A DNA stretch of 64,000 nucleotides, taken from contig SCKK01000001.1 in NCBI GenBank assembly GCA_004124475.1, positions 124,001 to 188,000 on the forward strand, given 5' to 3'. Position 1 is the first letter of the stretch. Every line of letters starts with the position of its first letter. The notes beneath the pieces are model-generated. The model was not told the DNA's origin. It did no database searches and was given only the letters and a program-made list of their open reading frames with translations. Below are positions 1 through 64,000 of the stretch, one piece after another. Both the position numbers and the translations under genes were made by a program. This DNA comes from Fidelibacterota bacterium (GTDB taxonomy: Bacteria; Fidelibacterota; Marinisomatia; Marinisomatales; SCKK01).

Positions 1-2
1 AT

Positions 3-806
3 GCAATAGTAGAGGTATTTCTTCTGAGAGAACTTGAAAACGACCTGTGGGAAGTGCTTGTAAGGCCAGCCCGGAAGGTTAGAATTGGTAATAAACTTCA
101 TTTCACTACAAAAGTACATTGTGATGTAATTGATAATACTGTGTCAGGTGGTCGTGTGGTACGCTTTGAATATGATGATGAGGATTTTTACAAAATCATT
201 GACAGGATAGGTCATTCACCCCTGCCGCCCTATATCAAGCGGGAAGCCGAACCGAAAGACAAAGAGCGGTACCAGACTGTATTTGCAGAAAAACGGGGGG
301 CTGTAGCCGCTCCAACCGCTGGGCTTCATTTTACAGAAACATTACTGAAGAAAATAAAGGAAAAAGGTGTGAAGATTGTGTTTATTGTACTTCACATCGG
401 ACTGGGAACATTTCGCCCCGTTCAAGTTGAGGACTTAACACGTCATCAGATGGATTCAGAATATTTCGAAGTACCACCGGAAACTGCTATTGCCATTAAT
501 GAAGCAAGGGAAAAAGATAAACGTATTTTTGCTGTGGGGACATCCACGGTTAGGGCTCTTGAAACTGTTATAGTTTCAGGATTCCAAGTTACTCCAAAGC
601 GAGGTTGGACGGATAAATTTATACACTCTCCTTATGAATTTAAAATGACGGATGCTCTGGTGACGAACTTCCATCAGCCAAAATCAACTTTGTTAATGAT
701 GGTGAGCGCCTTTGCAGGTCGCAAATTTGTTCTGAGAGCCTATCAGGAAGCTAAGCGGGAAAAGTATGGTTTCTTGAGTTATGGCGACGCCATGCTTGTT
801 GTATAA
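3..806 (+). CDS. queA: S-adenosylmethionine:tRNA ribosyltransferase-isomerase, 5' end outside window
   Basis: QueA transfers and isomerises the ribosyl moiety of S-adenosylmethionine onto 7-aminomethyl-7-deazaguanine at tRNA position 34, giving epoxyqueuosine in queuosine synthesis. The frame is already open at base 3 with no start codon, so this is the last ~267 residues of a protein usually about 340 long. An internal GTG at 54 should not be taken as the start, because the upstream residues (FLLRELENDLWEVLVRP) already match the family. Hallmark segments seen are VAAPTAGLHFT, HIGLGTFRPV and TNFHQPKSTLLMMVSAF. It lies 42 bases upstream of ispD on the same strand. Identification is secure; only the N-terminus is unknown. 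Confidence 0.95.
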   Translation, partial: AIVEVFLLRELENDLWEVLVRPARKVRIGNKLHFTTKVHCDVIDNTVSGGRVVRFEYDDEDFYKIIDRIGHSPLPPYIKREAEPKDKERYQTVFAEKRGAVAAPTAGLHFTETLLKKIKEKGVKIVFIVLHIGLGTFRPVQVEDLTRHQMDSEYFEVPPETAIAINEAREKDKRIFAVGTSTVRALETVIVSGFQVTPKRGWTDKFIHSPYEFKMTDALVTNFHQPKSTLLMMVSAFAGRKFVLRAYQEAKREKYGFLSYGDAMLVV

Positions 807-848
807 TTTATTTGAATATTCAGGTGCGTCGCACCTCTAATTTGACCG

Positions 849-1568
849 ATGAAAGTTGCAGCTGTCATTCCAGGCGCCGGACAGGGATTGCGATTCTCCG
901 GAGATTCGTCCGGTTTAAACAGACACGTTAAAAAAAAACAGTTTCGTCAGTTTGGCGACAAGTCATTAATTTTTACTACCCTTGAACCATTCCTGCAATC
1001 TACAATTATCACTTCAGTAATTGTTGTTGTTCCGGAGGATAGGATCGATTGGATTAATAATCAGGTGAAAACAGGGTTATTCAATAAACCTGTATTTGTG
1101 GTCTTGGGGGGCGATACTCGACAGAGGAGTGTAAGAAATGGAGTAGAAGTGGCGGCATCTCAACATGATGTGGTTGTGGTACATGATGCTGTGAGACCGT
1201 TTTTGAAAGAGGTGTGGATATCAGAAACGGTGAATCTGTGTGAGAAATTTGATGGCGCCATTGTTGCAATAAAGGCAAAAGATACACTCAAAAAAGTGAA
1301 TGACGGTGTGGTGAATAGTACTATGGAAAGGGAGGGAATTTGGCAGGCACAGACACCTCAGACATTCAAAACTGATGTCTTGTTAGCTGCGATTGAAAGT
1401 GCAGATGAAAAAGGAATTATTGGTACGGATGAAGCGCAGCTCGTTGAAATGAATGGTGGACGTGTCGCCATCGTGGAGGGAAGCGCTCTTAACATTAAGA
1501 TTACCACTCAAGAGGATTGGGAATTGGCAAAGGCGATCTGGAAGGAAAGATTAAAATATGAAGATTGA
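849..1568 (+). CDS. ispD: 2-C-methyl-D-erythritol 4-phosphate cytidylyltransferase
   Basis: IspD makes CDP-methylerythritol from MEP and CTP, the third step of the MEP isoprenoid pathway, in the cytoplasm. The 239 residues match family length (~230). The nucleotide-binding loop is present as AAVIPGAGQGLRFSG, with a Gly where the usual motif has Ala (AAG). It is followed by an extended stretch of about ten residues before the KKQF segment that carries the conserved Lys. The VVHDAVRPFL motif and the IWQAQTPQTF segment are also clear. The next gene is ispF and the one after is ispE, so three consecutive steps of the same pathway are encoded together and are probably co-transcribed. Confidence 0.95.
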   Translation: MKVAAVIPGAGQGLRFSGDSSGLNRHVKKKQFRQFGDKSLIFTTLEPFLQSTIITSVIVVVPEDRIDWINNQVKTGLFNKPVFVVLGGDTRQRSVRNGVEVAASQHDVVVVHDAVRPFLKEVWISETVNLCEKFDGAIVAIKAKDTLKKVNDGVVNSTMEREGIWQAQTPQTFKTDVLLAAIESADEKGIIGTDEAQLVEMNGGRVAIVEGSALNIKITTQEDWELAKAIWKERLKYED

Positions 1569-1598
1569 ATATTGTCTATCGAAGATTTGGGCTTTACC

Positions 1599-2072
1599 AT
1601 GATTCGAGTTGGGATTGGGTATGATGTCCATCGATTGGAGGTGGGTGAAAAGCTTGTATTAGGTGGGGTGGAAATTCCCTTTGAGAAGGGGTCGGTGGGT
1701 CATTCGGATGGCGATGTGCTGTGCCATGCAATTGTGGATGCCTTGTTGGGTGCAGCAAACTTAGGTGATATCGGGCAGTACTTTCCTAGTGAAGATGACA
1801 CGTGGAGAGGGGTATCAAGTTTGATCTTTTTGAGGAAAGCTGCCGAGGAAATCAGGAAAAAGGGATTTGAGATTGTGCATATCGACTGCACGGTGGTTCT
1901 CCAAGAGCCAAAAATAAGGTCATACATTTCTGATATAAAATCTAAAATGGGTGAAGCTCTGGAAATTGAGAATAATTGTATTTCCGTGAAAGCCACGACA
2001 ACAGACTTTCTGGGAATTGTAGGTCTTGGAGAAGGTGTTGTCACACTATCTATAGCTACCTTATCAAAATAA
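1599..2072 (+). CDS. ispF: 2-C-methyl-D-erythritol 2,4-cyclodiphosphate synthase
   Basis: IspF cyclises CDP-ME 2-phosphate to MEcPP with loss of CMP, working as a trimer with a divalent metal at each active site. The metal ligands are visible as the DVH of GIGYDVHRL and the His of SDGDVLCHA. The GDIGQYFP and TTDFLGIVGLGEG segments are typical. I chose the ATG at 1599 (MIRVGIGYDVHRL) because family proteins begin almost exactly there; an upstream in-frame TTG at 1572 would add nine residues with no family counterpart. With this start the protein is 157 residues, the usual length. It lies between ispD and ispE. Confidence 0.94.
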   Translation: MIRVGIGYDVHRLEVGEKLVLGGVEIPFEKGSVGHSDGDVLCHAIVDALLGAANLGDIGQYFPSEDDTWRGVSSLIFLRKAAEEIRKKGFEIVHIDCTVVLQEPKIRSYISDIKSKMGEALEIENNCISVKATTTDFLGIVGLGEGVVTLSIATLSK

Positions 2073-2082
2073 TCCTAAGATT

Positions 2083-2952
2083 TTGCATTCTTCGAAAACT
2101 GATTTTATTTCCTGTGCAAAGATAAACCTCGGGCTGAAAATTATAAGCCAACGGCCAGATGGTTATCACACCATTGAAACTTTATTTCAGGAAATTTCAT
2201 TGGCTGATACTATTGAACTTGATAAAGCGTTGGAAGGCTGGCAGTTTTCCTGTGATAACAGTGACATACCTATCGATGAATCCAATTTGTGTGTACAAGC
2301 TTATCTGGAATTAAAAGTACGATTTCCGGATTTGGGTGGTATCAGAATTCATCTAAAAAAACGTGTTCCCATTGGCGCTGGGTTAGGAGGCGGGGCCAGC
2401 AACGCTGCCACAGTTTTGAAAGGAATGAATAAATTATATGGATTGAATCTTTCCAATAAGCGATTGGAGGAGATCGCTCACTCCATTGGAGCAGACGTCC
2501 CGTTTTTTATTCGGGGAGAGACCCAATTGGCTTCAGGAATTGGGGAAGTACTGTCTCCTGTCACCACACCACCGATGGGAGCTATTTTACTTGTAACACC
2601 CCCCATTCAAATAGACACGGAGTGGGCATACAGGGAGGTTAAAAATCACTTGTCTGATTACAGTCGTAAAGGTAAGTTTGCCGCCGCTTATGAGAAGGTA
2701 GATTTTTCGTTACCTTTCTTATGGCACAAAGTCGAAAAGCTTTTTGAGAATGACTTTGAACCTCTGGTGTTTCAAACATATCCAGAGATTGGCAGAACGA
2801 AGGATCGATTGTTGGAGAACGGAGCAGAATTTGCCAGTCTGTCGGGTAGTGGCTCGACTGTGTTTGGTATCTACAAGGAAGAAAGAGATGCCCATAGAGT
2901 AACAGATTTTTTTCCTCCTCCCTTCCAAACATTTATAGCCCATCCGATTTAA
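2083..2952 (+). CDS. ispE: 4-(cytidine 5'-diphospho)-2-C-methyl-D-erythritol kinase
   Basis: IspE is a GHMP-family kinase that phosphorylates CDP-methylerythritol with ATP, the fourth MEP step. The GHMP ATP-binding loop PIGAGLGGGASNAA is intact around residues 97-110. The N-terminal AKINLGLKI and C-terminal LSGSGSTVFG motifs are present, and 289 residues is normal. The start appears to be TTG at 2083; no in-frame ATG lies near the conserved N-terminus, and the gene begins 10 bases after the ispF stop, which suggests translational coupling. The biochemical order would be D, E, F, whereas the gene order here is D, F, E. Confidence 0.94.
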   Translation: MHSSKTDFISCAKINLGLKIISQRPDGYHTIETLFQEISLADTIELDKALEGWQFSCDNSDIPIDESNLCVQAYLELKVRFPDLGGIRIHLKKRVPIGAGLGGGASNAATVLKGMNKLYGLNLSNKRLEEIAHSIGADVPFFIRGETQLASGIGEVLSPVTTPPMGAILLVTPPIQIDTEWAYREVKNHLSDYSRKGKFAAAYEKVDFSLPFLWHKVEKLFENDFEPLVFQTYPEIGRTKDRLLENGAEFASLSGSGSTVFGIYKEERDAHRVTDFFPPPFQTFIAHPI

Positions 2953-3049
2953 TTGACTATTTTCGATTGAGTTTTGTAAATCTTTTACAGATGTTATGAA
3001 TTAGCTTGAATTAAAGTGTCAATCGAAAATCAAAAATAATAATTGTATT

Positions 3050-3122
3050 TGGGATGTGGTCTAATTGGCAAGGCACCGGACTGTTAATCCGGAAAATGGG
3101 GGTTCGAATCCCTCCGTCCCAG
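3050..3122 (+). tRNA. tRNA-Asn (GTT)
   Basis: A cloverleaf can be drawn. The acceptor stem is TGGGATG paired with CGTCCCA (one G-U pair). The anticodon stem is CCGGA/TCCGG around the loop CTGTTAA (anticodon GTT). The T arm is GGGGG-TTCGAAT-CCCTC and the discriminator is G. No CCA is encoded. It sits in the gap between ispE and prs, about 110 bases before a second tRNA. Confidence 0.93.
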
Positions 3123-3234
3123 CGATATACATTGTGGAATTCAGATTGCGGATTTCGGAAGGAGAGATAGCATAAAAATATGTTCGTGCTTCGCTACAAG
3201 ATGAGAGCTAAGAATCCGCAATCCACAATTGATT

Positions 3235-3305
3235 TGCCGGGTCGTCCAATGGCAGGACCGCGGCCTTTGGAGCCGTTAATCTAGGTTCGAATCCCAGCCC
3301 GGCAG
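3235..3305 (+). tRNA. tRNA-Gln (TTG)
   Basis: The acceptor stem TGCCGGG pairs perfectly with CCCGGCA and the discriminator is G. The anticodon loop CTTTGGA (anticodon TTG) is closed by GCGGC/GCCGT with one G-U pair. The T arm is CTAGG-TTCGAAT-CCCAG and contains one A-C mismatch in the stem. CCA is not encoded. It ends 21 bases before prs. Confidence 0.88.
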
Positions 3306-3326
3306 CAAGAAGAAGGAAAAGAAAGA

Positions 3327-4259
3327 ATGAAAGTTTTTAGCGGAAGATCAAATTTACCTTTCGCCCAGGAAGTTGTGGAACATCTCAACATTCCATTGGG
3401 AGATATTTTGATACAATCATTTAGTGATGGAGAGTTGTGGATTAAATTCCAGGAGAACATCCGAAGTGAAGATGTTTTTATCATACAATCGACCAATCCA
3501 CCCGCAGAAAACATTCTTGAACTGGTTCTTATGATCGATGCTGCCGTGCGTGCGTCAGCAATGCGGGTGACAGCAGTAATTCCCTATTATGGGTACGGTC
3601 GCCAGGATAGAAAGGATCAGCCCAGGGTGCCAATTTCAGCCAGAGCTATCATGGATATGATCAGTAGTGTGGGGGTTGGCAGAATTCTCACAATGGATTT
3701 GCATTCTTCCCAAATCCAGGGATTTACCAGTATCCCCTTTGACCATTTATACGCGAGAAAGGTGATCTTTGAACGTTTGAGACGACTGAATATATCTAAA
3801 GAAACCACCGTCATCCTTGCGCCAGACACAGGCAGCGCCCCTATGAGTCAGTCATATTCCAAGCACCTGGGTGTAGGGTTTGCATTGGTGGATAAACGCC
3901 GCACTGCTCCCAATAAAGCGGAAGTTGTTCATCTAATTGGAGATTTGGAAGGGAAACGGGTTATCATTATTGATGATATGATCGATACAGGCGGAACATT
4001 GGTGAACGCAGCAACTGCAGCCATGGAAAGTGGTGCCATTTCTGTTATTGCCTTTGCCACTCACGGAATTTTATCAGGCCGAGCGGTGGAACGACTTAAT
4101 TCCTCACCAATAGAAAAAATTATTGTAACTAACACACTAAATATCCCTGAGGATCACCGATTTGACAGGTTGGAAGTTATTTCAGTTGCGGATTTATTTG
4201 CTACAGCAATTCGGTGTATTCATAATGGAGAATCTATTAGCGCATTATTCGAAATTTAA
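3327..4259 (+). CDS. prs: Ribose-phosphate pyrophosphokinase
   Basis: Prs makes PRPP from ribose 5-phosphate and ATP, feeding purine, pyrimidine, histidine, tryptophan and NAD synthesis. The 310 residues match the class I enzyme. Seen are the N-terminal SGRSNLPFAQEV, the metal and ATP region YYGYGRQDRK, the catalytic flexible-loop region with VDKRR, and the PRPP-binding loop VIIIDDMIDTGGT near residue 215. An AAGGAAAAG sequence precedes the ATG. rplY starts 12 bases after the stop. The prs-rplY-pth order is common in bacteria. Confidence 0.96.
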   Translation: MKVFSGRSNLPFAQEVVEHLNIPLGDILIQSFSDGELWIKFQENIRSEDVFIIQSTNPPAENILELVLMIDAAVRASAMRVTAVIPYYGYGRQDRKDQPRVPISARAIMDMISSVGVGRILTMDLHSSQIQGFTSIPFDHLYARKVIFERLRRLNISKETTVILAPDTGSAPMSQSYSKHLGVGFALVDKRRTAPNKAEVVHLIGDLEGKRVIIIDDMIDTGGTLVNAATAAMESGAISVIAFATHGILSGRAVERLNSSPIEKIIVTNTLNIPEDHRFDRLEVISVADLFATAIRCIHNGESISALFEI

Positions 4260-4271
4260 CAGGAGGACATC

Positions 4272-4931
4272 ATGGTTGACGAGTTTAAACTGGAATTAGA
4301 AAGAAGATCCGAGCTGGGGAAGCAGGCGGTAAAACGTTTGAGAAAAGAAGGGAAAATCCCCGGTATATTTTATTCAGGCGAGAGTAAGGCCATCCCATTT
4401 TTTATTTATAAGAAACATCTTCACAATGCGTTTCAATCCCATTCACGGGTGTTTGCTGTTACCGTCGGTGATAAAAAGGTTCATGCTATTTTTAAGGAGA
4501 TTCAGCATCACCCAGTAACAGACGAAGTGTTACACATCGACCTTTTTGGTATTCGGTTAAAGGACAAAATAGATATCAACATACCGATCGTTATTATCGG
4601 GGAGGCTATTGGAGTAAAAAACAGTGGTGGAATATTATCTCAGAACCTCATGGAGTTAAGCATACGCTGTCAGGCAACTGATGTCCCGGAATCTGTGGAA
4701 GTCGATGTGACGGAACTGGATTTGGGGAGTAGTATACATGCAAAGGATTTAGACCTTGGCAAGAGTGAATTACTAACAAATCCTGATGTTACAATTGTGA
4801 GTGTTTTGGTTCCTAGAGAGGAGATTGTTGAAGAGGAATTGGAGATTGAGGAACTAGAGGCAGTTGAAGAAGTTGAGGTTGAAGAAGAAAAACCATCAGA
4901 AGAGGGGAAGAGTGAGAGTTCTTCGCAATGA
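4272..4931 (+). CDS. rplY: 50S ribosomal protein L25 (long, CTC-type)
   Basis: This is the 5S rRNA-binding protein L25 of the long TL5/CTC form. The N-terminal ~95 residues are the L25 domain (LGKQAVKRLRKEGKIPGIFY start, HHPVTDEVLHIDLF end), followed by the beta-domain typical of long forms. The last ~40 residues are a highly acidic Glu-rich tail. A clear AGGAGG lies 7 bases upstream of the ATG. The stop overlaps the pth start by four bases (ATGA), so the two are translationally coupled. Confidence 0.94.
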   Translation: MVDEFKLELERRSELGKQAVKRLRKEGKIPGIFYSGESKAIPFFIYKKHLHNAFQSHSRVFAVTVGDKKVHAIFKEIQHHPVTDEVLHIDLFGIRLKDKIDINIPIVIIGEAIGVKNSGGILSQNLMELSIRCQATDVPESVEVDVTELDLGSSIHAKDLDLGKSELLTNPDVTIVSVLVPREEIVEEELEIEELEAVEEVEVEEEKPSEEGKSESSSQ

Positions 4932-5503
4932 TTGCTTTTATCGGACTTGGGAATGTGGGAGATCGATATGCCCGAACCAAGCACAACTTTGGGTTTTGGG
5001 TAGTAGATGAATTGGCTCGCCGATGGCGTATGAGGTTTAAACCAGGAAAAGGTGACTATATTTATGCGAAGGATACCCTAAAAAAGGTGTTATTAGGCAA
5101 ACCGGTATCCGGTATGAATAGGAGCGGTATTCCAGTTAAAGAAATGCGAGATCGTTGGAACATTTCACTTGAGGATTTGCATATTATTGTAGATGATGTT
5201 GATCTTCCCTTAGGTGTTATGCGGATTCGTCCCAAAGGGGGTGATGGTTGCCACCGGGGGATGGAATCGGTGATTTACCATCTGGAGGAATCTAAATACC
5301 CACGTATCCGGATGGGGATCGCAGCCGATAACAATACCCGCCCGGCAGAGGAATATGTTCTTAAACAATTTCGTCGAAAGGACAGGGGACTTGCGGAAAG
5401 TATGATTAATCGTGGTGCGGATGCGGTGGAATCCATATTGGAACGAGGAATTGAGAAAACGATGTCTGAATATAATCGGATTGAAGAGGAGGTTGCGTTA
5501 TAA
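4928..5503 (+). CDS. pth: Peptidyl-tRNA hydrolase
   Basis: Pth recycles peptidyl-tRNA released from ribosomes. The 191-residue length and the N-terminal [17 protein letters not shown] (catalytic His in KHN) identify it, as do MNRSG and VDDVDLPLG with the catalytic Asp. Two conserved positions differ from the usual pattern. GLGNP is GLGNV, and the GGHNGL-type loop is GGDGCHRGM, so the usual Asn after the His is Arg. Since this is the only pth in view and it lies in its usual operon, it is probably functional. It overlaps hppA by one base (TAATG). Confidence 0.92.
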
Positions 5504-7548
5504 TGGGAAGCTTCGTATTGATCCCTGTGGCTGGTGTGCTGGCGTTACTTTTTGCGTTTTGGAAGTCAACCTGGGTAAACAGACAAGATCCCGGAAACGA
5601 GACGATGATCCAGATTGGAAGAGCAGTCAGAGAAGGCGCCATGGCGTTTCTTTTCCGGGAGTACAAGGTGCTGGCGGTGTTTGTCATTGCTGTTGGGGCA
5701 CTTTTAGCCTGGGGTAACGCTTCCCGGGGGACGAGTCTGGTGGCAGTTTCTTTTGTAGTTGGAGCCTTCTGTTCCGCCCTTGCGGGATTTTTTGGAATGC
5801 GTGTCGCTACAGCAGCGAATCACAGAACAACTCAGGCCGCCCGTACAAGCCTGAATGCAGCTCTTTCCGTCGCTTTTGCCGGTGGGTCTGTTATGGGGAT
5901 GAGCGTCGTTGGTTTGGGTGTAATTGGGCTGTCGATGCTTTTTTATTTTTATGGGGGACTTAATAATGATGTTGACCTGTCACACGTTGTAACACTTCTT
6001 ACCGGGTTTGCCATGGGAGCTTCATCCATTGCTCTGTTTGCTCGTGTTGGTGGAGGAATTTATACAAAAGCGGCAGATGTGGGCGCCGATCTGGTTGGAA
6101 AGATAGAAGCCGGAATACCCGAAGATGACCCTCGAAATCCTGCTACCATTGCCGATAATGTGGGCGATAACGTGGGTGATGTAGCCGGCATGGGGGCAGA
6201 CCTGTTTGAGTCGTATGTAGGATCTATCGTTGGTGCAATGGTATTGGCAGCGACTGCTGGCGCTGGTAATCTCGTTCTGCTTCCCCTTATACTGGCGGGA
6301 GTCGGCATTTTGGTGTCCATCGTCGGAACGTTTTTCATCAGGACAAAGGAAGGGGGCAATCCTCAAACTGCTTTGAACATAGGTACTTATGGTGCAAGTG
6401 TGTTGATGTTGGTGGTGAGCTATTTCATTATCCAAAAATTTGTTCCAACTGCTGTAATTATGGGGGGTAATGTAGTAACGGGTCTCGATATTTTCTGGGC
6501 GACCATTGCCGGTCTGGTGGCAGGAGTAGTAATTGGAATAGTTACGGAATATTATACTTCAGAGAATCGCAATCCATCTCGAAACATATCAAAAGCCAGT
6601 GAAACGGGAGCTGCAACAAATATAATAGCTGGACTTGCAAACGGCATGGTTTCCACGGCAGTTCCGACAGTAACAATAGCGCTGGCAATCATTGTGGCAT
6701 ATGAATTGTCCGGGCTGTATGGTATTGCCATCGCAGCGCTTGGCATGCTCTCTACTACGGGAATTCAACTGGCTGTGGACGCTTACGGTCCCATAGCAGA
6801 TAATGCGGGCGGTTGTGCCGTAATGGCTAAACTTCCCTCTGAGGTTCGGGAAAGAACAGACAAATTGGATGCCGTGGGGAATACGACAGCTGCCATCGGT
6901 AAAGGATTTGCCATAGGATCCGCTGCATTGACAGCCTTGGCTCTTTTTGCGGCATATCGTGAAACAGTGGCTGTAGTCACGGGGAAACCATTGGAGTTGG
7001 ACATCAGCGATCCGACTATTATGGCAGGACTTCTCATCGGGGGCATGTTGCCTTTTGTCTTTTCGTCCTTTGCCATGAAAGCTGTAGGGGAAGCGGCATT
7101 CGAAATGATCGAGGAAGTCCGCAGACAGTTCCGGGAAATCAAGGGGCTGCTGGAAGGTACAGCCCAAGCGGATTATGCCCGGTGCGTGGATATTGCTACC
7201 GCTGCCGCTCTCAAGCGGATGATCGCTCCAGGATTACTGGCAGTTCTCACACCGGTGTTCTTCGGGTTAGTACTGAAAAATCCGGAGATGTTGGGAGGCG
7301 TCTTAGCGGGTGTGACCGTTACCGGCGTACTGTTAGCAATCTTTATGGCAAATGCCGGTGGTTCGTGGGACAACGCCAAAAAATATATCGAAGCAGGAAA
7401 CTTAGGCGGAAAAGGGTCGGAAACCCATAAAGCTGCTGTTGTGGGAGATACGGTGGGTGATCCTTTTAAAGACACAGCCGGTCCGTCCCTGAATATTCTG
7501 ATCAAGCTAATTTCGGTGGTATCCCTGGTGATAGCGCCCATGTTTTAA
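5503..7548 (+). CDS. hppA: Membrane-bound K+-dependent pyrophosphatase (ion-translocating)
   Basis: This integral membrane pump couples hydrolysis of pyrophosphate to export of H+ or Na+. The 681 residues show many hydrophobic segments and the conserved loops [39 protein letters not shown] and, near the C-terminus, [16 protein letters not shown]. The [10 protein letters not shown] motif has Ala where K+-independent enzymes have Lys, which marks the K+-dependent class. The DLFESYVGS helix carries a Glu resembling characterised Na+-pumping members, so Na+ transport is plausible but is inference. It is coupled to pth by a one-base overlap. Confidence 0.95.
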
Positions 7549-7642
7549 ATGTTATGAGGTGTCACAAGGAGCATGAAGGAACTTAAAAATATTAGTGAAT
7601 ATTAGTGTTCTTAATGACTATTAATAAGAGGAGGATAAAACT

Positions 7643-8026
7643 TTGAGATATTATGAAACACTGTATATAGTTCATCCTGACTATGAGGAAGATAGACTGG
7701 AAAAAGTCAGGCAGGAAGTGGATCAACGTGTAGAACGGCTGGGTGTGAAAATTATCAATTCATATGTCTGGGGGAAGCGGAAATTGGCTTATCTTGTGGA
7801 CAAGCAAAAATATGGTACTTATATGATGCTACAGTACAGCATGGAGTCGTTGAAATTAGCATCCTTCAACAGTTGGATGGAGCTAAATGAATCTATCCTT
7901 GCTTATATGACCATTCGATTGGAAGAGGAGCCTGCATCCAGAAACGGACATGATTCGTCTGTTCCTACCAGGGGGGTAAAGAGTAAGAAAGAGAAGATTA
8001 AAAAAGAAGAATCAACAAAAGCATAA
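7643..8026 (+). CDS. rpsF: 30S ribosomal protein S6
   Basis: S6 is a primary binder of the 16S rRNA central domain together with S18. The 127 residues start RYYETLYIVHPDYEEDRL and contain the WGKRKLAYLVDKQKYGTY core. A ~30-residue lysine-rich tail follows the fold. The start codon is TTG at 7643, preceded by AGGAGG. In many bacteria ssb lies between rpsF and rpsR; here it is absent and rpsR follows after 14 bases. Confidence 0.95.
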   Translation: MRYYETLYIVHPDYEEDRLEKVRQEVDQRVERLGVKIINSYVWGKRKLAYLVDKQKYGTYMMLQYSMESLKLASFNSWMELNESILAYMTIRLEEEPASRNGHDSSVPTRGVKSKKEKIKKEESTKA

Positions 8027-8040
8027 CGGAGGAAAAGGTT

Positions 8041-8268
8041 ATGGCATTTATTGGAAGACGGCGGATATGCAAATTTTGCGAAGATCGTGACCTGACGATA
8101 AACTATAAGAATATTAAGCTGACAAGGAAATTTGTAAACGACCAGGGGAAAATCATTCCACGACGAGTGACTGGGACCTGTTCCAAGCATCAACGTCAGT
8201 TAACGAGAGCAATTAAACAGGCTCGGAATATTGCTCTCTTGTCATACACAGGTGAAGAATTCGGTTAA
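8041..8268 (+). CDS. rpsR: 30S ribosomal protein S18
   Basis: S18 pairs with S6 on the small subunit. The 75 residues include the family core NIKLTRKFVNDQGKIIPRR followed by the C-terminal helix RAIKQARNIALLSY. It keeps the CxxC (CKFC) near the N-terminus and a CSKH segment, so it is probably of the zinc-binding type. The spacing to rpsF and rplI is 14 and 23 bases, and a GGAGG-like site precedes the ATG. Confidence 0.96.
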   Translation: MAFIGRRRICKFCEDRDLTINYKNIKLTRKFVNDQGKIIPRRVTGTCSKHQRQLTRAIKQARNIALLSYTGEEFG

Positions 8269-8291
8269 ACCGGTTAGAAGGAGTAAGTAGG

Positions 8292-8735
8292 ATGGATGTA
8301 ATATTACGCCAGAAGATAGAAAAATTAGGTGATGTTGGAGATATCATCCGGGTAAAGCCGGGATATGCCCGGAATTACCTTATCCCTAAGGGGATGGCTG
8401 TTGCTGCAACTCAAGGAAACATCAACATGGTGAAAGCACAGAAGAAGAAGGTAGATTTCCAGCAAATGAAGGCAGCAGATAAAGCCAGAGCGATGGCTGA
8501 TATGCTATCAAAACTTAAACTTTCAGCCCCTGTTCAGGTAGGGAAAGAAGACAGGGTCTTTGGCTCCGTTACAGCCATTACCATTGCGGAGCTTCTGAAA
8601 AAACAGGGAGTTGATGTGAATAAAAAAGATGTCTTGTTGGATGAACCCATCAAAGCATTAGGTATCTACAACGTTTCGGTGAAGCTTCACCATGATGTGG
8701 AAGTGGAAGTTAAGGTGTATGTGATTAAAGCGTAA
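8292..8735 (+). CDS. rplI: 50S ribosomal protein L9
   Basis: L9 binds 23S rRNA at the base of the L1 stalk through its N-terminal domain and carries a second C-terminal globular domain on a long helix. Seen are the N-terminal MDVILRQKIEKLGDVGD and the KPGYARNYLIPKGMA motif, and the C-terminal SVTAITIAELLKKQG domain. The 147 residues are the usual length. It closes the rpsF-rpsR-rplI operon and is followed by a stem-loop at 8751-8796. Confidence 0.96.
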   Translation: MDVILRQKIEKLGDVGDIIRVKPGYARNYLIPKGMAVAATQGNINMVKAQKKKVDFQQMKAADKARAMADMLSKLKLSAPVQVGKEDRVFGSVTAITIAELLKKQGVDVNKKDVLLDEPIKALGIYNVSVKLHHDVEVEVKVYVIKA

Positions 8736-8750
8736 GTATCTGGACCTCAC

Positions 8751-8796
8751 GGAATAAGATTCCATCTGTCAGCCGTCGGATGGAATCTTTCATTCC
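8751..8796 (+). terminator. Stem-loop after rplI
   Basis: A perfect 10-bp inverted repeat (AGATTCCATC at 8757-8766, GATGGAATCT at 8779-8788) is extended by an outer GGAAT/ATTCC pair. It lies 15 bases after the rplI stop. The T tract after the stem is weak (TTTC), so it could be a weak terminator or an mRNA 3'-end stabiliser. Confidence 0.6.
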
Positions 8797-8866
8797 GATT
8801 TACTATCCCGCATTTCGTGGGGTTTTTTGTTGCACTTTCACCCCTCTCCCTCTATCTTAGCACATC

Positions 8867-11098
8867 ATGTTTGCCGATATCTCATTTCCCATCTCCAGCT
8901 ACAAGGTTTTCGTCTACCGTATTCCCGAGAAACTTGAACACACCGTTGAGGTAGGGGTGCGAGTCCGGGTGCCGTTTGGGAAGCAAACTGCCCAGGGCGT
9001 GGTGGTTTCCCTTTTCAAAAAAGCAAAATTCAAGGGGAAAATCCTGTCTATAAAATCGGTAGTGGATGAAACCCCTATATTCGATGCTACCCTCTGGAAG
9101 CTCTTGAACTGGGTAAGCGACTACTACCTTACCCCAATCGGGCAGGTGATGTCAACGGCGGTTCCGAAACAGATAAATTTGTCCTACAAACCCATGAAAC
9201 AGTTGATGGTTCAGGCAGGAACTATCTCACAAACTGATTTGGACAATCTTTCCGAAAAAGCACCAATTCAATTCAAGGTGATGCGGTTTTTGTTAGAAAG
9301 AGATGGAACAATTCCAGTAGCTCATTTGAACCGGATTGTAACAAATGCATCATCGATCTGTTATGCTCTTGAAAAAAAAGGATATGTTTCCATACAAAAG
9401 GTGCCAAGAATCCCTGATTTATCGAGCCTTTCACTTATCCCCCGACCCAAGGAAGTAAAATTCACGAAAGAGCAGCAAGGAGTCATTGCCCGGTTGTCAG
9501 ATTCCATGAATGTAAAGAGGTTCCAATCATTTCTCCTACATGGTGTGACGGGAAGTGGTAAAACGGAAATTTATTTACAACTTGCAAAAATGGCGGAATC
9601 AAAAGGACGAGCTTCAATTATCCTGCTGCCGGAGATATCGTTGACGCCACAGATTGCAGGGAGGTTTCAGGCAGAATTCGGTGACAGGATAGCTATCTGG
9701 CACAGTCAAATGTCACCGGCAGAGCGGGCATGGACGTGGCGACAAATCAGTTCCGGTGCCTATTCGGTAATAGTGGGAGCAAGAAGTGCCATCTTTTCAC
9801 CTCTCAAGAATGTAGGTCTCATTATTGTTGATGAGGAGCAGGAAAGCAGTTATAAACAAGAAAGTCCCGCCCCTCGATACCACGCACGGAATGTTGCCCT
9901 CATGCGGGGGAAATTGAGTGGCGCTTTAACCGTTCTCTCCAGCGCAACACCGAGTATGGAATCCTACTACAATCATGTGGTTGGAAAGATCTATTATCTG
10001 AGGTTGAAAAGACGATTCGGAGGAGCAAAATATCCACAGGTTCATATGGTGGACATGATCGAGGAACGGAAAAAAACAGAAGATTACAAAACACCTTTCT
10101 CTCGCTTGTTGAAGGATAAAATTGTGGATCGTCTAAAAAAGGGGGAACAGGTGATTCTTTTACAGAACCGGCGGGGTTTTTCTCCCATTGTGTCGTGCAG
10201 AGATTGTGGGTATGTGGAAATGTGCCGGAATTGCCAGATATCGTTAACCTATCATAAAGTAGGAAATATTCTCAGGTGCCATTACTGTAATTTTGAAAAA
10301 CCGACATCCATAAGCTGTCGTGAATGTCAGGGATCCCGGTTGATGTTAGGTGGTATCGGGACACAAAAAGTGGAAGAAGCCTTGGTGGAATATTTCCCCC
10401 AAATGCGTCTGGTGAGAATGGACTTTGATACAACCAGGAAAAAGGGGGCCTACGTACATATCCTGAGAGATTTTGGCAATGGAGTTTTTGATGTGTTATT
10501 AGGAACACAGATGATAGCCAAGGGTCTCGATTTTGAAAATGTGACTCTGGTGGGTATTATCAATGCGGATGTCGGTCTTTTTTTACCGGATTTCAGAGCG
10601 GGAGAACGAACCTTTCAACTTATTTATCAGGTGGCTGGTCGTTCGGGGAGAGGAGAAAAACCCGGGGAGGTGGTTATCCAGACAAATAATTCTGACAGCC
10701 CAGTCATCAAAACTGCTGCCCGCCTCGATCTGAAAAAATATTACAATATCTGTCTCAGCGAACGGCGGGAACTTGACTATGCTCCATTTAGTTGGATGGC
10801 AAGAGTGGAATTCTCCGGAAAAGATAAAGGAAATGTAAGGCAGGTTGCCAATGAGTTCACAAAAAGTCTGCAAAATACACCGAAGTCATTGCAAGTACTT
10901 GGACCTGCACCCTGTCCATTTGAAAAGATACGTGGAAACTATCGCTTTCAGATTATCTTTAAATCTCCCAAAGAAAAAGATAGGAACGGCACCACACTTC
11001 ATAATTTCCTAAAGAAAAACCTGTTAAATTCTTCACGGATGAAGAGACGAAAAGGAGTAAACTTACATGTGGATGTGGATCCCATATCATTGCTTTAA
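8867..11098 (+). CDS. priA: Primosomal protein N' (replication restart helicase PriA)
   Basis: PriA recognises stalled replication forks and reloads the replisome. The 743 residues carry the N-terminal DNA-binding domain (ADISFPISSYKVFVYRIPE), Walker A HGVTGSGKTE near residue 230, DEEQ box VDEEQESSYKQ, and SATPS. A zinc-binding module of four paired cysteines follows (CRDC, CRNC, CHYC, CREC, about residues 443-490). The C-terminal helicase motifs are GTQMIAKGLDF and VAGRSGRG. The last 32 bases overlap the start chosen for the following outer-membrane protein gene. Confidence 0.95.
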   Translation: MFADISFPISSYKVFVYRIPEKLEHTVEVGVRVRVPFGKQTAQGVVVSLFKKAKFKGKILSIKSVVDETPIFDATLWKLLNWVSDYYLTPIGQVMSTAVPKQINLSYKPMKQLMVQAGTISQTDLDNLSEKAPIQFKVMRFLLERDGTIPVAHLNRIVTNASSICYALEKKGYVSIQKVPRIPDLSSLSLIPRPKEVKFTKEQQGVIARLSDSMNVKRFQSFLLHGVTGSGKTEIYLQLAKMAESKGRASIILLPEISLTPQIAGRFQAEFGDRIAIWHSQMSPAERAWTWRQISSGAYSVIVGARSAIFSPLKNVGLIIVDEEQESSYKQESPAPRYHARNVALMRGKLSGALTVLSSATPSMESYYNHVVGKIYYLRLKRRFGGAKYPQVHMVDMIEERKKTEDYKTPFSRLLKDKIVDRLKKGEQVILLQNRRGFSPIVSCRDCGYVEMCRNCQISLTYHKVGNILRCHYCNFEKPTSISCRECQGSRLMLGGIGTQKVEEALVEYFPQMRLVRMDFDTTRKKGAYVHILRDFGNGVFDVLLGTQMIAKGLDFENVTLVGIINADVGLFLPDFRAGERTFQLIYQVAGRSGRGEKPGEVVIQTNNSDSPVIKTAARLDLKKYYNICLSERRELDYAPFSWMARVEFSGKDKGNVRQVANEFTKSLQNTPKSLQVLGPAPCPFEKIRGNYRFQIIFKSPKEKDRNGTTLHNFLKKNLLNSSRMKRRKGVNLHVDVDPISLL

Positions 11099-12005
11099 TT
11101 TAGGACCAAAACAGATAATTTTCGCCATTCTCTTAGCAAATGCTGTGTACGCTCAGAGAAGTTATGGTTCTTTGGAGATTGCTTATCATATCCGAACATT
11201 GAGTATGTCGGGAACAGGTGTAGCGGATGGACGCGGAATGGATATTACCGCAATGAATCCGGCGCTACTGCAGAGCAATCCACAAACACTGCTGTTATCT
11301 GTCATCCGATATCCCGCAGACATCCAATCGGAAGTGGTTGAATGGCGTCTACCTGTGGGAAACAGATTGGGGGCAGTCTCCCTGAGGCATGTAGGGTTTG
11401 GCACCTTTGACAGAAGAAGCATAGATAACGTGAAAACAGGGCAGTTTGGCGCGGGTGATACATGGATCAGTGTTTCAATAGCACAGGCGATTTTCCCCTC
11501 CGTTGATGTGGGACTTACCATGGGTGTGTTCTATAGTCAGGTGGATAATGTAAGTGCCACACTGGGACTAATTACGGCAGGAACAATTTTAAAGATGGAC
11601 ACATTTGGAGCCAAACTTGGTTTGAGTGTTAAAAATATGGGAATTACACTTAGCTCATATACAGAGTATAATGAACCTATCCCTGCCACCATAAATATTG
11701 GAGTGTTAAAATCCCTGGTTCATCTGCCATTGGATTTATCAGTAGAAGGCACGTGGTGGAGGGGTATGGAAAATGGAATTGTTCGCCTTGGAGGAGAATT
11801 TTCACTTCCTTATAATTTCACCCTTCGCTGGGGGACCTCAAGCCGAAGATTTGACCTAGGGACTAATATTCTTTGGGAAACTTATCTTGCGGGGACCTCT
11901 TTCGGATTTGGTTATGCCGCAGATAATCTCACGGTAGATCTTGGTTTGGGTTACAACGGAGCCGGTGGGACAATCATTGGTATTGGATTTTCTACAATAT
12001 TGTAA
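11067..12005 (+). CDS. PorV/PorQ-like outer-membrane beta-barrel protein
   Basis: The protein has a signal peptide ending at NAVYAQ and a mature N-terminus typical of the PorV/PorQ/UPF0164 group of FadL-like barrels: RTLSMSGTGVADGRGMDITAMNPALL. Alternating amphipathic strands follow, and the protein ends in hydrophobic residues as barrels do. In Bacteroidota-type organisms such proteins act with type IX secretion or as outer-membrane shuttles, but no other secretion gene is visible here. The exact role is therefore open. The start at 11067 overlaps priA by 32 bases; a later start would cut into the signal peptide. Confidence 0.7.
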   Translation: MWMWIPYHCFNLGPKQIIFAILLANAVYAQRSYGSLEIAYHIRTLSMSGTGVADGRGMDITAMNPALLQSNPQTLLLSVIRYPADIQSEVVEWRLPVGNRLGAVSLRHVGFGTFDRRSIDNVKTGQFGAGDTWISVSIAQAIFPSVDVGLTMGVFYSQVDNVSATLGLITAGTILKMDTFGAKLGLSVKNMGITLSSYTEYNEPIPATINIGVLKSLVHLPLDLSVEGTWWRGMENGIVRLGGEFSLPYNFTLRWGTSSRRFDLGTNILWETYLAGTSFGFGYAADNLTVDLGLGYNGAGGTIIGIGFSTIL

Positions 12006-12266
12006 ATTTCTCACCTTTGTAATCCAAGTTGTGGTTATGTTACTGTATCGCCTGCCCGCCCTCCGGCAGACGGGCCGTCAAGCAGGCCTGTCTGTCGACA
12101 GGCAGGGAATTTCTCAATCCCGACGCGTCGGGACGAAGGTTACAATAGACTCCCTTGGAGACTCCCGAAGCTTCCGGACTTAGCCTTTTTAAGAAATTCG
12201 CTCCATAGGAACTCCTCTGGGACGTAGCTATGTTCTTAAACTAGAAAAGAAGAAAGCAGTGATATT
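12006..12266. repeat. GC-rich palindromic intergenic repeats
   Basis: No gene is seen. The stretch is packed with inverted repeats: CCTGCCCGCC/GGCAGACGGG-type and CTGTCTGTCGACAGGCAG around 12048-12113, then the 16-bp palindrome TCCCGACGCGTCGGGA at 12118-12133. The 36 bases at 12117-12152 recur with two mismatches at 35521-35556. Similar elements recur at 21866, 27541, 29655, 41356, 45330 and 50612. Confidence 0.7.
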
Positions 12267-13211
12267 ATGAAATATCGTCAATTAGGAAATTCAGGGCTTC
12301 AGGTTTCTGAGATTAGTTTGGGGGGTTGGCTAACGTTGGGAGGTCATGTTGATGAACCACTCTCAATTCGCCTCATCGAGCATGCTTTTTATTGCGGAGT
12401 TAATGTGTTTGATATGGCAGATGTTTATTCCGGAGGGCAATCTGAGGTCATGCTTGGGAAAGCATTAAAAAATCTTCCAAGGGATCAAGTTATTGTTGCC
12501 ACTAAGGTCATGGGGCGAATGCATGATGGTCCATTTGGGGCAGGATTATCCAAAAAACATATTCTTCAGGCATGTGACGCCAGCTTAAAAAGATTGGGTA
12601 CCCATTACATCGATCTTTATCAATTTCACGCACCGGATAAACAGGTTCCTTTAGAGGAAAGTTTGGAAGCGCTCGATATCCTCGTAAGACAGGGAAAGGT
12701 GTTGTATGTGGGTTGTTCTAACTTTAGTCCTGCTGAAATCCAAGAAGGACTCGATATTTCTAACCGGTGTCATTATCCAAAGTTTATCTCCAATCAACCC
12801 TGTTACAACATGTTGGAAAGGGATGCGGAAAGAGAGCTCTTCCCTCTCTGCAGGGAATCGGGTATTGGGAATATTGTCTATTCTCCCCTGGCTCATGGTG
12901 TTTTAACAGGTAAATATAAAAAAGGACAACGTCCTCCTTCCGGGAGTCGGAGTGATAAACCAGAGGGCCAATTTATGTCCCGGTATCTCACGGAAGAAAA
13001 TCTGGAGAAGGTAGACAAAGCTAAAAAAATAGCAGATGAACTGGAGACCTCACTGGCAAAACTATCCCTGGCTTGGGTTCTGAGGAAGGAAGAGGTTTCT
13101 TCTGCCATTATTGGCGCCACCTCAATCGATCAATTAGATGAGAATCTGAAAGCGCCGGAAGTGGAGCTGACAGAAGAAATCATTGAATGTCTGGAAGAAA
13201 TTTTTGTGTAG
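12267..13211 (+). CDS. Aldo/keto reductase (Kv-beta-like)
   Basis: A cytoplasmic NADPH-dependent oxidoreductase of the aldo/keto reductase superfamily, 314 residues, TIM-barrel fold. The catalytic tetrad is recognisable: Asp in NVFDMADVY, Tyr in the same segment, Lys in VATKVM and His in YQFHAPD. The GKVLYVGCSNF motif and the C-terminal NADPH-binding region (AIIGATSIDQLDENLKA) place it near voltage-gated K+ channel beta subunit-like reductases. The substrate is not predictable. It ends at a TAG eight bases before the direct repeat that bounds the AbiJ-like insertion. Confidence 0.88.
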   Translation: MKYRQLGNSGLQVSEISLGGWLTLGGHVDEPLSIRLIEHAFYCGVNVFDMADVYSGGQSEVMLGKALKNLPRDQVIVATKVMGRMHDGPFGAGLSKKHILQACDASLKRLGTHYIDLYQFHAPDKQVPLEESLEALDILVRQGKVLYVGCSNFSPAEIQEGLDISNRCHYPKFISNQPCYNMLERDAERELFPLCRESGIGNIVYSPLAHGVLTGKYKKGQRPPSGSRSDKPEGQFMSRYLTEENLEKVDKAKKIADELETSLAKLSLAWVLRKEEVSSAIIGATSIDQLDENLKAPEVELTEEIIECLEEIFV

Positions 13212-13218
13212 TACTGGC

Positions 13219-13235
13219 CTTTTATTCTATCGAGA
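13219..13235 (+). repeat. 17-bp direct repeat, left copy
   Basis: CTTTTATTCTATCGAGA occurs here and again at 14422-14438. Upstream of each copy is a GTAGTAC sequence, separated by five extra bases in the left copy. The two copies bracket the AbiJ-like cassette. Confidence 0.75.
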
Positions 13236-13248
13236 CATATGGGGGATC

Positions 13249-13285
13249 AAATTTAATGGGACTTTCGCAAATTAAATGAGACTTT
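13249..13285 (+). repeat. Two imperfect 17-bp tandem repeats, 20-bp period
   Basis: AAATTTAATGGGACTTT (13249-13265) and AAATTAAATGAGACTTT (13269-13285) lie just inside the left direct repeat. Spaced terminal repeats of this kind resemble transposase-binding ends of insertion sequences such as the IS21 family, but no transposase is present, so this would only be a remnant. Confidence 0.5.
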
Positions 13286-13290
13286 ACTAT

Positions 13291-14166
13291 TCAGATGATA
13301 ACCTCTGAAGTCGTTGATTCTTCGATATTGTTATTTTGAGAGTTTTTACTTGTGTCATTTTTTATCTTAAGGTAGTTAATAAAAGCAGAACATATGACCA
13401 ACATAAATTTGGCATCATTATAATCTAAATTTGATTCTTCGAGAAGAGCGTGGCGAATTCCATCTGCATCGCTTGTGTAACCATATAATTTTTTAAAAGC
13501 CCCTTCCAATGCTGGATGTAATTTATTCTTTTCTTTGATTATTTTTAAAGCATCTAAAAAATTTCTTTTTCCTGTATAAGTCTTACATATTGATTCAACT
13601 GCGCTGATTGATTCTTTGATTGAATTTCTATAATCTGGACTTTCTCTATCTGCAAGTAATTCTAATGCAGTATTTATATGTTGACTATAAACTTCCCCGT
13701 CTTCTAAAGCATTTTCAACAGCTTCAATTTCCTCATCTGAAGTGATCTTAACAATGGTCATTCCAACAAATCTATATGCCGATTGTTCTCTTTCTAATAT
13801 TATATTACATTCATTTATATAATCGTTTCTCTGTTCTATAACAGTCTCTATTTCTGCTATATAATCTATGAAATCATAAACTTTATTCCATTCACAGTTA
13901 AAAAAATGTCTATAGATATCAGCACGTATAGCGTACCATGTTTCACCCATTTCATCTAATGGCCTTTCCAAAAGTCTCTCCCATATTCTTACCATAAATT
14001 CCTTTAGATAAGGTGGAATACGATGGTAAGCTGTATTGGGTTGATGAACCCAATACTTTCGTGATACTGTGTTCCATAATGCTGTTCTAAGTTTATCATC
14101 TACTGAATCAATTTGTATTGTATCCTTGACTGTATTAAGATTTTCTCTTTCTGAAAATAGTTTCAT
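13291..14166 (-). CDS. AbiJ-like abortive-infection protein (AbiJ N-terminal plus HEPN-like C-terminal domain)
   Basis: The 291-residue protein begins MKLFSERENLN and continues with IQIDSVDDKLRTALWN. That pattern matches the N-terminal domain of AbiJ-type phage-exclusion proteins. The C-terminal ~110 residues (from SIKESISAVESICK through LHPALEGAFKKLYGYTSD to DGIRHALLEE) resemble the HEPN-like AbiJ C-terminus, a fold often acting as an RNase in defence. Activity is inferred from family only. The gene is AT-rich compared with its neighbours, runs opposite to them, and sits inside a segment bounded by 17-bp direct repeats. A small membrane peptide gene with a strong ribosome-binding site lies 19 bases upstream. 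Confidence 0.65.
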   Translation of the reverse strand: MKLFSERENLNTVKDTIQIDSVDDKLRTALWNTVSRKYWVHQPNTAYHRIPPYLKEFMVRIWERLLERPLDEMGETWYAIRADIYRHFFNCEWNKVYDFIDYIAEIETVIEQRNDYINECNIILEREQSAYRFVGMTIVKITSDEEIEAVENALEDGEVYSQHINTALELLADRESPDYRNSIKESISAVESICKTYTGKRNFLDALKIIKEKNKLHPALEGAFKKLYGYTSDADGIRHALLEESNLDYNDAKFMLVICSAFINYLKIKNDTSKNSQNNNIEESTTSEVII

Positions 14167-14185
14167 TTGATATTGAGTTTCCGTT

Positions 14186-14281
14186 TTAATTAAGTAATAA
14201 TATCCAGAATATACTATTCATCACATTGCAAATGCTAAATACAATTCCCGCTATAATAACGGCATCAAGTAAATAGTTCAT
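14186..14281 (-). CDS. 31-residue single-span membrane peptide
   Basis: A short frame starting MNYLLDAVIIAGIVFSI and ending WILLLN, with one continuous hydrophobic stretch, so probably a single membrane span. Support for real translation comes from AAGGAGAGG seven bases upstream of the ATG and from tight spacing (19 bases) to the AbiJ-like gene downstream. No family is recognised. It could be a toxin-like peptide, a membrane partner of the AbiJ protein, or a leader whose translation couples to abiJ. Confidence 0.5.
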   Translation of the reverse strand: MNYLLDAVIIAGIVFSICNVMNSIFWILLLN

Positions 14282-14298
14282 TTCCCTCTCCTTCTTAT

Positions 14299-14424
14299 TT
14301 ATTCAAATAATAAATCTATGTATTCACTATAATCGGGTGCATCATTAACCTTTAAGTATATAGTTATTGTTCCATTATCCCAATCGAGAAAAAGAGAATC
14401 CTCATTATCTGAAAAGTAGTACTT
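14299..14424 (-). pseudogene. 3' end of a truncated gene at the cassette edge
   Basis: An open frame of 41 codons without a start codon, ending in TAA, encodes an acidic segment containing FLDWDNGTITIYLKVND. It is cut by an in-frame stop inside the right-hand direct repeat (14422-14438). It looks like the tail of a gene that once preceded the small peptide and AbiJ genes in their donor location. The family is not recognised. Confidence 0.45.
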
Positions 14425-14438
14425 TTATTCTATCGAGA
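14422..14438 (+). repeat. 17-bp direct repeat, right copy
   Basis: Exact second copy of the repeat at 13219-13235. It marks the outer edge of the inserted segment, 75 bases before the tetR-like start codon. Confidence 0.75.
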
Positions 14439-14483
14439 TACTCTAAAATATTCCTTGATCTGCTTTGATTTTTGTGTTAAATT

Positions 14484-14511
14484 GGAAACGAAATAAACGA
14501 TAATCGTTTCC
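14484..14511. promoter_or_regulatory. TetR-type operator palindrome
   Basis: GGAAACGA (14484-14491) and TCGTTTCC (14504-14511) form an outer inverted repeat. Inside it AAACGATAATCGTTT (14495-14509) is a perfect 15-bp palindrome. It abuts the tetR start codon at 14513, as expected for autoregulation, and leaves no room for a normal ribosome-binding site. Confidence 0.75.
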
Positions 14512-14512
14512 T

Positions 14513-15121
14513 ATGATCCAAGAAAGTTCAGCAAAAAAAGATCAGATATTAGAACAAAGCTTCGATTCCATTACCCAGGATGGTGTTCGCTCGTTCACGG
14601 TAGAAACCCTTTCACAAAAACTGGGGATGAGTAAAAAAACTATCTATAAGTTTTTTCCCACAAAAGAGATACTTATTGAAAAAAGTGTTGATTTTTTTAC
14701 TGGACTTATTGAACGAAAGTTCAAAAAGATGATAGCTGAGGAACCTAACCCAGCTAAGCAGTTTGTGAGTGTAATGCAGTTTATCATTGGGCAGGTTAGT
14801 CGAGTCCCAATGGACAGAGTTGCTGAATTGAAGAGTCGTTATCCTAAGGTTTGGAAAAAAGTAGAGGATTTTCGGTTAGCCCGCAGAGACGATTTTTATA
14901 CCATTCTCTCTGAAGCTCAAAGGCAAGGGTATGTTCGGGAGGATATTGATGTAAAAGTGGTAGCCACTCTTCATATGAATATTGTCAATTCTACTTTCCA
15001 ACCGGAATTTTTTATAAATAATAACTTAGCCCCAGCTGAAACCATCAAGATATATTTTAAGATGATAACCAGTGGACTATTTACGGAACAAGGTATGCCG
15101 TATATCAGACACATTAAATAA
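14513..15121 (+). CDS. TetR/AcrR family transcriptional regulator
   Basis: The 202 residues start with the canonical N-terminal helix-turn-helix: KKDQILEQSFDSITQDGVRS, then VETLSQKLGMSKKTIYKFFPTKEIL. A helical ligand-binding and dimerisation domain follows. It probably represses itself and the downstream RND and lipid-carrier genes through the palindrome directly upstream. The ATG follows the palindrome by one base without a Shine-Dalgarno sequence, so the mRNA may be leaderless. The RND gene starts 15 bases after its stop, indicating an operon. Confidence 0.88.
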   Translation: MIQESSAKKDQILEQSFDSITQDGVRSFTVETLSQKLGMSKKTIYKFFPTKEILIEKSVDFFTGLIERKFKKMIAEEPNPAKQFVSVMQFIIGQVSRVPMDRVAELKSRYPKVWKKVEDFRLARRDDFYTILSEAQRQGYVREDIDVKVVATLHMNIVNSTFQPEFFINNNLAPAETIKIYFKMITSGLFTEQGMPYIRHIK

Positions 15122-15136
15122 GGAGAACTTAGGAGT

Positions 15137-17428
15137 ATGAATTTTGCTATTAAAGATTGGTTTATCAATCAAGCCCTTGATCATCCAAAACGTACGATTC
15201 TTATTAGTATTCTCTTGACGGCATTCATCGGTTCAGGTGTACGCTGGGTAGTAATAGATGACGATATACTGAAGATGCTTCCTGAAGATATCCCCTCCCG
15301 CGTACTCTGGGATGAGGTGCAGGATGAGTTTGGGTCTATCGACATAATGTTTGTCACCTTTGGAAAGCAAGGACAGTATGCTGTTAATGGAGAGATTCTT
15401 GCCGCAGTTTGGGATGTATCTTACGCACTGGAGGAGCTTCCTGAAGTTGATGAAGTCATTTCCATTGCCACCCTGAACCGGATGGATAGCGATAACGGCA
15501 TGATGTTAATTAGTGATCTACAGGCAGCTCGCGATTTAACTAATTATGATGTTCAGGATATTGCCAGTTACCTGGATCGCAATCCGGATATTAAAACCCG
15601 TGTTATCAGTCGTACCGGGGAGTTCACCAATATTGTGGTTCGTCCATTTACCAACGGTGACAATAAGCAACTGGCAAATAAAGTTATTACCGTAGTGGAA
15701 AAATACTTAGCCGGATTTGAAGTCCACTATGGTGGACAACCCTACATTATGGGCAAGATCCCGGAAATGATACGGGACGATGTGCCGATACTTATGATGG
15801 CTGGGTTGATTATAATGATATTAATTTTATTGGCAAATCTAAGGAGTATTCCGGCCGTTGGAATGGTGATATCGGTAATCCTTTTCTCCGCCATCGGTAT
15901 GATGGGTTTTATGGGTTGGGTTGTTCGTTTGACGGGATCGGATCGGTTCTTTTTTACTTTGGCGAATGTATCGATGCCAATTATTTTGCTTACGATTGCT
16001 AATTCGGATGGCGTACATATCCTTACTAAATTTTTCCGTGAAATGCGAAATAGGAAGGATGCAAGAAAATCCATTCGTACTACGATGAACGCTCTTATGT
16101 TACCGATTTTTTTAACCTCGCTGACCACAGCAGCAGCCTTTTCTATGCTCTTAACCGCTCCTATCAAACCCCTGACTGGCTATGGAGTTACTATCTCCTT
16201 TGGAATCGCCTGGGCGTGGTTTCTATCGTCCACTTATCTTCCGGCAATTATTTCTCTGAAAAAATGGAAGATGGATTCTAAAGCAGTAACCCATGCCAGT
16301 TTTCTGGAAAGAGTGATTCATCGGTTTGGCAAGCAAATTCTTCGTCATCCGAAACGTGTTCTTGTCACCGGACTTGTTATTGTTCTCATTGGCGTTATTG
16401 GAATCTTTATGGTGGAGGTAGAGGTCAATTTCGTGGCTTTCTTTAAGCCCGGCAATCCTATCCGCGAAAGCATTGAATTTATTGACCGTGAAATGACAGG
16501 TACTATGAATATGGTCGTGCGGACAAAGGGTGACATGAAAAATCCTGAGACACTCAACAATATGCTGGCGATTCAAGAGTATATGGAACAAGACTCAGAA
16601 GTCACCACTACAATTTCTATTGCCGATATTGTTAAGCAGATGCACCGGGTGGTGATGGACGATGACCCTGCCTATGAAGTGATTCCCGATTCCGTTGGTA
16701 AAGTTAACAATCTGTTTACGCTCTATTCTATGTCTGGTGATCCGGATGATTTCAGCTCGCTGGTGGATTATGAATACAGGACTGGGATAATCACCACCAT
16801 GATGAGAACTGTTTCTACTAATAGGATTGCTGATTTTGTACGAGGTATAGAACTATTTATCGATGAGAATATTGAAGCAGATCTGAACACGGATATTACT
16901 GGTTTACTGGTGATTATGCGAGATTTTGCACATTTGATGATTCAATCATCATTTACAAGTATGGGAGCATCACTTTTCATTATTTTTGTTATTACCTGGA
17001 TTTTTTATAAATCTGGAAGATGGGGTATTTTGTCTATTATTCCTCTAACAGCTGCGATTATTCTCAATTTTGGTTTAATGGGTTTTTTTGGCGTTGATCT
17101 GAGCCACGTAACGGCAATTCTATCTTCCCTTATTATTGGCGTGGGAGTGGATTTCGCCATCCATTATATTGCCCAGTTCCGGAACTTTTCAAGGAATGGC
17201 GTAAGTAAAGAAAGTATCAGTCGAGAAGTTGTGGATGATGTTGGTTATCCCATATTGTTGGATGCAGGATCCAATATGGCTTTTGGAGCGCTCATTTTCT
17301 CAACGTTTCTTCCTCTCCAATATATTGGTGGCTTAATGGTCTTTGCTATGGTTTCCTGCTCGATTGGGACGTTGACTCTTCTGGCATCCATGATGGAAAT
17401 ATTCAAAAATAATTTGTACAAAACTTAA
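15137..17428 (+). CDS. RND/MMPL-family transporter
   Basis: A 763-residue inner-membrane protein with the RND internal duplication. Each half has one transmembrane helix, a large extracytoplasmic loop (from ~45 and from ~425), then a bundle of hydrophobic helices. The charged motif in the fourth helix of the second bundle is GVGVDFAIHYIAQF, and the first half has NSDGVHILTKF at the equivalent place. It resembles the MMPL/Patched-type exporters that move lipids or hopanoids. It lies in an operon with a TetR regulator and a LolA-like carrier. The substrate is unknown but probably lipidic. Confidence 0.85.
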   Translation: MNFAIKDWFINQALDHPKRTILISILLTAFIGSGVRWVVIDDDILKMLPEDIPSRVLWDEVQDEFGSIDIMFVTFGKQGQYAVNGEILAAVWDVSYALEELPEVDEVISIATLNRMDSDNGMMLISDLQAARDLTNYDVQDIASYLDRNPDIKTRVISRTGEFTNIVVRPFTNGDNKQLANKVITVVEKYLAGFEVHYGGQPYIMGKIPEMIRDDVPILMMAGLIIMILILLANLRSIPAVGMVISVILFSAIGMMGFMGWVVRLTGSDRFFFTLANVSMPIILLTIANSDGVHILTKFFREMRNRKDARKSIRTTMNALMLPIFLTSLTTAAAFSMLLTAPIKPLTGYGVTISFGIAWAWFLSSTYLPAIISLKKWKMDSKAVTHASFLERVIHRFGKQILRHPKRVLVTGLVIVLIGVIGIFMVEVEVNFVAFFKPGNPIRESIEFIDREMTGTMNMVVRTKGDMKNPETLNNMLAIQEYMEQDSEVTTTISIADIVKQMHRVVMDDDPAYEVIPDSVGKVNNLFTLYSMSGDPDDFSSLVDYEYRTGIITTMMRTVSTNRIADFVRGIELFIDENIEADLNTDITGLLVIMRDFAHLMIQSSFTSMGASLFIIFVITWIFYKSGRWGILSIIPLTAAIILNFGLMGFFGVDLSHVTAILSSLIIGVGVDFAIHYIAQFRNFSRNGVSKESISREVVDDVGYPILLDAGSNMAFGALIFSTFLPLQYIGGLMVFAMVSCSIGTLTLLASMMEIFKNNLYKT

Positions 17429-17440
17429 ACCGGAGAAAGT

Positions 17441-18187
17441 ATGGTAAAACATGTAATGATGTGGTTATTGCCCCTGTTTATCACCGCTCAAACAGGTGAA
17501 GAAATAGCCAAATTGGTGGACGAGCGTAAAACCCCAAAAGATATGATAGTTGATCTCACGATGGTATTAACGAATAAGAAGGGGAAAACTCGTTCATCCG
17601 TCCTTCATTCTGTGTCAAAGGATGGAGGTAAAAAACAGATGATTTGGTTTCTTTCTCCAAAGGACGATAAAGGTGTCGCTTTTTTAAAGATTGAACACAC
17701 GGGGAAAGACGATGAGATGCGATTGTGGCTCCCGGCTTTTAAGAAAGTTCGACGTATTGTATCCAAACAAAAAGGAGATTCTTTTATGGGATCTGACTTG
17801 AGTTATGAAGACATGACCAATCGAGAACTGGATGAATACTCTTATAAACTTTTAGGACAGGAAGAGATTCAAAACCAGGACTGCTATATTTTAGAATCGA
17901 TACCCAAACAGGAAGTGAAATCCACCTACAGCAGGCACGTAACCTGGGTAACGAAGAAAGATTATAATATAGTAAAAGAAGAATCGTATGATAGAACAGG
18001 AAGACTTTTTAAAACAAAATTGTTCAAACAACAGAATATCAAAAATTACACAGTCCTTAAAGAGATTTTCGTAGAGAATGTGATAAAACGACATTCCACT
18101 CTACTTATATTTGATAATATAGAGGTGGATACAGGTATTGAGGATAGCCAGTTCCAGGAGAAGTATTTAAAGCGTTTACCTAAATAG
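17441..18187 (+). CDS. Outer-membrane lipoprotein-sorting-like (LolA-fold) periplasmic protein
   Basis: A 248-residue secreted protein with a short signal peptide (MWLLPLFITAQTGEEI) and a LolA/LolB-like half-barrel of the TP_0789 type. Typical segments are KKQMIWFLSPKDDKGVAFL, LWLPAFKKVRRI and GSDLSYEDM. Proteins of this kind accompany RND/MMPL exporters and carry a hydrophobic ligand across the periplasm. It starts 12 bases after the RND gene. Its TAG stop touches the left end of the repeat element at 18187-18329. Confidence 0.8.
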   Translation: MVKHVMMWLLPLFITAQTGEEIAKLVDERKTPKDMIVDLTMVLTNKKGKTRSSVLHSVSKDGGKKQMIWFLSPKDDKGVAFLKIEHTGKDDEMRLWLPAFKKVRRIVSKQKGDSFMGSDLSYEDMTNRELDEYSYKLLGQEEIQNQDCYILESIPKQEVKSTYSRHVTWVTKKDYNIVKEESYDRTGRLFKTKLFKQQNIKNYTVLKEIFVENVIKRHSTLLIFDNIEVDTGIEDSQFQEKYLKRLPK

Positions 18188-18329
18188 AGCTTGACCGAAA
18201 AACAAAAAACCAGATGAAGAAAGATGTCATCTTTTGGATTGAATGTAGATAAGATCTTCGTCGAACAATAGGAAAATTGTCGGTAAAGATGACATCTTTT
18301 TCTAAACTGGACTTTTCGTTCAGACACTA
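18187..18329. repeat. Dispersed ~145-bp element, copy A, with core inverted relative to copy B
   Basis: Two exact inverted 15-mers, AAAGATGTCATCTTT (18220-18234) and AAAGATGACATCTTT (18285-18299), enclose a 50-base core (18235-18284). The left arm (GACCGAAAAACAAAAAACC) and right arm (ACTTTTCGTTCAGACACTA) match the arms of copy B (35695-35840) in reverse complement. The core matches copy B on the same strand at 40 of 50 positions. It lies between the LolA-like gene and the cupin gene and may also act as a transcription barrier. Confidence 0.85.
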
Positions 18330-18541
18330 AATAAAACCAATGGTCTCCAAAACCGCTTATACAGGTTCTATGCCCACCGAAAGCACGCAAGCGGGGAATC
18401 TCATCCGCTCCACAACTTTAACATAACTTAAATCTTGACAATGAAAACATTCAGCCTACTACAAAGGATCGGGATCGGCGGGCGGGGCAGGCACGTTTCA
18501 CGTTTTCAGTATTTTGAACAGAGCTATTGGAAAGGAACAAT
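18330..18541. other. Gene-free spacer before the cupin gene
   Basis: No gene is seen. It contains a GC-rich piece near 18468-18495 (GGATCGGGATCGGCGGGCGG) resembling the dispersed palindromes, and a purine-rich GAAAGGA ribosome-binding site before 18542. Confidence 0.4.
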
Positions 18542-18859
18542 ATGAATAACTTAAACAGACCTCAGAATGCACAACAACTTATAGATTACCAGTCGGGATC
18601 GGTTGTAAGCAAAACAATTTTAAAGGGTAAAACAGGAACCGTAACACTTTTTGCCTTCGATAGAGAAGAAGGTTTAAGCGAGCATACAGCGCCATTTGAT
18701 GCTCTGGTCTTTTTATTGGATGGAAAAGCTGAGGTGACTATTTCAGGTAAATCACATAATTTAAACAGTGGTGAGATGATTATACTTCCAGCCAATGAAC
18801 CACATGCGTTGAAAGCGAAAGCAAGGTTCAAAATGATGCTTGTCATGATACGAAATTGA
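18542..18859 (+). CDS. Small cupin-domain protein
   Basis: A 105-residue single cupin barrel. Typical segments are SEHTAPFDALVFLLDGKAEVTISG and GEMIILPANEPHALKA, supplying His and Glu metal-ligand candidates. I chose ATG 18542, preceded by GGAAAGGA, over an in-frame TTG at 18527 that lacks a good ribosome-binding site. The function (metal-dependent enzyme or sensor) cannot be assigned. It lies between the lipid-export genes and the barrel protein and may be co-transcribed with the latter (37-base gap). Confidence 0.8.
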   Translation: MNNLNRPQNAQQLIDYQSGSVVSKTILKGKTGTVTLFAFDREEGLSEHTAPFDALVFLLDGKAEVTISGKSHNLNSGEMIILPANEPHALKAKARFKMMLVMIRN

Positions 18860-18896
18860 ATAATAACTCTTGAATATTGAGATCAGAAGATAGGGA

Positions 18897-20180
18897 ATGA
18901 AACAACTTTTTCCATTATTATTGACACCACTTTTACTAAACGCACAAATTGAATACTCAGGTTCAATTCACCCTTCTAATCTCTACCGGATTTCAGACGG
19001 TTCTGAGATCTCTCTTCCTTTTCGATTGGTAGATATGAAGTTAGGTTATACTTGGCGGGATTTTGATATCAAGACTCATTGGGCGATAGAAACCCGCTGG
19101 TCAGATCCTCAGTTCACCTCGAATTTACGGGAAGCCTATCTCGTATGGTATCCCGCTTTCGGAGAAGTACGACTGGGGAAACAGATTATTGTCTGGGGCG
19201 CTACCGATGTCAACAATCCTACCGATAATCTGTCTGCCTACAATTACTATTACCTGTTTTGGCAAGGGATTGACAGAAAGATAGGATCTTTGTCGGCTGC
19301 AATATTAGTATACTGGAAAAACTGGCAGATTGAAATGATTGTTATACCCGAACATCAGGCAAATCAATTGGTATTTGACGAGCCAGATTTCCCAATATCA
19401 CAGTCTACCGATTATTTTGATCCCAGGAAATTTATTATTGATATAAGTGATCCACTTGAATTGGGGATTCGTACACAAATGACAATTGGAAGAAGTGACA
19501 TATCTCTATCCTATTTCAGGGGACATGATCGGTTTTTTAGTGTTTTAGGATTGGATTACAAACCGCCAGGAAGAGGTATTACCCAACTCACATGGTTAGG
19601 ATATAGACTTACTGAGATATGGGGTGCTGATGTTGTCTCGTTTTGGGGTGATCTTACCTTTAGAGGAGAAACCGCCTATTTCAAAACCATCAATGATTAT
19701 GATGAGTCTTGGTCTATATCATTCGAATCAAAGGCTGAATATATTCAATACGTTTTACAAGCTGAATATCCTGGACCGCTTGATATTTCCTTAATGGGAC
19801 AGTTTATTGGGAATACTATTTTAAAGGCTAATGGAGAAACTCTGGATCGGACGACCGAACAGATAGTCTCGTTGGATAAAGACAATTTTAGCCCTGGCAT
19901 TGGCACCCCCTTCGCCATGTTCGCTGATAGGTCGCTACTCCTAACCGCTGGCGCCACCTTCATGGATGAGACCTTGAAGATGGTTGCATCCAGCTTCATC
20001 AATCTGGAAGAGGAAGGGTACATGCTTGGCTTCACTGCTGATTACTCACCTGTTGATAATTGGCATGTGGAATTGGGAATCAACAAGTTTGTTGGTGATG
20101 GCGACCCGGATAGCGATAATGTATTTAACCTGTTGGAAGATTTTTCTCATGTTTTTATTGGACTGAAGTATTCATTTTGA
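18897..20180 (+). CDS. Outer-membrane beta-barrel protein, DUF1302-like
   Basis: A 427-residue protein with a short signal peptide ending LLLNAQ and alternating amphipathic strands throughout, ending in KYSF as outer-membrane barrels do. The segment LREAYLVWYP...VRLGKQIIVWGATDVNNPTDN resembles DUF1302-type porin-like proteins, whose genes accompany RND exporters and LolA/DUF1329-like proteins. That matches its place here, so I infer it is the outer-membrane member of the export locus that begins with tetR at 14513. Confidence 0.65.
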   Translation: MKQLFPLLLTPLLLNAQIEYSGSIHPSNLYRISDGSEISLPFRLVDMKLGYTWRDFDIKTHWAIETRWSDPQFTSNLREAYLVWYPAFGEVRLGKQIIVWGATDVNNPTDNLSAYNYYYLFWQGIDRKIGSLSAAILVYWKNWQIEMIVIPEHQANQLVFDEPDFPISQSTDYFDPRKFIIDISDPLELGIRTQMTIGRSDISLSYFRGHDRFFSVLGLDYKPPGRGITQLTWLGYRLTEIWGADVVSFWGDLTFRGETAYFKTINDYDESWSISFESKAEYIQYVLQAEYPGPLDISLMGQFIGNTILKANGETLDRTTEQIVSLDKDNFSPGIGTPFAMFADRSLLLTAGATFMDETLKMVASSFINLEEEGYMLGFTADYSPVDNWHVELGINKFVGDGDPDSDNVFNLLEDFSHVFIGLKYSF

Positions 20181-20219
20181 TAGCTTCCCTATTTGTGGCT
20201 TTTTGTTTCGATGTGGAAG

Positions 20220-20240
20220 TCATATGATATTTTCATATGA
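20220..20240. terminator. 8-bp hairpin after the barrel gene
   Basis: TCATATGA (20220-20227) and TCATATGA (20233-20240) form a perfect hairpin with a 5-base loop, 40 bases after the stop. There is no T tract, so a terminator role is uncertain. Confidence 0.35.
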
Positions 20241-20291
20241 GATGAAAATCCTTTTGTAGTTTCCCAATTAACTGAATAAACTCCCCATCCT

Positions 20292-21710
20292 ATGAAACCC
20301 GAGTCAAAGTCCAGTCGACTACAGAATTTTATCGACAACCCCCGAAAAGCCCTATGGACGCTATCTGTACCTATGATGTTTGGGATGATGGTTCAAACCG
20401 TTTACATGATCGTCGATATGATTTTTGTAGGTAAAATAAATGCTGCATCCCTGACTGCACTGGCTTTTAATATGCCACTTGTCTTTTTGGGACTGGGACT
20501 CATTTTTGGGCTTGGTTCAGGTGTTACAGCAGTGATCGCTCAATTTATCGGGGCGGGGGATAAAAGAAGTGCCGACAATAGTGCAGAACATGCGGTAGTG
20601 TTAGGTGTTGTGTGTGCCATATTCGTCACATTTGTCGGGCTGAGATGGGGAGAACAAATGCTTGTCTTACTGGGGGTTCCCGAAACAATCCTTCCCTTAG
20701 CGTGGAACTATTTTAAAGTTATGGCTTCAGGCTATATTTTTGTTGTATTGTCGATCTTTTTCCGCTCCATCTTATCTGGGGAAGGAGACATGAAAACTCC
20801 CATGATAATCCAGGGAAGCGGCACAATCTTAAATATCATACTGGACCCCATTCTTATTTTTGTATTTCATATGGGGGTAAAAGGAGCGGCAGTAGCAACC
20901 ATTATGAGTCAGGCAGTTGTCTGTCTAATCTATATTTATCTGCTCTTTGTAAAAGAACATGCCTACATACGGTTTGCAATGAAGGATTTCCACTTTTCAC
21001 AAACAATCCTTGCCAAGATATTTAAAATCGGGCTTCCCGCTTCATTTTCAATGATTATCATGTCATTGGGAGGAGGAGCATTTAACAGGATACTCGTTTC
21101 CTTTTCCAGTGATGCTGTGGCTGCCTACCAGGCTGCCGCTCGTATCGATCACATCTTTTTGATGCCTGTTATTTCTATTACCACAGGGTTGGTTACGCTG
21201 GTCGGGATGTTTTATGGAGCAAAACGGATGAACCTGTTGCGTAAAATTATTTTTTATGGGATGAGCCGGTCTGCTCTCATTGGTATTTCTCTTGGAACAA
21301 TATTCTTCATCTTTGCACGACCCCTCATGGGAATGTTTACAGACGACACCTCTATTCTCAGTCTGGGAGCACAGTATCTTAGATATTTTGTGTTTGCTTA
21401 CCCCTTTATTGCCATAGGTATGACAAGCGGAAGGGTATTGCAGGGATTGGGATTCGGGATGCCATTGCTTATCCTTACATTTTTAAGGGTGCTTGCCATT
21501 AGTGTATCTCTTGCTTATCTGTTTGTATTCATCATGGGAAAATCAATTGAGTGGGTATGGATTGCCATGATTATTTCGGTTATCTTATCCTCGGGAGTGT
21601 CCATAATATGGTTGAGATTTAAGCTTGGAATTATTGAAAGGAAAGTTGAGGTAAAACAGCCCGAGGCGATCGTCCCAGAGATGATAAGTAGTATTCCGTT
21701 TGGGGAGTAG
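20292..21710 (+). CDS. MATE-family efflux transporter
   Basis: A 472-residue inner-membrane protein with about twelve hydrophobic segments in two homologous halves, the MATE drug/Na+ (or H+) antiporter pattern. Recognisable parts are LWTLSVPMMFGMMVQTVYMIVD at the N-terminus (family motif around the first helix), GLGSGVTAVIAQFIGAGD, and the second-half equivalent GLVTLVGMFYGAKR. The substrate is not predictable. It appears monocistronic, in the same direction as its neighbours. Confidence 0.9.
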   Translation: MKPESKSSRLQNFIDNPRKALWTLSVPMMFGMMVQTVYMIVDMIFVGKINAASLTALAFNMPLVFLGLGLIFGLGSGVTAVIAQFIGAGDKRSADNSAEHAVVLGVVCAIFVTFVGLRWGEQMLVLLGVPETILPLAWNYFKVMASGYIFVVLSIFFRSILSGEGDMKTPMIIQGSGTILNIILDPILIFVFHMGVKGAAVATIMSQAVVCLIYIYLLFVKEHAYIRFAMKDFHFSQTILAKIFKIGLPASFSMIIMSLGGGAFNRILVSFSSDAVAAYQAAARIDHIFLMPVISITTGLVTLVGMFYGAKRMNLLRKIIFYGMSRSALIGISLGTIFFIFARPLMGMFTDDTSILSLGAQYLRYFVFAYPFIAIGMTSGRVLQGLGFGMPLLILTFLRVLAISVSLAYLFVFIMGKSIEWVWIAMIISVILSSGVSIIWLRFKLGIIERKVEVKQPEAIVPEMISSIPFGE

Positions 21711-21865
21711 GAATAATTAATGATAATCCATTTTGAAATAACCCGAATAATTCGCCACGAAGACTCAAAGACACGAATAGTATTGATATTTATGATGTTA
21801 TAAATAATGATAACCAAATTCCTTTTTTAAAAAATCATACATTTTTCATACAGCTTATCAATCCC

Positions 21866-21915
21866 GAAGCTTCGGGATATCTTTGTGCCTTTCCTCCCGA
21901 TAAATCGGTATCGGG
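21866..21915. repeat. Two TCCCGA/TCGGGA hairpins
   Basis: TCCCGAAGCTTCGGGA is a perfect 16-bp palindrome. It is followed by TCCCGAT-n-ATCGGGA at about 21895-21916. They belong to the short palindromes scattered in gaps throughout this window. Confidence 0.6.
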
Positions 21916-21947
21916 ATTGTGGCTGATGAATTAATGAGGATAAATAA

Positions 21948-24946
21948 GTGATACAAACAATGACTAATAAAAAATCATTACTCTATATTTTAATTTATTT
22001 TTCCCTGTTGCGTGTAGCCTTACCCCAGGGAACATGGATGTGGACAAATCGTACTCACCCGGAACTTACATGGGAGACTATTGAAACTGAGCATTTCAAC
22101 ATTCATTACCATAATGGGATAGAAGAAATCGCTCTCCAGGGTGCTAGTATCGCTGAACAGGTACGGACCACACTTCTTGAACAGTTGAGATTGGAATCCA
22201 TGCCCCGAGTGGATATCACGTTTACGGCTGAGGATGAAATCATGAGCGGGTATGCCATATTCACGGGTATGGTCTTCATCTGGGTGGATCAGAACGATGC
22301 AATTATCTGGCTGGAAGATGAAAAATGGCTCTACCAGGTGATCGCTCATGAGTTGCAACATGCCGCTCTATTCCATTCCCTGAAAACATGGATGTGGGAA
22401 CCGTGGAGTCAGTTATTGTCGCGCACTCCCCTATGGTTCTGGGAGGGGATGGCAGAGTACTACACAGAGCGGTGGCGGCCATATCGGGCAGATATCTCTC
22501 ACAAATGGCACATTCTGAAAAATAAAACGGATCACATGGATCCCCACCACGACGGCTTTTCCAAGATGAAATACTGGGCAGATCGATTTGGTGACTCTAC
22601 CATCGTCAAGCTTATCCATCATCGCAACAAGCTGAAACTGTTCCAGTTCAAGAAAGCCTTCAAGGAGGTGACAGGCATCGAGCTCGATCAGTTCGAGGAA
22701 GACTGGCGCCGCCACATGAACACCTACTACTACAGCTATCGTAGCCAGAAAGAGACCTTTGAGGAGATAGGGAACGTGATATCCCTCCCTGTGAAAGAGG
22801 CATCGGAATTTGCCATCTCGCCAGACAGCATGAAGATTGCCATCGTAGGCAGGAATAACAAAGACCAGTGGGATCAGTCGCTGTTCATTGCTGTTCGGGA
22901 TACCAGTAAACCTAAGGAGAATGCTGTGTCAAAGCTTCTTTCCTCGCTGTTCACTACCAGGGAGGATACTGCCAAGAAGAAAAAACCAAAAGTGAAATAT
23001 GAGGTGGAAGAGATCGATTATGGCCGATTTGGCGCAAGACCCCGCTGGTCGCCTGATGGAACACAACTTGTGTATGCCAAGTATCGCTACGGCAAGTATG
23101 GTTCCCTCATTTACGACATTCGAGTGACGGATGTGAAGACGGGAAAGGGAAGGTGGATTACCCAAAATGCCCGTGCATCTCACGCAGACTGGTCTCCGGA
23201 CGGAAAGAAGATTGTATTTGTGGCTCACAAGCTGGGAACGTCCAAAACCTGTACTCTATCCGTCCAGATGGTACAGATCAGAGGCAACTAACCGACTATA
23301 GAGACGATACTCAGATAGTCACGCCACGCTGGTCTCCTGATGGGAGTAGAATTGCTTTTGCAGTTGCAGGTCCTGATGGGAATTGTGACATTTTCATTCT
23401 AGATGTGGCCAGCGGAGAGACCAAAAGAATCACCACCAACCCGGAAGTGGATTACTTACCTGTATGGCATCCCGATGGGTTTAAGATCACCTATACTTCA
23501 CATGCCGGTTCCTCACCCAACTTGTGGACAGTGAATTTTACAGCAGGAGAGTCAGTTCAAATTACCGATGTGGGAGAAGCGATTTGGTCTGTACAATGGA
23601 CTCCCAAAGGGAATACGGTGCTTGCCCAAACATTAAACGATGTGGATTCCGTAAGAGTTGTGATGGTGGATCCCAATCGATCAATTACAACTGAACCGTT
23701 GCAAATGCGCGAGTCCGTCACAAGATGGAGAGATCAAACGCCAGAGAATATACTCCATAACATTGATCCTGAAGCACATGTTGATATCATAAAAACAGAC
23801 TCATACAAATTTTACAAACACGTGAAACATTTTACATCATTGGCAATACCTTACATTGATTTCAGTGGTTTTTTGGGCTTTACTAACTGGACAGATGCGA
23901 TGGGCAGACATCTACTGCTGGCTGGTGGAGCAACAGAATGGGACGGATCCGGATCGGGTTATTTTCTGAGTTATATCAATGCTCAAAGCGGACCGCTGTG
24001 GGGAATTAATTACTATTTCGATACGCGGTGGAAATTCAGGTATTATGATGAGAGTCGAAGTGGTCTATCGGAACGACTGGATTGTTGGAATCTGTGGGTC
24101 AGTCAACCCCTCAACTTTGGAACTTCCATGAGTTCAAACCATTCTTTTGAAGCTTCACTTTCCATACAGAATCGCGTAGCCTACATGCCTTATGATTCGG
24201 TTGGAACAGATGGGGTAATCTATTATCATCAGTTTAAAATAGATGGTCTTCCGAAACCAGAAAGCGGCCAGGAGGGGATTTTATCATTGGGATATCAATG
24301 GGTCAATCGGCGTCCTCATAAAAATAATCTGGTTCTTCCGGCGCATGGATGGGGTGTTAGTGTAATGTATGACCTGGCTCAGAGCTCTGTTTATGGCGAT
24401 TTCACGTACCGAAGACTGACGATGGATTCCTTTACGAATGTGGGCATTGGACCAGCGGTATTGTTCTTTAGAGGGAAGACAATAAGTCTTACCGGAAGTC
24501 CGCCACCACAGGAATATGTGGGTCTATCAAACGATCCACCTATCTATGGTCCGGGAGATAACCAAGGGGGTTTAGGCTTTTTCCTATCGCTTCAGGAGAA
24601 CCATAATCTGAGAGGATGGGAGGGTGTTCGTTTAGGCGATAGAATGTTCTTCGGGACAACTGAATTGAGAATTCCTCTTATTCCCTCTCTCCCTATCAAT
24701 ATTTTTGGCATATCCATCGGTGACATCACCGGTGCACTGATTTCAGATGTGGGGAATGCGTGGTATGCCAGGGATGATATGGAGAAGTGGATTGTAACCA
24801 GAGGCTTCGAGGTTAAAGTCGCTGTGAGAATAGGAGATGTACCGCTCTTTATTTTGGCTTTTGGGAGGGCTCAGACAGTGGATGACTGGCGTAATAACAA
24901 AATACCTGGTGCTTATGCCCGTCTTGCTCTGATTAACCCATTTTAG
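21948..24946 (+). pseudogene. Secreted peptidase-MA-like / TolB-propeller / beta-barrel protein, frameshifted
   Basis: One gene of about 1000 codons is interrupted by a -1 frameshift in the A run at 23244-23247. Restoring one A gives TSKNLYSI and joins both frames inside a propeller blade. The N-terminal part has a signal peptide and a zinc-metallopeptidase site HELQH followed by WFWEGMAEYY, the gluzincin pattern of peptidase MA-like proteins. The middle is a TolB-type propeller (repeated WSPDG). The C-terminal ~400 residues resemble a surface-antigen barrel ending LINPF. Both halves look well conserved, so this may be a sequencing error or a recent mutation. The start is GTG 21948; ATG 21960 is an alternative. 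Confidence 0.8.
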
Positions 24947-25094
24947 TTGGGATCATACAGAGGATCTTGAAATTCACCACAAAGCCATACTTGCCCAACC
25001 AAATTGTTCAAACGGGGAGGACACATTGAAATATTTCTTATGGGTTCTTCAGAAAGTTATGGATTGACAAGAGGAGAAAACTTAACACTCACTT

Positions 25095-25616
25095 CTATCG
25101 GGCAATTCCTATAACTCCACACGCCACTCTGGTCCCCGCTGCACCCGTGGGTTGAGACGTTAAATCATCACTCTTCTCATGAATAATGACAGCCCTTCCT
25201 ACTATGGAGTTAGGACCCTCAAAAGTAAGCATCTTATCAATGAAATTTATATGCGCAATCCCGCTTTCATCTGCCTCTATATTTCCCAAATCTCCTATGT
25301 GACGGTCTATATTATCCGGACCTCCATGCGACTTGGATTCCGGATTAAAATGTCCTCCTGCAGATTTCCCATCAGTTGAACTGCAATCACCCCATTGGTG
25401 GATGTGGAATCCGTGGTTACCTGATGTTAATCCTGAGACCTTGCCTGTCACCAAAACTCCTTCATCCACTTTTGTAAATGTGACGGTACCATGTACATCA
25501 TTCATGAATGTCGGATATAGCACGGCAATGGCTTTTTGACTATTTTTATCGGAAGGTGCAATTGTGGAAAATATGAGTAAGGTAATAATCAGTATTGATT
25601 GGAACAATTTTTTCAT
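25095..25616 (-). CDS. sodC: Superoxide dismutase [Cu-Zn]
   Basis: A periplasmic enzyme that dismutates superoxide. The 173 residues begin with a signal peptide (KKLFQSILIITLLIF). The metal ligands are visible: two His in GFHIHQWGDCS, the bridging and zinc His residues in GGHFNPESKSHG and NIDRHIGDLG, and the last copper His in VIIHEKSDD. The disulfide cysteines are in GDCSS and RVACGVIGI. It lies directly downstream of the periplasmic pcm gene on the same strand (66-base gap), so both may serve envelope protection. Confidence 0.95.
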   Translation of the reverse strand: MKKLFQSILIITLLIFSTIAPSDKNSQKAIAVLYPTFMNDVHGTVTFTKVDEGVLVTGKVSGLTSGNHGFHIHQWGDCSSTDGKSAGGHFNPESKSHGGPDNIDRHIGDLGNIEADESGIAHINFIDKMLTFEGPNSIVGRAVIIHEKSDDLTSQPTGAAGTRVACGVIGIAR

Positions 25617-25682
25617 GATAGTTACCCCCGGATTTTAGGCTTTGACCTGATAAATATAATTTTTATTTCATTTGAGGAAAAA

Positions 25683-26414
25683 TTACGGCTTCCTTTCTTT
25701 CACCATGGGGACAAAACGGACGGGGATAGTTTTTTCAATGGAAACATTTCCATCATTGTCTTTTTCCACAATCAGGAGATCCTGTCCCCACCATTGGGGT
25801 CCTTTTGGCAGGATCATTCGCCCACCGGCTTTGAGTTGTTCGATTAGCTTTGGGGGGATTTCTTCCGGGGCTGCTGTGACAATTATTCGGTCAAAAGGTG
25901 CGAATTCAGGCCATCCCTGGTAGCCATCTCCAACGCGAACACTAATGTTATCATAACCCAACTGTTTCAGCCTTTTAGCAGCTTCATTCCCAAGCTCAGG
26001 GATGATTTCTATGGTATAAACAAAGTGAACAAGTTTTGACAAAACGGCAGCCTGGTATCCTGATCCGGTACCGATTTCTAAAACTACATGATGGCTATCC
26101 GGTTGGAGAAGTTCTGTCATGTATGCCACTATATAGGGCTGGCTGATGGTCTGACCATGACCGATAGGAAGCGGTCCATCGTTGTAAGCATACTCTCGCA
26201 AATCTTCCGGTACAAAGAGATGCCGGTTAACGGTTTCCATCACAGAGAGGATTTCAGGGTCGTGAACCCCTCTGGCTTTGATTTGGGTATCAATCATTTG
26301 TTGCTTTAATGCTTCATAGTGTAAAGTTTGATCGTCTTGCCACGCATGTAAACATGGCAAAAAACCGAAAAATAGGAACAATAGGCAGGTTGTTTTTCCC
26401 GAATAAATATGCAT
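25683..26414 (-). CDS. pcm: Protein-L-isoaspartate O-methyltransferase with signal peptide
   Basis: PCMT methylates isoaspartyl residues in damaged proteins using S-adenosylmethionine. Motif I VLEIGTGSGYQAAVL lies near residue 112. The flanking GHGQTISQPYIVAYM and the C-terminal LPKGPQWWGQDLLIV are typical. Unlike the cytoplasmic enzyme, it has a hydrophobic N-terminus ending CLHAW, so it is probably exported to the periplasm. How it would obtain the methyl donor there is unclear. Confidence 0.92.
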   Translation of the reverse strand: MHIYSGKTTCLLFLFFGFLPCLHAWQDDQTLHYEALKQQMIDTQIKARGVHDPEILSVMETVNRHLFVPEDLREYAYNDGPLPIGHGQTISQPYIVAYMTELLQPDSHHVVLEIGTGSGYQAAVLSKLVHFVYTIEIIPELGNEAAKRLKQLGYDNISVRVGDGYQGWPEFAPFDRIIVTAAPEEIPPKLIEQLKAGGRMILPKGPQWWGQDLLIVEKDNDGNVSIEKTIPVRFVPMVKERKP

Positions 26415-26525
26415 CGCATGTCTGTTTATTTTTATGAAAGGTAGGGTAAATTAACCATTCGGACAAGGATTATACGAACTACTTTCTTGCATTATTATAT
26501 TGTTGCACCAAGATTTGCAACCATT

Positions 26526-27506
26526 ATGATCTCGTTTATTCGGATATTTTTCTTTTGTTGGGTTACTCTATCGTTCATTTTTCTCGGTTGTCACCAAGTA
26601 ATTGAACAAGAGTTTTTTGTCCTTCCTATATCAGATGAGATTACGTCGAGAAACGCTGAAATTTCCGGTTTAACCTGGTATGAAGATTAGCCTATTATCT
26701 TAACCCAATACCCTGACAGGTTTTCGGAAGATGGTCACAGTAATCTATTCGCCATTTCTAAACAAAAGATACTTGATATTCTAATTGGAGATATTTCGAT
26801 CTTCCTTATACCTCATAAGATGCCCTTTTTTGATGGGGGTATTTCTACCCAACTTCCCGGGTTTGAGGGATTTGAAGCCATAGTGACTTTAGGAGACACG
26901 GTATTTTTGGTGATCGAAGGTAAAATTAATACAGGCAGAACTGCATTCCTTATCTCCGGTAAAATTAGGGCTGGGCTGAGTGAAATTCGCTTAGACCCAA
27001 CATCTCTGGTTGAGCTTGAACCCAAAACAGGATTTCATAATATCTCATAGGAGACGTTGGTCTGGACTGGTGAAAATATCGTTGCCATTTATGAGGTGAA
27101 TGGTGCAAAGGTTAATCCTAAACCGGAGGCAAAATTATTTGAAAGACATCTCAATTTTCGAGGAGTAGTCCCGTTTCCATCTGTGGAATATCGGATCACT
27201 GATGCCACTGCTGTGAATAAAGAAGGAAAGTTTTGGGCAATTAATTATTTCTATCCCGGAGAAGATTTAATAAAACCTCAAAAAGATCCAATTAGTTTAA
27301 CGCATGGAAAAGGGACAACCCATGCTGGATCTGATATTGTAGAAAGGTTGATGGAATAACGGTTTCAGATCAACCTCCCATCTAATTGGTACTTCGGGGA
27401 GATTGTCAATCTCGGAATTGGGAGGGAATTTTGAAATTGATTGATAGTGGATTTATTATTGTCACGGATACATATCCCGAAACTTCGAGATGAAATAATT
27501 CCTGTA
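26526..27506 (+). pseudogene. Broken lipoprotein gene (SdiA-regulated / phytase-esterase-like propeller type)
   Basis: The frame starts MISFIRIFFFCW and has a lipobox (FLGC), so it encoded a lipoprotein. The body begins EISGLTW and includes LPGFEGFEAI; near the end NWEGILKLIDSGFIIVTDT is readable. That pattern resembles the SdiA-regulated or esterase-like-phytase propeller group, though I am not sure of the family. The gene is broken by in-frame TAG codons at 26688-26690 and 27048-27050. A TAA at 27357 then ends that frame, and the final conserved motif from 27416 is in another frame, so at least one indel lies between. Multiple lesions mean it is dead. Confidence 0.7.
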
Positions 27507-27693
27507 TATCTTGTTAATCCTGTCTAAAATGAAAATTCCTACCCGCCTGCTCCCGAAGAATGAGGGCAAGCAGGTACAATCGAGTTAAATAAGACGTGTA
27601 ATCGATGGAACTTTCTCAGTAATTTTAGAGAAGTATTATAACCAGAAATTCAACTATTTTATCAACCCATTTAGATTAAGAATCTTATCAATT

Positions 27694-28923
27694 ATGAATA
27701 AACAAATGGTTGCCATTATTGGCGGAGCCGTGGCAGGATCGGAAGCGACCTACCAGCTTACAGAACGGGGTATCCGGTGTGTTGTGATTGAGCAAAATGA
27801 CTTACCGTACGGTAAAATTGAAGACGGTCTACCCAAATGGCACGTCAAACAGCGGCAAAAGGAAATGGACCTCTTCGATTCGATAATCGACCACGAATTG
27901 GTTGATTTTGTTCCCTGCACCAAAATAGGAAAAGATGTTTCTTTTTCTGAACTTTATGGACTGGGATGGAGCGCTATTTTACTGGCAAACGGTGCCTGGA
28001 AAGATCGACCGTTTCCCATCAAAGAGATCGATGAGTTCGAAGGGGACGGTTTTTATTACCAGAATCCCTTTGTTTACTGGTTCAACCACTACAAAGAATC
28101 CAAGTACTCTGGAGAACAGATTACGATTACGGACAATCTAATCGTTGTGGGTGGCGGATTGGCATCCATCGACGTGGTAAAAATTCTGCAGCTTGAATTG
28201 GTGGTAATGGCTCTAAAAGAGCGGGGAATTTCCGTGGGTGTGGTGGAAATGGAGCATAAAGGGATTCCGAAGACATTGGATGCTCATGGATTAACATGGG
28301 ATGATCTGGGCTTACAGGGATGTAATTTGCTCTATCGCAGGGATGTTACGAATATGCCTTTAGCGTCTATTCCACCTGATGCAACCCCTGAAAAAGAACA
28401 GGTGATTCGCAACACCAGGCGTAAGATTTTGAAGAAAGCTATGGATAAATATCTATTCCGGTTTCAAGATCATCGTCAACCGGTTGGCATTCTTGTGGAG
28501 AATAATAAGCTCGTGGGTCTCCGCATGATTGAGACAGACGTAATCGATAGAAAAGCAGTGGCTAAGGAAGGGACAGAATACAACGTTCGAGGCTCCATGA
28601 TCATCAGTTCCATCGGTAGTATTCCCGAACCCATAGAAGGTATTCCCATGCAGTGGAGTTGGTACGATATCAACAGTGAGGAGACAGGCAAAGTTAACCA
28701 ACTGGATCGTGTTTTCGGCATGGGGAATGCGGTTACCGGAAAGGGGAATATTCTCGTATCCAGAAAGCACGCCAGGAAAGTTGCGAATTATGTGGCTGAG
28801 AATCATCTTCCTGAAGCAGGAGTCGATGTGGAAGCCATTCGGGAAAAGGTGAAGGAATGGCAAACACGTGTCGGTTATGACGGTAATTACTCTAATTGGG
28901 CAAACGCCCAGTCAAGGGAGTAA
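27694..28923 (+). CDS. FAD/NAD(P)-binding oxidoreductase (GltD/adrenodoxin-reductase-like)
   Basis: The 409 residues carry an N-terminal FAD-binding loop (VAIIGGAVAGSEATYQL) and a second nucleotide-binding loop (LIVVGGGLASIDVVK) near residue 150. A C-terminal segment with GMGNAVTGKGN resembles the closing FAD contact of glutamate-synthase small-subunit-like enzymes. In several anaerobes and FCB bacteria such a gene precedes the 2-oxoacid:ferredoxin oxidoreductase subunits, and remnants of exactly those follow here. The frame is intact, so this gene may outlive its operon or may also be drifting. Confidence 0.8.
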   Translation: MNKQMVAIIGGAVAGSEATYQLTERGIRCVVIEQNDLPYGKIEDGLPKWHVKQRQKEMDLFDSIIDHELVDFVPCTKIGKDVSFSELYGLGWSAILLANGAWKDRPFPIKEIDEFEGDGFYYQNPFVYWFNHYKESKYSGEQITITDNLIVVGGGLASIDVVKILQLELVVMALKERGISVGVVEMEHKGIPKTLDAHGLTWDDLGLQGCNLLYRRDVTNMPLASIPPDATPEKEQVIRNTRRKILKKAMDKYLFRFQDHRQPVGILVENNKLVGLRMIETDVIDRKAVAKEGTEYNVRGSMIISSIGSIPEPIEGIPMQWSWYDINSEETGKVNQLDRVFGMGNAVTGKGNILVSRKHARKVANYVAENHLPEAGVDVEAIREKVKEWQTRVGYDGNYSNWANAQSRE

Positions 28924-29248
28924 TGTTTGTAAAAGTACATGAAGAATAGGCGGTTAAATCGCTTTAATTTGGGAGATAGGTGACTGACATACAATGACAG
29001 AAAAGTGTGTATTTTGACCTGATTTTTTCATCAGCTTTGGCTTGGTATTCAAGGGACTATTGAAGATACAAACAATCCTGAAATTATAACGACCCAAATT
29101 ATCCACAGGAAACTGCGGATTCAACTGATGTATAAATTGGGTTTAGGTTCTGAAGATCGTTGAGAACATGACATGACTGTAGGTTATTCAATTACTTCTG
29201 GTGAAAATTTTAAGTTGAGGAGATAATAGGATAACCTTTTTAATATAG
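28924..29248. other. Gene-free stretch between oxidoreductase and ferredoxin remnant
   Basis: No convincing gene. One start-less frame of ~48 codons ends at the TGA at 29161 (readable as QLWLGIQGTIEDTNNPEI) but has no recognisable relative. A GAGGAG site near 29217 is too far from the next gene to be used. Confidence 0.35.
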
Positions 29249-29539
29249 ATAACCATAGCAAAGATTCGGGGACACGTTTCCATCAAAATAGAAAACTGTA
29301 AAGGGTGTGAACTCTGTATAGAAGAATGTCCTCAGGATTCTCTTGAAATGTCGCTGAAAATCAATCAAAATGGTTATCACTATGCTGTTCTCGTGGAAAA
29401 CAATTGTACAGGTTGTATAAATTGTGCTCTGGTCTGCCCGGAAGCCATCATTACGGTATATCGGGAAAGTAAAAAGAAAAAGGAACCGGTGGCGGTTATT
29501 CCGAATGTTACAGATAATATTAAAATCAGTATCACCTAA
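29249..29539 (+). pseudogene. 2x[4Fe-4S] ferredoxin subunit of a 2-oxoacid:ferredoxin oxidoreductase, start codon lost
   Basis: The frame contains two four-cysteine clusters (CKGCELCIEECP and CTGCINCALVCP), the pattern of KorD-type ferredoxin subunits. The expected N-terminus reads IAKIRGHVSI with ATA where ATG would be expected, preceded by a TAG at 29246. The only in-frame ATG (29348) lies after the first cluster. I therefore treat it as a decayed gene, although rare ATA initiation cannot be ruled out. It sits between the FAD oxidoreductase and the korA fragment. Confidence 0.7.
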
Positions 29540-29694
29540 AGTGAGCAATTTTCCCATCATTTTCATCTTTTACTTACCAATTTATTGGGTTCCTGATATC
29601 AGGAATGATTTTCGTCGTTTTAATGAAAACAATCCGCCATCTGGCGGATGTTCTACCCCGATACTTCGGGGCTCAATTTAGATATCAATTAATA

Positions 29695-29981
29695 ATGGCA
29701 AAAAAGCTATTGATGAAAGAGAATGAAGTTTTGGCGGAGGCTGCCATCCGGGCAGGGCTGAAGGCATACTTCGGTTATCCCATACGCCGCAGTCGGAGTT
29801 GTTGGAATACCTCGTTGGGGAATTACCCAAGCGGGGTAAAAAAGTAGAATATAAACTTTTCGAAAAAGGGATGATTCTCAGCGTGGAATGTGCCTGTGAG
29901 CACCAGAAAATTTCTACGATCCTCTAGGGAAACGTCCGTAAAAAACTCATCTCTAAGTACGCCAATCTGAAAAAGCTTTAA
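29695..29981 (+). pseudogene. Fragment of 2-oxoacid:ferredoxin oxidoreductase alpha subunit (korA-like)
   Basis: The start KKLLMKENEVLAEAAIRAGLKAYFGYP is the typical N-terminus of KorA-type subunits. One base is missing near 29783. After it the second frame continues TPQSELLEYL and LPKRGKK, as expected for the same gene. Beyond that the match stops, and the frame runs into an unrelated segment with an in-frame TAG at 29925-29927 and a TAA at 29979-29981. The remaining ~550 codons, korB and korC are absent, so the enzyme has been lost. Confidence 0.75.
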
Positions 29982-30029
29982 TTTATACAATTCGTATTGG
30001 AAAGCACCCTCGATTTTCGTAAGTTAAAC

Positions 30030-30042
30030 GAGATTCAATCTC
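30030..30042. promoter_or_regulatory. 13-bp palindrome upstream of fur
   Basis: GAGATTCAATCTC is a perfect palindrome around a central C, 12 bases before the fur start. It does not match a classical Fur box, but its place suggests an operator. Confidence 0.35.
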
Positions 30043-30054
30043 AATTAAATTCCC

Positions 30055-30489
30055 ATGGCAGATAAAAATTTACAAAAATTCAAGGATGTACTCAGGTCAG
30101 AACATCTAAAAGTGACGCCTCAAAGATTGGCAGTCTTCGAAGAGGTGTGCTCCACCGATGATCACCGGGATGCTGACGACATCTATCTTTCCTTGAAACA
30201 ACGGGAGAAGGCGGTGTCCCGGGCGACGGTATACCGGACGGTTGACCTTCTACTCAAATACAATTTTGTCTCTCGGATTGACATTGAAGATGGAAAGTGG
30301 CGGTATGAACATTGGCTCGACTGTACTCGTCACGACCATCTGATCTGTGTACGATGCGGTAATATTGTAGAATTCAGTGACAAGAACATCCAAATAAGGG
30401 AAAAGCGAATCGCAAAAAGTTTTGATTATACCCTAGTTCGACACGTGCTCAACCTGTTCGGCTATTGCAGCGATTGCCGGGGGAAATAA
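30055..30489 (+). CDS. fur: Fur-family metal-responsive repressor
   Basis: The 144 residues have the winged-helix N-terminus (LKVTPQRLAVFEEVCS, SRATVYRTVDLLLKY) and the metal-binding C-terminus (DCTRHDHLICVRCGNIVEF), with a second CxxC (YCSDC) at the end for structural zinc. Fur-like proteins repress iron uptake genes when metal is bound. The next gene, two bases beyond the stop, is an FTR1-type iron permease, which supports an iron-responsive role rather than Zur or PerR, though these cannot be separated by sequence alone. No clear ribosome-binding site precedes the ATG. Confidence 0.88.
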   Translation: MADKNLQKFKDVLRSEHLKVTPQRLAVFEEVCSTDDHRDADDIYLSLKQREKAVSRATVYRTVDLLLKYNFVSRIDIEDGKWRYEHWLDCTRHDHLICVRCGNIVEFSDKNIQIREKRIAKSFDYTLVRHVLNLFGYCSDCRGK

Positions 30490-30491
30490 TC

Positions 30492-31319
30492 GTGGGTCTT
30501 TCTGAATTACTCATCACCTTCCGTGAAACCCTTGAAGCAGCTCTCGTTATTGGAATTCTTTACACCTTCTTAATCAAGGCTGACCGGATAGAATTGATCC
30601 AAACCTTATGGAAGGGTGTAGGAATGGCTATTATCGCCAGCGTAGTTGCAGCTGTCTTATTTCAATTGCTGGCTGGTGGTTTCACGGGAAGAATGGAAAA
30701 GATTATTGAAGGTACTGTGATGATATTAGCTGCCCTTATTCTTTCTACCATGATCATCTGGATGGCGAAAAATCGAAACGTGGCAGAGAAACTGGAACAC
30801 AAGGCGGAATCGGCTCTCACCGGCAGAATGGGAGCGGTCTGGGGAATATTTCTGTTGTCATTTGTCGCGGTTTTCCGGGAAGGAATAGAAACCGTCTTGT
30901 TTCTCTATGGTATCGCTATTAAAGAAGGGGGATTGTCTCTACTGTCCTCCCTTTTTGGTGGTGCGGTTGCTGTTGGGATTGGCTACCTCATTTTCCTGCA
31001 GGGGAAGCGGATGCCGTTGAAAACCTTTTTCAATGTCAGTTCCGTCCTGTTGATCCTTGTGGTAGCCGGTCTGTTGGCGCACGGTATTCACGAGTTCGAG
31101 AAAGTAGGGATCATCCCTTATCACGGTGCTGTTTGGGATATCAATCCCGCAAGGTTGGTCGACGGAAGATTTCCACTCCTACACGAGAAGGGAGCAGTAG
31201 GTTCCATCATGGCGGGACTTTTTGGCTGGAATGGAAACCCCAGTCTCACGGAAGTGCTATCGTGGCTGGCTGCTGTGACGTGCATGGGATTTCTCTGGCG
31301 CCGGGCTGCAACCTCTTAA
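30492..31319 (+). CDS. FTR1-family iron permease
   Basis: An integral membrane iron transporter of the FTR1/EfeU family, 275 residues with about seven hydrophobic segments. Both diagnostic REXXE motifs are present: RETLE near residue 11 and REGIE near residue 136. I chose GTG 30492, which gives MGLSELLITFRETLE and follows a purine-rich GGGGG; the longer frame from 30465 would overlap fur and add a non-family N-terminus. It is coupled to fur, so expression probably follows iron status. Confidence 0.88.
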   Translation: MGLSELLITFRETLEAALVIGILYTFLIKADRIELIQTLWKGVGMAIIASVVAAVLFQLLAGGFTGRMEKIIEGTVMILAALILSTMIIWMAKNRNVAEKLEHKAESALTGRMGAVWGIFLLSFVAVFREGIETVLFLYGIAIKEGGLSLLSSLFGGAVAVGIGYLIFLQGKRMPLKTFFNVSSVLLILVVAGLLAHGIHEFEKVGIIPYHGAVWDINPARLVDGRFPLLHEKGAVGSIMAGLFGWNGNPSLTEVLSWLAAVTCMGFLWRRAATS

Positions 31320-31442
31320 TCCTTTTACTTCCATTTAATCACGTCATCCTGAGCCTTCGGCATGAGCTCAGTTGAATGCTTGTCGAACAACGTCATCCTT
31401 TGGTGAAGGTGAGATATAATGAACCGTTTGTCAAACAAGTGT

Positions 31443-31997
31443 TCATATTGAGTAAAAAATGGCTTCCCCTCTTTTCATTTCTTCAATCGCATTATCAGAA
31501 TCCCCGGGCTGCACATTCACACCCTTTATCCCATTTTTTACCACAGTCACCTTAAACCCCGCTTTCAGTCCATCTAATACGGTTGCTTTCACGCAATAGT
31601 CTGTAGCCAGTCCGCATACGACAAGCTTATCAACACCGGAGCGTTTTAATAGAGGCTCGAGATTTGTCCTCTCGAACCCTGAATAAGCATCTTTATCAGA
31701 AGTTGTTGCTTTGCTGATAATTGTTGTCTCTTCAGGTAGATTGAGGTCTGGGTGGAACTCTGCACCTCTTGTGTTTTGCACACAATGAGGTGGCCAGGGT
31801 CCCCCCTGTTCACGGAAGCTGCAGTGACCGATGGGATGCCAATCCCGGGTAGCGAAAATGGGGAAACCTGCCTCCGAAAACTCTTTGATCAAGTTGTTTA
31901 CCACCGGCACAACCTGATCTCCTTCCGGCACTGGTAGTGATCCACCTGGGCAGAAGTCGTTTTGGAGATCGACGATAATCAGTGCTTGTTTACCCAT
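31443..31997 (-). CDS. pncA: Nicotinamidase
   Basis: PncA deamidates nicotinamide to nicotinate in the NAD salvage pathway. The 184 residues show the catalytic triad: Asp in VDLQNDFCPGG, Lys in ISKATTS and Cys in GLATDYCV. The metal site is in TRDWHPIGHCSF (Asp-x-His and a later His). The next enzyme of the pathway, PncB, is encoded about 600 bases upstream on the same strand, with a four-helix-bundle gene inserted between. Confidence 0.94.
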   Translation of the reverse strand: MGKQALIIVDLQNDFCPGGSLPVPEGDQVVPVVNNLIKEFSEAGFPIFATRDWHPIGHCSFREQGGPWPPHCVQNTRGAEFHPDLNLPEETTIISKATTSDKDAYSGFERTNLEPLLKRSGVDKLVVCGLATDYCVKATVLDGLKAGFKVTVVKNGIKGVNVQPGDSDNAIEEMKRGEAIFYSI

Positions 31998-32028
31998 TTG
32001 TTACTTCCCTGAGTTTGGTAGTTTTTGT

Positions 32029-32057
32029 TGCGTAATTCGTATTTCGTATTTCGTAAT
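32029..32057. repeat. Inverted repeat flanking the four-helix-bundle gene, downstream side
   Basis: A run of TTCGTA-type words whose reverse complement (ATTACGAAATACG at one end) is similar to 32561-32597 on the other side of the gene. The pair forms imperfect inverted repeats around one coding sequence. Confidence 0.6.
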
Positions 32058-32077
32058 TCTGAGATTAGTCCAAATTG

Positions 32078-32545
32078 TTATGGTATTGGGACATTTTCGA
32101 GCAATTTTTCAATGTTGGTGTTATATTCCTTATACGGATCACTTACCTGATAATTTCGTTGTCTTGGGATTATTGTGAGTAAGAGACGAATGATTTGGCT
32201 AAGCAAACTTATTCGGTGATTTGCAGTTTCAGTACCTTGGATATGTCTTCCCTTATAATACCAATCCCTGCTTTCCCTCGCCGATCCCAGTGCGTATTCG
32301 TAGAAGCGAGCTTGATCTCTTCCTGAACTCCGTGAATATCCTTCGACTATATTTGCACTAATGGAACCCAGTGACCTATAGAGTTGATCTGATAATTTGA
32401 GGGTTCTTTTGTCTTTTACTAACTTTGAGACATCGAACCAACCCAGGTCCGAGACAAAAAGACTTAGTCTATATACTTTCATATTCCATAGTGGGTCATT
32501 AGTTATCTCAATTGGAATTGTTATTAACCACTCATCGAAGTTCAT
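32078..32545 (-). CDS. Four-helix-bundle protein (23S rRNA intervening-sequence protein family)
   Basis: The 155 residues match the small four-helix-bundle family first seen in 23S rRNA intervening sequences: VYRLSLFVSDLGW, LSDQLYRSLGSISANIVEGY and ARFYEYALGSARESRDW. The function is unknown. AAGGAGAG precedes the ATG by six bases. The gene lies between pncA and pncB, which otherwise would be neighbours, and it is bordered by similar inverted repeats (32029-32057, 32561-32597), as if it had moved in as a cassette. Confidence 0.88.
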   Translation of the reverse strand: MNFDEWLITIPIEITNDPLWNMKVYRLSLFVSDLGWFDVSKLVKDKRTLKLSDQLYRSLGSISANIVEGYSRSSGRDQARFYEYALGSARESRDWYYKGRHIQGTETANHRISLLSQIIRLLLTIIPRQRNYQVSDPYKEYNTNIEKLLENVPIP

Positions 32546-32560
32546 GTCATCTCTCCTTCA

Positions 32561-32597
32561 TTTACGAAATACGCACTACGGAATACGTTTTACGCAT
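32561..32597. repeat. Inverted repeat flanking the four-helix-bundle gene, upstream side
   Basis: TTTACGAAATACGCACTACG and following bases mirror the repeat at 32029-32057 with a few substitutions and a short length difference. Confidence 0.6.
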
Positions 32598-32602
32598 TTC
32601 TT

Positions 32603-33826
32603 TTAAAGTTCAATCCTCCGCATTCTGTCGTTAGGCAGGTATTCCCGCCCAACTTTGGCGCAAGGTTTTCCCTCTACCAGTACCACATCAGCGGTAAAAT
32701 CGTATCTTCCTTCCATGAGAGCAGACCCCACACCGTATGCGTCAGCCGGGATGTCATCTTTCTCAAACTGGGCAATCCGTTCAGCGTTGAAGCCACCGGA
32801 GACGATGATTTTGACATGATTAAACCCATCCTTATCCAGTGCCTCCCGGACATTCAAGACGAGCTGAGGATTGACGCCGGTGGGGTTAGATTGTCCCATA
32901 ATAGGAACTACTGATTTATCCACGAGAGTGCTGGAAGTATCGAGTCGAACACCCCAGAGATGTTCACCCAATTCCCGAGCTACTGAAAGAGCAGTATTTA
33001 CTGAATCGTTATCAAAATCCACAAGAGCTATGAGATTTGTGTCGGGGAAGTTCACATTAAAAAGCTTTGCCGCTTTCACGGTGTCTCTCTTACAGGCGGC
33101 AATAAGGGCGTGTGGAATAGTCCCTGCACCCAAGGCGCCCCACCACTCCCCCTGGGCATCGGTTGAAATGACAGTGGCGCCACCGATCTTGGCGGCATAT
33201 CCGTCACCTCCTTGCATAAACCAATGGTCAAACCGTGCTGGGAAGTAAAGTATGGGCTTACCCTGAGCTGCCTCCACTACATGGCGAACATTGGTTGCTA
33301 TTTTTGTTCTGCGGGAAAGCACACCCAGATAGATTGTCTCAAGATGGACAAACTGGTAGAGCAAGTCTTCAATAGTCATGATCGTCTCCCACGGTTCAAC
33401 GGAATCTCCATCCCTGAGTGTATGAATTGTAAGTTCGCCATGCGTATCCTCCCACAGTTCATCTAATTTCTGTTCCAGGTCAAGTTTTTCTCCCTGTGCC
33501 TCAAGCATCTTTTCTTTTGAGTTGAAATAGAGGAATCGGATTTTTTTCTTTAGTTCGATATATTGGTCGAAGAGTTTGTATGCCCTATTGCGATCCTTGT
33601 AATAACCCGTTCCCAGTTTTAAAATGGCGAGAGCCTCATCCACACCACACAATAACGCATCCTTTTTCTGAAAGACCTGCATGGTGACCGAGGTTTCCTG
33701 GTGGGCATTCTCTAAGGCAACCTTGCTGCGCCAAAAGTATACATCACTCCGGTATCCACGTCGAATTTCATGGACAGGAATATCAAATGTTTCAGGTGGC
33801 AATGGGTGCCAAACGTCTTTAAACAT
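32603..33826 (-). CDS. pncB: Nicotinate phosphoribosyltransferase
   Basis: PncB joins nicotinate to PRPP to give nicotinate mononucleotide, the step after PncA. The 407 residues contain the phosphate-binding and regulatory His region GALGAGTIPHALIAA, the VDFDNDSVNTALSVAREL segment and the C-terminal VSGGFNAERIAQFE PRPP-site motif. It resembles the compact (archaeal/clostridial) subfamily. With prs at 3.3 kb, the window carries the full salvage route from nicotinamide to nicotinate mononucleotide. Confidence 0.93.
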   Translation of the reverse strand: MFKDVWHPLPPETFDIPVHEIRRGYRSDVYFWRSKVALENAHQETSVTMQVFQKKDALLCGVDEALAILKLGTGYYKDRNRAYKLFDQYIELKKKIRFLYFNSKEKMLEAQGEKLDLEQKLDELWEDTHGELTIHTLRDGDSVEPWETIMTIEDLLYQFVHLETIYLGVLSRRTKIATNVRHVVEAAQGKPILYFPARFDHWFMQGGDGYAAKIGGATVISTDAQGEWWGALGAGTIPHALIAACKRDTVKAAKLFNVNFPDTNLIALVDFDNDSVNTALSVARELGEHLWGVRLDTSSTLVDKSVVPIMGQSNPTGVNPQLVLNVREALDKDGFNHVKIIVSGGFNAERIAQFEKDDIPADAYGVGSALMEGRYDFTADVVLVEGKPCAKVGREYLPNDRMRRIEL

Positions 33827-33887
33827 AATATTTGCTCCGGTTGAAAATTACAGTGTTAAAGAGGAATTACACAATCGCTTGACAAAG

Positions 33888-35348
33888 TTAGAAGGAAATG
33901 AATTTTATCCCGATAGTGAAGAATAATCCTGAAATATCTACTTCCGGAGAACTGTCAATCCACACAGCGTTTTTTGTAATGGAATTCTTATCATCGCCTT
34001 CGGGTTTCACTGTATATGTCCAATGATTGGAGATACCTCCGAATCGATATCCGGCTCCGAACACCAAATCTCTCGTTTCACTCATTAATATATCCATTTC
34101 AATATGGGGCGCTGCAGATAAAATGAAGGCAGTAACATTGTGATTATCATCATCATCCCGGAATGCCAGATCAAGATCAATGTTGATTAGACCAGAAAAG
34201 GAAAGAAGTGGGGTACGAAGAAATCTCCAGCCTCCTGTCCCACCAAACCCTAAAGTGAAATCGTGATCGTTAAAAGAATCGGTTGTTGCAGCAAGGCGAA
34301 GTATTGCGCTACCAAAGCCCGGTTTGATTGGTTTAAAGAGAAATCCAAAGCTTAACCCCGAATAGGTGGTCTCAGAGTTAAGGATATATTTTAACTCAAA
34401 GGCAGTAGGGATCTTCCGATACTCGAGGGCTCGATACCCCTCTTTGATTGATCGCCAATTTCGTAAAATGATGGATCGATTCGCATCTTTGGAAGTGTCC
34501 ATCACATTCACAATGCCTACACGTTTGCCAGGGATAATGATTTTTTTCCCTCGAATAATTTTTAATCGATCGGGTTTAATAATTTCGAACATAGTTCCCT
34601 TTTCAACTCCAAGATTCGAGCCAAGAAAAAGCAATACTTCTTTACCTCTAACAGAAATGACCTCAGATGAAAGGGTGTAGAAATGTTTAATTTTTGTCAG
34701 AGTCTGCCGCTGGAAGTTCAACATTGTGACAGCTCGAGATCGACCTTTATTACCCCCCGTATGTCCGGTTGTGACGGTGAATGATCCCGATGATTTTCCC
34801 GTTTCTATATCAATTTTCTTTACCTGAACGGAGAGGGTTGTTTGGATATTATAGTAGTATTCATCGGATTTATCTTCTTTTGAACGAAAAGCGCTTTTAG
34901 CACCTTCCTCAACTATTTTTAGAATAATTTTTCCAAGAAGCCCAATATTTTTGTCCTCATCATCTTCATCCTCATCTTCATCTACGGGAGGTACGCCTTG
35001 TTGATAGAAATTGAGAACTCTAACAACGAGAGCCTCTTTTACAGACGCAATTTTTCCAATTTCGACAGCCAGGGAATCATCAATCATACCAGAAAGTTGA
35101 AGAGCTTGTTCGCCCAAAATAGCTTCCAGATCATTTCGATCGATGACTTCAAATCTCGGGAGATTGGTACAGACATCAGATACAATGCTCACGACCTCTT
35201 TTGAAACCGAAGATTCATCTTCTTCTATATTCGCGGGGAGGATGAGTAGACGATACTGTTCATCCGTAATCTCAGTTTTTGAGATTTGACCAGCAATAAC
35301 AGAAAGAGTCGAAATAAAGGTAATAAGGAGGTAAGTTTTTTTGATCAT
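33888..35348 (-). CDS. Secreted CsgG-like protein with C-terminal beta-barrel-like region
   Basis: The 486 residues have a signal peptide (LLITFISTLSVIAGQ) and an N-terminal domain of the CsgG/TolB-N type: RLLILPANIEEDESS, then LPRFEVIDRNDLEAILGEQ and IDDSLAVEIGKIASV. A central acidic stretch DEDEDEDDEDK lies near residue 130. From about residue 320 to the end the sequence is strand-rich (YSGLSFGFLFKP, LTLGFGG-type segments) and ends KFISF, so it probably forms an outer-membrane barrel. The combination suggests an envelope assembly or export role, which is not further assigned. Confidence 0.6.
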   Translation of the reverse strand: MIKKTYLLITFISTLSVIAGQISKTEITDEQYRLLILPANIEEDESSVSKEVVSIVSDVCTNLPRFEVIDRNDLEAILGEQALQLSGMIDDSLAVEIGKIASVKEALVVRVLNFYQQGVPPVDEDEDEDDEDKNIGLLGKIILKIVEEGAKSAFRSKEDKSDEYYYNIQTTLSVQVKKIDIETGKSSGSFTVTTGHTGGNKGRSRAVTMLNFQRQTLTKIKHFYTLSSEVISVRGKEVLLFLGSNLGVEKGTMFEIIKPDRLKIIRGKKIIIPGKRVGIVNVMDTSKDANRSIILRNWRSIKEGYRALEYRKIPTAFELKYILNSETTYSGLSFGFLFKPIKPGFGSAILRLAATTDSFNDHDFTLGFGGTGGWRFLRTPLLSFSGLINIDLDLAFRDDDDNHNVTAFILSAAPHIEMDILMSETRDLVFGAGYRFGGISNHWTYTVKPEGDDKNSITKNAVWIDSSPEVDISGLFFTIGIKFISF

Positions 35349-35520
35349 TTCTTGATGAATTTAGCTCATCATTTTTTAGTAATCAATGATATGAGTCATG
35401 ATTTTAAATTTTGATTGGTAATAAACGTTTAAATCCCAGAGCAATATAAGGGTAATTTATGGTTGTGAAAAAGATTGTGTTGCTGCGATTGGTCCTTAAC
35501 GTGGATTATTCGCTACCTCC

Positions 35521-35556
35521 ATCCCGACGCGTCGGGACGAAGGTCACAAGAGACTC
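35521..35556. repeat. 36-base palindromic repeat, second copy
   Basis: Matches 12117-12152 with two substitutions and contains the palindrome TCCCGACGCGTCGGGA. Both copies are followed by AGACTC and further short dyads. Confidence 0.7.
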
Positions 35557-35694
35557 TACGTGGGAGTCCTTCATGACCCTTGGATAGTCCCTGTCCCAAA
35601 GGGATCCCTATGGGACGGGACAGGCAGCTTTTTGGTTATCCACAGGATTCGTCAGCTGCCCTGTTAGATAATGTGGAAGAAGGAATATCCTATA

Positions 35695-35840
35695 TAGTGT
35701 CTGAACGAAAAGTTCGATTCAAGAAAAAGATGTCATCTTTTAGTTTGAATGTTCGTAAGATCTTCGCCGAACAATTGAAAAATTGGCGATAAAGATGACA
35801 TCTTTCTTCATTCGGTTTTTTGTTTTTCGGTCAAGCACTA
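35695..35840. repeat. Dispersed ~145-bp element, copy B
   Basis: The 15-mers AAAGATGTCATCTTT (35726-35740) and AAAGATGACATCTTT (35791-35805) enclose a 50-base core (35741-35790). The arms match copy A (18187-18329) in reverse complement, while the core matches copy A on the same strand. Relative to the arms, the core is therefore inverted between the copies. Confidence 0.85.
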
Positions 35841-36241
35841 TATATCAATCGCTTAGCAGAAAATGGGGCAATAATGGGGCGAAAATTCACGATGAAATAC
35901 TTTGAATTTGAACCTTTGACTGCCGCCTTGTAAGGGCGGTTTCCCCTCGTCGTGAAGAATAGGTTTGGTGATTGTAAGGTGTCTATTTTGCCCTCAAAAA
36001 TTAGTATAAATACAGTTGACCCTTTCCCTTATTTTGGATGTGATCAACAATTAAATTAAAACCTCACACCTCATTTGATTTGTGGGATTTTTTGAAATAA
36101 CTACATAGCAACGTGGGGGGGGTAACTCCCTCCTGGGGTATGGTAGTATTTATCAATATACACGGTTAATATTATTTCAGCTAAAAGGGGTTGCTCTATC
36201 ACTCATGAAATACTGTATCTTTCTAATGACACAGTGAAAGT

Positions 36242-39200
36242 TTATTGGTTGAGATCATAGATGTACTGGTACACCACATCACACTTCTGAAAATACATAT
36301 CATCGGAGTAAGGTGGATGGAGAATATCGAGCATTTCCGCAATGGAGAGTTTTACACCAGCTCTGGCTTGCTGTTTTGTCTGCCAATCGAGCGCCATCTT
36401 TTCTGTTTTTAGAGTCTGAAGTAATTGTCTGGCTATCGCCTTAGCCTTCTTCTGTTCTTTGCCATTGAGGTCTAAGTCAGGTTTTGTCAGGAGATCAAAC
36501 ACGGCCAGCTCCTCTTCGTTCTCCAGTTCTTCTCGAATATAGCGTCTTTCCTCTTCCCTCAGTTCCTGACTGAGATTTACCAGTTTTTCGAAAACATCAT
36601 CAAGACTCACAGCAGGGTGATTGTACTCATTGATGATTTCCTGGAGTTGCTCCTTGAAGTTCATCCGGATCTGGTTCACCTGTATCATTACACTCAGTTT
36701 TCTTTCAATGGTCTTTCTCAATTGCTCAATCTGGATCCGCTTTTTACCTTTATGGTATCTACTCTTGAGCTGTTCAAAATCAACAGTGGAAAGATCATAT
36801 TGCTGCCAGCCACCTTTTGGTTCTCTAATCTCAAACCCCTTTACTGACTTGTCCAAGACAGCTTCTACTTGCTGCATTACATCTGATACATCAGGCTTCG
36901 GATCAAGAGACCTGATATGCTTGACAAGCTTGCGAATAATGTACGCTGTCTCACCCAGTTCCGGCTCTATAGGATCAGGCAAATATGCTCTGTAAACCCT
37001 CCTTATAGTCTCGGCTTTTTGAAGAAACTTCTTTTTGGTATCATCATTGACCAATATTCGGTTAACTGCCTCATCCTTTAGCGCAGTCCGTTCGAACACA
37101 TCTCTCTCCCTGCGGATGACTTCCAAATCAACCTTCAATGGTTTCAGGAACTCCCTGATTTCATCAATGGCCATTATCAGTTGGGACTTAAGCTCATCCT
37201 TATTCTTGATGATGGGTTCCGTATCCCCTCTACCCGAACCCCACACTGCCAGCGCCTTCTCAAGATTCCTGAAGATACCCACATAATCAACGATGATCCC
37301 ATTCTCCTTATCCTCGAACACCCTGTTTGCCCTGGCAATGGTCTGCATTAAAGTGTGGTTCCGCATCGGCTTGTCCAGATAGATGGATGAACAGCAGGGA
37401 ACATCAAAACCTGTCATCCACATCGCACATACAAAAACCAGCCTGAACGGGTCCTGAGGATCCTTGAATTTTACATCCAAGTCTTCTTTAACGATTCTTT
37501 TCCGATGAGGACGAATATCCACACCCTTATTGCGCATGTCATCCACTTCATTCTGGCTGGAGGATACCACCACAGCCATATCCGTTTCTTCCATAAACTC
37601 GATCTGATCCAATAGGACTTTCAGGTCATTCTCCTCAGCAAATGGTATCTGCTCTTTCAAGTCATTAATGGTCTTTTGCCAATGAGCTTGTACCCTGTTA
37701 TACATCTTGACGGCAGTCGCCTTGTCTATAGTCACATACATCGCCTTACCTCGGTAACCTCGATTCACAAAGTGGTACACAATATCTTCAGCGATTTTTT
37801 CCAGACGGTCATCCCGGGTAATGACCTGATACATACGACTAAACTCACGCTCCAACTTCTTCTCCTGATCGGGGTTAAGGATTGCCTCATCAACAATGCG
37901 GATCATTTCAGGGTTCAGACATTCTTCCCCGTACGCCGTAAGCTGAACTTCAGGAAGCCGATTTTCATAGTAGAGTGGCACGGTGGCCTTGTCATCCACT
38001 GCCTCTTTAAAGTCATAAACGCTCACATAGTCCCCGAACACCTCACGGGTTTTCTCTTCCTCACCCTTTATGAGCGGCGTACCTGTAAAGCCGAGAAATG
38101 CTGCTTTCGGTAATGCATCCCGCATATTCTGTGCAAGAACATCATACTGGCTGCGGTGAGCTTCATCAGTTATTACAATGACGTCATCCCGTTCAGACAG
38201 CACAGGATGTTTCGCACCGTCCTCAGTCTGGAATTTGTGAATGAGGGTGAAAACAAAACGATGATCCTCCCTCAGAAGCTGCCGTAAATGTTTGATGCTC
38301 CTGGCGTGAATCTTCTGCTTGGCTGATATAATGCCAGCGTGTGCAAACTTCTCATAAATCTGCTGATCAAGTTCATTCCTGTCGGTTACAATCACGAATG
38401 TCCAATTTCCTGGAAGTTTCCGCAGAACTTTCTGACTGAAGCACATCATCGAAAAGCTCTTGCCGGTCCCCTGAGTATGCCAAAATACCCCCAAGCGTCT
38501 CGCACCCTCACCCTCATCCTGTGTCGCACCCTCAACCTGTGTCCTTCTCCCACGGGGAGAAGGATCATAATTCGCTATTTTAGCAATTGTTTTCAGTACG
38601 GACTCAGTTTCCTCTAAAATTTCTTTATTTGAAAATCGTAATATTTTGAAACCTACAGTTTTTAGCTGGTTATCACGAAATTCATCTTTTTCTTTTTGAT
38701 CCTTTTGATCATGTATTTTTCCATCACATTCAATAATCAGTTTCAAACTGTGACAATAAAAATCAACGATATAGTTCAGAATCTGATGCTGACGACGGAA
38801 TTTTAGGTTAAGAAACTGGCGATTTCTCAGTATTGCCCATAGAAGTTCTTCTGCTTTTGTATGTTTCTTTCTTAGTTGACGTGCAGTTTCAGTTAAGCCA
38901 GCAAATTCAAACCCACCACGATAATGTACTTTGTTCTCCTTCTCCTCTGATGAGAAGGCAGGGTTGAGGTTCCTCTCCCCTTGGGAAGGGACAGAGGCGA
39001 ACTTATTCTTCCTCTCCCCCTGGGAGAGTTCAGGGGTGATTTCGTTCTTCCTCTCCTCTTGAGAGAGGACCGAGGTGAAATTGTTCTTCCTCTCCCCTTG
39101 AGAGAGGACAGAGGTGAAATTGTTCTTCCTCTCCCTCTGGGAGAGGACAGAGGTGAGGGATGCAATTGCATTATTCACCCCAAGATACTGATGGTTCTTC

Positions 39201-40030
39201 GCAATCTGTTTGATAAGGGGACCGTGTTCGGTGGTAAACAATACAAAGTTCTCCAGTATATCCAGAATACGATCCTTGGGACAGATGGCACGAATGAGTG
39301 TTTCCAGGTCTACGCGCCCTTCCTCTCCTTCATCGTTGATTTTTTTCCAGTCAGAGAAGTGCTCCCATTCGGCTGTGAGACTCCCCGCCTTTGCTTCACG
39401 GGCATTGGACAAGAGAATGATTCCGTTATGCCAGAGCAGGTTGGGTATGGTGTCTTTGTAATCCCGCAGGTTGTCGTTATAAGCGTGGTGAAGCCCCACG
39501 GATGGTTCCTTCAGTTCCATAAGGAGTAAAGGAATACCATTGATGAACCCCACCAAGTCCGGACGCTTCCTGTACATTGAACCCTTGACCCAAAACTGGC
39601 TTACCAGCAGGAAATGATTCTGCTCGGGGTTCTCCCAGTCTATGACTTTGACCCGTTCGGTCTGTTCGTTACCGTCCTCATTACGATAGGTGACAGGAAT
39701 GCCGTTCTTGAGGTATCCGTAAACTTCCCTGTTAGCTCCCACAAGGCTCATGGCGGAGCGATCTGCCCTAAGAATTTCAACAGCCTGATTGAGTACATTA
39801 TCGTTCAGATCTGGGTTCAGTTGCTTAAGGGAATAGACAAGATAGCGTGTGAGAACAATTTCTGTCTGTTCAGTACGCCCGAGGAAAGAAGGATCACCTT
39901 CAATCTCATATTCAGCATAGATGATTTCCCAACCCAGCTCTTCGAAGACGAGCATGGATTGGAGTTCTACTGCTTCTTCGGAATCGGGATTGGCGGCTTC
40001 GATCCTGGCTAATATCTTATCTCGGGTCAA
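36242..40030 (-). CDS. hsdR: Type I restriction enzyme R subunit with in-frame DUF559-like nuclease insertion
   Basis: HsdR is the motor and nuclease subunit of a type I restriction system. The 1262 residues contain the N-terminal PD-(D/E)xK nuclease (RPDLVGFINGIPLLLMELK, ~157-175), Walker A HTQGTGKS (~518-525), DEAH in ITDEAHRSQ, SF2 motif III FTGTPL, motif VI IARANRVF, and a C-terminal coiled region. Unusually, about 220 residues (~291-510) are inserted between nuclease and helicase domains: five 13-residue repeats, then a DUF559-like nuclease (LRNRQFLNLKFRRQH, YIVDFYC, IIECDGKIH). The frame stays open. The ATG overlaps the hsdS stop by four bases. Confidence 0.92.
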   Translation of the reverse strand: MTRDKILARIEAANPDSEEAVELQSMLVFEELGWEIIYAEYEIEGDPSFLGRTEQTEIVLTRYLVYSLKQLNPDLNDNVLNQAVEILRADRSAMSLVGANREVYGYLKNGIPVTYRNEDGNEQTERVKVIDWENPEQNHFLLVSQFWVKGSMYRKRPDLVGFINGIPLLLMELKEPSVGLHHAYNDNLRDYKDTIPNLLWHNGIILLSNAREAKAGSLTAEWEHFSDWKKINDEGEEGRVDLETLIRAICPKDRILDILENFVLFTTEHGPLIKQIAKNHQYLGVNNAIASLTSVLSQRERKNNFTSVLSQGERKNNFTSVLSQEERKNEITPELSQGERKNKFASVPSQGERNLNPAFSSEEKENKVHYRGGFEFAGLTETARQLRKKHTKAEELLWAILRNRQFLNLKFRRQHQILNYIVDFYCHSLKLIIECDGKIHDQKDQKEKDEFRDNQLKTVGFKILRFSNKEILEETESVLKTIAKIANYDPSPRGRRTQVEGATQDEGEGARRLGVFWHTQGTGKSFSMMCFSQKVLRKLPGNWTFVIVTDRNELDQQIYEKFAHAGIISAKQKIHARSIKHLRQLLREDHRFVFTLIHKFQTEDGAKHPVLSERDDVIVITDEAHRSQYDVLAQNMRDALPKAAFLGFTGTPLIKGEEEKTREVFGDYVSVYDFKEAVDDKATVPLYYENRLPEVQLTAYGEECLNPEMIRIVDEAILNPDQEKKLEREFSRMYQVITRDDRLEKIAEDIVYHFVNRGYRGKAMYVTIDKATAVKMYNRVQAHWQKTINDLKEQIPFAEENDLKVLLDQIEFMEETDMAVVVSSSQNEVDDMRNKGVDIRPHRKRIVKEDLDVKFKDPQDPFRLVFVCAMWMTGFDVPCCSSIYLDKPMRNHTLMQTIARANRVFEDKENGIIVDYVGIFRNLEKALAVWGSGRGDTEPIIKNKDELKSQLIMAIDEIREFLKPLKVDLEVIRRERDVFERTALKDEAVNRILVNDDTKKKFLQKAETIRRVYRAYLPDPIEPELGETAYIIRKLVKHIRSLDPKPDVSDVMQQVEAVLDKSVKGFEIREPKGGWQQYDLSTVDFEQLKSRYHKGKKRIQIEQLRKTIERKLSVMIQVNQIRMNFKEQLQEIINEYNHPAVSLDDVFEKLVNLSQELREEERRYIREELENEEELAVFDLLTKPDLDLNGKEQKKAKAIARQLLQTLKTEKMALDWQTKQQARAGVKLSIAEMLDILHPPYSDDMYFQKCDVVYQYIYDLNQ
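38501..39160 (-). mobile_element. DUF559 nuclease plus palindromic repeats inserted in hsdR
   Basis: The inserted block separates NHQYLGVNNAIAS from RRLGVFWHTQGTGKS, which are almost adjacent in ordinary HsdR. One side is a 39-base tandem array (38957-39151). The other is the palindrome CCTTCTCC-CACG-GGGAGAAGG (38543-38563) with repeated CACCCTCA words. Between them is a complete DUF559-like domain (about residues 375-485). Free-standing DUF559 genes are often bordered by such CTCTCCC/GGGAGAG repeats, so this looks like that unit landed in frame. Confidence 0.7.
38957..39151 (-). repeat. 39-bp coding tandem repeat, about five units
   Basis: Units encode SVLSQGERKNNFT with small changes (residues ~294-358 of HsdR). 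Each unit carries a CCTCTCCCC-TTGA-GAGAGG dyad. The period of 39 keeps the reading frame. Confidence 0.85.
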
Positions 40031-41319
40031 GATTCAGCTCCGATATCTATATCCAGTTCTGATACATCCACCTTACCTGAAATGAGCTTGGGTAGTAATA
40101 AGTCTCGGCTTTGGCGAAGAGTATTGTTTTGATAATCTAATAATATGATTTCATTAATTAATGGATTGCAAAGGGTTTCAAATTCTCCAATCAATTCAAT
40201 TCGTGGTAAAATTATCTTTATATTACCAATATCTTGACCACTGATGTTTGGCTGTGCTGCACCTTGTGCAACATTATAAATGGTCGTTTGAAACTCTACA
40301 GATTTTGTAATCTGATAAATGAACTGATTAGTTGTATTGAAGCCATAAATAGGAAAAAACTTTCCAACCCGTTGATTAAGCAGATATTCGCCCTTTGCTT
40401 TTAGCATAATGCCAACTTTTCCAACTTGTGCTCCAGTCATTGCAATTAGCAAATCCCCAATACTTAATTTAAAATTCCATGCTCTTTGATCAACGGTCTC
40501 ACGTGCAATGTATTGAATGTTATTTAAGTCAACGTAATTACTCTGGATATTTTTGATTTTTACAATTCCATAGTCTCCAGAATTATTCATGTTGTTACTT
40601 CTAAATGCAAAACCAGATTTGACAGTATACAAATCGGAAATATTTCCGATTTCCCACCCCTCTGGAATCATCCCCAATTCACTGTCCACCAGTTTATCAT
40701 TTTCGTGGCCCGGGTATTTGAAATCCACAAACCATTCTTTGTAGATACGTTGTGCCATTTCTTCCAAAATGGCAATGCGGCGTGTGTTGTTTTGAATCAG
40801 GTCGTCATAAGCAGAGAGGATGCCGGCGATTTTGCGTTGAGTTGGTAATGGGGGAAGTGGGACAGCTAAATTACATAATTCGCTTCCTCTAATACCTTTT
40901 ACATTGACACCTGTTGATATTGAAAGAATTGATCCCCGACCTTGGGGTGATTTAAAATAGTAATAATAAAATTTTGAATAGACTTTTGAATGGTCTAACC
41001 TGACTCTGATGATTGACGATTCAAATACAGTAAGCTCATTTGGATTTACTACTAATGAACATTTACCTGATCCTTCTTCAACAACTGATCTTCTTGCAAA
41101 TAGCAAGTCACCATCAATTATTGAATATTTCCCTTTTTCAATGTCCGTTAATTCAATCCTTTTCATTTTTTGGGAAGAAATAAAGTCATATCCAAAAAGC
41201 TCACCCATGTTTACTACTTTACAACCAGTCCCATGAAATTCTTTACTTTTATATATTCCATTTCTTGATGGGATTGAATAAACTGTATTAAACGAATCGG
41301 ATTCCCAGGTAGTATTCAT
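40027..41319 (-). CDS. hsdS: Type I restriction enzyme S (specificity) subunit
   Basis: HsdS sets the DNA target of the HsdM/HsdR complex. The 430 residues show two target-recognition domains. The first ends in the conserved region LAVPLPPLPTQRKIAGILSAYD and a long helix (NNTRRIAILEEMAQRIYKEW). The second starts at LGMIPEGWEIGNISDLY and ends in a second helix (LDYQNNTLRQSRDLLLPKL, then ISGKVDVSEL). Both halves appear complete. It overlaps hsdR by four bases (ATGA). Degenerate genes separate it from hsdM. Confidence 0.92.
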   Translation of the reverse strand: MNTTWESDSFNTVYSIPSRNGIYKSKEFHGTGCKVVNMGELFGYDFISSQKMKRIELTDIEKGKYSIIDGDLLFARRSVVEEGSGKCSLVVNPNELTVFESSIIRVRLDHSKVYSKFYYYYFKSPQGRGSILSISTGVNVKGIRGSELCNLAVPLPPLPTQRKIAGILSAYDDLIQNNTRRIAILEEMAQRIYKEWFVDFKYPGHENDKLVDSELGMIPEGWEIGNISDLYTVKSGFAFRSNNMNNSGDYGIVKIKNIQSNYVDLNNIQYIARETVDQRAWNFKLSIGDLLIAMTGAQVGKVGIMLKAKGEYLLNQRVGKFFPIYGFNTTNQFIYQITKSVEFQTTIYNVAQGAAQPNISGQDIGNIKIILPRIELIGEFETLCNPLINEIILLDYQNNTLRQSRDLLLPKLISGKVDVSELDIDIGAES

Positions 41320-41471
41320 CCCAGCAACTCCGCAATATTCCCCCCAATCCGCTCTTCTCCCGATAAAATCGGGACTTCACTATTTTGAACAATCATTCTT
41401 TTTCTTCCAATGTTTTTATGGTTACAACCCACTTTTCTACCCACCCTTTTTCCATTTTCTACCAACCCCCA

Positions 41472-41910
41472 TTATTCATAAGATTTACCAGATGTATTTT
41501 CAATTTCCGGAATAATCCATACGCCACCTCTATCGCCGCCAATTCTCTCTAACACCCTATATTCCTTTAGTTTAGCGATGTGTTTATCCACGGTGGTTGT
41601 GCTGGTACCAATATTTTTCGCAATCTCTTTAATGGTAATTTTTGGATGAAGCCATATTTGTTCTAATACCTTCCAGGCGTTTTCTACCAACCTTACATCT
41701 AATTTTTCTACCCACCCTTTTTGTATTTTCTCCCAACTCATACTTGCGGGGTAGTTGCAGGGTAATCTGTTTTTTAGTGCGTTTCAAAGTTAAAATAAAT
41801 GACTGACCCGAATTGGTAACTTTCGGTTCCGGCAAGTCATATTCTAACATACAGTCTTTCATATTCTTGATGCCTGTTCCCCAGCGTCTAAACTGTTGCA
41901 AATTTTGCAA
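41472..41910 (-). pseudogene. C-terminal remnant of an AlbA_2 (RecG-like/Schlafen-type) ATP-binding regulator
   Basis: Two overlapping frames give the tail of one protein. The first reads RRWGTGIKNMKDCMLEYDLPEPK and FILTLKR, typical of the end of AlbA_2 domain proteins. The second frame gives the usual winged-helix C-terminus (VLEQIWLHPKITIKEIAKNI, DKHIAKLKEYRVLERIGGDR). The frame change near 41745 and the missing N-terminal ~300 residues show decay. Such genes commonly sit between hsdM and hsdS in type I loci. A further scrap of GWVEK-like coding sequence lies at ~41420-41470. Confidence 0.65.
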
Positions 41911-42109
41911 CAGTTGACTTCTTGCTTAGTTCACTGGTCTTATAGATATTTCTAACATGTCTCGAAATAACTGATTTATCACGCTGGAACAGCATAGACA
42001 ACTCATTCAAGTTTAACCATAACGATTCCTCGACTAATTTGACATCCAGGTATGTTGTTCCATCCGGACTTTTGTAAATAATGATTTTACCTTTGTTCTG
42101 TTTATTCAT
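41888..42109 (-). pseudogene. Truncated RhuM-family (virulence RhuM-like) gene
   Basis: The 73 residues (KIIIYKSPDGTTYLDVKLVE, LWLNLNELSMLFQRDKSVIS, RHVRNIYK) match the N-terminal DNA-binding part of RhuM-like proteins, which are usually over 300 residues. The frame ends at a TAG in a CAACAGTTTA sequence where it runs into the AlbA_2 remnant, suggesting a deletion fused the two. Its ATG overlaps the hsdM stop (TAATG), so it was part of the hsd operon. Confidence 0.7.
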
Positions 42110-43707
42110 TATTTTAACGTTATTAGAGTTTGAACATTACTTGCAATTCTCTTTTCCAATTTTCTTGCTTCGCTGTTCAGAGATTCCAGTTCTTCATTCA
42201 ATTCTTTCAGCCGTACTTTAAAGTCCACACCGTCATCGTCGGCTTCAGCCACACCCACATATCGGCCTGGGTTCAGGCTCCAGCCCTGTGCTTCAATTTC
42301 TTCAATCGTGGCAACCTTGCATAAGCCTTTAATGTCCAGGTATCTCCCTTCAGGAAATTCTTTGCAGAAAAGTTCATACCCTTCGGAATCAACTCCAATA
42401 CTTTCTCCCCTGTATGCTCGAACGATATAGTGCAGAAAATCTATCTGATCATCGGTAAAGTCACGATGAGCACGGTCAATCTGGCGGTAAATACTCCGTG
42501 CATCAATAAAAAGGACAGTATCAGACCCACGCACTTCTGTTCTCCTTCCCCCAGTGGGGGAAGGCAGGGATGGGGGTAAGGCATGTTTGCCTTTATCAAA
42601 GAACCACAACGTCACAGGCAGGGTTACCGTATAGAAGAAGTTGGATGAGATGGCTACTATCACGTCTACATTGCCGCTCTCAATGAGCTTCTGGCGTATG
42701 TCAAGCTCACTCTAACGGGCATCAGCCGCAGAATTAGTCATCACAAAACCTGCCCTTCCTTTGTCATTCAAGGCAGAGTAAAAGTCCTGAATCCAAAGAT
42801 AATTGGCATTGTCCGCCCTGGGAATGCCCAACACATACCGTGGGTCATCCTTAATCCGTTCCTTATCCACGCCATTCACGTTAAAGGGGGGATTAGCCAT
42901 CACAAAGTCAAACCTCCCCAGACTGTTGTGTTGGTCTTCATAGTAGGTATTCCCTTGCTTTATTCCCTCGGTAGGTAGGCCGTGAACTGCCAGGTTCATC
43001 CTGCACAAGCGGACGGTATGGTCTTTGAATTCCTGTCCGAAGAGGGTCAATTCTTTGGTAGCCGAATGCTGGTGTTCTTCCACAAATCGTGCTGATTGAA
43101 TAAACATTCCTCCCGAGCCACAAGCAGGGTCGTAAATCCTGCCATGATAAGGCTCAATAATGTTTACAATGAGCCTGACGATGGAAGTGGGTGTATAGAA
43201 CTCTCCACCACCTCTACCTTCGGTCATGGCAAACTTGCCCAGGAAGTATTCATTAATCTTGCCAAAAACATCGCCTTCAATGTCCATTGAAATGCTATTG
43301 AAGATCTTTAATAATTCCACCAGCAATGGATTCTCAAGCCGCTGATATTCACGAGGCAGCACACCCCGAATGTCTTCATTCTCCCTCTCGATAGCCTCCA
43401 TTGCCTCATTAATGGCCTTCCCTATATCTGAACCTTCGGGGAGTTGTATCAGGTGGGAAAATCGAGCTTTCTCAGGAAGGTATAGGACACCCCTTGCTTG
43501 GTACTGTAATTTGACCAAGCTACCAGTGTCAGTGCCTTTTAGTCCCAGCTCTGTTTCTGCCAGGGAGAATCGGTAGTCGGCATATTTCAGAAAGATCAGG
43601 CCCAGGACGGGTCTTGAATATTCCTGTGCTGTAAGAGCTGAATTGGCTCTTAGCTGGTCTGCAGCTTCCCACAATCTTTTTTCAAGATTGTTATTGGGCG
43701 AAGGCAT
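42109..43707 (-). pseudogene. hsdM: Type I DNA methyltransferase subunit with internal amber codon and palindromic insert
   Basis: HsdM methylates adenine in the HsdS target. The N-terminal part is complete: [22 protein letters not shown] motif [16 protein letters not shown] and catalytic NPPFNVNG. At codon 332 a TAG (42712-42714) interrupts NSAADAR[14 protein letters not shown]. The frame resumes at once with [24 protein letters not shown] and the normal C-terminus. A ~20-residue proline/glycine insert ([19 protein letters not shown]) encoded by a palindrome lies between WFFDKGK and VLFIDAR. Unless the TAG is read through, the methylase is inactive. Confidence 0.88.
42540..42590 (-). repeat. 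Palindromic element encoded in frame in hsdM
   Basis: CCTTCCCC-CAGT-GGGGGAAGG (42544-42564) followed by GCAGGGATGGGGGTAAGGC. It is related to the palindrome beside the DUF559 insert in hsdR (38543-38563) and adds about 20 residues without breaking the frame. Confidence 0.7.
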
Positions 43708-44302
43708 GATTACCTATTTGACTGAACTACAGGTGAATTAGAATACATAAAGTCTATTTATAGAACCCATACTGTAAATGAGAGTGGCTTGGCAATTCTG
43801 ATCCTATCTTCCCCTTTACTGTAGTGCTGATATATGAATTTGGTTAATTCTTTTAAATCTCTCACAAATCGAATTTAACACCCCAACAATAAAAAGCAAC
43901 AAAAAAGGGGACAGCTCTAATGAACCTTCCCCTTCTTTATCCGCAGAAAGTCAGTGTTATGACTTATGTTTAAACTAACTTCTCATTACTCAAATTGCAA
44001 TGCTAATTCTGTATGCGTATTTTCAGGTACTTTTAATGGAAGAGATCTTAATGCGACTAGAATGTTCAATTAAAGGAGCGGATCATTTAAACAATACCAT
44101 CTTCCTCATCTGCACAATAAGGTAGCTCAGGGGTGGGAAAATTCTATCCTCCAAACACCCAAAATGAAAATTTATATTTTTTATAATCTCAAACTCTAAA
44201 AATCACGCTACACGCTTTCCACGTCCGGAGCAGCGCGGGTTAAGTAACATAATATCATTGTTTTGACAAGTTTTCATAAATAGTGAAGTGTTCATGCGCG
44301 GG
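43708..44302. other. Gene-free spacer upstream of hsdM
   Basis: About 595 AT-rich bases without a convincing gene. It probably contains the hsd promoter. A GGTAGCTCAGGGGTG string near 44121 resembles a tRNA D-arm but no cloverleaf can be drawn. Confidence 0.4.
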
Positions 44303-45112
44303 TTATATGGCACTCTCGCGTCTCCTTTGGTCTAGCGTTTCTGTCCCCAGCCTTATTAAGATACCAACGGTGTAGATGAATGCTTCGACCTCTACCATCG
44401 TCGGATTAGGCTTTGGCTTTGCCTGACTTGCTCCATGCCGAAATGCATGAGCATACTGTGACATTTCCTTAGCTATACTCTTAAACTTCTGCGAGGCATT
44501 TATTTTGCTGACAAACAGCTCACGGATATCGTCGAACTTCTTATCGGTGTCACACACCTCTTTCGCCATTGCCTCTAGAGAATCGTATGCGTCCGTGACT
44601 GCATCATTCAGGAACCTGGTGTTTTTACGTGCTCGAAGAAGGTGATTTAAGGCTTTTGTGAAAGGCTCATATACAGTAGACAGGCCACTATTCTTTAGCC
44701 ATTCGAGCGGATCGTCCACCAACTTGTCATCCAATAGTCGTGCTCCCCTAGGGATGAACTCACCGTCTCTCCAATCGACTCCAAGATCGATATCGGCAGC
44801 TTCCAACTCTTTATGGATTTGGTCCGAAAGAGAGGAAGAAGTTAGGTGTATATATCCTGTGTCATCGTGGGGCAGCAGAGTCACGAGTCGCCCTAGCATG
44901 TCGAGCATTCGGTGGAAGTCATCCTGTACGATTTTCTCAAAAATGGCTAAATTCGTTACCGTCTTTCCCAAAGCTCTTGAGGCCAATTGTAACTCATTTC
45001 TGGATACACCTGGATAACTAGGGAAGAGGACATACATCATGCGAGATACGAAGCGCCGCTGTGCTTCACCAGCGTCTATCTCTAAATTCGTGAAGCGTTG
45101 ATAGAATTTCAT
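44303..45112 (-). CDS. Hypothetical protein with Abi C-terminal/HEPN-like region
   Basis: A 269-residue soluble protein. From about residue 170 onward (NDAVTDAYDSLEAMAKEVCD, IRELFVSKINASQKFKSIAK, YAHAFRHGASQ, VEAFIYTVGILIRL) it resembles the C-terminal HEPN-like domain found in abortive-infection proteins, including the RHG motif. The N-terminal 150 residues are not recognised. Its place beside a type I restriction locus supports a phage-defence role, which remains inference. Confidence 0.6.
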   Translation of the reverse strand: MKFYQRFTNLEIDAGEAQRRFVSRMMYVLFPSYPGVSRNELQLASRALGKTVTNLAIFEKIVQDDFHRMLDMLGRLVTLLPHDDTGYIHLTSSSLSDQIHKELEAADIDLGVDWRDGEFIPRGARLLDDKLVDDPLEWLKNSGLSTVYEPFTKALNHLLRARKNTRFLNDAVTDAYDSLEAMAKEVCDTDKKFDDIRELFVSKINASQKFKSIAKEMSQYAHAFRHGASQAKPKPNPTMVEVEAFIYTVGILIRLGTETLDQRRRESAI

Positions 45113-45635
45113 GGTCAGTTCGATGTGAATGAAGGAAGTGGAGCGAGCTACCTCATTTCACCAATCTTTTGTGCCATATTACACTGTCAATATGTGGAAA
45201 CTTTTGCTTCATATCACCCTTCCCGCCCTGTCCGACTGGGTAATTGCAGGCAGGCTGACTGGACATCGGTTCGGGCAGGATAGACCGAAAAGTAATCATC
45301 TATTGAAATATTGTGATTGGAATATGCCTGCCAGTCGCCTGCCCGCCAGCGGGCAGGGAATGCTAATTGGTTTATGTCCATGTATAATTGCACAGAAATT
45401 TAACATAATTAACAGGTAAGATTATGGAATTACAAGACAATCTGCAACCCAAATTTGTTCCTGACCGGGCCCTGTGGGGAATCATTTTTGAGTCATCTTG
45501 CCACCAATCAAAATGTCCCTCAACCAGGTAAGCATACGATCCCTTGAACCAATTCAGAAAGGTGTGTTCCCCAATCCCTACGACCGTACCACCGGACGCG
45601 CTTCTTGTCCCTCTTTGGGAATATGTGTACACTCC
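45113..45635. other. Repeat-rich stretch
   Basis: No gene is accepted here. It contains GCCCGC-CA-GCGGGC and related CCTGCC palindromes (45220-45360) and copy 1 of a ~150-bp repeat (45309-45466) shared with 52835-52956. An 86-codon frame on the - strand ending at 45372 overlaps this repeat. Confidence 0.5.
45309..45466. repeat. Dispersed repeat C, copy 1
   Basis: Begins TATTGTGATTGG and ends ...TTCCTGACC; the same order occurs at 52835-52956. The last ~80 bases are about three-quarters identical. This copy additionally contains a CCTGCCCGC palindrome. Confidence 0.65.
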
Positions 45636-45800
45636 TTACTTCCTCCGTCTTTTTTTCTTGCCCTTGTGTGATATGTGGTCTTCTAACACAATGCGGAGGT
45701 AGTCCGATAAGTTTCGGCGATCGGCTTCAGCAAGCACTTCTAAGGATTTCTTTAGAGATGGGGATACACGAAGAGCGATAAATTCATCTTTAGTTTCCAT
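45636..45800 (-). CDS. Small ribbon-helix-helix (CopG-like) DNA-binding protein
   Basis: The 54 residues begin METKDEFIALRVSPSLKKSL and continue ADRRNLSDYLRIVLEDH. This is the strand-helix-helix pattern of Arc/MetJ/CopG regulators and antitoxins, and a basic KKKRRRK tail closes it. The start codon is preceded by an AT-rich region with dyads (GTTGTATTGTATAAC). No toxin partner is evident next to it, so it is an orphan regulator or the remnant of a toxin-antitoxin pair. Confidence 0.65.
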   Translation of the reverse strand: METKDEFIALRVSPSLKKSLEVLAEADRRNLSDYLRIVLEDHISHKGKKKRRRK

Positions 45801-46389
45801 GGTTGTATTGTATAACGTTGTTAAACATTTTGCAAGTAAATTTTAGGTCTGTGAAGGACTGCTTGATTTCCTTTCACCGCTACGCTCGGGAAATCTTAGG
45901 GTTATATTCCATGATGGCTGCACATTCCTCGAAGTATAGTTCGTCAGGGGACGGAGGAATATATACCTCTTCTGTCTGGTCGGGAGCAGGGCAACAGCCA
46001 GAGAACTCGGAATAGATGAGTTAAGGGCAGATCTCAAGCAAACTTTTCATGGGACACCTCAGAGTGAGACTCACTGGAACTTGCTACAGGGAGATTATAC
46101 ACCGATAAGATGTCCGTTTGAATATACTGGGTTGGAGATGTCTAACGGCGCACGTCGGGTGTGCTGTCAACCGTCGCCTGGACGTACTTGTTCTGTGCTT
46201 TTGTCTACCGATGCATCTTGATCCAGACCTGCGAACCGGAGAAACCAACCGGCCAACCTGTCCGAAGTACTTTGCTCCAATCTATCAAGTATGGAATCCA
46301 AGATGACACCCCACGTGAGGTTAGCGAAAGACAGAATAAGCAAGAGCAGCAGGATACCGGAGAGTGAATACCTGCCTAATGCATCCGCC
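45801..46389. other. Degenerate stretch between CopG-like gene and transporter fragment
   Basis: Several short overlapping frames on both strands but none with a recognisable product or a good ribosome-binding site. It is probably eroded sequence of the transporter whose tail follows at 46378. Confidence 0.35.
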
Positions 46390-46530
46390 GCCCTGATTGT
46401 GGGAACCATGCTTACCATGGATCGGCCCTTCGATATGTACCGCACCGTGGTCAATATATTCAGCGATAGCGTGGGAACCGTGGTGGTGGCGAAAAGCGAA
46501 GGGGAAACGGGCCTCTACGCCAATACCTGA
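46378..46530 (+). pseudogene. C-terminal scrap of a dicarboxylate/glutamate:cation symporter
   Basis: The frame encodes ALIVGTMLTMDRPFDMYRTV then NIFSDSVGTVVVAKSEGE, resembling the C-terminal DRxxDMxRTxxNVxGD signature of the DAACS (GltP/DctA) family. Only about 50 of over 400 residues remain, so it is a relic. The match is short and the assignment tentative. Confidence 0.5.
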
Positions 46531-46584
46531 CCTTTTATGCTTCGCCAGATCGGTCTGTCACATAAGAATAATTAATGGTGGCTG

Positions 46585-48006
46585 TTAATACAAATTCAAA
46601 CTTGGATCGACCTCTATCGTCCAAGCACGAATCCCACCTGCCATGCTCTTCACATCGGTGTAGCCCTGCTTGATGAGGTATTCGGTTATGGAGGCGGATC
46701 GTTTTCCGGAATGGCAGTGAACGACGATTTCCCCGGACGGACTTAATTCATCTAAGCGTGAAGGAATAGAATTCATCGGTATGAAATGGGCTTCATCCAG
46801 GTGGGCGATTTGCCACTCCCACTGTTCACGGACATCCAGAATCGTCACGTCGTCACCACGATCAAGCTTCTGTTTGACCTCGTGGACATCGATTTCGGGA
46901 ACGTTCACCGTCTCCGCCGTTCCCGATACACCGCAAAACCCCTCGTAATCAATCGGTTCCACAATCGTGGGGTTCTTGCCGCATACGACACAGTCGTCGT
47001 TCTTCTCTAACCTGACCTCCCGGAATGTCATGGAGAGGGCATCAAAGAGGAGCAGCCGCCCGATCAAAGGATCTCCGATCCCGGTGATCCATTTGATGGC
47101 CTCCGCCGCCTGCAACGATCCCACGATTCCGGGCAACACCCCCAACACCCCTCCCTCTGCACAGGACGGCACCAACCCCGGTGGTGGAGGGGTTGCATAG
47201 AGGCACCGATAGCAGGGACCCTCTTTCGCATGGAAAATGGAGACCTGTCCCTCAAACCTGAAAATAGATCCATAAACATTTGGCTTTCCTTGAAAAACAG
47301 AGACATCATTTACCAGATAACGGGTGGGGAAATTATCCGTGCCATCGATGACAAGATCGTAGCCGGCGAGAATTTGCACGGCATTAACGGAAGAGAAGGG
47401 CTCTTCGTGTGCGGCAACTTGAACCTTTGGGTTAATACCTTCGAGCCGTTCCCTGGCGATTCTCAATTTCGGCTTCCCGACATCTTTCGATGAGTATAAA
47501 ATCTGTCGCTGGAGATTGGAAAGGTCCACGACATCAAAGTCCACCAGACCGATACGCCCCACGCCGGCAGCGGCAAGATAGATGGCGACGGGACAACCGA
47601 GACCCCCGACACCCACCACCAGGACCGACGCCTGCTTGAGCTTTTTCTGACCCTCCAGCCCGATCTCCGGAAGGGAAAAATGGCGGCTGTAACGAAGGTA
47701 TTCCTCCCGCTCAAATATCGGGCCATTTTCCTTTCCGCCTGCAATGGATGGAATGATCAGCACTTCATCCCCATCCGTCAGAGGGGTATCCATTCCTTTC
47801 AATTGCCGAATATCGTTCTCCCCCACATAGACATTCACGAAATTTCTGAGTTCACCATCGTCACCGTAGAGATGGAAACGGAGATCCTGGTACTTAAGAA
47901 TCACCGCCGAAAGGGCATCTTGCACCGTTTTCGCAGAAACCTCAACGGTGGCCTGACTGTCGGTAAAACGGCGAAGGGGTGAAGGGATTCTGACTATAAT
48001 GCTCAT
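46585..48006 (-). CDS. Fusion: MoaD/CysO-like ubiquitin fold + MoeB/ThiF E1 + rhodanese
   Basis: Three sulfur-transfer modules lie in one 473-residue protein. Residues 1-91 are a MoaD/ThiS/CysO-like ubiquitin fold ending in PSIAGG (Gly-Gly at 90-91). Residues ~100-350 are an E1-type adenylyltransferase (ATP loop GVGGLGCPVAIYLAAAG, zinc CxxC pairs CYRC and CVVC, catalytic-Cys region SCAEGGVLGVLPG). Residues ~370-473 are a rhodanese with active-site loop CHSGKRS. Free carriers need an exposed C-terminal Gly-Gly; here it is internal, so cleavage by the adjacent JAMM protease would be needed. The operon is GC-rich compared with the window. Confidence 0.9.
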   Translation of the reverse strand: MSIIVRIPSPLRRFTDSQATVEVSAKTVQDALSAVILKYQDLRFHLYGDDGELRNFVNVYVGENDIRQLKGMDTPLTDGDEVLIIPSIAGGKENGPIFEREEYLRYSRHFSLPEIGLEGQKKLKQASVLVVGVGGLGCPVAIYLAAAGVGRIGLVDFDVVDLSNLQRQILYSSKDVGKPKLRIARERLEGINPKVQVAAHEEPFSSVNAVQILAGYDLVIDGTDNFPTRYLVNDVSVFQGKPNVYGSIFRFEGQVSIFHAKEGPCYRCLYATPPPPGLVPSCAEGGVLGVLPGIVGSLQAAEAIKWITGIGDPLIGRLLLFDALSMTFREVRLEKNDDCVVCGKNPTIVEPIDYEGFCGVSGTAETVNVPEIDVHEVKQKLDRGDDVTILDVREQWEWQIAHLDEAHFIPMNSIPSRLDELSPSGEIVVHCHSGKRSASITEYLIKQGYTDVKSMAGGIRAWTIEVDPSLNLY

Positions 48007-48449
48007 GAAGAGTCCTCCTCTAATGTTTCACGGATACGTTTCACTTCAACAAATTTTGATCGGTCAGGAGACAGTTTCCACCACCGGGCATCCCTAACGC
48101 TACCGTGGAGAACGTTCACAATCAAATAGATGAAACCCGGCACGGCCCACTCGAGATCGTAGTGTGAAGGAACGGCAGAGTGATCGGGATGGGAATGATA
48201 AATACCGATGAAATCACAACCGGATTCGTTGGCAAATTGCTCCCCTTTTAGATATTGCACGGGACCGATCTGATAACGCTTCGCTCTTTGATCAGGACGC
48301 CGGTTTTCGACAGGCATGGTGGTCACCACGCTAATGGCCTTTCCCCCTTCGTATCCAAAAAGAAATCCACATGACTCTTCGGGATAGGTCGACGCCGCAT
48401 GCTCTGCCACAGAAGTCAACACCCCTTCTTTGATCACCAATTCTCTCAT
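48003..48449 (-). CDS. JAMM/MPN+ metalloprotease (Mec-like)
   Basis: A 148-residue JAB1/MPN zinc protease. The metal and catalytic residues are visible: Glu in YPEESCGFLFG and the JAMM signature HSHPDHSAVPSHYD (HxH-x7-S-x2-D). In mycobacteria the related Mec enzyme releases cysteine from the CysO-cysteine adduct; here it may also free the carrier domain from the upstream-translated fusion. It overlaps both neighbours by four bases (ATGA). Confidence 0.92.
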   Translation of the reverse strand: MRELVIKEGVLTSVAEHAASTYPEESCGFLFGYEGGKAISVVTTMPVENRRPDQRAKRYQIGPVQYLKGEQFANESGCDFIGIYHSHPDHSAVPSHYDLEWAVPGFIYLIVNVLHGSVRDARWWKLSPDRSKFVEVKRIRETLEEDSS

Positions 48450-49342
48450 TCCATTTCCTGCCAGAGTCCGGTACTAAGATACCGCTCCCCGGTATCGTTA
48501 AGAAGCGTTACCACGCACGCTTTCGGTTCATCAACCAGAATCTCCTCTACGGCAGCCAGATAGGCTCCTGATGACTGACCCACAAACAGACCGGTGAGAG
48601 CAAGACGGTGACAGAAGTCCCGAGCCTCATGAGAGGTCACCTCAATCATCCGATCAATAACGGTTTCATCCAGAATGTCTGGAACAATGTCATCTGGTTC
48701 CCCCATCGGTTTCAGACCCTCAATCCCGGGAAACCGTTCCGGTTTCACCGAAACAACAGAGATATTCCTCTCTTTTTCCTTCAACCGCCTCGCGATACCG
48801 GTCATGGAGCCCCCTGTTCCGATACCCCCAACGAAATGGGACAGATCCGGCACCTGCCTGAGAATTTCTACTGCTGTGGTCTCATAATGGGCTAGCCAGT
48901 TGTCATCGTTCCCGTACTGATCTGCCAGATAATATTTCTCGGGGTTGTTCTCATAAAGTCGATGCACAGTCCTCAACGCTTCGTCATACCCCTCCAGCGG
49001 GTCGGTAATATGCACCCGGGCCCCGTGGGCATAAATTCTCATTAACCTTTCCTTGCTGGCATTACCCGGAATGACAAGTTCCACCTCACACCCGAGAGCT
49101 TTTCCAAACATGGCGTAAGCAATCCCAGCATTGCCCGATGTTGAGTCTAAAATAATTTTCCCATTCCCTAATTCTCCCCGTTTCACCGCCTCAGACAGAA
49201 TTCTTGCGATCGGTCTATCTTTCAATGAACCGCCAGGATTCATGAACTCCGCTTTACCGTATACCCGCGCCCGGGAATAATCCCGGGAGAAAATTGAAAG
49301 GGATACCATCTCTGTATTTCCGATCAGGTCAAAGATTCCCAA
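48446..49342 (-). CDS. cysM: Cysteine synthase, CysM-type (PLP-dependent)
   Basis: The enzyme replaces the activated hydroxyl group of O-acetyl- or O-phosphoserine with sulfide or a protein thiocarboxylate. The 298 residues begin LGIFDLIGNTEMVSL. The PLP lysine is in NPGGSLKDRP, the substrate loop is DSTSGNAGIAYA and the phosphate loop is GGIGTGGSMTGI. I chose TTG 49342, three bases after the upstream gene's stop and nine bases after GGGAG; a GTG/ATG frame start at 49420 would overlap that gene and add residues not typical of the family. Context suggests CysO-type thiocarboxylate as sulfur donor. Confidence 0.9.
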   Translation of the reverse strand: MGIFDLIGNTEMVSLSIFSRDYSRARVYGKAEFMNPGGSLKDRPIARILSEAVKRGELGNGKIILDSTSGNAGIAYAMFGKALGCEVELVIPGNASKERLMRIYAHGARVHITDPLEGYDEALRTVHRLYENNPEKYYLADQYGNDDNWLAHYETTAVEILRQVPDLSHFVGGIGTGGSMTGIARRLKEKERNISVVSVKPERFPGIEGLKPMGEPDDIVPDILDETVIDRMIEVTSHEARDFCHRLALTGLFVGQSSGAYLAAVEEILVDEPKACVVTLLNDTGERYLSTGLWQEME

Positions 49343-49344
49343 TG

Positions 49345-49854
49345 TTAATGACTCCCGGTATGACTGTGCTCTATCTTCAGAACACAATCGACACAAATCT
49401 CCGGCTGGAAAAGTCCCCACCTGGAAAGAGCTCTATAGAGGGTACAACCTGCGCAAAATCCAAAAGCAGCCTCCAGAAACGCAAAAAAAAGCAGAATTGA
49501 CATCAGTAGTCTGACCGACCCCGGGAATCCAAGAGGAATCGACAGAGTGGCGGATGTCGTAAGGAACGCTCCGATGAATTGTGCGAACCGCTTTGGTGCT
49601 CCGGCAATGGGCTTTTCCTCACGGTGAAGACGGGGAACCAACACCTTTGAAGCAATCTTGGCCGCAGGACTGTACCGGGGACCAAATCCGACTCGTAACC
49701 AGAATCCTATGGCAAGCAAGGGGACTATCCACCACACCTCAAACCAGAGGAAAATAGAGGTCCAGATCACCACCTGAAGTGCCACCATTCGTGCCGTCCA
49801 GTCGTTAACGACCTGCGGAAAATAGAAGAACGCTTTCAATGCATTTGCTATCAT
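49345..49854 (-). CDS. DUF4395 family membrane protein
   Basis: The 169 residues match DUF4395: an N-terminal VNDWTARMVALQVVIWTSIF segment, several hydrophobic stretches, and the signature FGFCAGCTLY near residue 135 with another CVDCVLK pair at the end. The function is unknown, but the family is frequently encoded beside rhodaneses and thiol-active proteins. It is the first gene of the sulfur-transfer operon. Confidence 0.82.
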   Translation of the reverse strand: MIANALKAFFYFPQVVNDWTARMVALQVVIWTSIFLWFEVWWIVPLLAIGFWLRVGFGPRYSPAAKIASKVLVPRLHREEKPIAGAPKRFAQFIGAFLTTSATLSIPLGFPGSVRLLMSILLFFAFLEAAFGFCAGCTLYRALSRWGLFQPEICVDCVLKIEHSHTGSH

Positions 49855-50319
49855 TTCAACTCACCTCGGTTTGTTAAATAGGACTAATTTTATCGCATTT
49901 AATTTACAAAAAGCATCGTACCGTGTCAATCCCTATTTTGTTCGATTTGTTTCACTGCACCGGACGGACGAAACAAAAAACCGCCGAAGAGAAACGACGG
50001 TTACGGATGCGGAGACTTTTTTTGGCATTCAGTCGCACGTCTGACCTCACCAGAGACCAGGGCACCGTAACGCCTCTTCGCTCGGTTGCCGTCCCGCCTA
50101 CGCGGGAACTCCGGATGCTATGTCAATGAGCTAACAAGCTGGCTGTGGAATTAGCTGTTCAACAGAGGAAATGCAAGGTTTTTTATCTTTCCTGAAGATA
50201 GCCGTTATCCGCTTCCCCTGTTTTCAGGGTGAGATGTCACAGACGACAGGTATCATCAAAAAAGGAACGGGAAACTCTTTCCTGACCGTTAGTTATAAAA
50301 TGTGGTAAATTTTGATCCG
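49855..50319. other. Gene-free spacer with a - strand terminator
   Basis: Apart from the terminator at 49970-50003 nothing is supported. GCGGGAACTCCGGATG-like short dyads occur near 50090. Confidence 0.45.
49970..50003 (-). terminator. Rho-independent terminator (- strand)
   Basis: On the - strand AACCGTCG pairs with CGGCGGTT (one G-U) around an 8-base loop and is followed by TTTTTTGTTT. It would end transcription coming from the ABC-exporter side and insulate the sulfur operon. Confidence 0.7.
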
Positions 50320-50590
50320 ATGAAAAGGTGGAAATACCTCCCTCCAATCGCGATCATCTTTGCCGGTGTTCTGTGGAGCCTTGACGTTTTTCTGAGGCAG
50401 TAACTCCCCGGAGTTCCCTATTACTCCCCCACCTCCCCGATTTCCTTTTCGTTCATGATCATTCTGCTTGAGTACGCCATGGGTGGGGTGCTATTCCTCC
50501 CCGTTCTAATCCGTGGATGGAAGCAGCTTAAAACATTGTGCGAACAATCGTGGATCTCCGCGGTATGGGTGGAGAATAACACCGAAAACA
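50320..50590 (+). pseudogene. N-terminal remnant of an EamA/DMT-type transporter
   Basis: ATG at 50320 opens MKRWKYLPPIAIIFAGVLWS, LDVFLRQ, then a TAA at 50401. In the same frame the sequence goes on SFMIILLEYAMGGVLFLPVL, IRGWKQL, as expected for the second helix of drug/metabolite transporters. It ends in the palindromic repeat at ~50610. It is clearly dead: an in-frame stop and most of the gene missing. Confidence 0.6.
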
Positions 50591-50604
50591 TGGAGAATTG
50601 CCTG

Positions 50605-50705
50605 CATGTCGCCTGCCTGCAGTCAGGCAGGGCAGACAGGAAGTAGTGTCCCGAAGAGACTCCCATGGATGAGGAATGCTCCGTAGGAGCTCCTTCGGAG
50701 GAGAA
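50605..50705. repeat. CCTGCCTG palindrome and GGAGCTCC-type dyads
   Basis: GCCTGCCTGCAGTCAGGCAG is an inverted repeat. It is followed by a CCGTAGGAGCTCCTTCGGAG dyad. These are members of the dispersed palindrome groups seen at 12.1, 35.5 and 45.3 kb. Confidence 0.6.
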
Positions 50706-50774
50706 AGGGGCTTATCGATGAGGAATTGTGTCAATACTCCATACAGGTTGTACCATGGAGTGAGACATTACTAT

Positions 50775-51557
50775 TTATTGCTTTATCCTGGTTCCCTTCT
50801 GAAACAGCACGATACCAATTATTGTAAATAAAATTGTCATCAAAAACGCAACCGTAAAAGAGAGATACACAGTGGAACCACCAATATCCAGTATGGAATA
50901 GCGAAGTCCGTTGATGACGTAGTAGATCGGATTAATCATGGAGAGATTTCGCCAAAACCCCGGCAGCATATTAATGGAATAGAATACGCCTCCCAAGAAA
51001 ATGAGTGGCGTGATAAAGAAATTCACCATGGTTGCAACGTTATCCCAGCTTTCGGCAAAAATACCCAGGATCAAACCCGCACCGGAGAAACCCCATGATA
51101 CTAATATAAGAAATAATAATGTCTGGATTGGGTGAACCACGGGCATATCAATGATAAGGATACCCAGCAACAAAACAAGGAGCCCATTAATGACCCCTCT
51201 TACTGCTCCACCGATGATAAACGAAAGTGAAATTTCCATAGAACTCATGGGAGTGATAAGCAAATCCTGCATTTGTTGAAGCAACTTCATCTGTAAAATG
51301 CTTGATGAAGTGTTGTTGTAAGCGTTTGTGATCACATTCATCATAATAAGTCCTGGAAGGATGTAGATTGTATAAGAGACACCATCGATGGATGAGATAC
51401 GTTTCTGCAGGGTAAGTCCGAATATAATAATATACAGGGCTGAGGTAATAAGCCCCGGAATTACAGTCTGGCGATAAACGGATAGAAATCGATAAATTTC
51501 ACGCAAGGTAAGAGTACGAAAACCGACCCAGTTGATACGTTTTTCTGATACTTCCAT
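50775..51557 (-). CDS. ABC-2 type transporter permease
   Basis: A 260-residue inner-membrane protein with six hydrophobic segments, matching the ABC-2 permease family of exporters. Typical segments are LTLREIYRFLSVYRQTVIP at the N-terminus and, near residue 175, MVNFFITPLIFLGGVFYSI, LPGFWRNLSMINPIYYVING. It pairs with the ATP-binding subunit encoded upstream (gap 171 bases containing short palindromes). The substrate is unknown (drug, polysaccharide or lipid). Confidence 0.9.
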   Translation of the reverse strand: MEVSEKRINWVGFRTLTLREIYRFLSVYRQTVIPGLITSALYIIIFGLTLQKRISSIDGVSYTIYILPGLIMMNVITNAYNNTSSSILQMKLLQQMQDLLITPMSSMEISLSFIIGGAVRGVINGLLVLLLGILIIDMPVVHPIQTLLFLILVSWGFSGAGLILGIFAESWDNVATMVNFFITPLIFLGGVFYSINMLPGFWRNLSMINPIYYVINGLRYSILDIGGSTVYLSFTVAFLMTILFTIIGIVLFQKGTRIKQ

Positions 51558-51728
51558 TATATTAAAAGTGTTAAAGTGTATGAGTGTTTCTCAAAGAGAC
51601 TCCGTTTGAGCACGTATTTAGTGTTTCATTTTACAGGATGTCAGTTTTTTGAACATAGACACTGAAGTGGATGAGTACTTTGAAACTTACTCCGGAGGAG
51701 TCCCTACGGGAAACACCTTTCACATTTT

Positions 51729-52688
51729 TTAGTCATTAATTGTCCTTCCCGTTAGACTTACGAATACGTCTTCAAGGCTTGATTTGGTAATTTTTACTTC
51801 ATGGATGTGACAACCGTTAGAACTGAGAGCATTGATGATTTCAGAAAGGGATTTTTCCGGTTCATCTACGCTAAAGACAAGACGACTGCCTCCATCATAG
51901 GGTTCGTGTACATATGTAAAACCGGAGATCAATGCCTCTTTTTCAGGATCACAATCAGACAAATATACTTCTATACTTCCTTTGCCTAAAGATTGGATCA
52001 GTTCCGACGGTTTTCCTTCTGCCACAATTGTACCCTCATTTATAATTCCGACCCGTTCGCACAGAAGTTCTGCCTCATCGATATAATGAGTCGTCAGAAG
52101 AATGGTTTTGCCCTCTTTGTGAAGTTGTCTGAGGTAATCCCACAGCATATGTCGTAGTTCGACGTCTATGCCCGCTGTTGGTTCATCCAGAATGAGTATT
52201 TCCGGGTCATGAACCAGAGCTTTTAAAACTTGGAATCGCCGTTTCATTCCACCTGAGAGCTCACGGATTTTTGAATTTCTTTTCTTGTAAAGTCCGAACT
52301 TTTTGAGGAGTTGTTCTATTCGATCTGAAACTTCTTCTTTTCTGATTCCATAATACCCTGCTTGAAAATAGAGTAGTCGCTCAATTGAAAAAAACCAGTC
52401 AACTGTTAATTCCTGAGGGGAAACTCCAATTTTGGATCGGGTAAATCTGTAATCCGATATAATATCTTTGCCCATCACCGAGACACTTCCCTCATCCAGT
52501 CTTACAAGTCCGGTGATAATACCAATAGTGGTTGTTTTCCCAGCGCCATTGGGTCCTAAGAGCCCATAAAATTCACCGGATTTTATGGTCAGGTCAATGC
52601 CTTTTAGGGCAACTGTCTTGCCGCCAGCCCGTCGATTGATAGGCAGGTAGGATTTTTTCAGGTTTCGAACATCAATCGCAGGTATCAT
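51729..52688 (-). CDS. ABC transporter ATP-binding protein
   Basis: The 319 residues contain Walker A GPNGAGKTTT (~residue 45), the Q-loop GVSPQELTVDW, signature LSGGMKRRF, Walker B LILDEPTAGID and the switch His in TTHYIDEAE. The extended C-terminus resembles DrrA/CcmA-type exporters. It forms a two-component exporter with the ABC-2 permease gene downstream. Confidence 0.93.
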   Translation of the reverse strand: MIPAIDVRNLKKSYLPINRRAGGKTVALKGIDLTIKSGEFYGLLGPNGAGKTTTIGIITGLVRLDEGSVSVMGKDIISDYRFTRSKIGVSPQELTVDWFFSIERLLYFQAGYYGIRKEEVSDRIEQLLKKFGLYKKRNSKIRELSGGMKRRFQVLKALVHDPEILILDEPTAGIDVELRHMLWDYLRQLHKEGKTILLTTHYIDEAELLCERVGIINEGTIVAEGKPSELIQSLGKGSIEVYLSDCDPEKEALISGFTYVHEPYDGGSRLVFSVDEPEKSLSEIINALSSNGCHIHEVKITKSSLEDVFVSLTGRTIND

Positions 52689-53609
52689 GTATATAATTTA
52701 AACTTAATCATGGAGGAATGTCAGGAAGAATTTATTCATGAAACGATGGGGCATCCCTTGGGGAAAAAGCGGACCTAAATCCATTGAAGGATGGATGAAT
52801 TATCAGAGAGACAACCCCGGGGATTTTATTGGTATATTGTGATTGGTATTTTCCAGCATAACATTAAATCAATATGGTTCTAACAGAATTTAAACAAACT
52901 AACAGATAATGTTATAGAATAACAGGACAATAGGCAACCTAAATTCGCTCCTGACCCAGATTTGTGCACAGTCCAAAGGATCCTTTGGGCATCCTGCGGA
53001 AAACTCATGGATCAGATACAGCTCTCTTTTTATACCCTTCCTTCGATTTTCGGAGACCTCACATAGTCCATTCGACACTAATGATGCATATGGGAATCAA
53101 TGTTAAGATTACATGGATTGGTTACGAAAAGGGGCTGAAAAAGAGCCGTTGAAAATGATTTTCCACGGAATCCATTTGGAAATGTAAATAGAATGGAAAG
53201 TAAATAAAGCAGAAGAACGACTCTGCAAAAACTAAATTTAGAAGATATAGGAATAAAACGTTTAAATTTTATGTTTTGGTTTATTATTTTCACTAGGTAC
53301 CTAAGGGAAGTGCAGGGCAGATAAAAATTAAATCCATTACTTGGACAAACTATGTGTCAATCATACTATCTATAAGTCGTAACCTCTCAGTGGAATTTGG
53401 ATACGCTTTTTTGGAATGTTATCCACAGAGTGCAGCCCGTCTAAAGGGTCCCGTGGACAATTACCCTCCTCAGGAGCTCCTATTGAGCATCCATCTCTGC
53501 CAGATTCATGTACTTTGCGGGAGGGGCAGGCAATGTTCCTCCATTTGAGTTGCTCATAAAGCATCATTCCGTGTTTGACAAGTTTCCTATCAAGAATTAA
53601 GAGACAGCA
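52689..53609. other. Gene-free region with repeat C
   Basis: About 920 bases between divergent genes without a convincing gene. It contains copy 2 of repeat C (52835-52956), a CAAAGGATCCTTTG palindrome near 52976, and a single DnaA-box-like TTATCCACA near 53419. It should hold promoters for both neighbours. Confidence 0.5.
52835..52956. repeat. Dispersed repeat C, copy 2
   Basis: Same order of words as 45309-45466 (TATTGTGATTGG ... CAGAATTTAA ... CAACC.AAATT ... TCCTGACC), without the extra GC-rich palindrome. Confidence 0.65.
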
Positions 53610-54227
53610 ATGAATCCATTACAAACAGCAGCTTTGGGAATTTGTTTTTGGGTGTTATCCCTTGCACAGGTTATTGTGATGGCATGGATGTGGAAATATA
53701 ACGATCCGGAAAAACATACTTCCGATCCCCACAAAGACGGGGCAGACCCCTGGCAGACGTTTTTAAAAAAGTGGTTATCGATCCATCGAATTATAGGGTA
53801 TACTTACGTAATAATTTATATTTTTATGATGACCAAGATGGTCCCGAGGTTATGGACATATCAGATAGAATTACCTGCCCGGACTGTGGTTCACCTTGTA
53901 TTGGGATTCTCTATTGGTATTATCCTGATATCAAAAATTGCTGTCATTCGTTTTTTCAAACACCTTGGCAATGCTTTGCCTCTGTTTGGATTTCTTATAT
54001 TCTTCTTTACTACAATTTTATTAGCGGTGTCAGTTCCATTCGCTTACCAGGAACAGAGACTAATCGCTGCTACTCGTGCATTTTCTGTTGAAAATATGAC
54101 TCGAATTGAACATTTATTACCCAAAGCAGGTTTTTCGGAGTATGAGGCGCGCCAATTGGCAACTATCGACGTTATGAAATCCGGAAGGGTGGTTGGATTT
54201 GAGTATTTAAATTTTAGCTTTAAATAA
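53610..54227 (+). pseudogene. Membrane N-terminal part of a membrane-anchored cytochrome, 3' part displaced
   Basis: The 205 residues contain four or five hydrophobic helices (MNPLQTAALGICFWVLSLAQ, HRIIGYTYVIIYIFMM, VVHLVLGFSIGIILI, FGFLIFFFTTILLAVSV), then a soluble segment ending ATIDVMKSGR, after which the frame drifts (VVGFEYLNFSFK). SGR of this kind normally introduces a CxxCH heme domain. None follows, but a cytochrome-like C-terminal segment appears at 55684-55854, beyond the helicase gene. I infer one gene was split. The truncated product might still be made. Confidence 0.5.
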
Positions 54228-54251
54228 GATAGTTTTCTGTTCATAATCAAA

Positions 54252-54267
54252 GTAGAAACATTTATAT
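54252..54267 (+). promoter_or_regulatory. Archaeal-type BRE/TATA-like sequence
   Basis: GTAGAAACATTTATATA matches the archaeal pattern of a purine-rich BRE followed by TTTATATA. It lies about 107 bases before the helicase ATG. In an AT-rich spacer this could arise by chance. Confidence 0.35.
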
Positions 54268-54373
54268 AGCGAAGATAAAAGAGTTTAATAAAAGAAGGTT
54301 ATGAGAGAGCACTTGATCAAGTTATGAACATTTCGCTTTTTCTAGAAAAATAGATGTACTAAATGAAGTAAAA

Positions 54374-55573
54374 ATGAAATTATTCGAAAAATTTGGATTA
54401 AGCAATAGACTACAATTAGCTATCAAAAAGTTAGGATTTAAGGAGCCAACTCAAATTCAAGAAAAATCCATCTCCCTTATTTTAGCTGGTAAGGATGTGA
54501 TATGTGAATCTGCAACTGGTTCTGGTAAAACTTTAGCTTTTGGTTGTGGGATCGCTGAAAAAGTAAATCCTAACCACGGTTTACAAGCATTAGTTCTTAC
54601 ACCAACCAGAGAACTTGCAGAACAGGTAAAAAGAGCATTAATACAAATTTCATATAATAAGAATTTGGAGATTATTTCAATTTATGGCGGAGTATCTATA
54701 AATCCGCAAATTTATGGTTTAACAAAAGCTAATGTTGTAGTTGCTACTCCTGGTAGATTATTAGATCATATTCAAAGAAGAACTATAAATACTTCAAAAA
54801 TTAAATTTTTAGTTTTAGATGAAGCTGATAGGATGTTTGATATGGGTTTCATGGATGATATAAAAAAGATTATCCGAACTTGTCCAACTAAAAGACAAAC
54901 ATTACTTTTCTCTGCAACAATTTTACCACACGTAAAAAAATTAGCTAATCAGTATATGAAAAATCCAATTTATGTTTCAGCCAACAAATTAGTTGATCCA
55001 AGGAAGCTTAAACAAGTTTACTACGATATTCCACAAAATCTTAAGTTATCCCTACTCTTACATCTATTAAAACACGAAAAATCTGGATTGGTTATGGTCT
55101 TTTGCAATTCTAGAAAAACCACTGATATTATCTTTAAGAATCTTAAAGCAAATAAAATAGATGCAGTTGCTATTCATGGCGGATTTTCACAAAATATGCG
55201 AACAAGAAATATTAATTTATTTAACAAAGGTAAGGTGTGGGTTTTAGTATGCACCGATGTTGCATCTAGGGGTCTTCACATTGATAATGTTTCGCACATT
55301 TATAACTACGATATACCAAGAGATCCAAATGATTATGTTCATAGAATTGGAAGGACCGCCAGAGCAGGAGAAGACGGAAAAGTAATCAATTTATTGTGTA
55401 ACTATGACTACAAAAATTTCTCTATGGTGTTAGCAGAGTATAGGTCATCATTCTCAATTGAAAAGATAAAGTCGCCTTATTTAAAAAAAGTCAAATTTCT
55501 TGATATTATTGATAGAAGAAAACCATTTAGAAGAAAACCATTAAAAAGAAAAACGATCTGTCGAACAAATTAA
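54374..55573 (+). CDS. DEAD-box RNA helicase, AT-rich, archaeal-like
   Basis: The 399 residues have all DEAD-box motifs: Q-motif FKEPTQIQEKSI, motif I ATGSGKT, PTRELAEQV, TPGRLLDH, DEAD, SAT, and HRIGRTARAG near the C-terminus, followed by a short basic tail (KPFRRKPLKRK). ESATGSGKTLAFG and the overall compact form resemble helicases of archaea, notably DPANN-type. Base composition is much more AT-rich than its neighbours, with AGA as the main Arg codon. Both points suggest horizontal transfer. It may remodel RNA; the target is unknown. Confidence 0.9.
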   Translation: MKLFEKFGLSNRLQLAIKKLGFKEPTQIQEKSISLILAGKDVICESATGSGKTLAFGCGIAEKVNPNHGLQALVLTPTRELAEQVKRALIQISYNKNLEIISIYGGVSINPQIYGLTKANVVVATPGRLLDHIQRRTINTSKIKFLVLDEADRMFDMGFMDDIKKIIRTCPTKRQTLLFSATILPHVKKLANQYMKNPIYVSANKLVDPRKLKQVYYDIPQNLKLSLLLHLLKHEKSGLVMVFCNSRKTTDIIFKNLKANKIDAVAIHGGFSQNMRTRNINLFNKGKVWVLVCTDVASRGLHIDNVSHIYNYDIPRDPNDYVHRIGRTARAGEDGKVINLLCNYDYKNFSMVLAEYRSSFSIEKIKSPYLKKVKFLDIIDRRKPFRRKPLKRKTICRTN

Positions 55574-55683
55574 AGTCATAGAGTCCGTAAAATTAGCCTC
55601 AGGTATATCTCCTATCTCGGATTTCGACTTGGGTACTGCAAAAATATTTGCTGCAGGAAACCTGCACCCAATGACACGAATTA

Positions 55684-55854
55684 ATGGAGATTGAGAGTCA
55701 CAAAGGCGATTCGGAAGAAGGGTGGCGGAGTACCGTTACCAGAATGGTGGAAGTTACCGGTTTATTCGAGGAGGCTGATATCCTTGAAAAAATCATTCTA
55801 CATCTGGCAAAAACGAAACCGCTTCAGCTGTTTATCACATCGGAAAAGAGTTGA
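55684..55854 (+). pseudogene. C-terminal fragment of a cytochrome c domain
   Basis: The 56-codon frame reads EEGWRSTVTRMVEVTGLFEE, ADILEKIILHLAKTKP, like the closing helix of small c-type cytochrome domains, without the heme-binding CxxCH. I interpret it as the displaced 3' end of the gene starting at 53610. Translation from its ATG is possible but the product would have no heme site. Confidence 0.5.
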
Positions 55855-55921
55855 TAGATGACATCCATTCGAGGAGAGATCCGGTTAAATTATTAATTCG
55901 AACTATTATAATAGGGCGAAA

Positions 55922-56971
55922 ATGAGTCACACAACATTAAAACTTTTTATCGTAATTCTGTTATTTGTTTGGAGCTGTACTGATCTGGGTGAACCACCGG
56001 AACCAACCTTGTCATTCACAGTAAACCAGAACCAGATCAACTTTGGCACAGTAAGAATAGTAAATACAAAAACGGATTCGGTATATATTGCAAGTGATGG
56101 TACACACTCAGTTTCGTTATCCCTGACCTTAATTACAGGAAGTTCCGTATTTAAAATTTTAAGTTCTACTTCCCTATCGATTGAACCGGAAGACATTTCA
56201 ATTGTAGTGGTATCCTATTCACCGGGAGATGATACCACCAGTATTACTCATTCGGATACATTACGTATAAGCAATAACGACGATGTTAATCAGGTTGCCT
56301 TGGTTTCTCTTTCAGGGATGTGGTCTACAATTCCAATTCCTGATATTAGTGTTTCATTATCCGCTGTTGATTTTGGCGTAATATCTTTGGGCGATTCTAC
56401 GGATGAAACTATCACTTTTTCAAATCAGGGAGATACAACACTGATTGTGTCAGACTTTTCTATAGGAGGTAAAGATCCAAATGACTTTTCATTCTTTCCT
56501 CAAATAGATACCCTTTATTTAGAAACTGGTGACGACACAACCATAACTCTCCAATTCAAACCTATAACCAGTGGAGATAAATCTGCAAAATTAAGTATTC
56601 GTAGCAATGATCCTGATGCTCAAGAGTTGGATATAGTTCTGTCAGGATTAGCGGGGTATACGTATTCAACTCACGTGGCACCGATAATAGGATCTACAGG
56701 CTCCGCGGGTTGTCTGTCCTCCTGCCATACCTTCGTCACTTCAAGTGGGTGGACATATGATGCGATTGTGAATGTCCAATCCTCTACTGGGAATGGGAAA
56801 AATTATATAACCCCTGGTGATACTTTAAACAGTTACTTATATCTAAAGATCATAGGGGATGCTTCAATCTCCGGATCAAAGATGCCCGCAGATAACCCGT
56901 CATATTTTGATAACAATACTGATCAACTTAATATTATCCGCGAGTGGATCATACAAGGAGCAATAGAATGA
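55922..56971 (+). CDS. Lipoprotein with two ASH/choice-of-anchor-like domains and a C-terminal CX3CH segment
   Basis: A signal peptide with lipobox (FVWSC) marks a 349-residue lipoprotein. Two immunoglobulin-like repeats follow (residues ~30-135 and ~140-245, with INFGTVRIVNTKTDSVYIAS and VDFGVISLGDSTDETITFSN), typical of ASH/choice-of-anchor D domains. The last ~100 residues (HVAPIIGSTGSAGCLSSCHT, GSKMPADNP) look like the planctomycete-type cytochrome-like domain, but the heme site is CLSSCH, i.e. CX3CH instead of CXXCH. The stop overlaps the next gene start (ATGA). Confidence 0.7.
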   Translation: MSHTTLKLFIVILLFVWSCTDLGEPPEPTLSFTVNQNQINFGTVRIVNTKTDSVYIASDGTHSVSLSLTLITGSSVFKILSSTSLSIEPEDISIVVVSYSPGDDTTSITHSDTLRISNNDDVNQVALVSLSGMWSTIPIPDISVSLSAVDFGVISLGDSTDETITFSNQGDTTLIVSDFSIGGKDPNDFSFFPQIDTLYLETGDDTTITLQFKPITSGDKSAKLSIRSNDPDAQELDIVLSGLAGYTYSTHVAPIIGSTGSAGCLSSCHTFVTSSGWTYDAIVNVQSSTGNGKNYITPGDTLNSYLYLKIIGDASISGSKMPADNPSYFDNNTDQLNIIREWIIQGAIE

Positions 56972-58101
56972 ATAAATTGACATTAAAAATTATAACTTTG
57001 GTTTTTCCCCTTTTATTAATTGTGAATAATGTTAATGGTATTCCACGTTTTGCTGTCAAATCCGGAGCCAGCTGCAGCACGTGTCACATCAACCCCACAG
57101 GGGCCGGAATGCGGAATGATTACGGCGTTACGATCTTCTCGATGGATGAGCTGCCGATGGAACGAGGAATGAAGTACACCGATGATAAGTACACGGGGAG
57201 GATAGGAGATCATCTTCAGTTTGGAGCCGATTTTCGCTTTCAAATGTTAAGTTACGCAGAGGGAGATACAATTCGAAAAACTGCATTTTTTCCCATGCAG
57301 GGCGCCGTCTATGGACATTTAACCGTCAGTAACGCAATTGAGGTTTATTATAAACACGACCTGGTCCGGGGAGCTCCGCAGTTCTGGACTTTATTAAAAA
57401 TATTACCCAATAATGGGTATCTACGGTTTGGCAGAGAAATCCCAAATTATGGATTTCAATTAGATGATCACACGTCGATGGTCCGAGGCGGAAATATCAG
57501 AAGAAAACATGGCTTAACCAAGGAAGGGATGGCTTTTTCCCCTTTAGAACCCTTCCCCGGAATGGTGGAAGTGGGGATGAATTTTTCAGACATCTTCATT
57601 ACTCTGAGCATAGCGAATGGATATGTCTTAGGCTCGGATGAAGGATATGGGTTCAGTGAGGGTTTTAATGATAAGACGATGACAGGACGGCTGGAATATT
57701 CAAAGGTAGTTGGCAGTATCAATATGATAGGAGGAGCCTCTATTATGAAAGAACAGGACTTTTTAATGAGAGGGATATATGGTGGTGTCAATTGGGGTAA
57801 ACTTACCTGGCTGGGGGAATTGGATATAGCAGACAATTGGGTTGAAACCAATTCATCACTGGCAAGTTATAGTGAATTCATTGTGGAACCGATTCAGGGA
57901 GTTAATTTATTAGTAAAGTTTGACTTTTTTGATGAAGATATTCATAAACTTGATAACGCTATAACACGCGTAACCGGAGGGCTAGAACTGTTTCCGTATA
58001 GTTTTCTGGAGATAAAGGTTCAAGCCCGATTTACACAGATCGCAGGAGCAAATGATCAACCGGATCCTGAATTTTTAATTCAATTGCACACTTGGTTTTA
58101 A
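56968..58101 (+). CDS. Outer-membrane barrel with N-terminal c-heme motif
   Basis: The 377 residues start with a signal peptide (LKIITLVFPLLLIVNNVNG) followed by a mature N-terminus with one heme-c site (SCSTCHINPTGAGMRNDYG). The rest is strand-rich and ends LIQLHTWF, as in outer-membrane barrels. This resembles porin-like proteins carrying a single heme at the periplasmic end, which could pass electrons to or through the barrel. ATG 56968 is preferred because it gives the signal peptide directly and overlaps the upstream stop. Confidence 0.75.
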   Translation: MNKLTLKIITLVFPLLLIVNNVNGIPRFAVKSGASCSTCHINPTGAGMRNDYGVTIFSMDELPMERGMKYTDDKYTGRIGDHLQFGADFRFQMLSYAEGDTIRKTAFFPMQGAVYGHLTVSNAIEVYYKHDLVRGAPQFWTLLKILPNNGYLRFGREIPNYGFQLDDHTSMVRGGNIRRKHGLTKEGMAFSPLEPFPGMVEVGMNFSDIFITLSIANGYVLGSDEGYGFSEGFNDKTMTGRLEYSKVVGSINMIGGASIMKEQDFLMRGIYGGVNWGKLTWLGELDIADNWVETNSSLASYSEFIVEPIQGVNLLVKFDFFDEDIHKLDNAITRVTGGLELFPYSFLEIKVQARFTQIAGANDQPDPEFLIQLHTWF

Positions 58102-58114
58102 ATAAGGAGGAATT

Positions 58115-58498
58115 GTGAAAAAACGAACAATAATTGTTGTGGCAATTACAATGAGTCTTGCATTGAGTGACTTGATAGGGCAGGAGCTGAAAAATGTTCA
58201 AGTACTACCCTATAAAACGAAAAAAGAAATCTTCCCATTTATGAAGAATATCGTGGCAAAATCTCTAGGTGTGAAATGTAAATTTTGCCACAATATCAAG
58301 GACTATTCGATAGATGAGAACCCGCATAAGTTGGTCGCGCGTGAAATGATGAGTATGGTGAATAGCATTAATGTAAGGATGGAATCCATCCAGGAAATTG
58401 CGCAGAATGCAGGAATGAAGCATTGGGACGAAGCACCGGTAATAGAATGTTGGGTCTGCCATAGAGGGATAACAAAACCGGAATTTAAGCGACCGTGA
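58115..58498 (+). CDS. Small secreted diheme cytochrome (reaction-centre cytochrome C-like)
   Basis: A 127-residue exported protein with two heme-c motifs, CKFCH and CWVCH. The segment NVQVLPYKTKKEIFPFMKNI, ending in SLGVKCKFCHN, resembles the photosynthetic reaction-centre cytochrome C subunit family, which in non-phototrophs occurs as small soluble cytochromes. The start is GTG 58115 after AAGGAGGA. It is 13 bases downstream of the barrel gene, and the three genes from 55922 form one operon of redox proteins. Confidence 0.85.
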   Translation: MKKRTIIVVAITMSLALSDLIGQELKNVQVLPYKTKKEIFPFMKNIVAKSLGVKCKFCHNIKDYSIDENPHKLVAREMMSMVNSINVRMESIQEIAQNAGMKHWDEAPVIECWVCHRGITKPEFKRP

Positions 58499-59109
58499 TC
58501 AGTCTTTATATGTTGTGAACTATATATATCGTATCGATAATCCTCTAACAGGATCCCGACGAGTCAACAATTTTTTCGCCATAGAAAGTTGGATTTAAAT
58601 GGGTAAAAATTACACAATTGTTGAAGACCTCTCCTTAAAAAATAATCCATTAATCTATGGTGCTTCAAATCCTTATGACATCATTGGTAATAGTCAAAAC
58701 AGAGAAACGGAATTAAAGGGAAAGAAGGGTACTAAATTTGACCCCGTTAGGGCCGATTGTGCTGTATCCTGGGTTTTTTTCATATTATTCTCCTTCGGGG
58801 AATTAGTGTAAGAGTTTTGTGCATTGATTTAGATGGACTTATTATGAATCGACATATCGAATTATCAAAAAACCCCGAAGGGGTTGAACGAGAAACAGAG
58901 ATGAGGTTCGATATGAGTAAAAATTTTGGGATGGACCATTTCGGGAATGACACCCCCATCGTAGGTATGAATCAGAATTAATGTATCATCGACGGAAAGA
59001 TAACTATAAGTTTATACGGTTCACGATAATGCTCTTTTTTATACAACTCGCTATTTACAACACAATGTTTCCGGTAAAAAAAGTATAGAAAATTCCTCTT
59101 AATATTCAA
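58499..59109. other. Gene-free stretch with a - strand terminator-like hairpin
   Basis: No recognised gene. A 70-codon frame (58599-58811) has no relative I know. At 58871-58885 AACCCC-GAA-GGGGTT is followed on the - strand by TTTTTTGAT-type sequence, a good terminator for - strand transcription, yet no - strand gene is visible here. Confidence 0.4.
58867..58885 (-). terminator. Terminator-like hairpin (- strand)
   Basis: On the - strand AACCCC-TTC-GGGGTT is followed by TTTT. There is no known transcript to end, so it could serve an antisense or small RNA. Confidence 0.5.
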
Positions 59110-60520
59110 TTGTCTTTACTAAGGGATTTATTCAGCGGATTTAAATTAGAATTTAAGATATTATTTATTCTTATCTTGGTCCTCATTCTTGGATTTGGGG
59201 CGTATGTGATATATTTCAGTCCAGGCTGAATCAAAAGCTCTTATTGAACAACATCGTCAAAAGTCACATTTATTTGCAAAGACGTTAAATACGGACATTA
59301 GAAATGTGATGTTGGCAGGCCGCGCAAGTTATGTACGCTCGTTGATTAATGAGAGTAGGGAGAAATTCAGAGAGATCGGACGGATGGAGATTTATAACAA
59401 TCAGTCGATAGAAATATTTTCTGAAAGAGGTAAATTTATAACCCGAGTCACTGATGATTCACTAATAACATCGCTGGTTTTTGATAGGCTCTATCCAGCT
59501 CATCAACCCCAACACTATGTTCTCTTAAAAATTGGGTTGGAATGTCAGGGCTGTCACGAACCGAAAGATAAGGGTGATCCGGCGTATAATTTATACAAAG
59601 ACAGGTGGAAGATCCGTTGTGTCGTAAAGGTTTCTACATCGATGGATCCTGTTTTGACAGAAATTCGGCGAAATCTGTTTGCTTCCGTTGGCATCGGATT
59701 ATTTACAGTCGTACTCATGTGGATTGTGTTGAGAATATTTATGAAGTTAGTCGTAATAAGTCCACTAAACATAATTGGTCAGACAGCTTATGAGGTGGGA
59801 AAGGGGAATCTCTCAATTTCCGCTAACGTAAAATCAAAAGATGAGATTGGTATTCTTGCCCAGCAAATCAATTCAATGATTAAGGGACTTAGAGAACGGT
59901 TACAATTCACAAAATTTGTTTCAGGGGAGACAGTCTCTGCTGTAGAAAGGGCAGATTTATCCGGTGTTGTTTTAGGTGGAGAACGAAGTGAAGCGACGGT
60001 ATTGTTTTCGGATATTAGAGGATTCACATCTTTTTCTGAAAAAGTTGAGCCTGAAATAGTTATTAAAATGTTGAACACATTCTTAAACATTCAAGCTGAA
60101 GTTGTCAAGGAACATTATGGAGATATCGATAAATTTATCGGGGATGAATTGATGGCGGTTTTTAAAGGAGAGAGTATGGTGGAAAATGCTATCGAATGTG
60201 GAATTGCCATGCAGACTAAAGTGAGGGAATTAAATAAGGATTACTCAAAAGAAATTGCTATTGGGATCGGAATAAATGCCGGACCGATGGTAATGGGTGC
60301 CATGGGCAGTAAGGATAGAATGGATTATACGGTAATAGGTGATAATGTGAATCTCGGAGCCCGGTTGTACAGTGCTGCCGGAAAGGGTGAGATTATTATT
60401 TCTCAAAGGGCACTTAAGTATTTGACGAACGATAGTTCATTCGCGATCCGTGAGTTGGAACCTATTAGGGTAAAAGGAAAAGAAGCCCCCATACAAATCT
60501 TCCGGATACTGTACGAATAA
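59110..60520 (+). pseudogene. Class III adenylate/guanylate cyclase with periplasmic c-heme sensor and HAMP, N-terminal frameshift
   Basis: The catalytic domain (from ~60000) has the metal Asp residues in LFSDIRGFTSF and IGDELMAVF and the transition-state Asn and Arg in VIGDNVNLGARL, so it is probably active and makes cAMP or cGMP. Upstream are a HAMP linker (VISPLNIIGQTAYEVGKGNL), a membrane helix and a periplasmic domain with heme-c motif CQGCH. The first membrane helix (LFSGFKLEFKILFILILVLI) is encoded from TTG 59110 in another frame; removing one T at 59214-59216 joins it to SVQAESKALIEQH. As read, translation could only start at ATG 59306. Confidence 0.8.
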
Positions 60521-60636
60521 AGCGCCGCGGGGGACTTTACGATTTGCAAAAAGTATCCATCCATGGTATATTGAAATTTAATTCATCTATGGAGTATGAT
60601 GTTTAAAATACAAAAAAGGATGCTGGAGGATTTTAC

Positions 60637-61272
60637 GTGGTAGTATACCTTGTTTCTACCCGCTTACCGACCAGATTTGGGGACTTTAAGATCTACGCTT
60701 ACAAAGACGAGGAAGAGAAACAAGCGGAACCACACCTTGCCCTGGTAAAGGGAACCCTGAAAAATAAATCTTCCGTTTTGGTGCGAATACATTCGGAATG
60801 TCTGACGGGAGATGTGTTTTGGTCCATGAGATGCGACTGCGGTGAACAACTGTCAACCGCTCTGCAAGCCATCGAACAGGAAAACTGTGGGGTTCTTATC
60901 TATCTCAGGCAGGAGGGGAGGGGAATTGGGCTGATCAATAAACTCCAAGCTTATGAACTGCAGGATCAGGGACTGGACACGGTAGATGCAAATTTGGTAT
61001 TGGGTTTTGGACCGGATCACCGCCACTACAAAGCCGCTATAGAAATATTAAAAGATCTTGGGGTGCTTTCCGTCAGGTTGCTCACAAACAATCCGGGAAA
61101 AGTGTCTGATTTTGATGGGTCGGGTATTAGAATTATAGAACGGGTACCTATTCAGGTTCATCCGAACCATGAGAATATGAAGTATCTTCGTACCAAACGA
61201 GAAAGGCTTGGTCACTTTATAGATTTATACGGTTTGAGCAGAACTAAAGAACCTTTTACTTCTGAGCAATAG
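60637..61272 (+). CDS. ribA: GTP cyclohydrolase II
   Basis: RibA opens the imidazole ring of GTP, releasing formate and pyrophosphate to give 2,5-diamino-6-ribosylamino-4(3H)-pyrimidinone 5'-phosphate. The 211 residues show the zinc cysteines in HSECLTGDVFWSMRCDCGEQL (three Cys), YLRQEGRGIGL, and the conserved Tyr in NKLQAYELQDQG, then TNNPGKV. The start is GTG 60637 after GGAGGA. The next genes are not ribB, ribE or ribH but a reductase, a dehydrogenase and a PTPS-like protein, so it probably serves another pathway than riboflavin. Confidence 0.93.
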   Translation: MVVYLVSTRLPTRFGDFKIYAYKDEEEKQAEPHLALVKGTLKNKSSVLVRIHSECLTGDVFWSMRCDCGEQLSTALQAIEQENCGVLIYLRQEGRGIGLINKLQAYELQDQGLDTVDANLVLGFGPDHRHYKAAIEILKDLGVLSVRLLTNNPGKVSDFDGSGIRIIERVPIQVHPNHENMKYLRTKRERLGHFIDLYGLSRTKEPFTSEQ

Positions 61273-61301
61273 AACTCCAATTAAATTACTTCAGATCAGA
61301 C

Positions 61302-62270
61302 ATGGTTTCTAAGCTGGAAAATAGTTGTTGGAATGCTTTGCTCCTTCTCAAAAAACAATTAAGGCTGTGGGAAGAACCTGTTAGGTTTTGTTTTATTCAG
61401 TTTGGGGCAAAAGAGCAAATTAGGATCAATTCCCACCTCGAACCTGCTTCTGATTGTATAACAGCTTTACTTGTACTAGATAAAACGTGGTCTGGGAATA
61501 ACTACGATATTCCATTTTTTGCATTTAACGGAATAATCGAGTTGGAGGAACATCAAGCAGATAGCATTCCTGAAGATATCCGTAGCTGGATTAAACTTTA
61601 TGCTCCCTATTGTTTCCTGTCTGTCATTTCCAAAGAGATGGGAAGAACAATTGTAGTCAGTCATTTTGCTCAAACTTTGGATGGGAGAATTGCAACGGTG
61701 ACGGGTGACTCGAAATGGATTGGAAATAAGTCAAACCGAATTCATGCCCATCGAATGAGGGCATTATCTGATGGCGTTCTTATTGGTACAGGTACGATGA
61801 AGAGAGATAATCCAAAACTTACGGTTCGACATGTCGATGGACCGACCCCAATAAGGATTATTTTGGGATCGTCATCATGTAATTTAAATTCACTATTAGA
61901 TGCAAGTTATTCTCCCATTTGGATATTGACAGATTCTAATTTTGAATCAAATAAAGGTGTAGAAGTAATCGAGTTCAAATCGGAAAACGGTTATATTCCC
62001 ACCCTTGAAATCATAAAACATTTACATGATCGGGACATTAAATCTGTCTATATAGAAGGAGGAACAATGACCACATCCCAATTTCTTCGGGAAAATAATA
62101 TTGATATATTGCAGTTACATTTTTCACCAATGATTCTTGGATCCGGATATCAGTCATTTATACTTCCTGAAGTAAAGAAGATATCTGATTCGGTTCATTT
62201 TAAAAGTCAAACATTCATTGATGTTGGTGATAGCATTATGTTTGTAGGTGAAGTTGAAAAGCAGGTATGA
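61302..62270 (+). CDS. RibD C-terminal-type pyrimidine reductase
   Basis: The C-terminal ~220 residues are a RibD_C (dihydrofolate-reductase-fold) domain: VVSHFAQTLDGRIATVTGDS, RIHAHRMRALSDGVLIGTGT, DNPKLTVR and VYIEGGTMTTSQFL. The N-terminal ~100 residues are unrelated to the usual RibD deaminase, with no His/Cys zinc motif, and are not recognised. It could reduce the ribosyl group of a RibA product or a related pyrimidine or pterin. It overlaps the next gene by four bases. Confidence 0.85.
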   Translation: MVSKLENSCWNALLLLKKQLRLWEEPVRFCFIQFGAKEQIRINSHLEPASDCITALLVLDKTWSGNNYDIPFFAFNGIIELEEHQADSIPEDIRSWIKLYAPYCFLSVISKEMGRTIVVSHFAQTLDGRIATVTGDSKWIGNKSNRIHAHRMRALSDGVLIGTGTMKRDNPKLTVRHVDGPTPIRIILGSSSCNLNSLLDASYSPIWILTDSNFESNKGVEVIEFKSENGYIPTLEIIKHLHDRDIKSVYIEGGTMTTSQFLRENNIDILQLHFSPMILGSGYQSFILPEVKKISDSVHFKSQTFIDVGDSIMFVGEVEKQV

Positions 62271-63247
62271 AAAAACCCGTTTCTAAAGCACACGCATTTT
62301 GGATAACAAAAGTTGGACAGGGTTCCATTAAAACAGAAAACTTAGAATCCGCAAGCACTGGCTGGTGTGAAGTTGAAACACTATTTTCCGCCATCAGTCC
62401 AGGGACAGAAAAACTAATTTTTCGGGGTCATGTTCCAGAAACCGTTTATAAGGAGATGAGATGTCCGTATATGGGTGGAACCTTCCCAGCGCCTGTAAAA
62501 TATGGTTACTCTTTGGTGGGGAGAGTAACAGAAGGACCCACAAAATTATTAGACAGGATTGTGCACATTCTTCACCCTCATCAGGATATGTGTGTCGTAA
62601 GGATGGGAGACATTTATATTGTACCTGATGATGTGCCACCGTCACGGGCAACACTGGCAAGCAATATGGAAACAGCCGTGAATGCAATCTGGGATTCTCA
62701 GATAACCGATGAGGAAAAAGCACTTGTGGTAGGTTTTGGCATTATTGGCTCCCTTGTAGCGAGAGTACTCATTGACATGGTTAAGGTTGCGGTTGATGTG
62801 TTGGATACGGATCCCGTCAAAGTGAGGCTTGCAGAGGAGATTGGATTTTCAACGATCCTGACTGAAGATGCGTTAGGTCAATATGACGTAACCTTCCATG
62901 CAAGTGGAACCGGATTGGGTCTCCAGACTGCCATTGATTCCTTGAGATTTGAAGGTCGTGTGATAGAATTAAGCTGGTATGGCGACCAGCCCGTCACCCT
63001 TCAATTGGGGGGTTCATTTCATAGCCAGCGAAAACGAATCATCAGCTCCCAGGTTTCCTATCTACCAAAACATCTTAGATCAGAGTGGAATCAGGAAAAA
63101 AGAAAGGATCTGGTATTCTCCCTACTAAAGAAGGAGTTGTATGATTTGCACATTACCCATTCAACCTCTTTTCATCAATTGCCTGAGGTATTCCAAAAAT
63201 TAAACAACGATTATAACGGTCTGGCATACTTAGTTGAGTACCAGTAA
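62267..63247 (+). CDS. Zinc-type alcohol dehydrogenase-like (MDR) protein
   Basis: A 326-residue medium-chain dehydrogenase/reductase. The N-terminal barrel region includes SAISPGTEKLIFRGHVP and KYGYSLVGRV. The nucleotide-binding loop is VVGFGIIGSLVARVL near residue 160, followed by a strand ending in Asp (DVLDTDPVK), which favours NAD(H). The classical zinc ligands of alcohol dehydrogenases are not evident, so it may be a zinc-independent member. It belongs to the RibA/PTPS operon; the substrate is unknown. Confidence 0.8.
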   Translation: MKKPVSKAHAFWITKVGQGSIKTENLESASTGWCEVETLFSAISPGTEKLIFRGHVPETVYKEMRCPYMGGTFPAPVKYGYSLVGRVTEGPTKLLDRIVHILHPHQDMCVVRMGDIYIVPDDVPPSRATLASNMETAVNAIWDSQITDEEKALVVGFGIIGSLVARVLIDMVKVAVDVLDTDPVKVRLAEEIGFSTILTEDALGQYDVTFHASGTGLGLQTAIDSLRFEGRVIELSWYGDQPVTLQLGGSFHSQRKRIISSQVSYLPKHLRSEWNQEKRKDLVFSLLKKELYDLHITHSTSFHQLPEVFQKLNNDYNGLAYLVEYQ

Positions 63248-63262
63248 AAGGGAGTAAAACAT

Positions 63263-63643
63263 ATGTATAGCATAACAGTTCGTGATCATATACTGATTTC
63301 TCATTCGCTCAAAGACAGAGTATTCGGTCCCGCTCAAAGTCTTCATGGTGCCACTTATGTTGTAGATGCTGAGTTCAAAACCAAACAACTTGATGAGCAT
63401 AATACAGTTATTGATATGGGGAAAGTATCTAAAGTACTGAAACAGGTTTGTGCCGGACTGAATTATCAAAATTTGGACGACCATTCTGAATTGAGTCAAC
63501 AGCTAACCACAACGGAATATCTTGCTTGGTATATCTACAGGGAAATTAGTAAGCAGGTAAGTTCTTATTTTACAGGATCCTTGAAAGTGGTACTGCATGA
63601 ATCCCACATTGCCTGGGGTAGTTATGAGGGCGATATGGGGTAG
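63263..63643 (+). CDS. 6-pyruvoyl-tetrahydropterin synthase / QueD-fold protein
   Basis: The 126 residues show the PTPS/QueD pattern: a His in ISHSLKDRV, a second metal region with SLHGATYVVDAEF, then LNYQNLDD, TTEYLAWYIY and LHESHIAW (C-terminal Glu and His). The catalytic Cys usually found after the first His in true QueD and PTPS is not obvious (the segment reads DRVFGPAQSLHG), so the reaction may differ. A dihydroneopterin triphosphate-like substrate is possible, but no FolE-type enzyme is seen here. The glycosyltransferase starts directly after its stop. Confidence 0.82.
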   Translation: MYSITVRDHILISHSLKDRVFGPAQSLHGATYVVDAEFKTKQLDEHNTVIDMGKVSKVLKQVCAGLNYQNLDDHSELSQQLTTTEYLAWYIYREISKQVSSYFTGSLKVVLHESHIAWGSYEGDMG

Positions 63644-64000
63644 ATGGACATTCTTTTTTTTGTTCCAGCAATTCACCAACTTCCCACAGGTGGGAATATT
63701 TATAATCAAAAGATTATTGAACACTTATCAAAAATAGCAAATATAAAAGTTGTTATAGCAGAATCTGAGCTGCTTCCCATTCAAATTACTACTGACTTCT
63801 CCAACAGAAATAACGGAGTGATTATCATTGATAGTCTTCTGGCCAATGATATCGAGGGCATTAGGGAAATACGGAATGAAGCAAGATTTGTCAGATTGAT
63901 TTTAGTCGTTCATTATTTACATCTGTTAAATCCAAAGAATAACGATTTATTTAAAGTAAGCAGTGAGTTGGAAATGTTGAGGTTATTTAACGGATTCATT
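63644..64000 (+). CDS. Glycosyltransferase family 4-like protein, 3' end outside window
   Basis: The first 119 codons of an open frame running off the window: MDILFFVPAIHQLPTGGNIY then NQKIIEHLSK, the N-terminal donor-domain pattern of GT4 enzymes (glycine-rich TGGNIYN loop). The start codon follows the upstream TAG immediately. A glycosyltransferase in an operon with RibA, RibD-like and PTPS-like enzymes suggests glycosylation of a pterin- or pyrimidine-derived product. Confidence 0.7.
   Translation, partial: MDILFFVPAIHQLPTGGNIYNQKIIEHLSKIANIKVVIAESELLPIQITTDFSNRNNGVIIIDSLLANDIEGIREIRNEARFVRLILVVHYLHLLNPKNNDLFKVSSELEMLRLFNGFI

Follow-up and report, generated by a model that had tools for sequence, protein, structure and literature searches.

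Copies A and B, two intergenic elements in the 64,000-nucleotide stretch of DNA analysed here (the window; C16:124001-188000 of genome G000), are insertions of one MITE family that is related to a resident ISNCY-family IS by its left terminus. Nested in each is an inverted pair of 15-mers which, judged by its sequence and by the genes that it accompanies in other genomes, is a REP doublet (REPIN type) of one RAYT clade. In copy B the 50-bp core between the two REPs is inverted relative to the arms. The most probable explanation, in which we place reasonable but not full confidence, is that the doublet forms a hairpin that causes rare inversion or deletion of the core by template switching or slippage.

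Both copies had been reported by the initial annotation; their precise limits and parts are:

18182-18185, no strand: target duplication AAAT of copy A (from the sequence)
18186-18328, minus strand: copy A, a full-length MITE enclosing a REP doublet, its core oriented as in most copies; G001:C131:19518-19662 holds the ortholog, in the same flanks and the same orientation
18186-18219, minus strand: right arm of copy A, terminal sequence AGAGCTTGACCGAAAAAC (alignment)
18220-18234, no strand: REP 15-mer AAAGATGTCATCTTT of copy A (15-mer search)
18235-18284, minus strand: 50-bp core of copy A, lying between the arms in the orientation of most copies (alignment)
18285-18299, no strand: REP 15-mer AAAGATGACATCTTT of copy A, the inverse of AAAGATGTCATCTTT (15-mer search)
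18300-18328, minus strand: left arm of copy A, ending in TAGTGTCTGAACGAAAAGTCC, the end of the resident ISNCY-family IS
18329-18332, no strand: target duplication AAAT of copy A (from the sequence)
35692-35695, no strand: target duplication ATAT of copy B
35696-35839, plus strand: copy B, a full-length MITE enclosing a REP doublet, whose core is flipped with respect to the family; paralogous empty site at G000:C68:27846-27998
35696-35725, plus strand: left arm of copy B (alignment)
35726-35740, no strand: REP 15-mer AAAGATGTCATCTTT of copy B (15-mer search)
35741-35790, plus strand: 50-bp core of copy B, lying between its arms the other way round than in 11 of 13 family copies
35791-35805, no strand: REP 15-mer AAAGATGACATCTTT (inverse) of copy B (15-mer search)
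35806-35839, plus strand: right arm of copy B (alignment)
35840-35843, no strand: target duplication ATAT of copy B

G001 is the sister genome JADFPG ('Candidatus Neomarinimicrobiota bacterium B71T3L11'), the one sister species compared. The TAG stop codon of the ORF at 17441-18187 is completed by the first two bases of copy A. The two 15-mers are exact inverse complements of each other, and these four sites are the only ones in the window even when two mismatches are allowed (chance expectation 0.43).

The arms of A and B match in reverse complement (scores 41 and 49, against 0 and 7 for the direct alignments), while the cores match in the same plus-strand orientation, with 40 of 50 positions identical and a score of 60, against -3 when one core is reverse-complemented. 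The weak palindrome within the core does not account for this, and the relative inversion is real. This agrees with the initial annotation, which had proposed that one core is flipped; the whole family shows that the flipped copy is B and not A. It had also held that a single fixed orientation in all other copies, together with a reverse-complement core alignment as good as the direct one, would speak against inversion. Most of the other copies do hold one orientation, but the reverse-complement alignment never equals the direct score. The initial annotation had overlooked that both copies arrived by transposition, as MITEs with target duplications, and that the 15-mers, by our reading of their distribution, are REPs belonging to a RAYT clade.

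A complete copy begins with AGTG and ends with CACT; the 4-bp target duplications are AAAT, ATAT, AATT and ACTT. A paralogous site for copy B, on G000:C68, is unoccupied and reads CCTATATATCAA; the occupied site reads CCTATAT-element-ATATATCAA. The left terminus, TAGTGTCTGAACGAAAAGTCC, is common to the MITE and an intact resident IS of 1.85 kb (C17:9172-11019) that encodes a 495-aa transposase of the ISNCY family (NF033593, E=3.5e-121); the right termini of the two have diverged. The target duplications, the empty site and the terminus in common with the resident IS identify the element as a MITE. G000 and G001 together have 13 copies that retain the core and one or both arms in recognizable form, besides truncated and coreless ones, and a further member at C47:22172 has the same ends without the 15-mers. 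No similar DNA was found in phages, plasmids or viral contigs. Like ISNCY-family MITEs, the element is non-coding, intergenic and about 143 bp long, with the terminal sequence of a resident IS and short target duplications. It differs from them in holding a complete REP doublet with a conserved core, and in the small palindromes within some cores. One of these, the 20-bp CCTGYCTGYCGRCAGRCAGG, occupies one of two fixed positions in the cores of G000:C1:27403 and C22:6246 and of G001:C191, C137, C170 and C37. It is present in C170 and missing from the ortholog C8, and the window holds one exact copy of it at 12087-12106.

The 15-mer is a repeat in its own right. The pattern AAAGATGWCATCTTT has 17 sites in G000 and 22 in G001, but the remaining 128 genomes of the order have almost none; the reversed-pattern control gives near 0. 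When 84,980 species genomes were scanned, the other occurrences of the pair with this spacing were mainly in Ignavibacteriales MAGs. In that order the 15-mer is present in 53 of 164 genomes, with up to 44 exact sites in one genome. Most sites form inverted pairs, which are separated by loops of 3-5 or 20-22 bases and lie a few bases 3' of stop codons, often between convergent genes. Where neighbouring REP pairs are unmutated, 70 of 72 are exact inverse complements. The predicted fold of the REP-core-REP strand is better than that of 200 out of 200 shuffles (z about -4.2).

In Ignavibacteriales such pairs bracket genes of about 200 aa, one pair on either side. These genes are probable RAYTs, hit by the NCBI model 'REP-associated tyrosine transposase' with E of about 1e-17 to 1e-18, below the curated cut-off; a flanked gene scores 66 bits against NF047646 (cut-off 80) and 21.5 against Pfam Y1_Tnp (cut-off 23), and has a weak match to the TnpA-REP chain PDB 4er8 (E=1e-4). 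The HxH motif is present in these genes as NHFH. A search of 30 genomes found seven members of this RAYT clade, in six genomes, and all seven have 15-mers close on both sides. More distant RAYTs, in the same or other genomes and including those of G000, G001 and G130 (the Ignavibacteriales MAG PFVA), have different hairpins and lack the 15-mers, with the exception of one MITE-borne 15-mer pair near G169d. Their position 3' of genes and their presence on both sides of every one of the seven RAYTs lead us to identify the pairs, on comparative grounds, as REP doublets; an inverted doublet of this kind was termed a REPIN by Bertels and Rainey (PMC3116915). The 15-mers are not recombinase sites of the MITE. 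Clusters of 15-mers in G209 and G157 were considered as attachment sites of a cassette array, an idea that was dropped when the flanked genes were recognized as probable RAYTs. The location of the pairs would also suit plain transcription terminators; exact conservation of the 15-mer and its linkage to RAYTs favour REPs, beside which a role in termination may exist.

A RAYT of the cognate clade was not found in G000, G001 or G130, the three genomes with flipped cores. The only RAYT found in G000 (C3:63136-63648) has an in-frame stop codon and other REPs. Its counterpart in G001 (C113:1631-2155) has an open reading frame, and the hairpin of the two, CCGTCAGTGACC...GGGATCACTGACGG, is unlike the 15-mer. 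Elsewhere, in L237 (G177:C1:2824000-2842000), a tandem REP-doublet array with a 147-bp period (1482-1956 and 2893-3219) adjoins a RAYT gene and resembles BIME clusters.

The system shares with REPIN/RAYT (TnpA-REP) systems a short palindromic extragenic unit, inverted doublets with a predicted hairpin fold and linkage to a RAYT (PMC3116915; PMC6006769). Complementary changes in the hairpin and REP singlets produced by loss of the middle are reported there too. In contrast, the REP described here is an AT-rich 15-bp near-palindrome, with no GTAG-type tetranucleotide foot adjoining the 15-mers, its copies number in the tens and not in the hundreds, the doublet is nested in MITEs, and the genome of the window yielded no cognate RAYT. 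The nearest described RAYT type is subclass 2.6 of the Bacteroidetes, which has atypical flanking structures (PMC6006769).

When copies in the relatives are sorted by core orientation, as the initial annotation had proposed, the flip recurs. Eleven of the 13 core-bearing copies of the first family are A-like, and the flipped ones are B and G001:C191 only. The core of C191 has a 20-bp palindrome in the same place as in unflipped copies such as C22, to which C191 is 98% identical over 87 bp; B lacks this palindrome. This suggests that the flips in B and C191 are independent, and on these sequences they were probably separate events. G001 has the left flank of copy B but not the element there, and G000 has nothing that corresponds to the C191 locus. 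At the orthologous loci A/G001:C131 and C8/G001:C170 one orientation is kept in both species, which argues against a fast switch. No locus was found in which the same outer flanks hold cores in opposite orientations, so inversion is deduced from paralogs.

Two other kinds of change affect the same part of the element. Copies with a single REP between two arms are found in both MITE families. A coreless copy of the first family lies at G001:C37:570-650. G001:C144 and G000:C44 share their flanks, which enclose REP-core-REP in the former and one REP in the latter. Additionally, among the 11 pairs in which both REPs depart from the consensus, six are still exact complements; several of these share an ancestral variant (AGAGATG...), so that they represent fewer than six independent events.

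The same REP pair is carried by a second MITE family. Over 20 copies in G130 belong to another MITE, whose ends, TAACTCATCTTACGCAAA, are dissimilar to those of the first family and whose REPs surround a 68-bp core. The 50-bp and 68-bp cores show no homology (z below 1.5). Among eight elements of this family from several genomes the REPs are the best conserved part, with a mean identity of 96%, compared with 67-69% for the arms and 65% for the cores (58% for shuffled cores). The core is flipped in one of 26 copies with arms, G130:C223, so the recurrence extends, independently, to an unrelated element family. This copy is at a contig end, and its REPs have one mismatch in 15 pairs, whereas those of A and B match at 15 of 15. 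G130 also has three coreless copies of the family. A search for an autonomous partner of this family, with its TAACTCATSTTACGCAA ends, in 14 stretches of G130 and G132 gave no candidate IS, only further MITE-like pairs and other reading frames. A possible further flip at G169:C1:224421 (L297) was discarded as its MITE arms are unrecognizable.

Inversion, deletion and complementary change are all expected if the REP pair forms a hairpin in single-stranded DNA. The ISNCY transposase would spread the MITE, with the REP doublet travelling as cargo. In single-stranded DNA the two REPs would pair into a predicted 15-bp stem, at which the polymerase may switch template or slip during replication. Template switching would occasionally invert the core, as in copy B, and could also make the two REPs match each other, while slippage between the near-palindromic REPs would delete the core and one REP. 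The sequences themselves show the MITE family with its target duplications and empty site, the link of REP and RAYT in relatives, and recurrent inversion and loss of the core; the enzymology of the inversion is inferred. Precedents exist: template switching at short inverted repeats in yeast inverts spacers and homogenizes arms (PMC8604942), and plastid loops between 18-bp inverted repeats, as in trnH-psbA, invert repeatedly (PMC2903610). In these small inversions, as here, a spacer between perfect short inverted repeats flips recurrently, in the present case apparently with no dedicated recombinase; the elements described here differ in being dispersed bacterial mobile elements with a loop of 50-68 bp.

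The initial annotation had offered either an invertible segment or template switching at a cruciform. The second fits better, because flips are rare, orthologs have the same orientation, and core deletions and complementary double changes occur at the same sites. A working phase-variable switch, turned by a site-specific recombinase encoded elsewhere and controlling a neighbouring gene, is highly improbable. The core is bounded by perfect inverted repeats, copy B lies downstream of a type I restriction operon and, as in invertons, both orientations of a segment bounded by inverted repeats occur among different copies. The repeats, however, are dispersed REPs and not a unique site, the flipped copies are only two of 13 and one of 26, and the orthologous pairs A/C131 and C8/C170 stay in one orientation. 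Consistent with this, none of the 45 window ORFs scanned with Pfam encodes a recombinase, as had been noted. We give equally little credence to an artefact of assembly in a metagenome-assembled genome. Repeats and hairpins are error-prone and the G130 flip is at a contig end, but B lies within a 223-kb contig and C191 lies 23 kb into its contig, and for k-mers longer than 17 the junctions of arm, 15-mer and core require real reads.

Gene conversion or homologous exchange, in which the 80-bp REP-core-REP block of B was copied from a family member in the opposite orientation with the REPs as crossover ends, is a more serious alternative that we nevertheless think unlikely. The ends of the block are symmetric, so it could be pasted in either orientation, and homologous copies exist in both chromosomal orientations. 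The core of B is 96% identical over 80 bp to that of the unflipped copy C1_53, and among the intact left arms that of B diverges most, which suggests that core and arms could differ in history. Against this, the common tract is just 80 bp with 15-bp ends, and local inversion accounts for the deletions and complementary changes without a donor. It is very doubtful that the reversal is the work of a TnpA-REP-like enzyme, which would have cleaved the doublet in single-stranded form and rejoined or reinserted it the other way round. We know of no case of inversion by a RAYT, and in the flip carriers G000, G001 and G130 no RAYT of the cognate clade was found, their RAYTs having other REPs and that of G000 being interrupted by a stop codon. 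The 15-mer pairs do flank a RAYT clade, and TnpA-REP of Escherichia coli cleaves and recombines single-stranded REPs in vitro, but it recognizes the REP and not the inverted REP (PMC8266576).

REPINs, MITEs and loop inversion between inverted repeats are already known. In the open-access papers searched we found no account of MITEs carrying a REP doublet, as seen here in two families unrelated in ends and core and with flipped cores. These two MITE families, unlike at their ends and non-homologous in their cores, have retained the doublet, and the genomes that carry them are labelled Neomarinimicrobiota and Ignavibacteriales. The spread of REPs and REPINs is still unsettled, and hitch-hiking on MITEs would be a second route. 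In the Ignavibacteriales MITEs the REPs, at 96% identity against the lower values of arms and cores, do not decay like passive cargo. A rather speculative reading, to which we attach a low probability, is that the doublet is kept in unrelated MITEs because it is useful to them: an IS transposase would move the composites as double-stranded DNA and a RAYT would process them in single-stranded form, leaving inversion and loss of the core as its footprints. Additionally, the hairpin-linked series of inversion, deletion and complementary change could be used to gauge the rate of recombinase-free spacer flips at short inverted repeats.

Finally, some features of the window lie outside the elements. 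The type I restriction operon downstream of which copy B lies comprises hsdR (36242-40030), hsdS (40027-41319) and hsdM (42109-43707), the last apparently split into frames 42109-42663 and 42712-43707. The surroundings of copy B (35674-35696 and 35840-35943) are themselves a repeat with a second copy at G000:C68:27846-27998, part of which is also present at the end of contig G001:C131. At 32078-32545 a gene for a 23S rRNA intervening-sequence-type protein (PF05635) lies amid ordinary genes.
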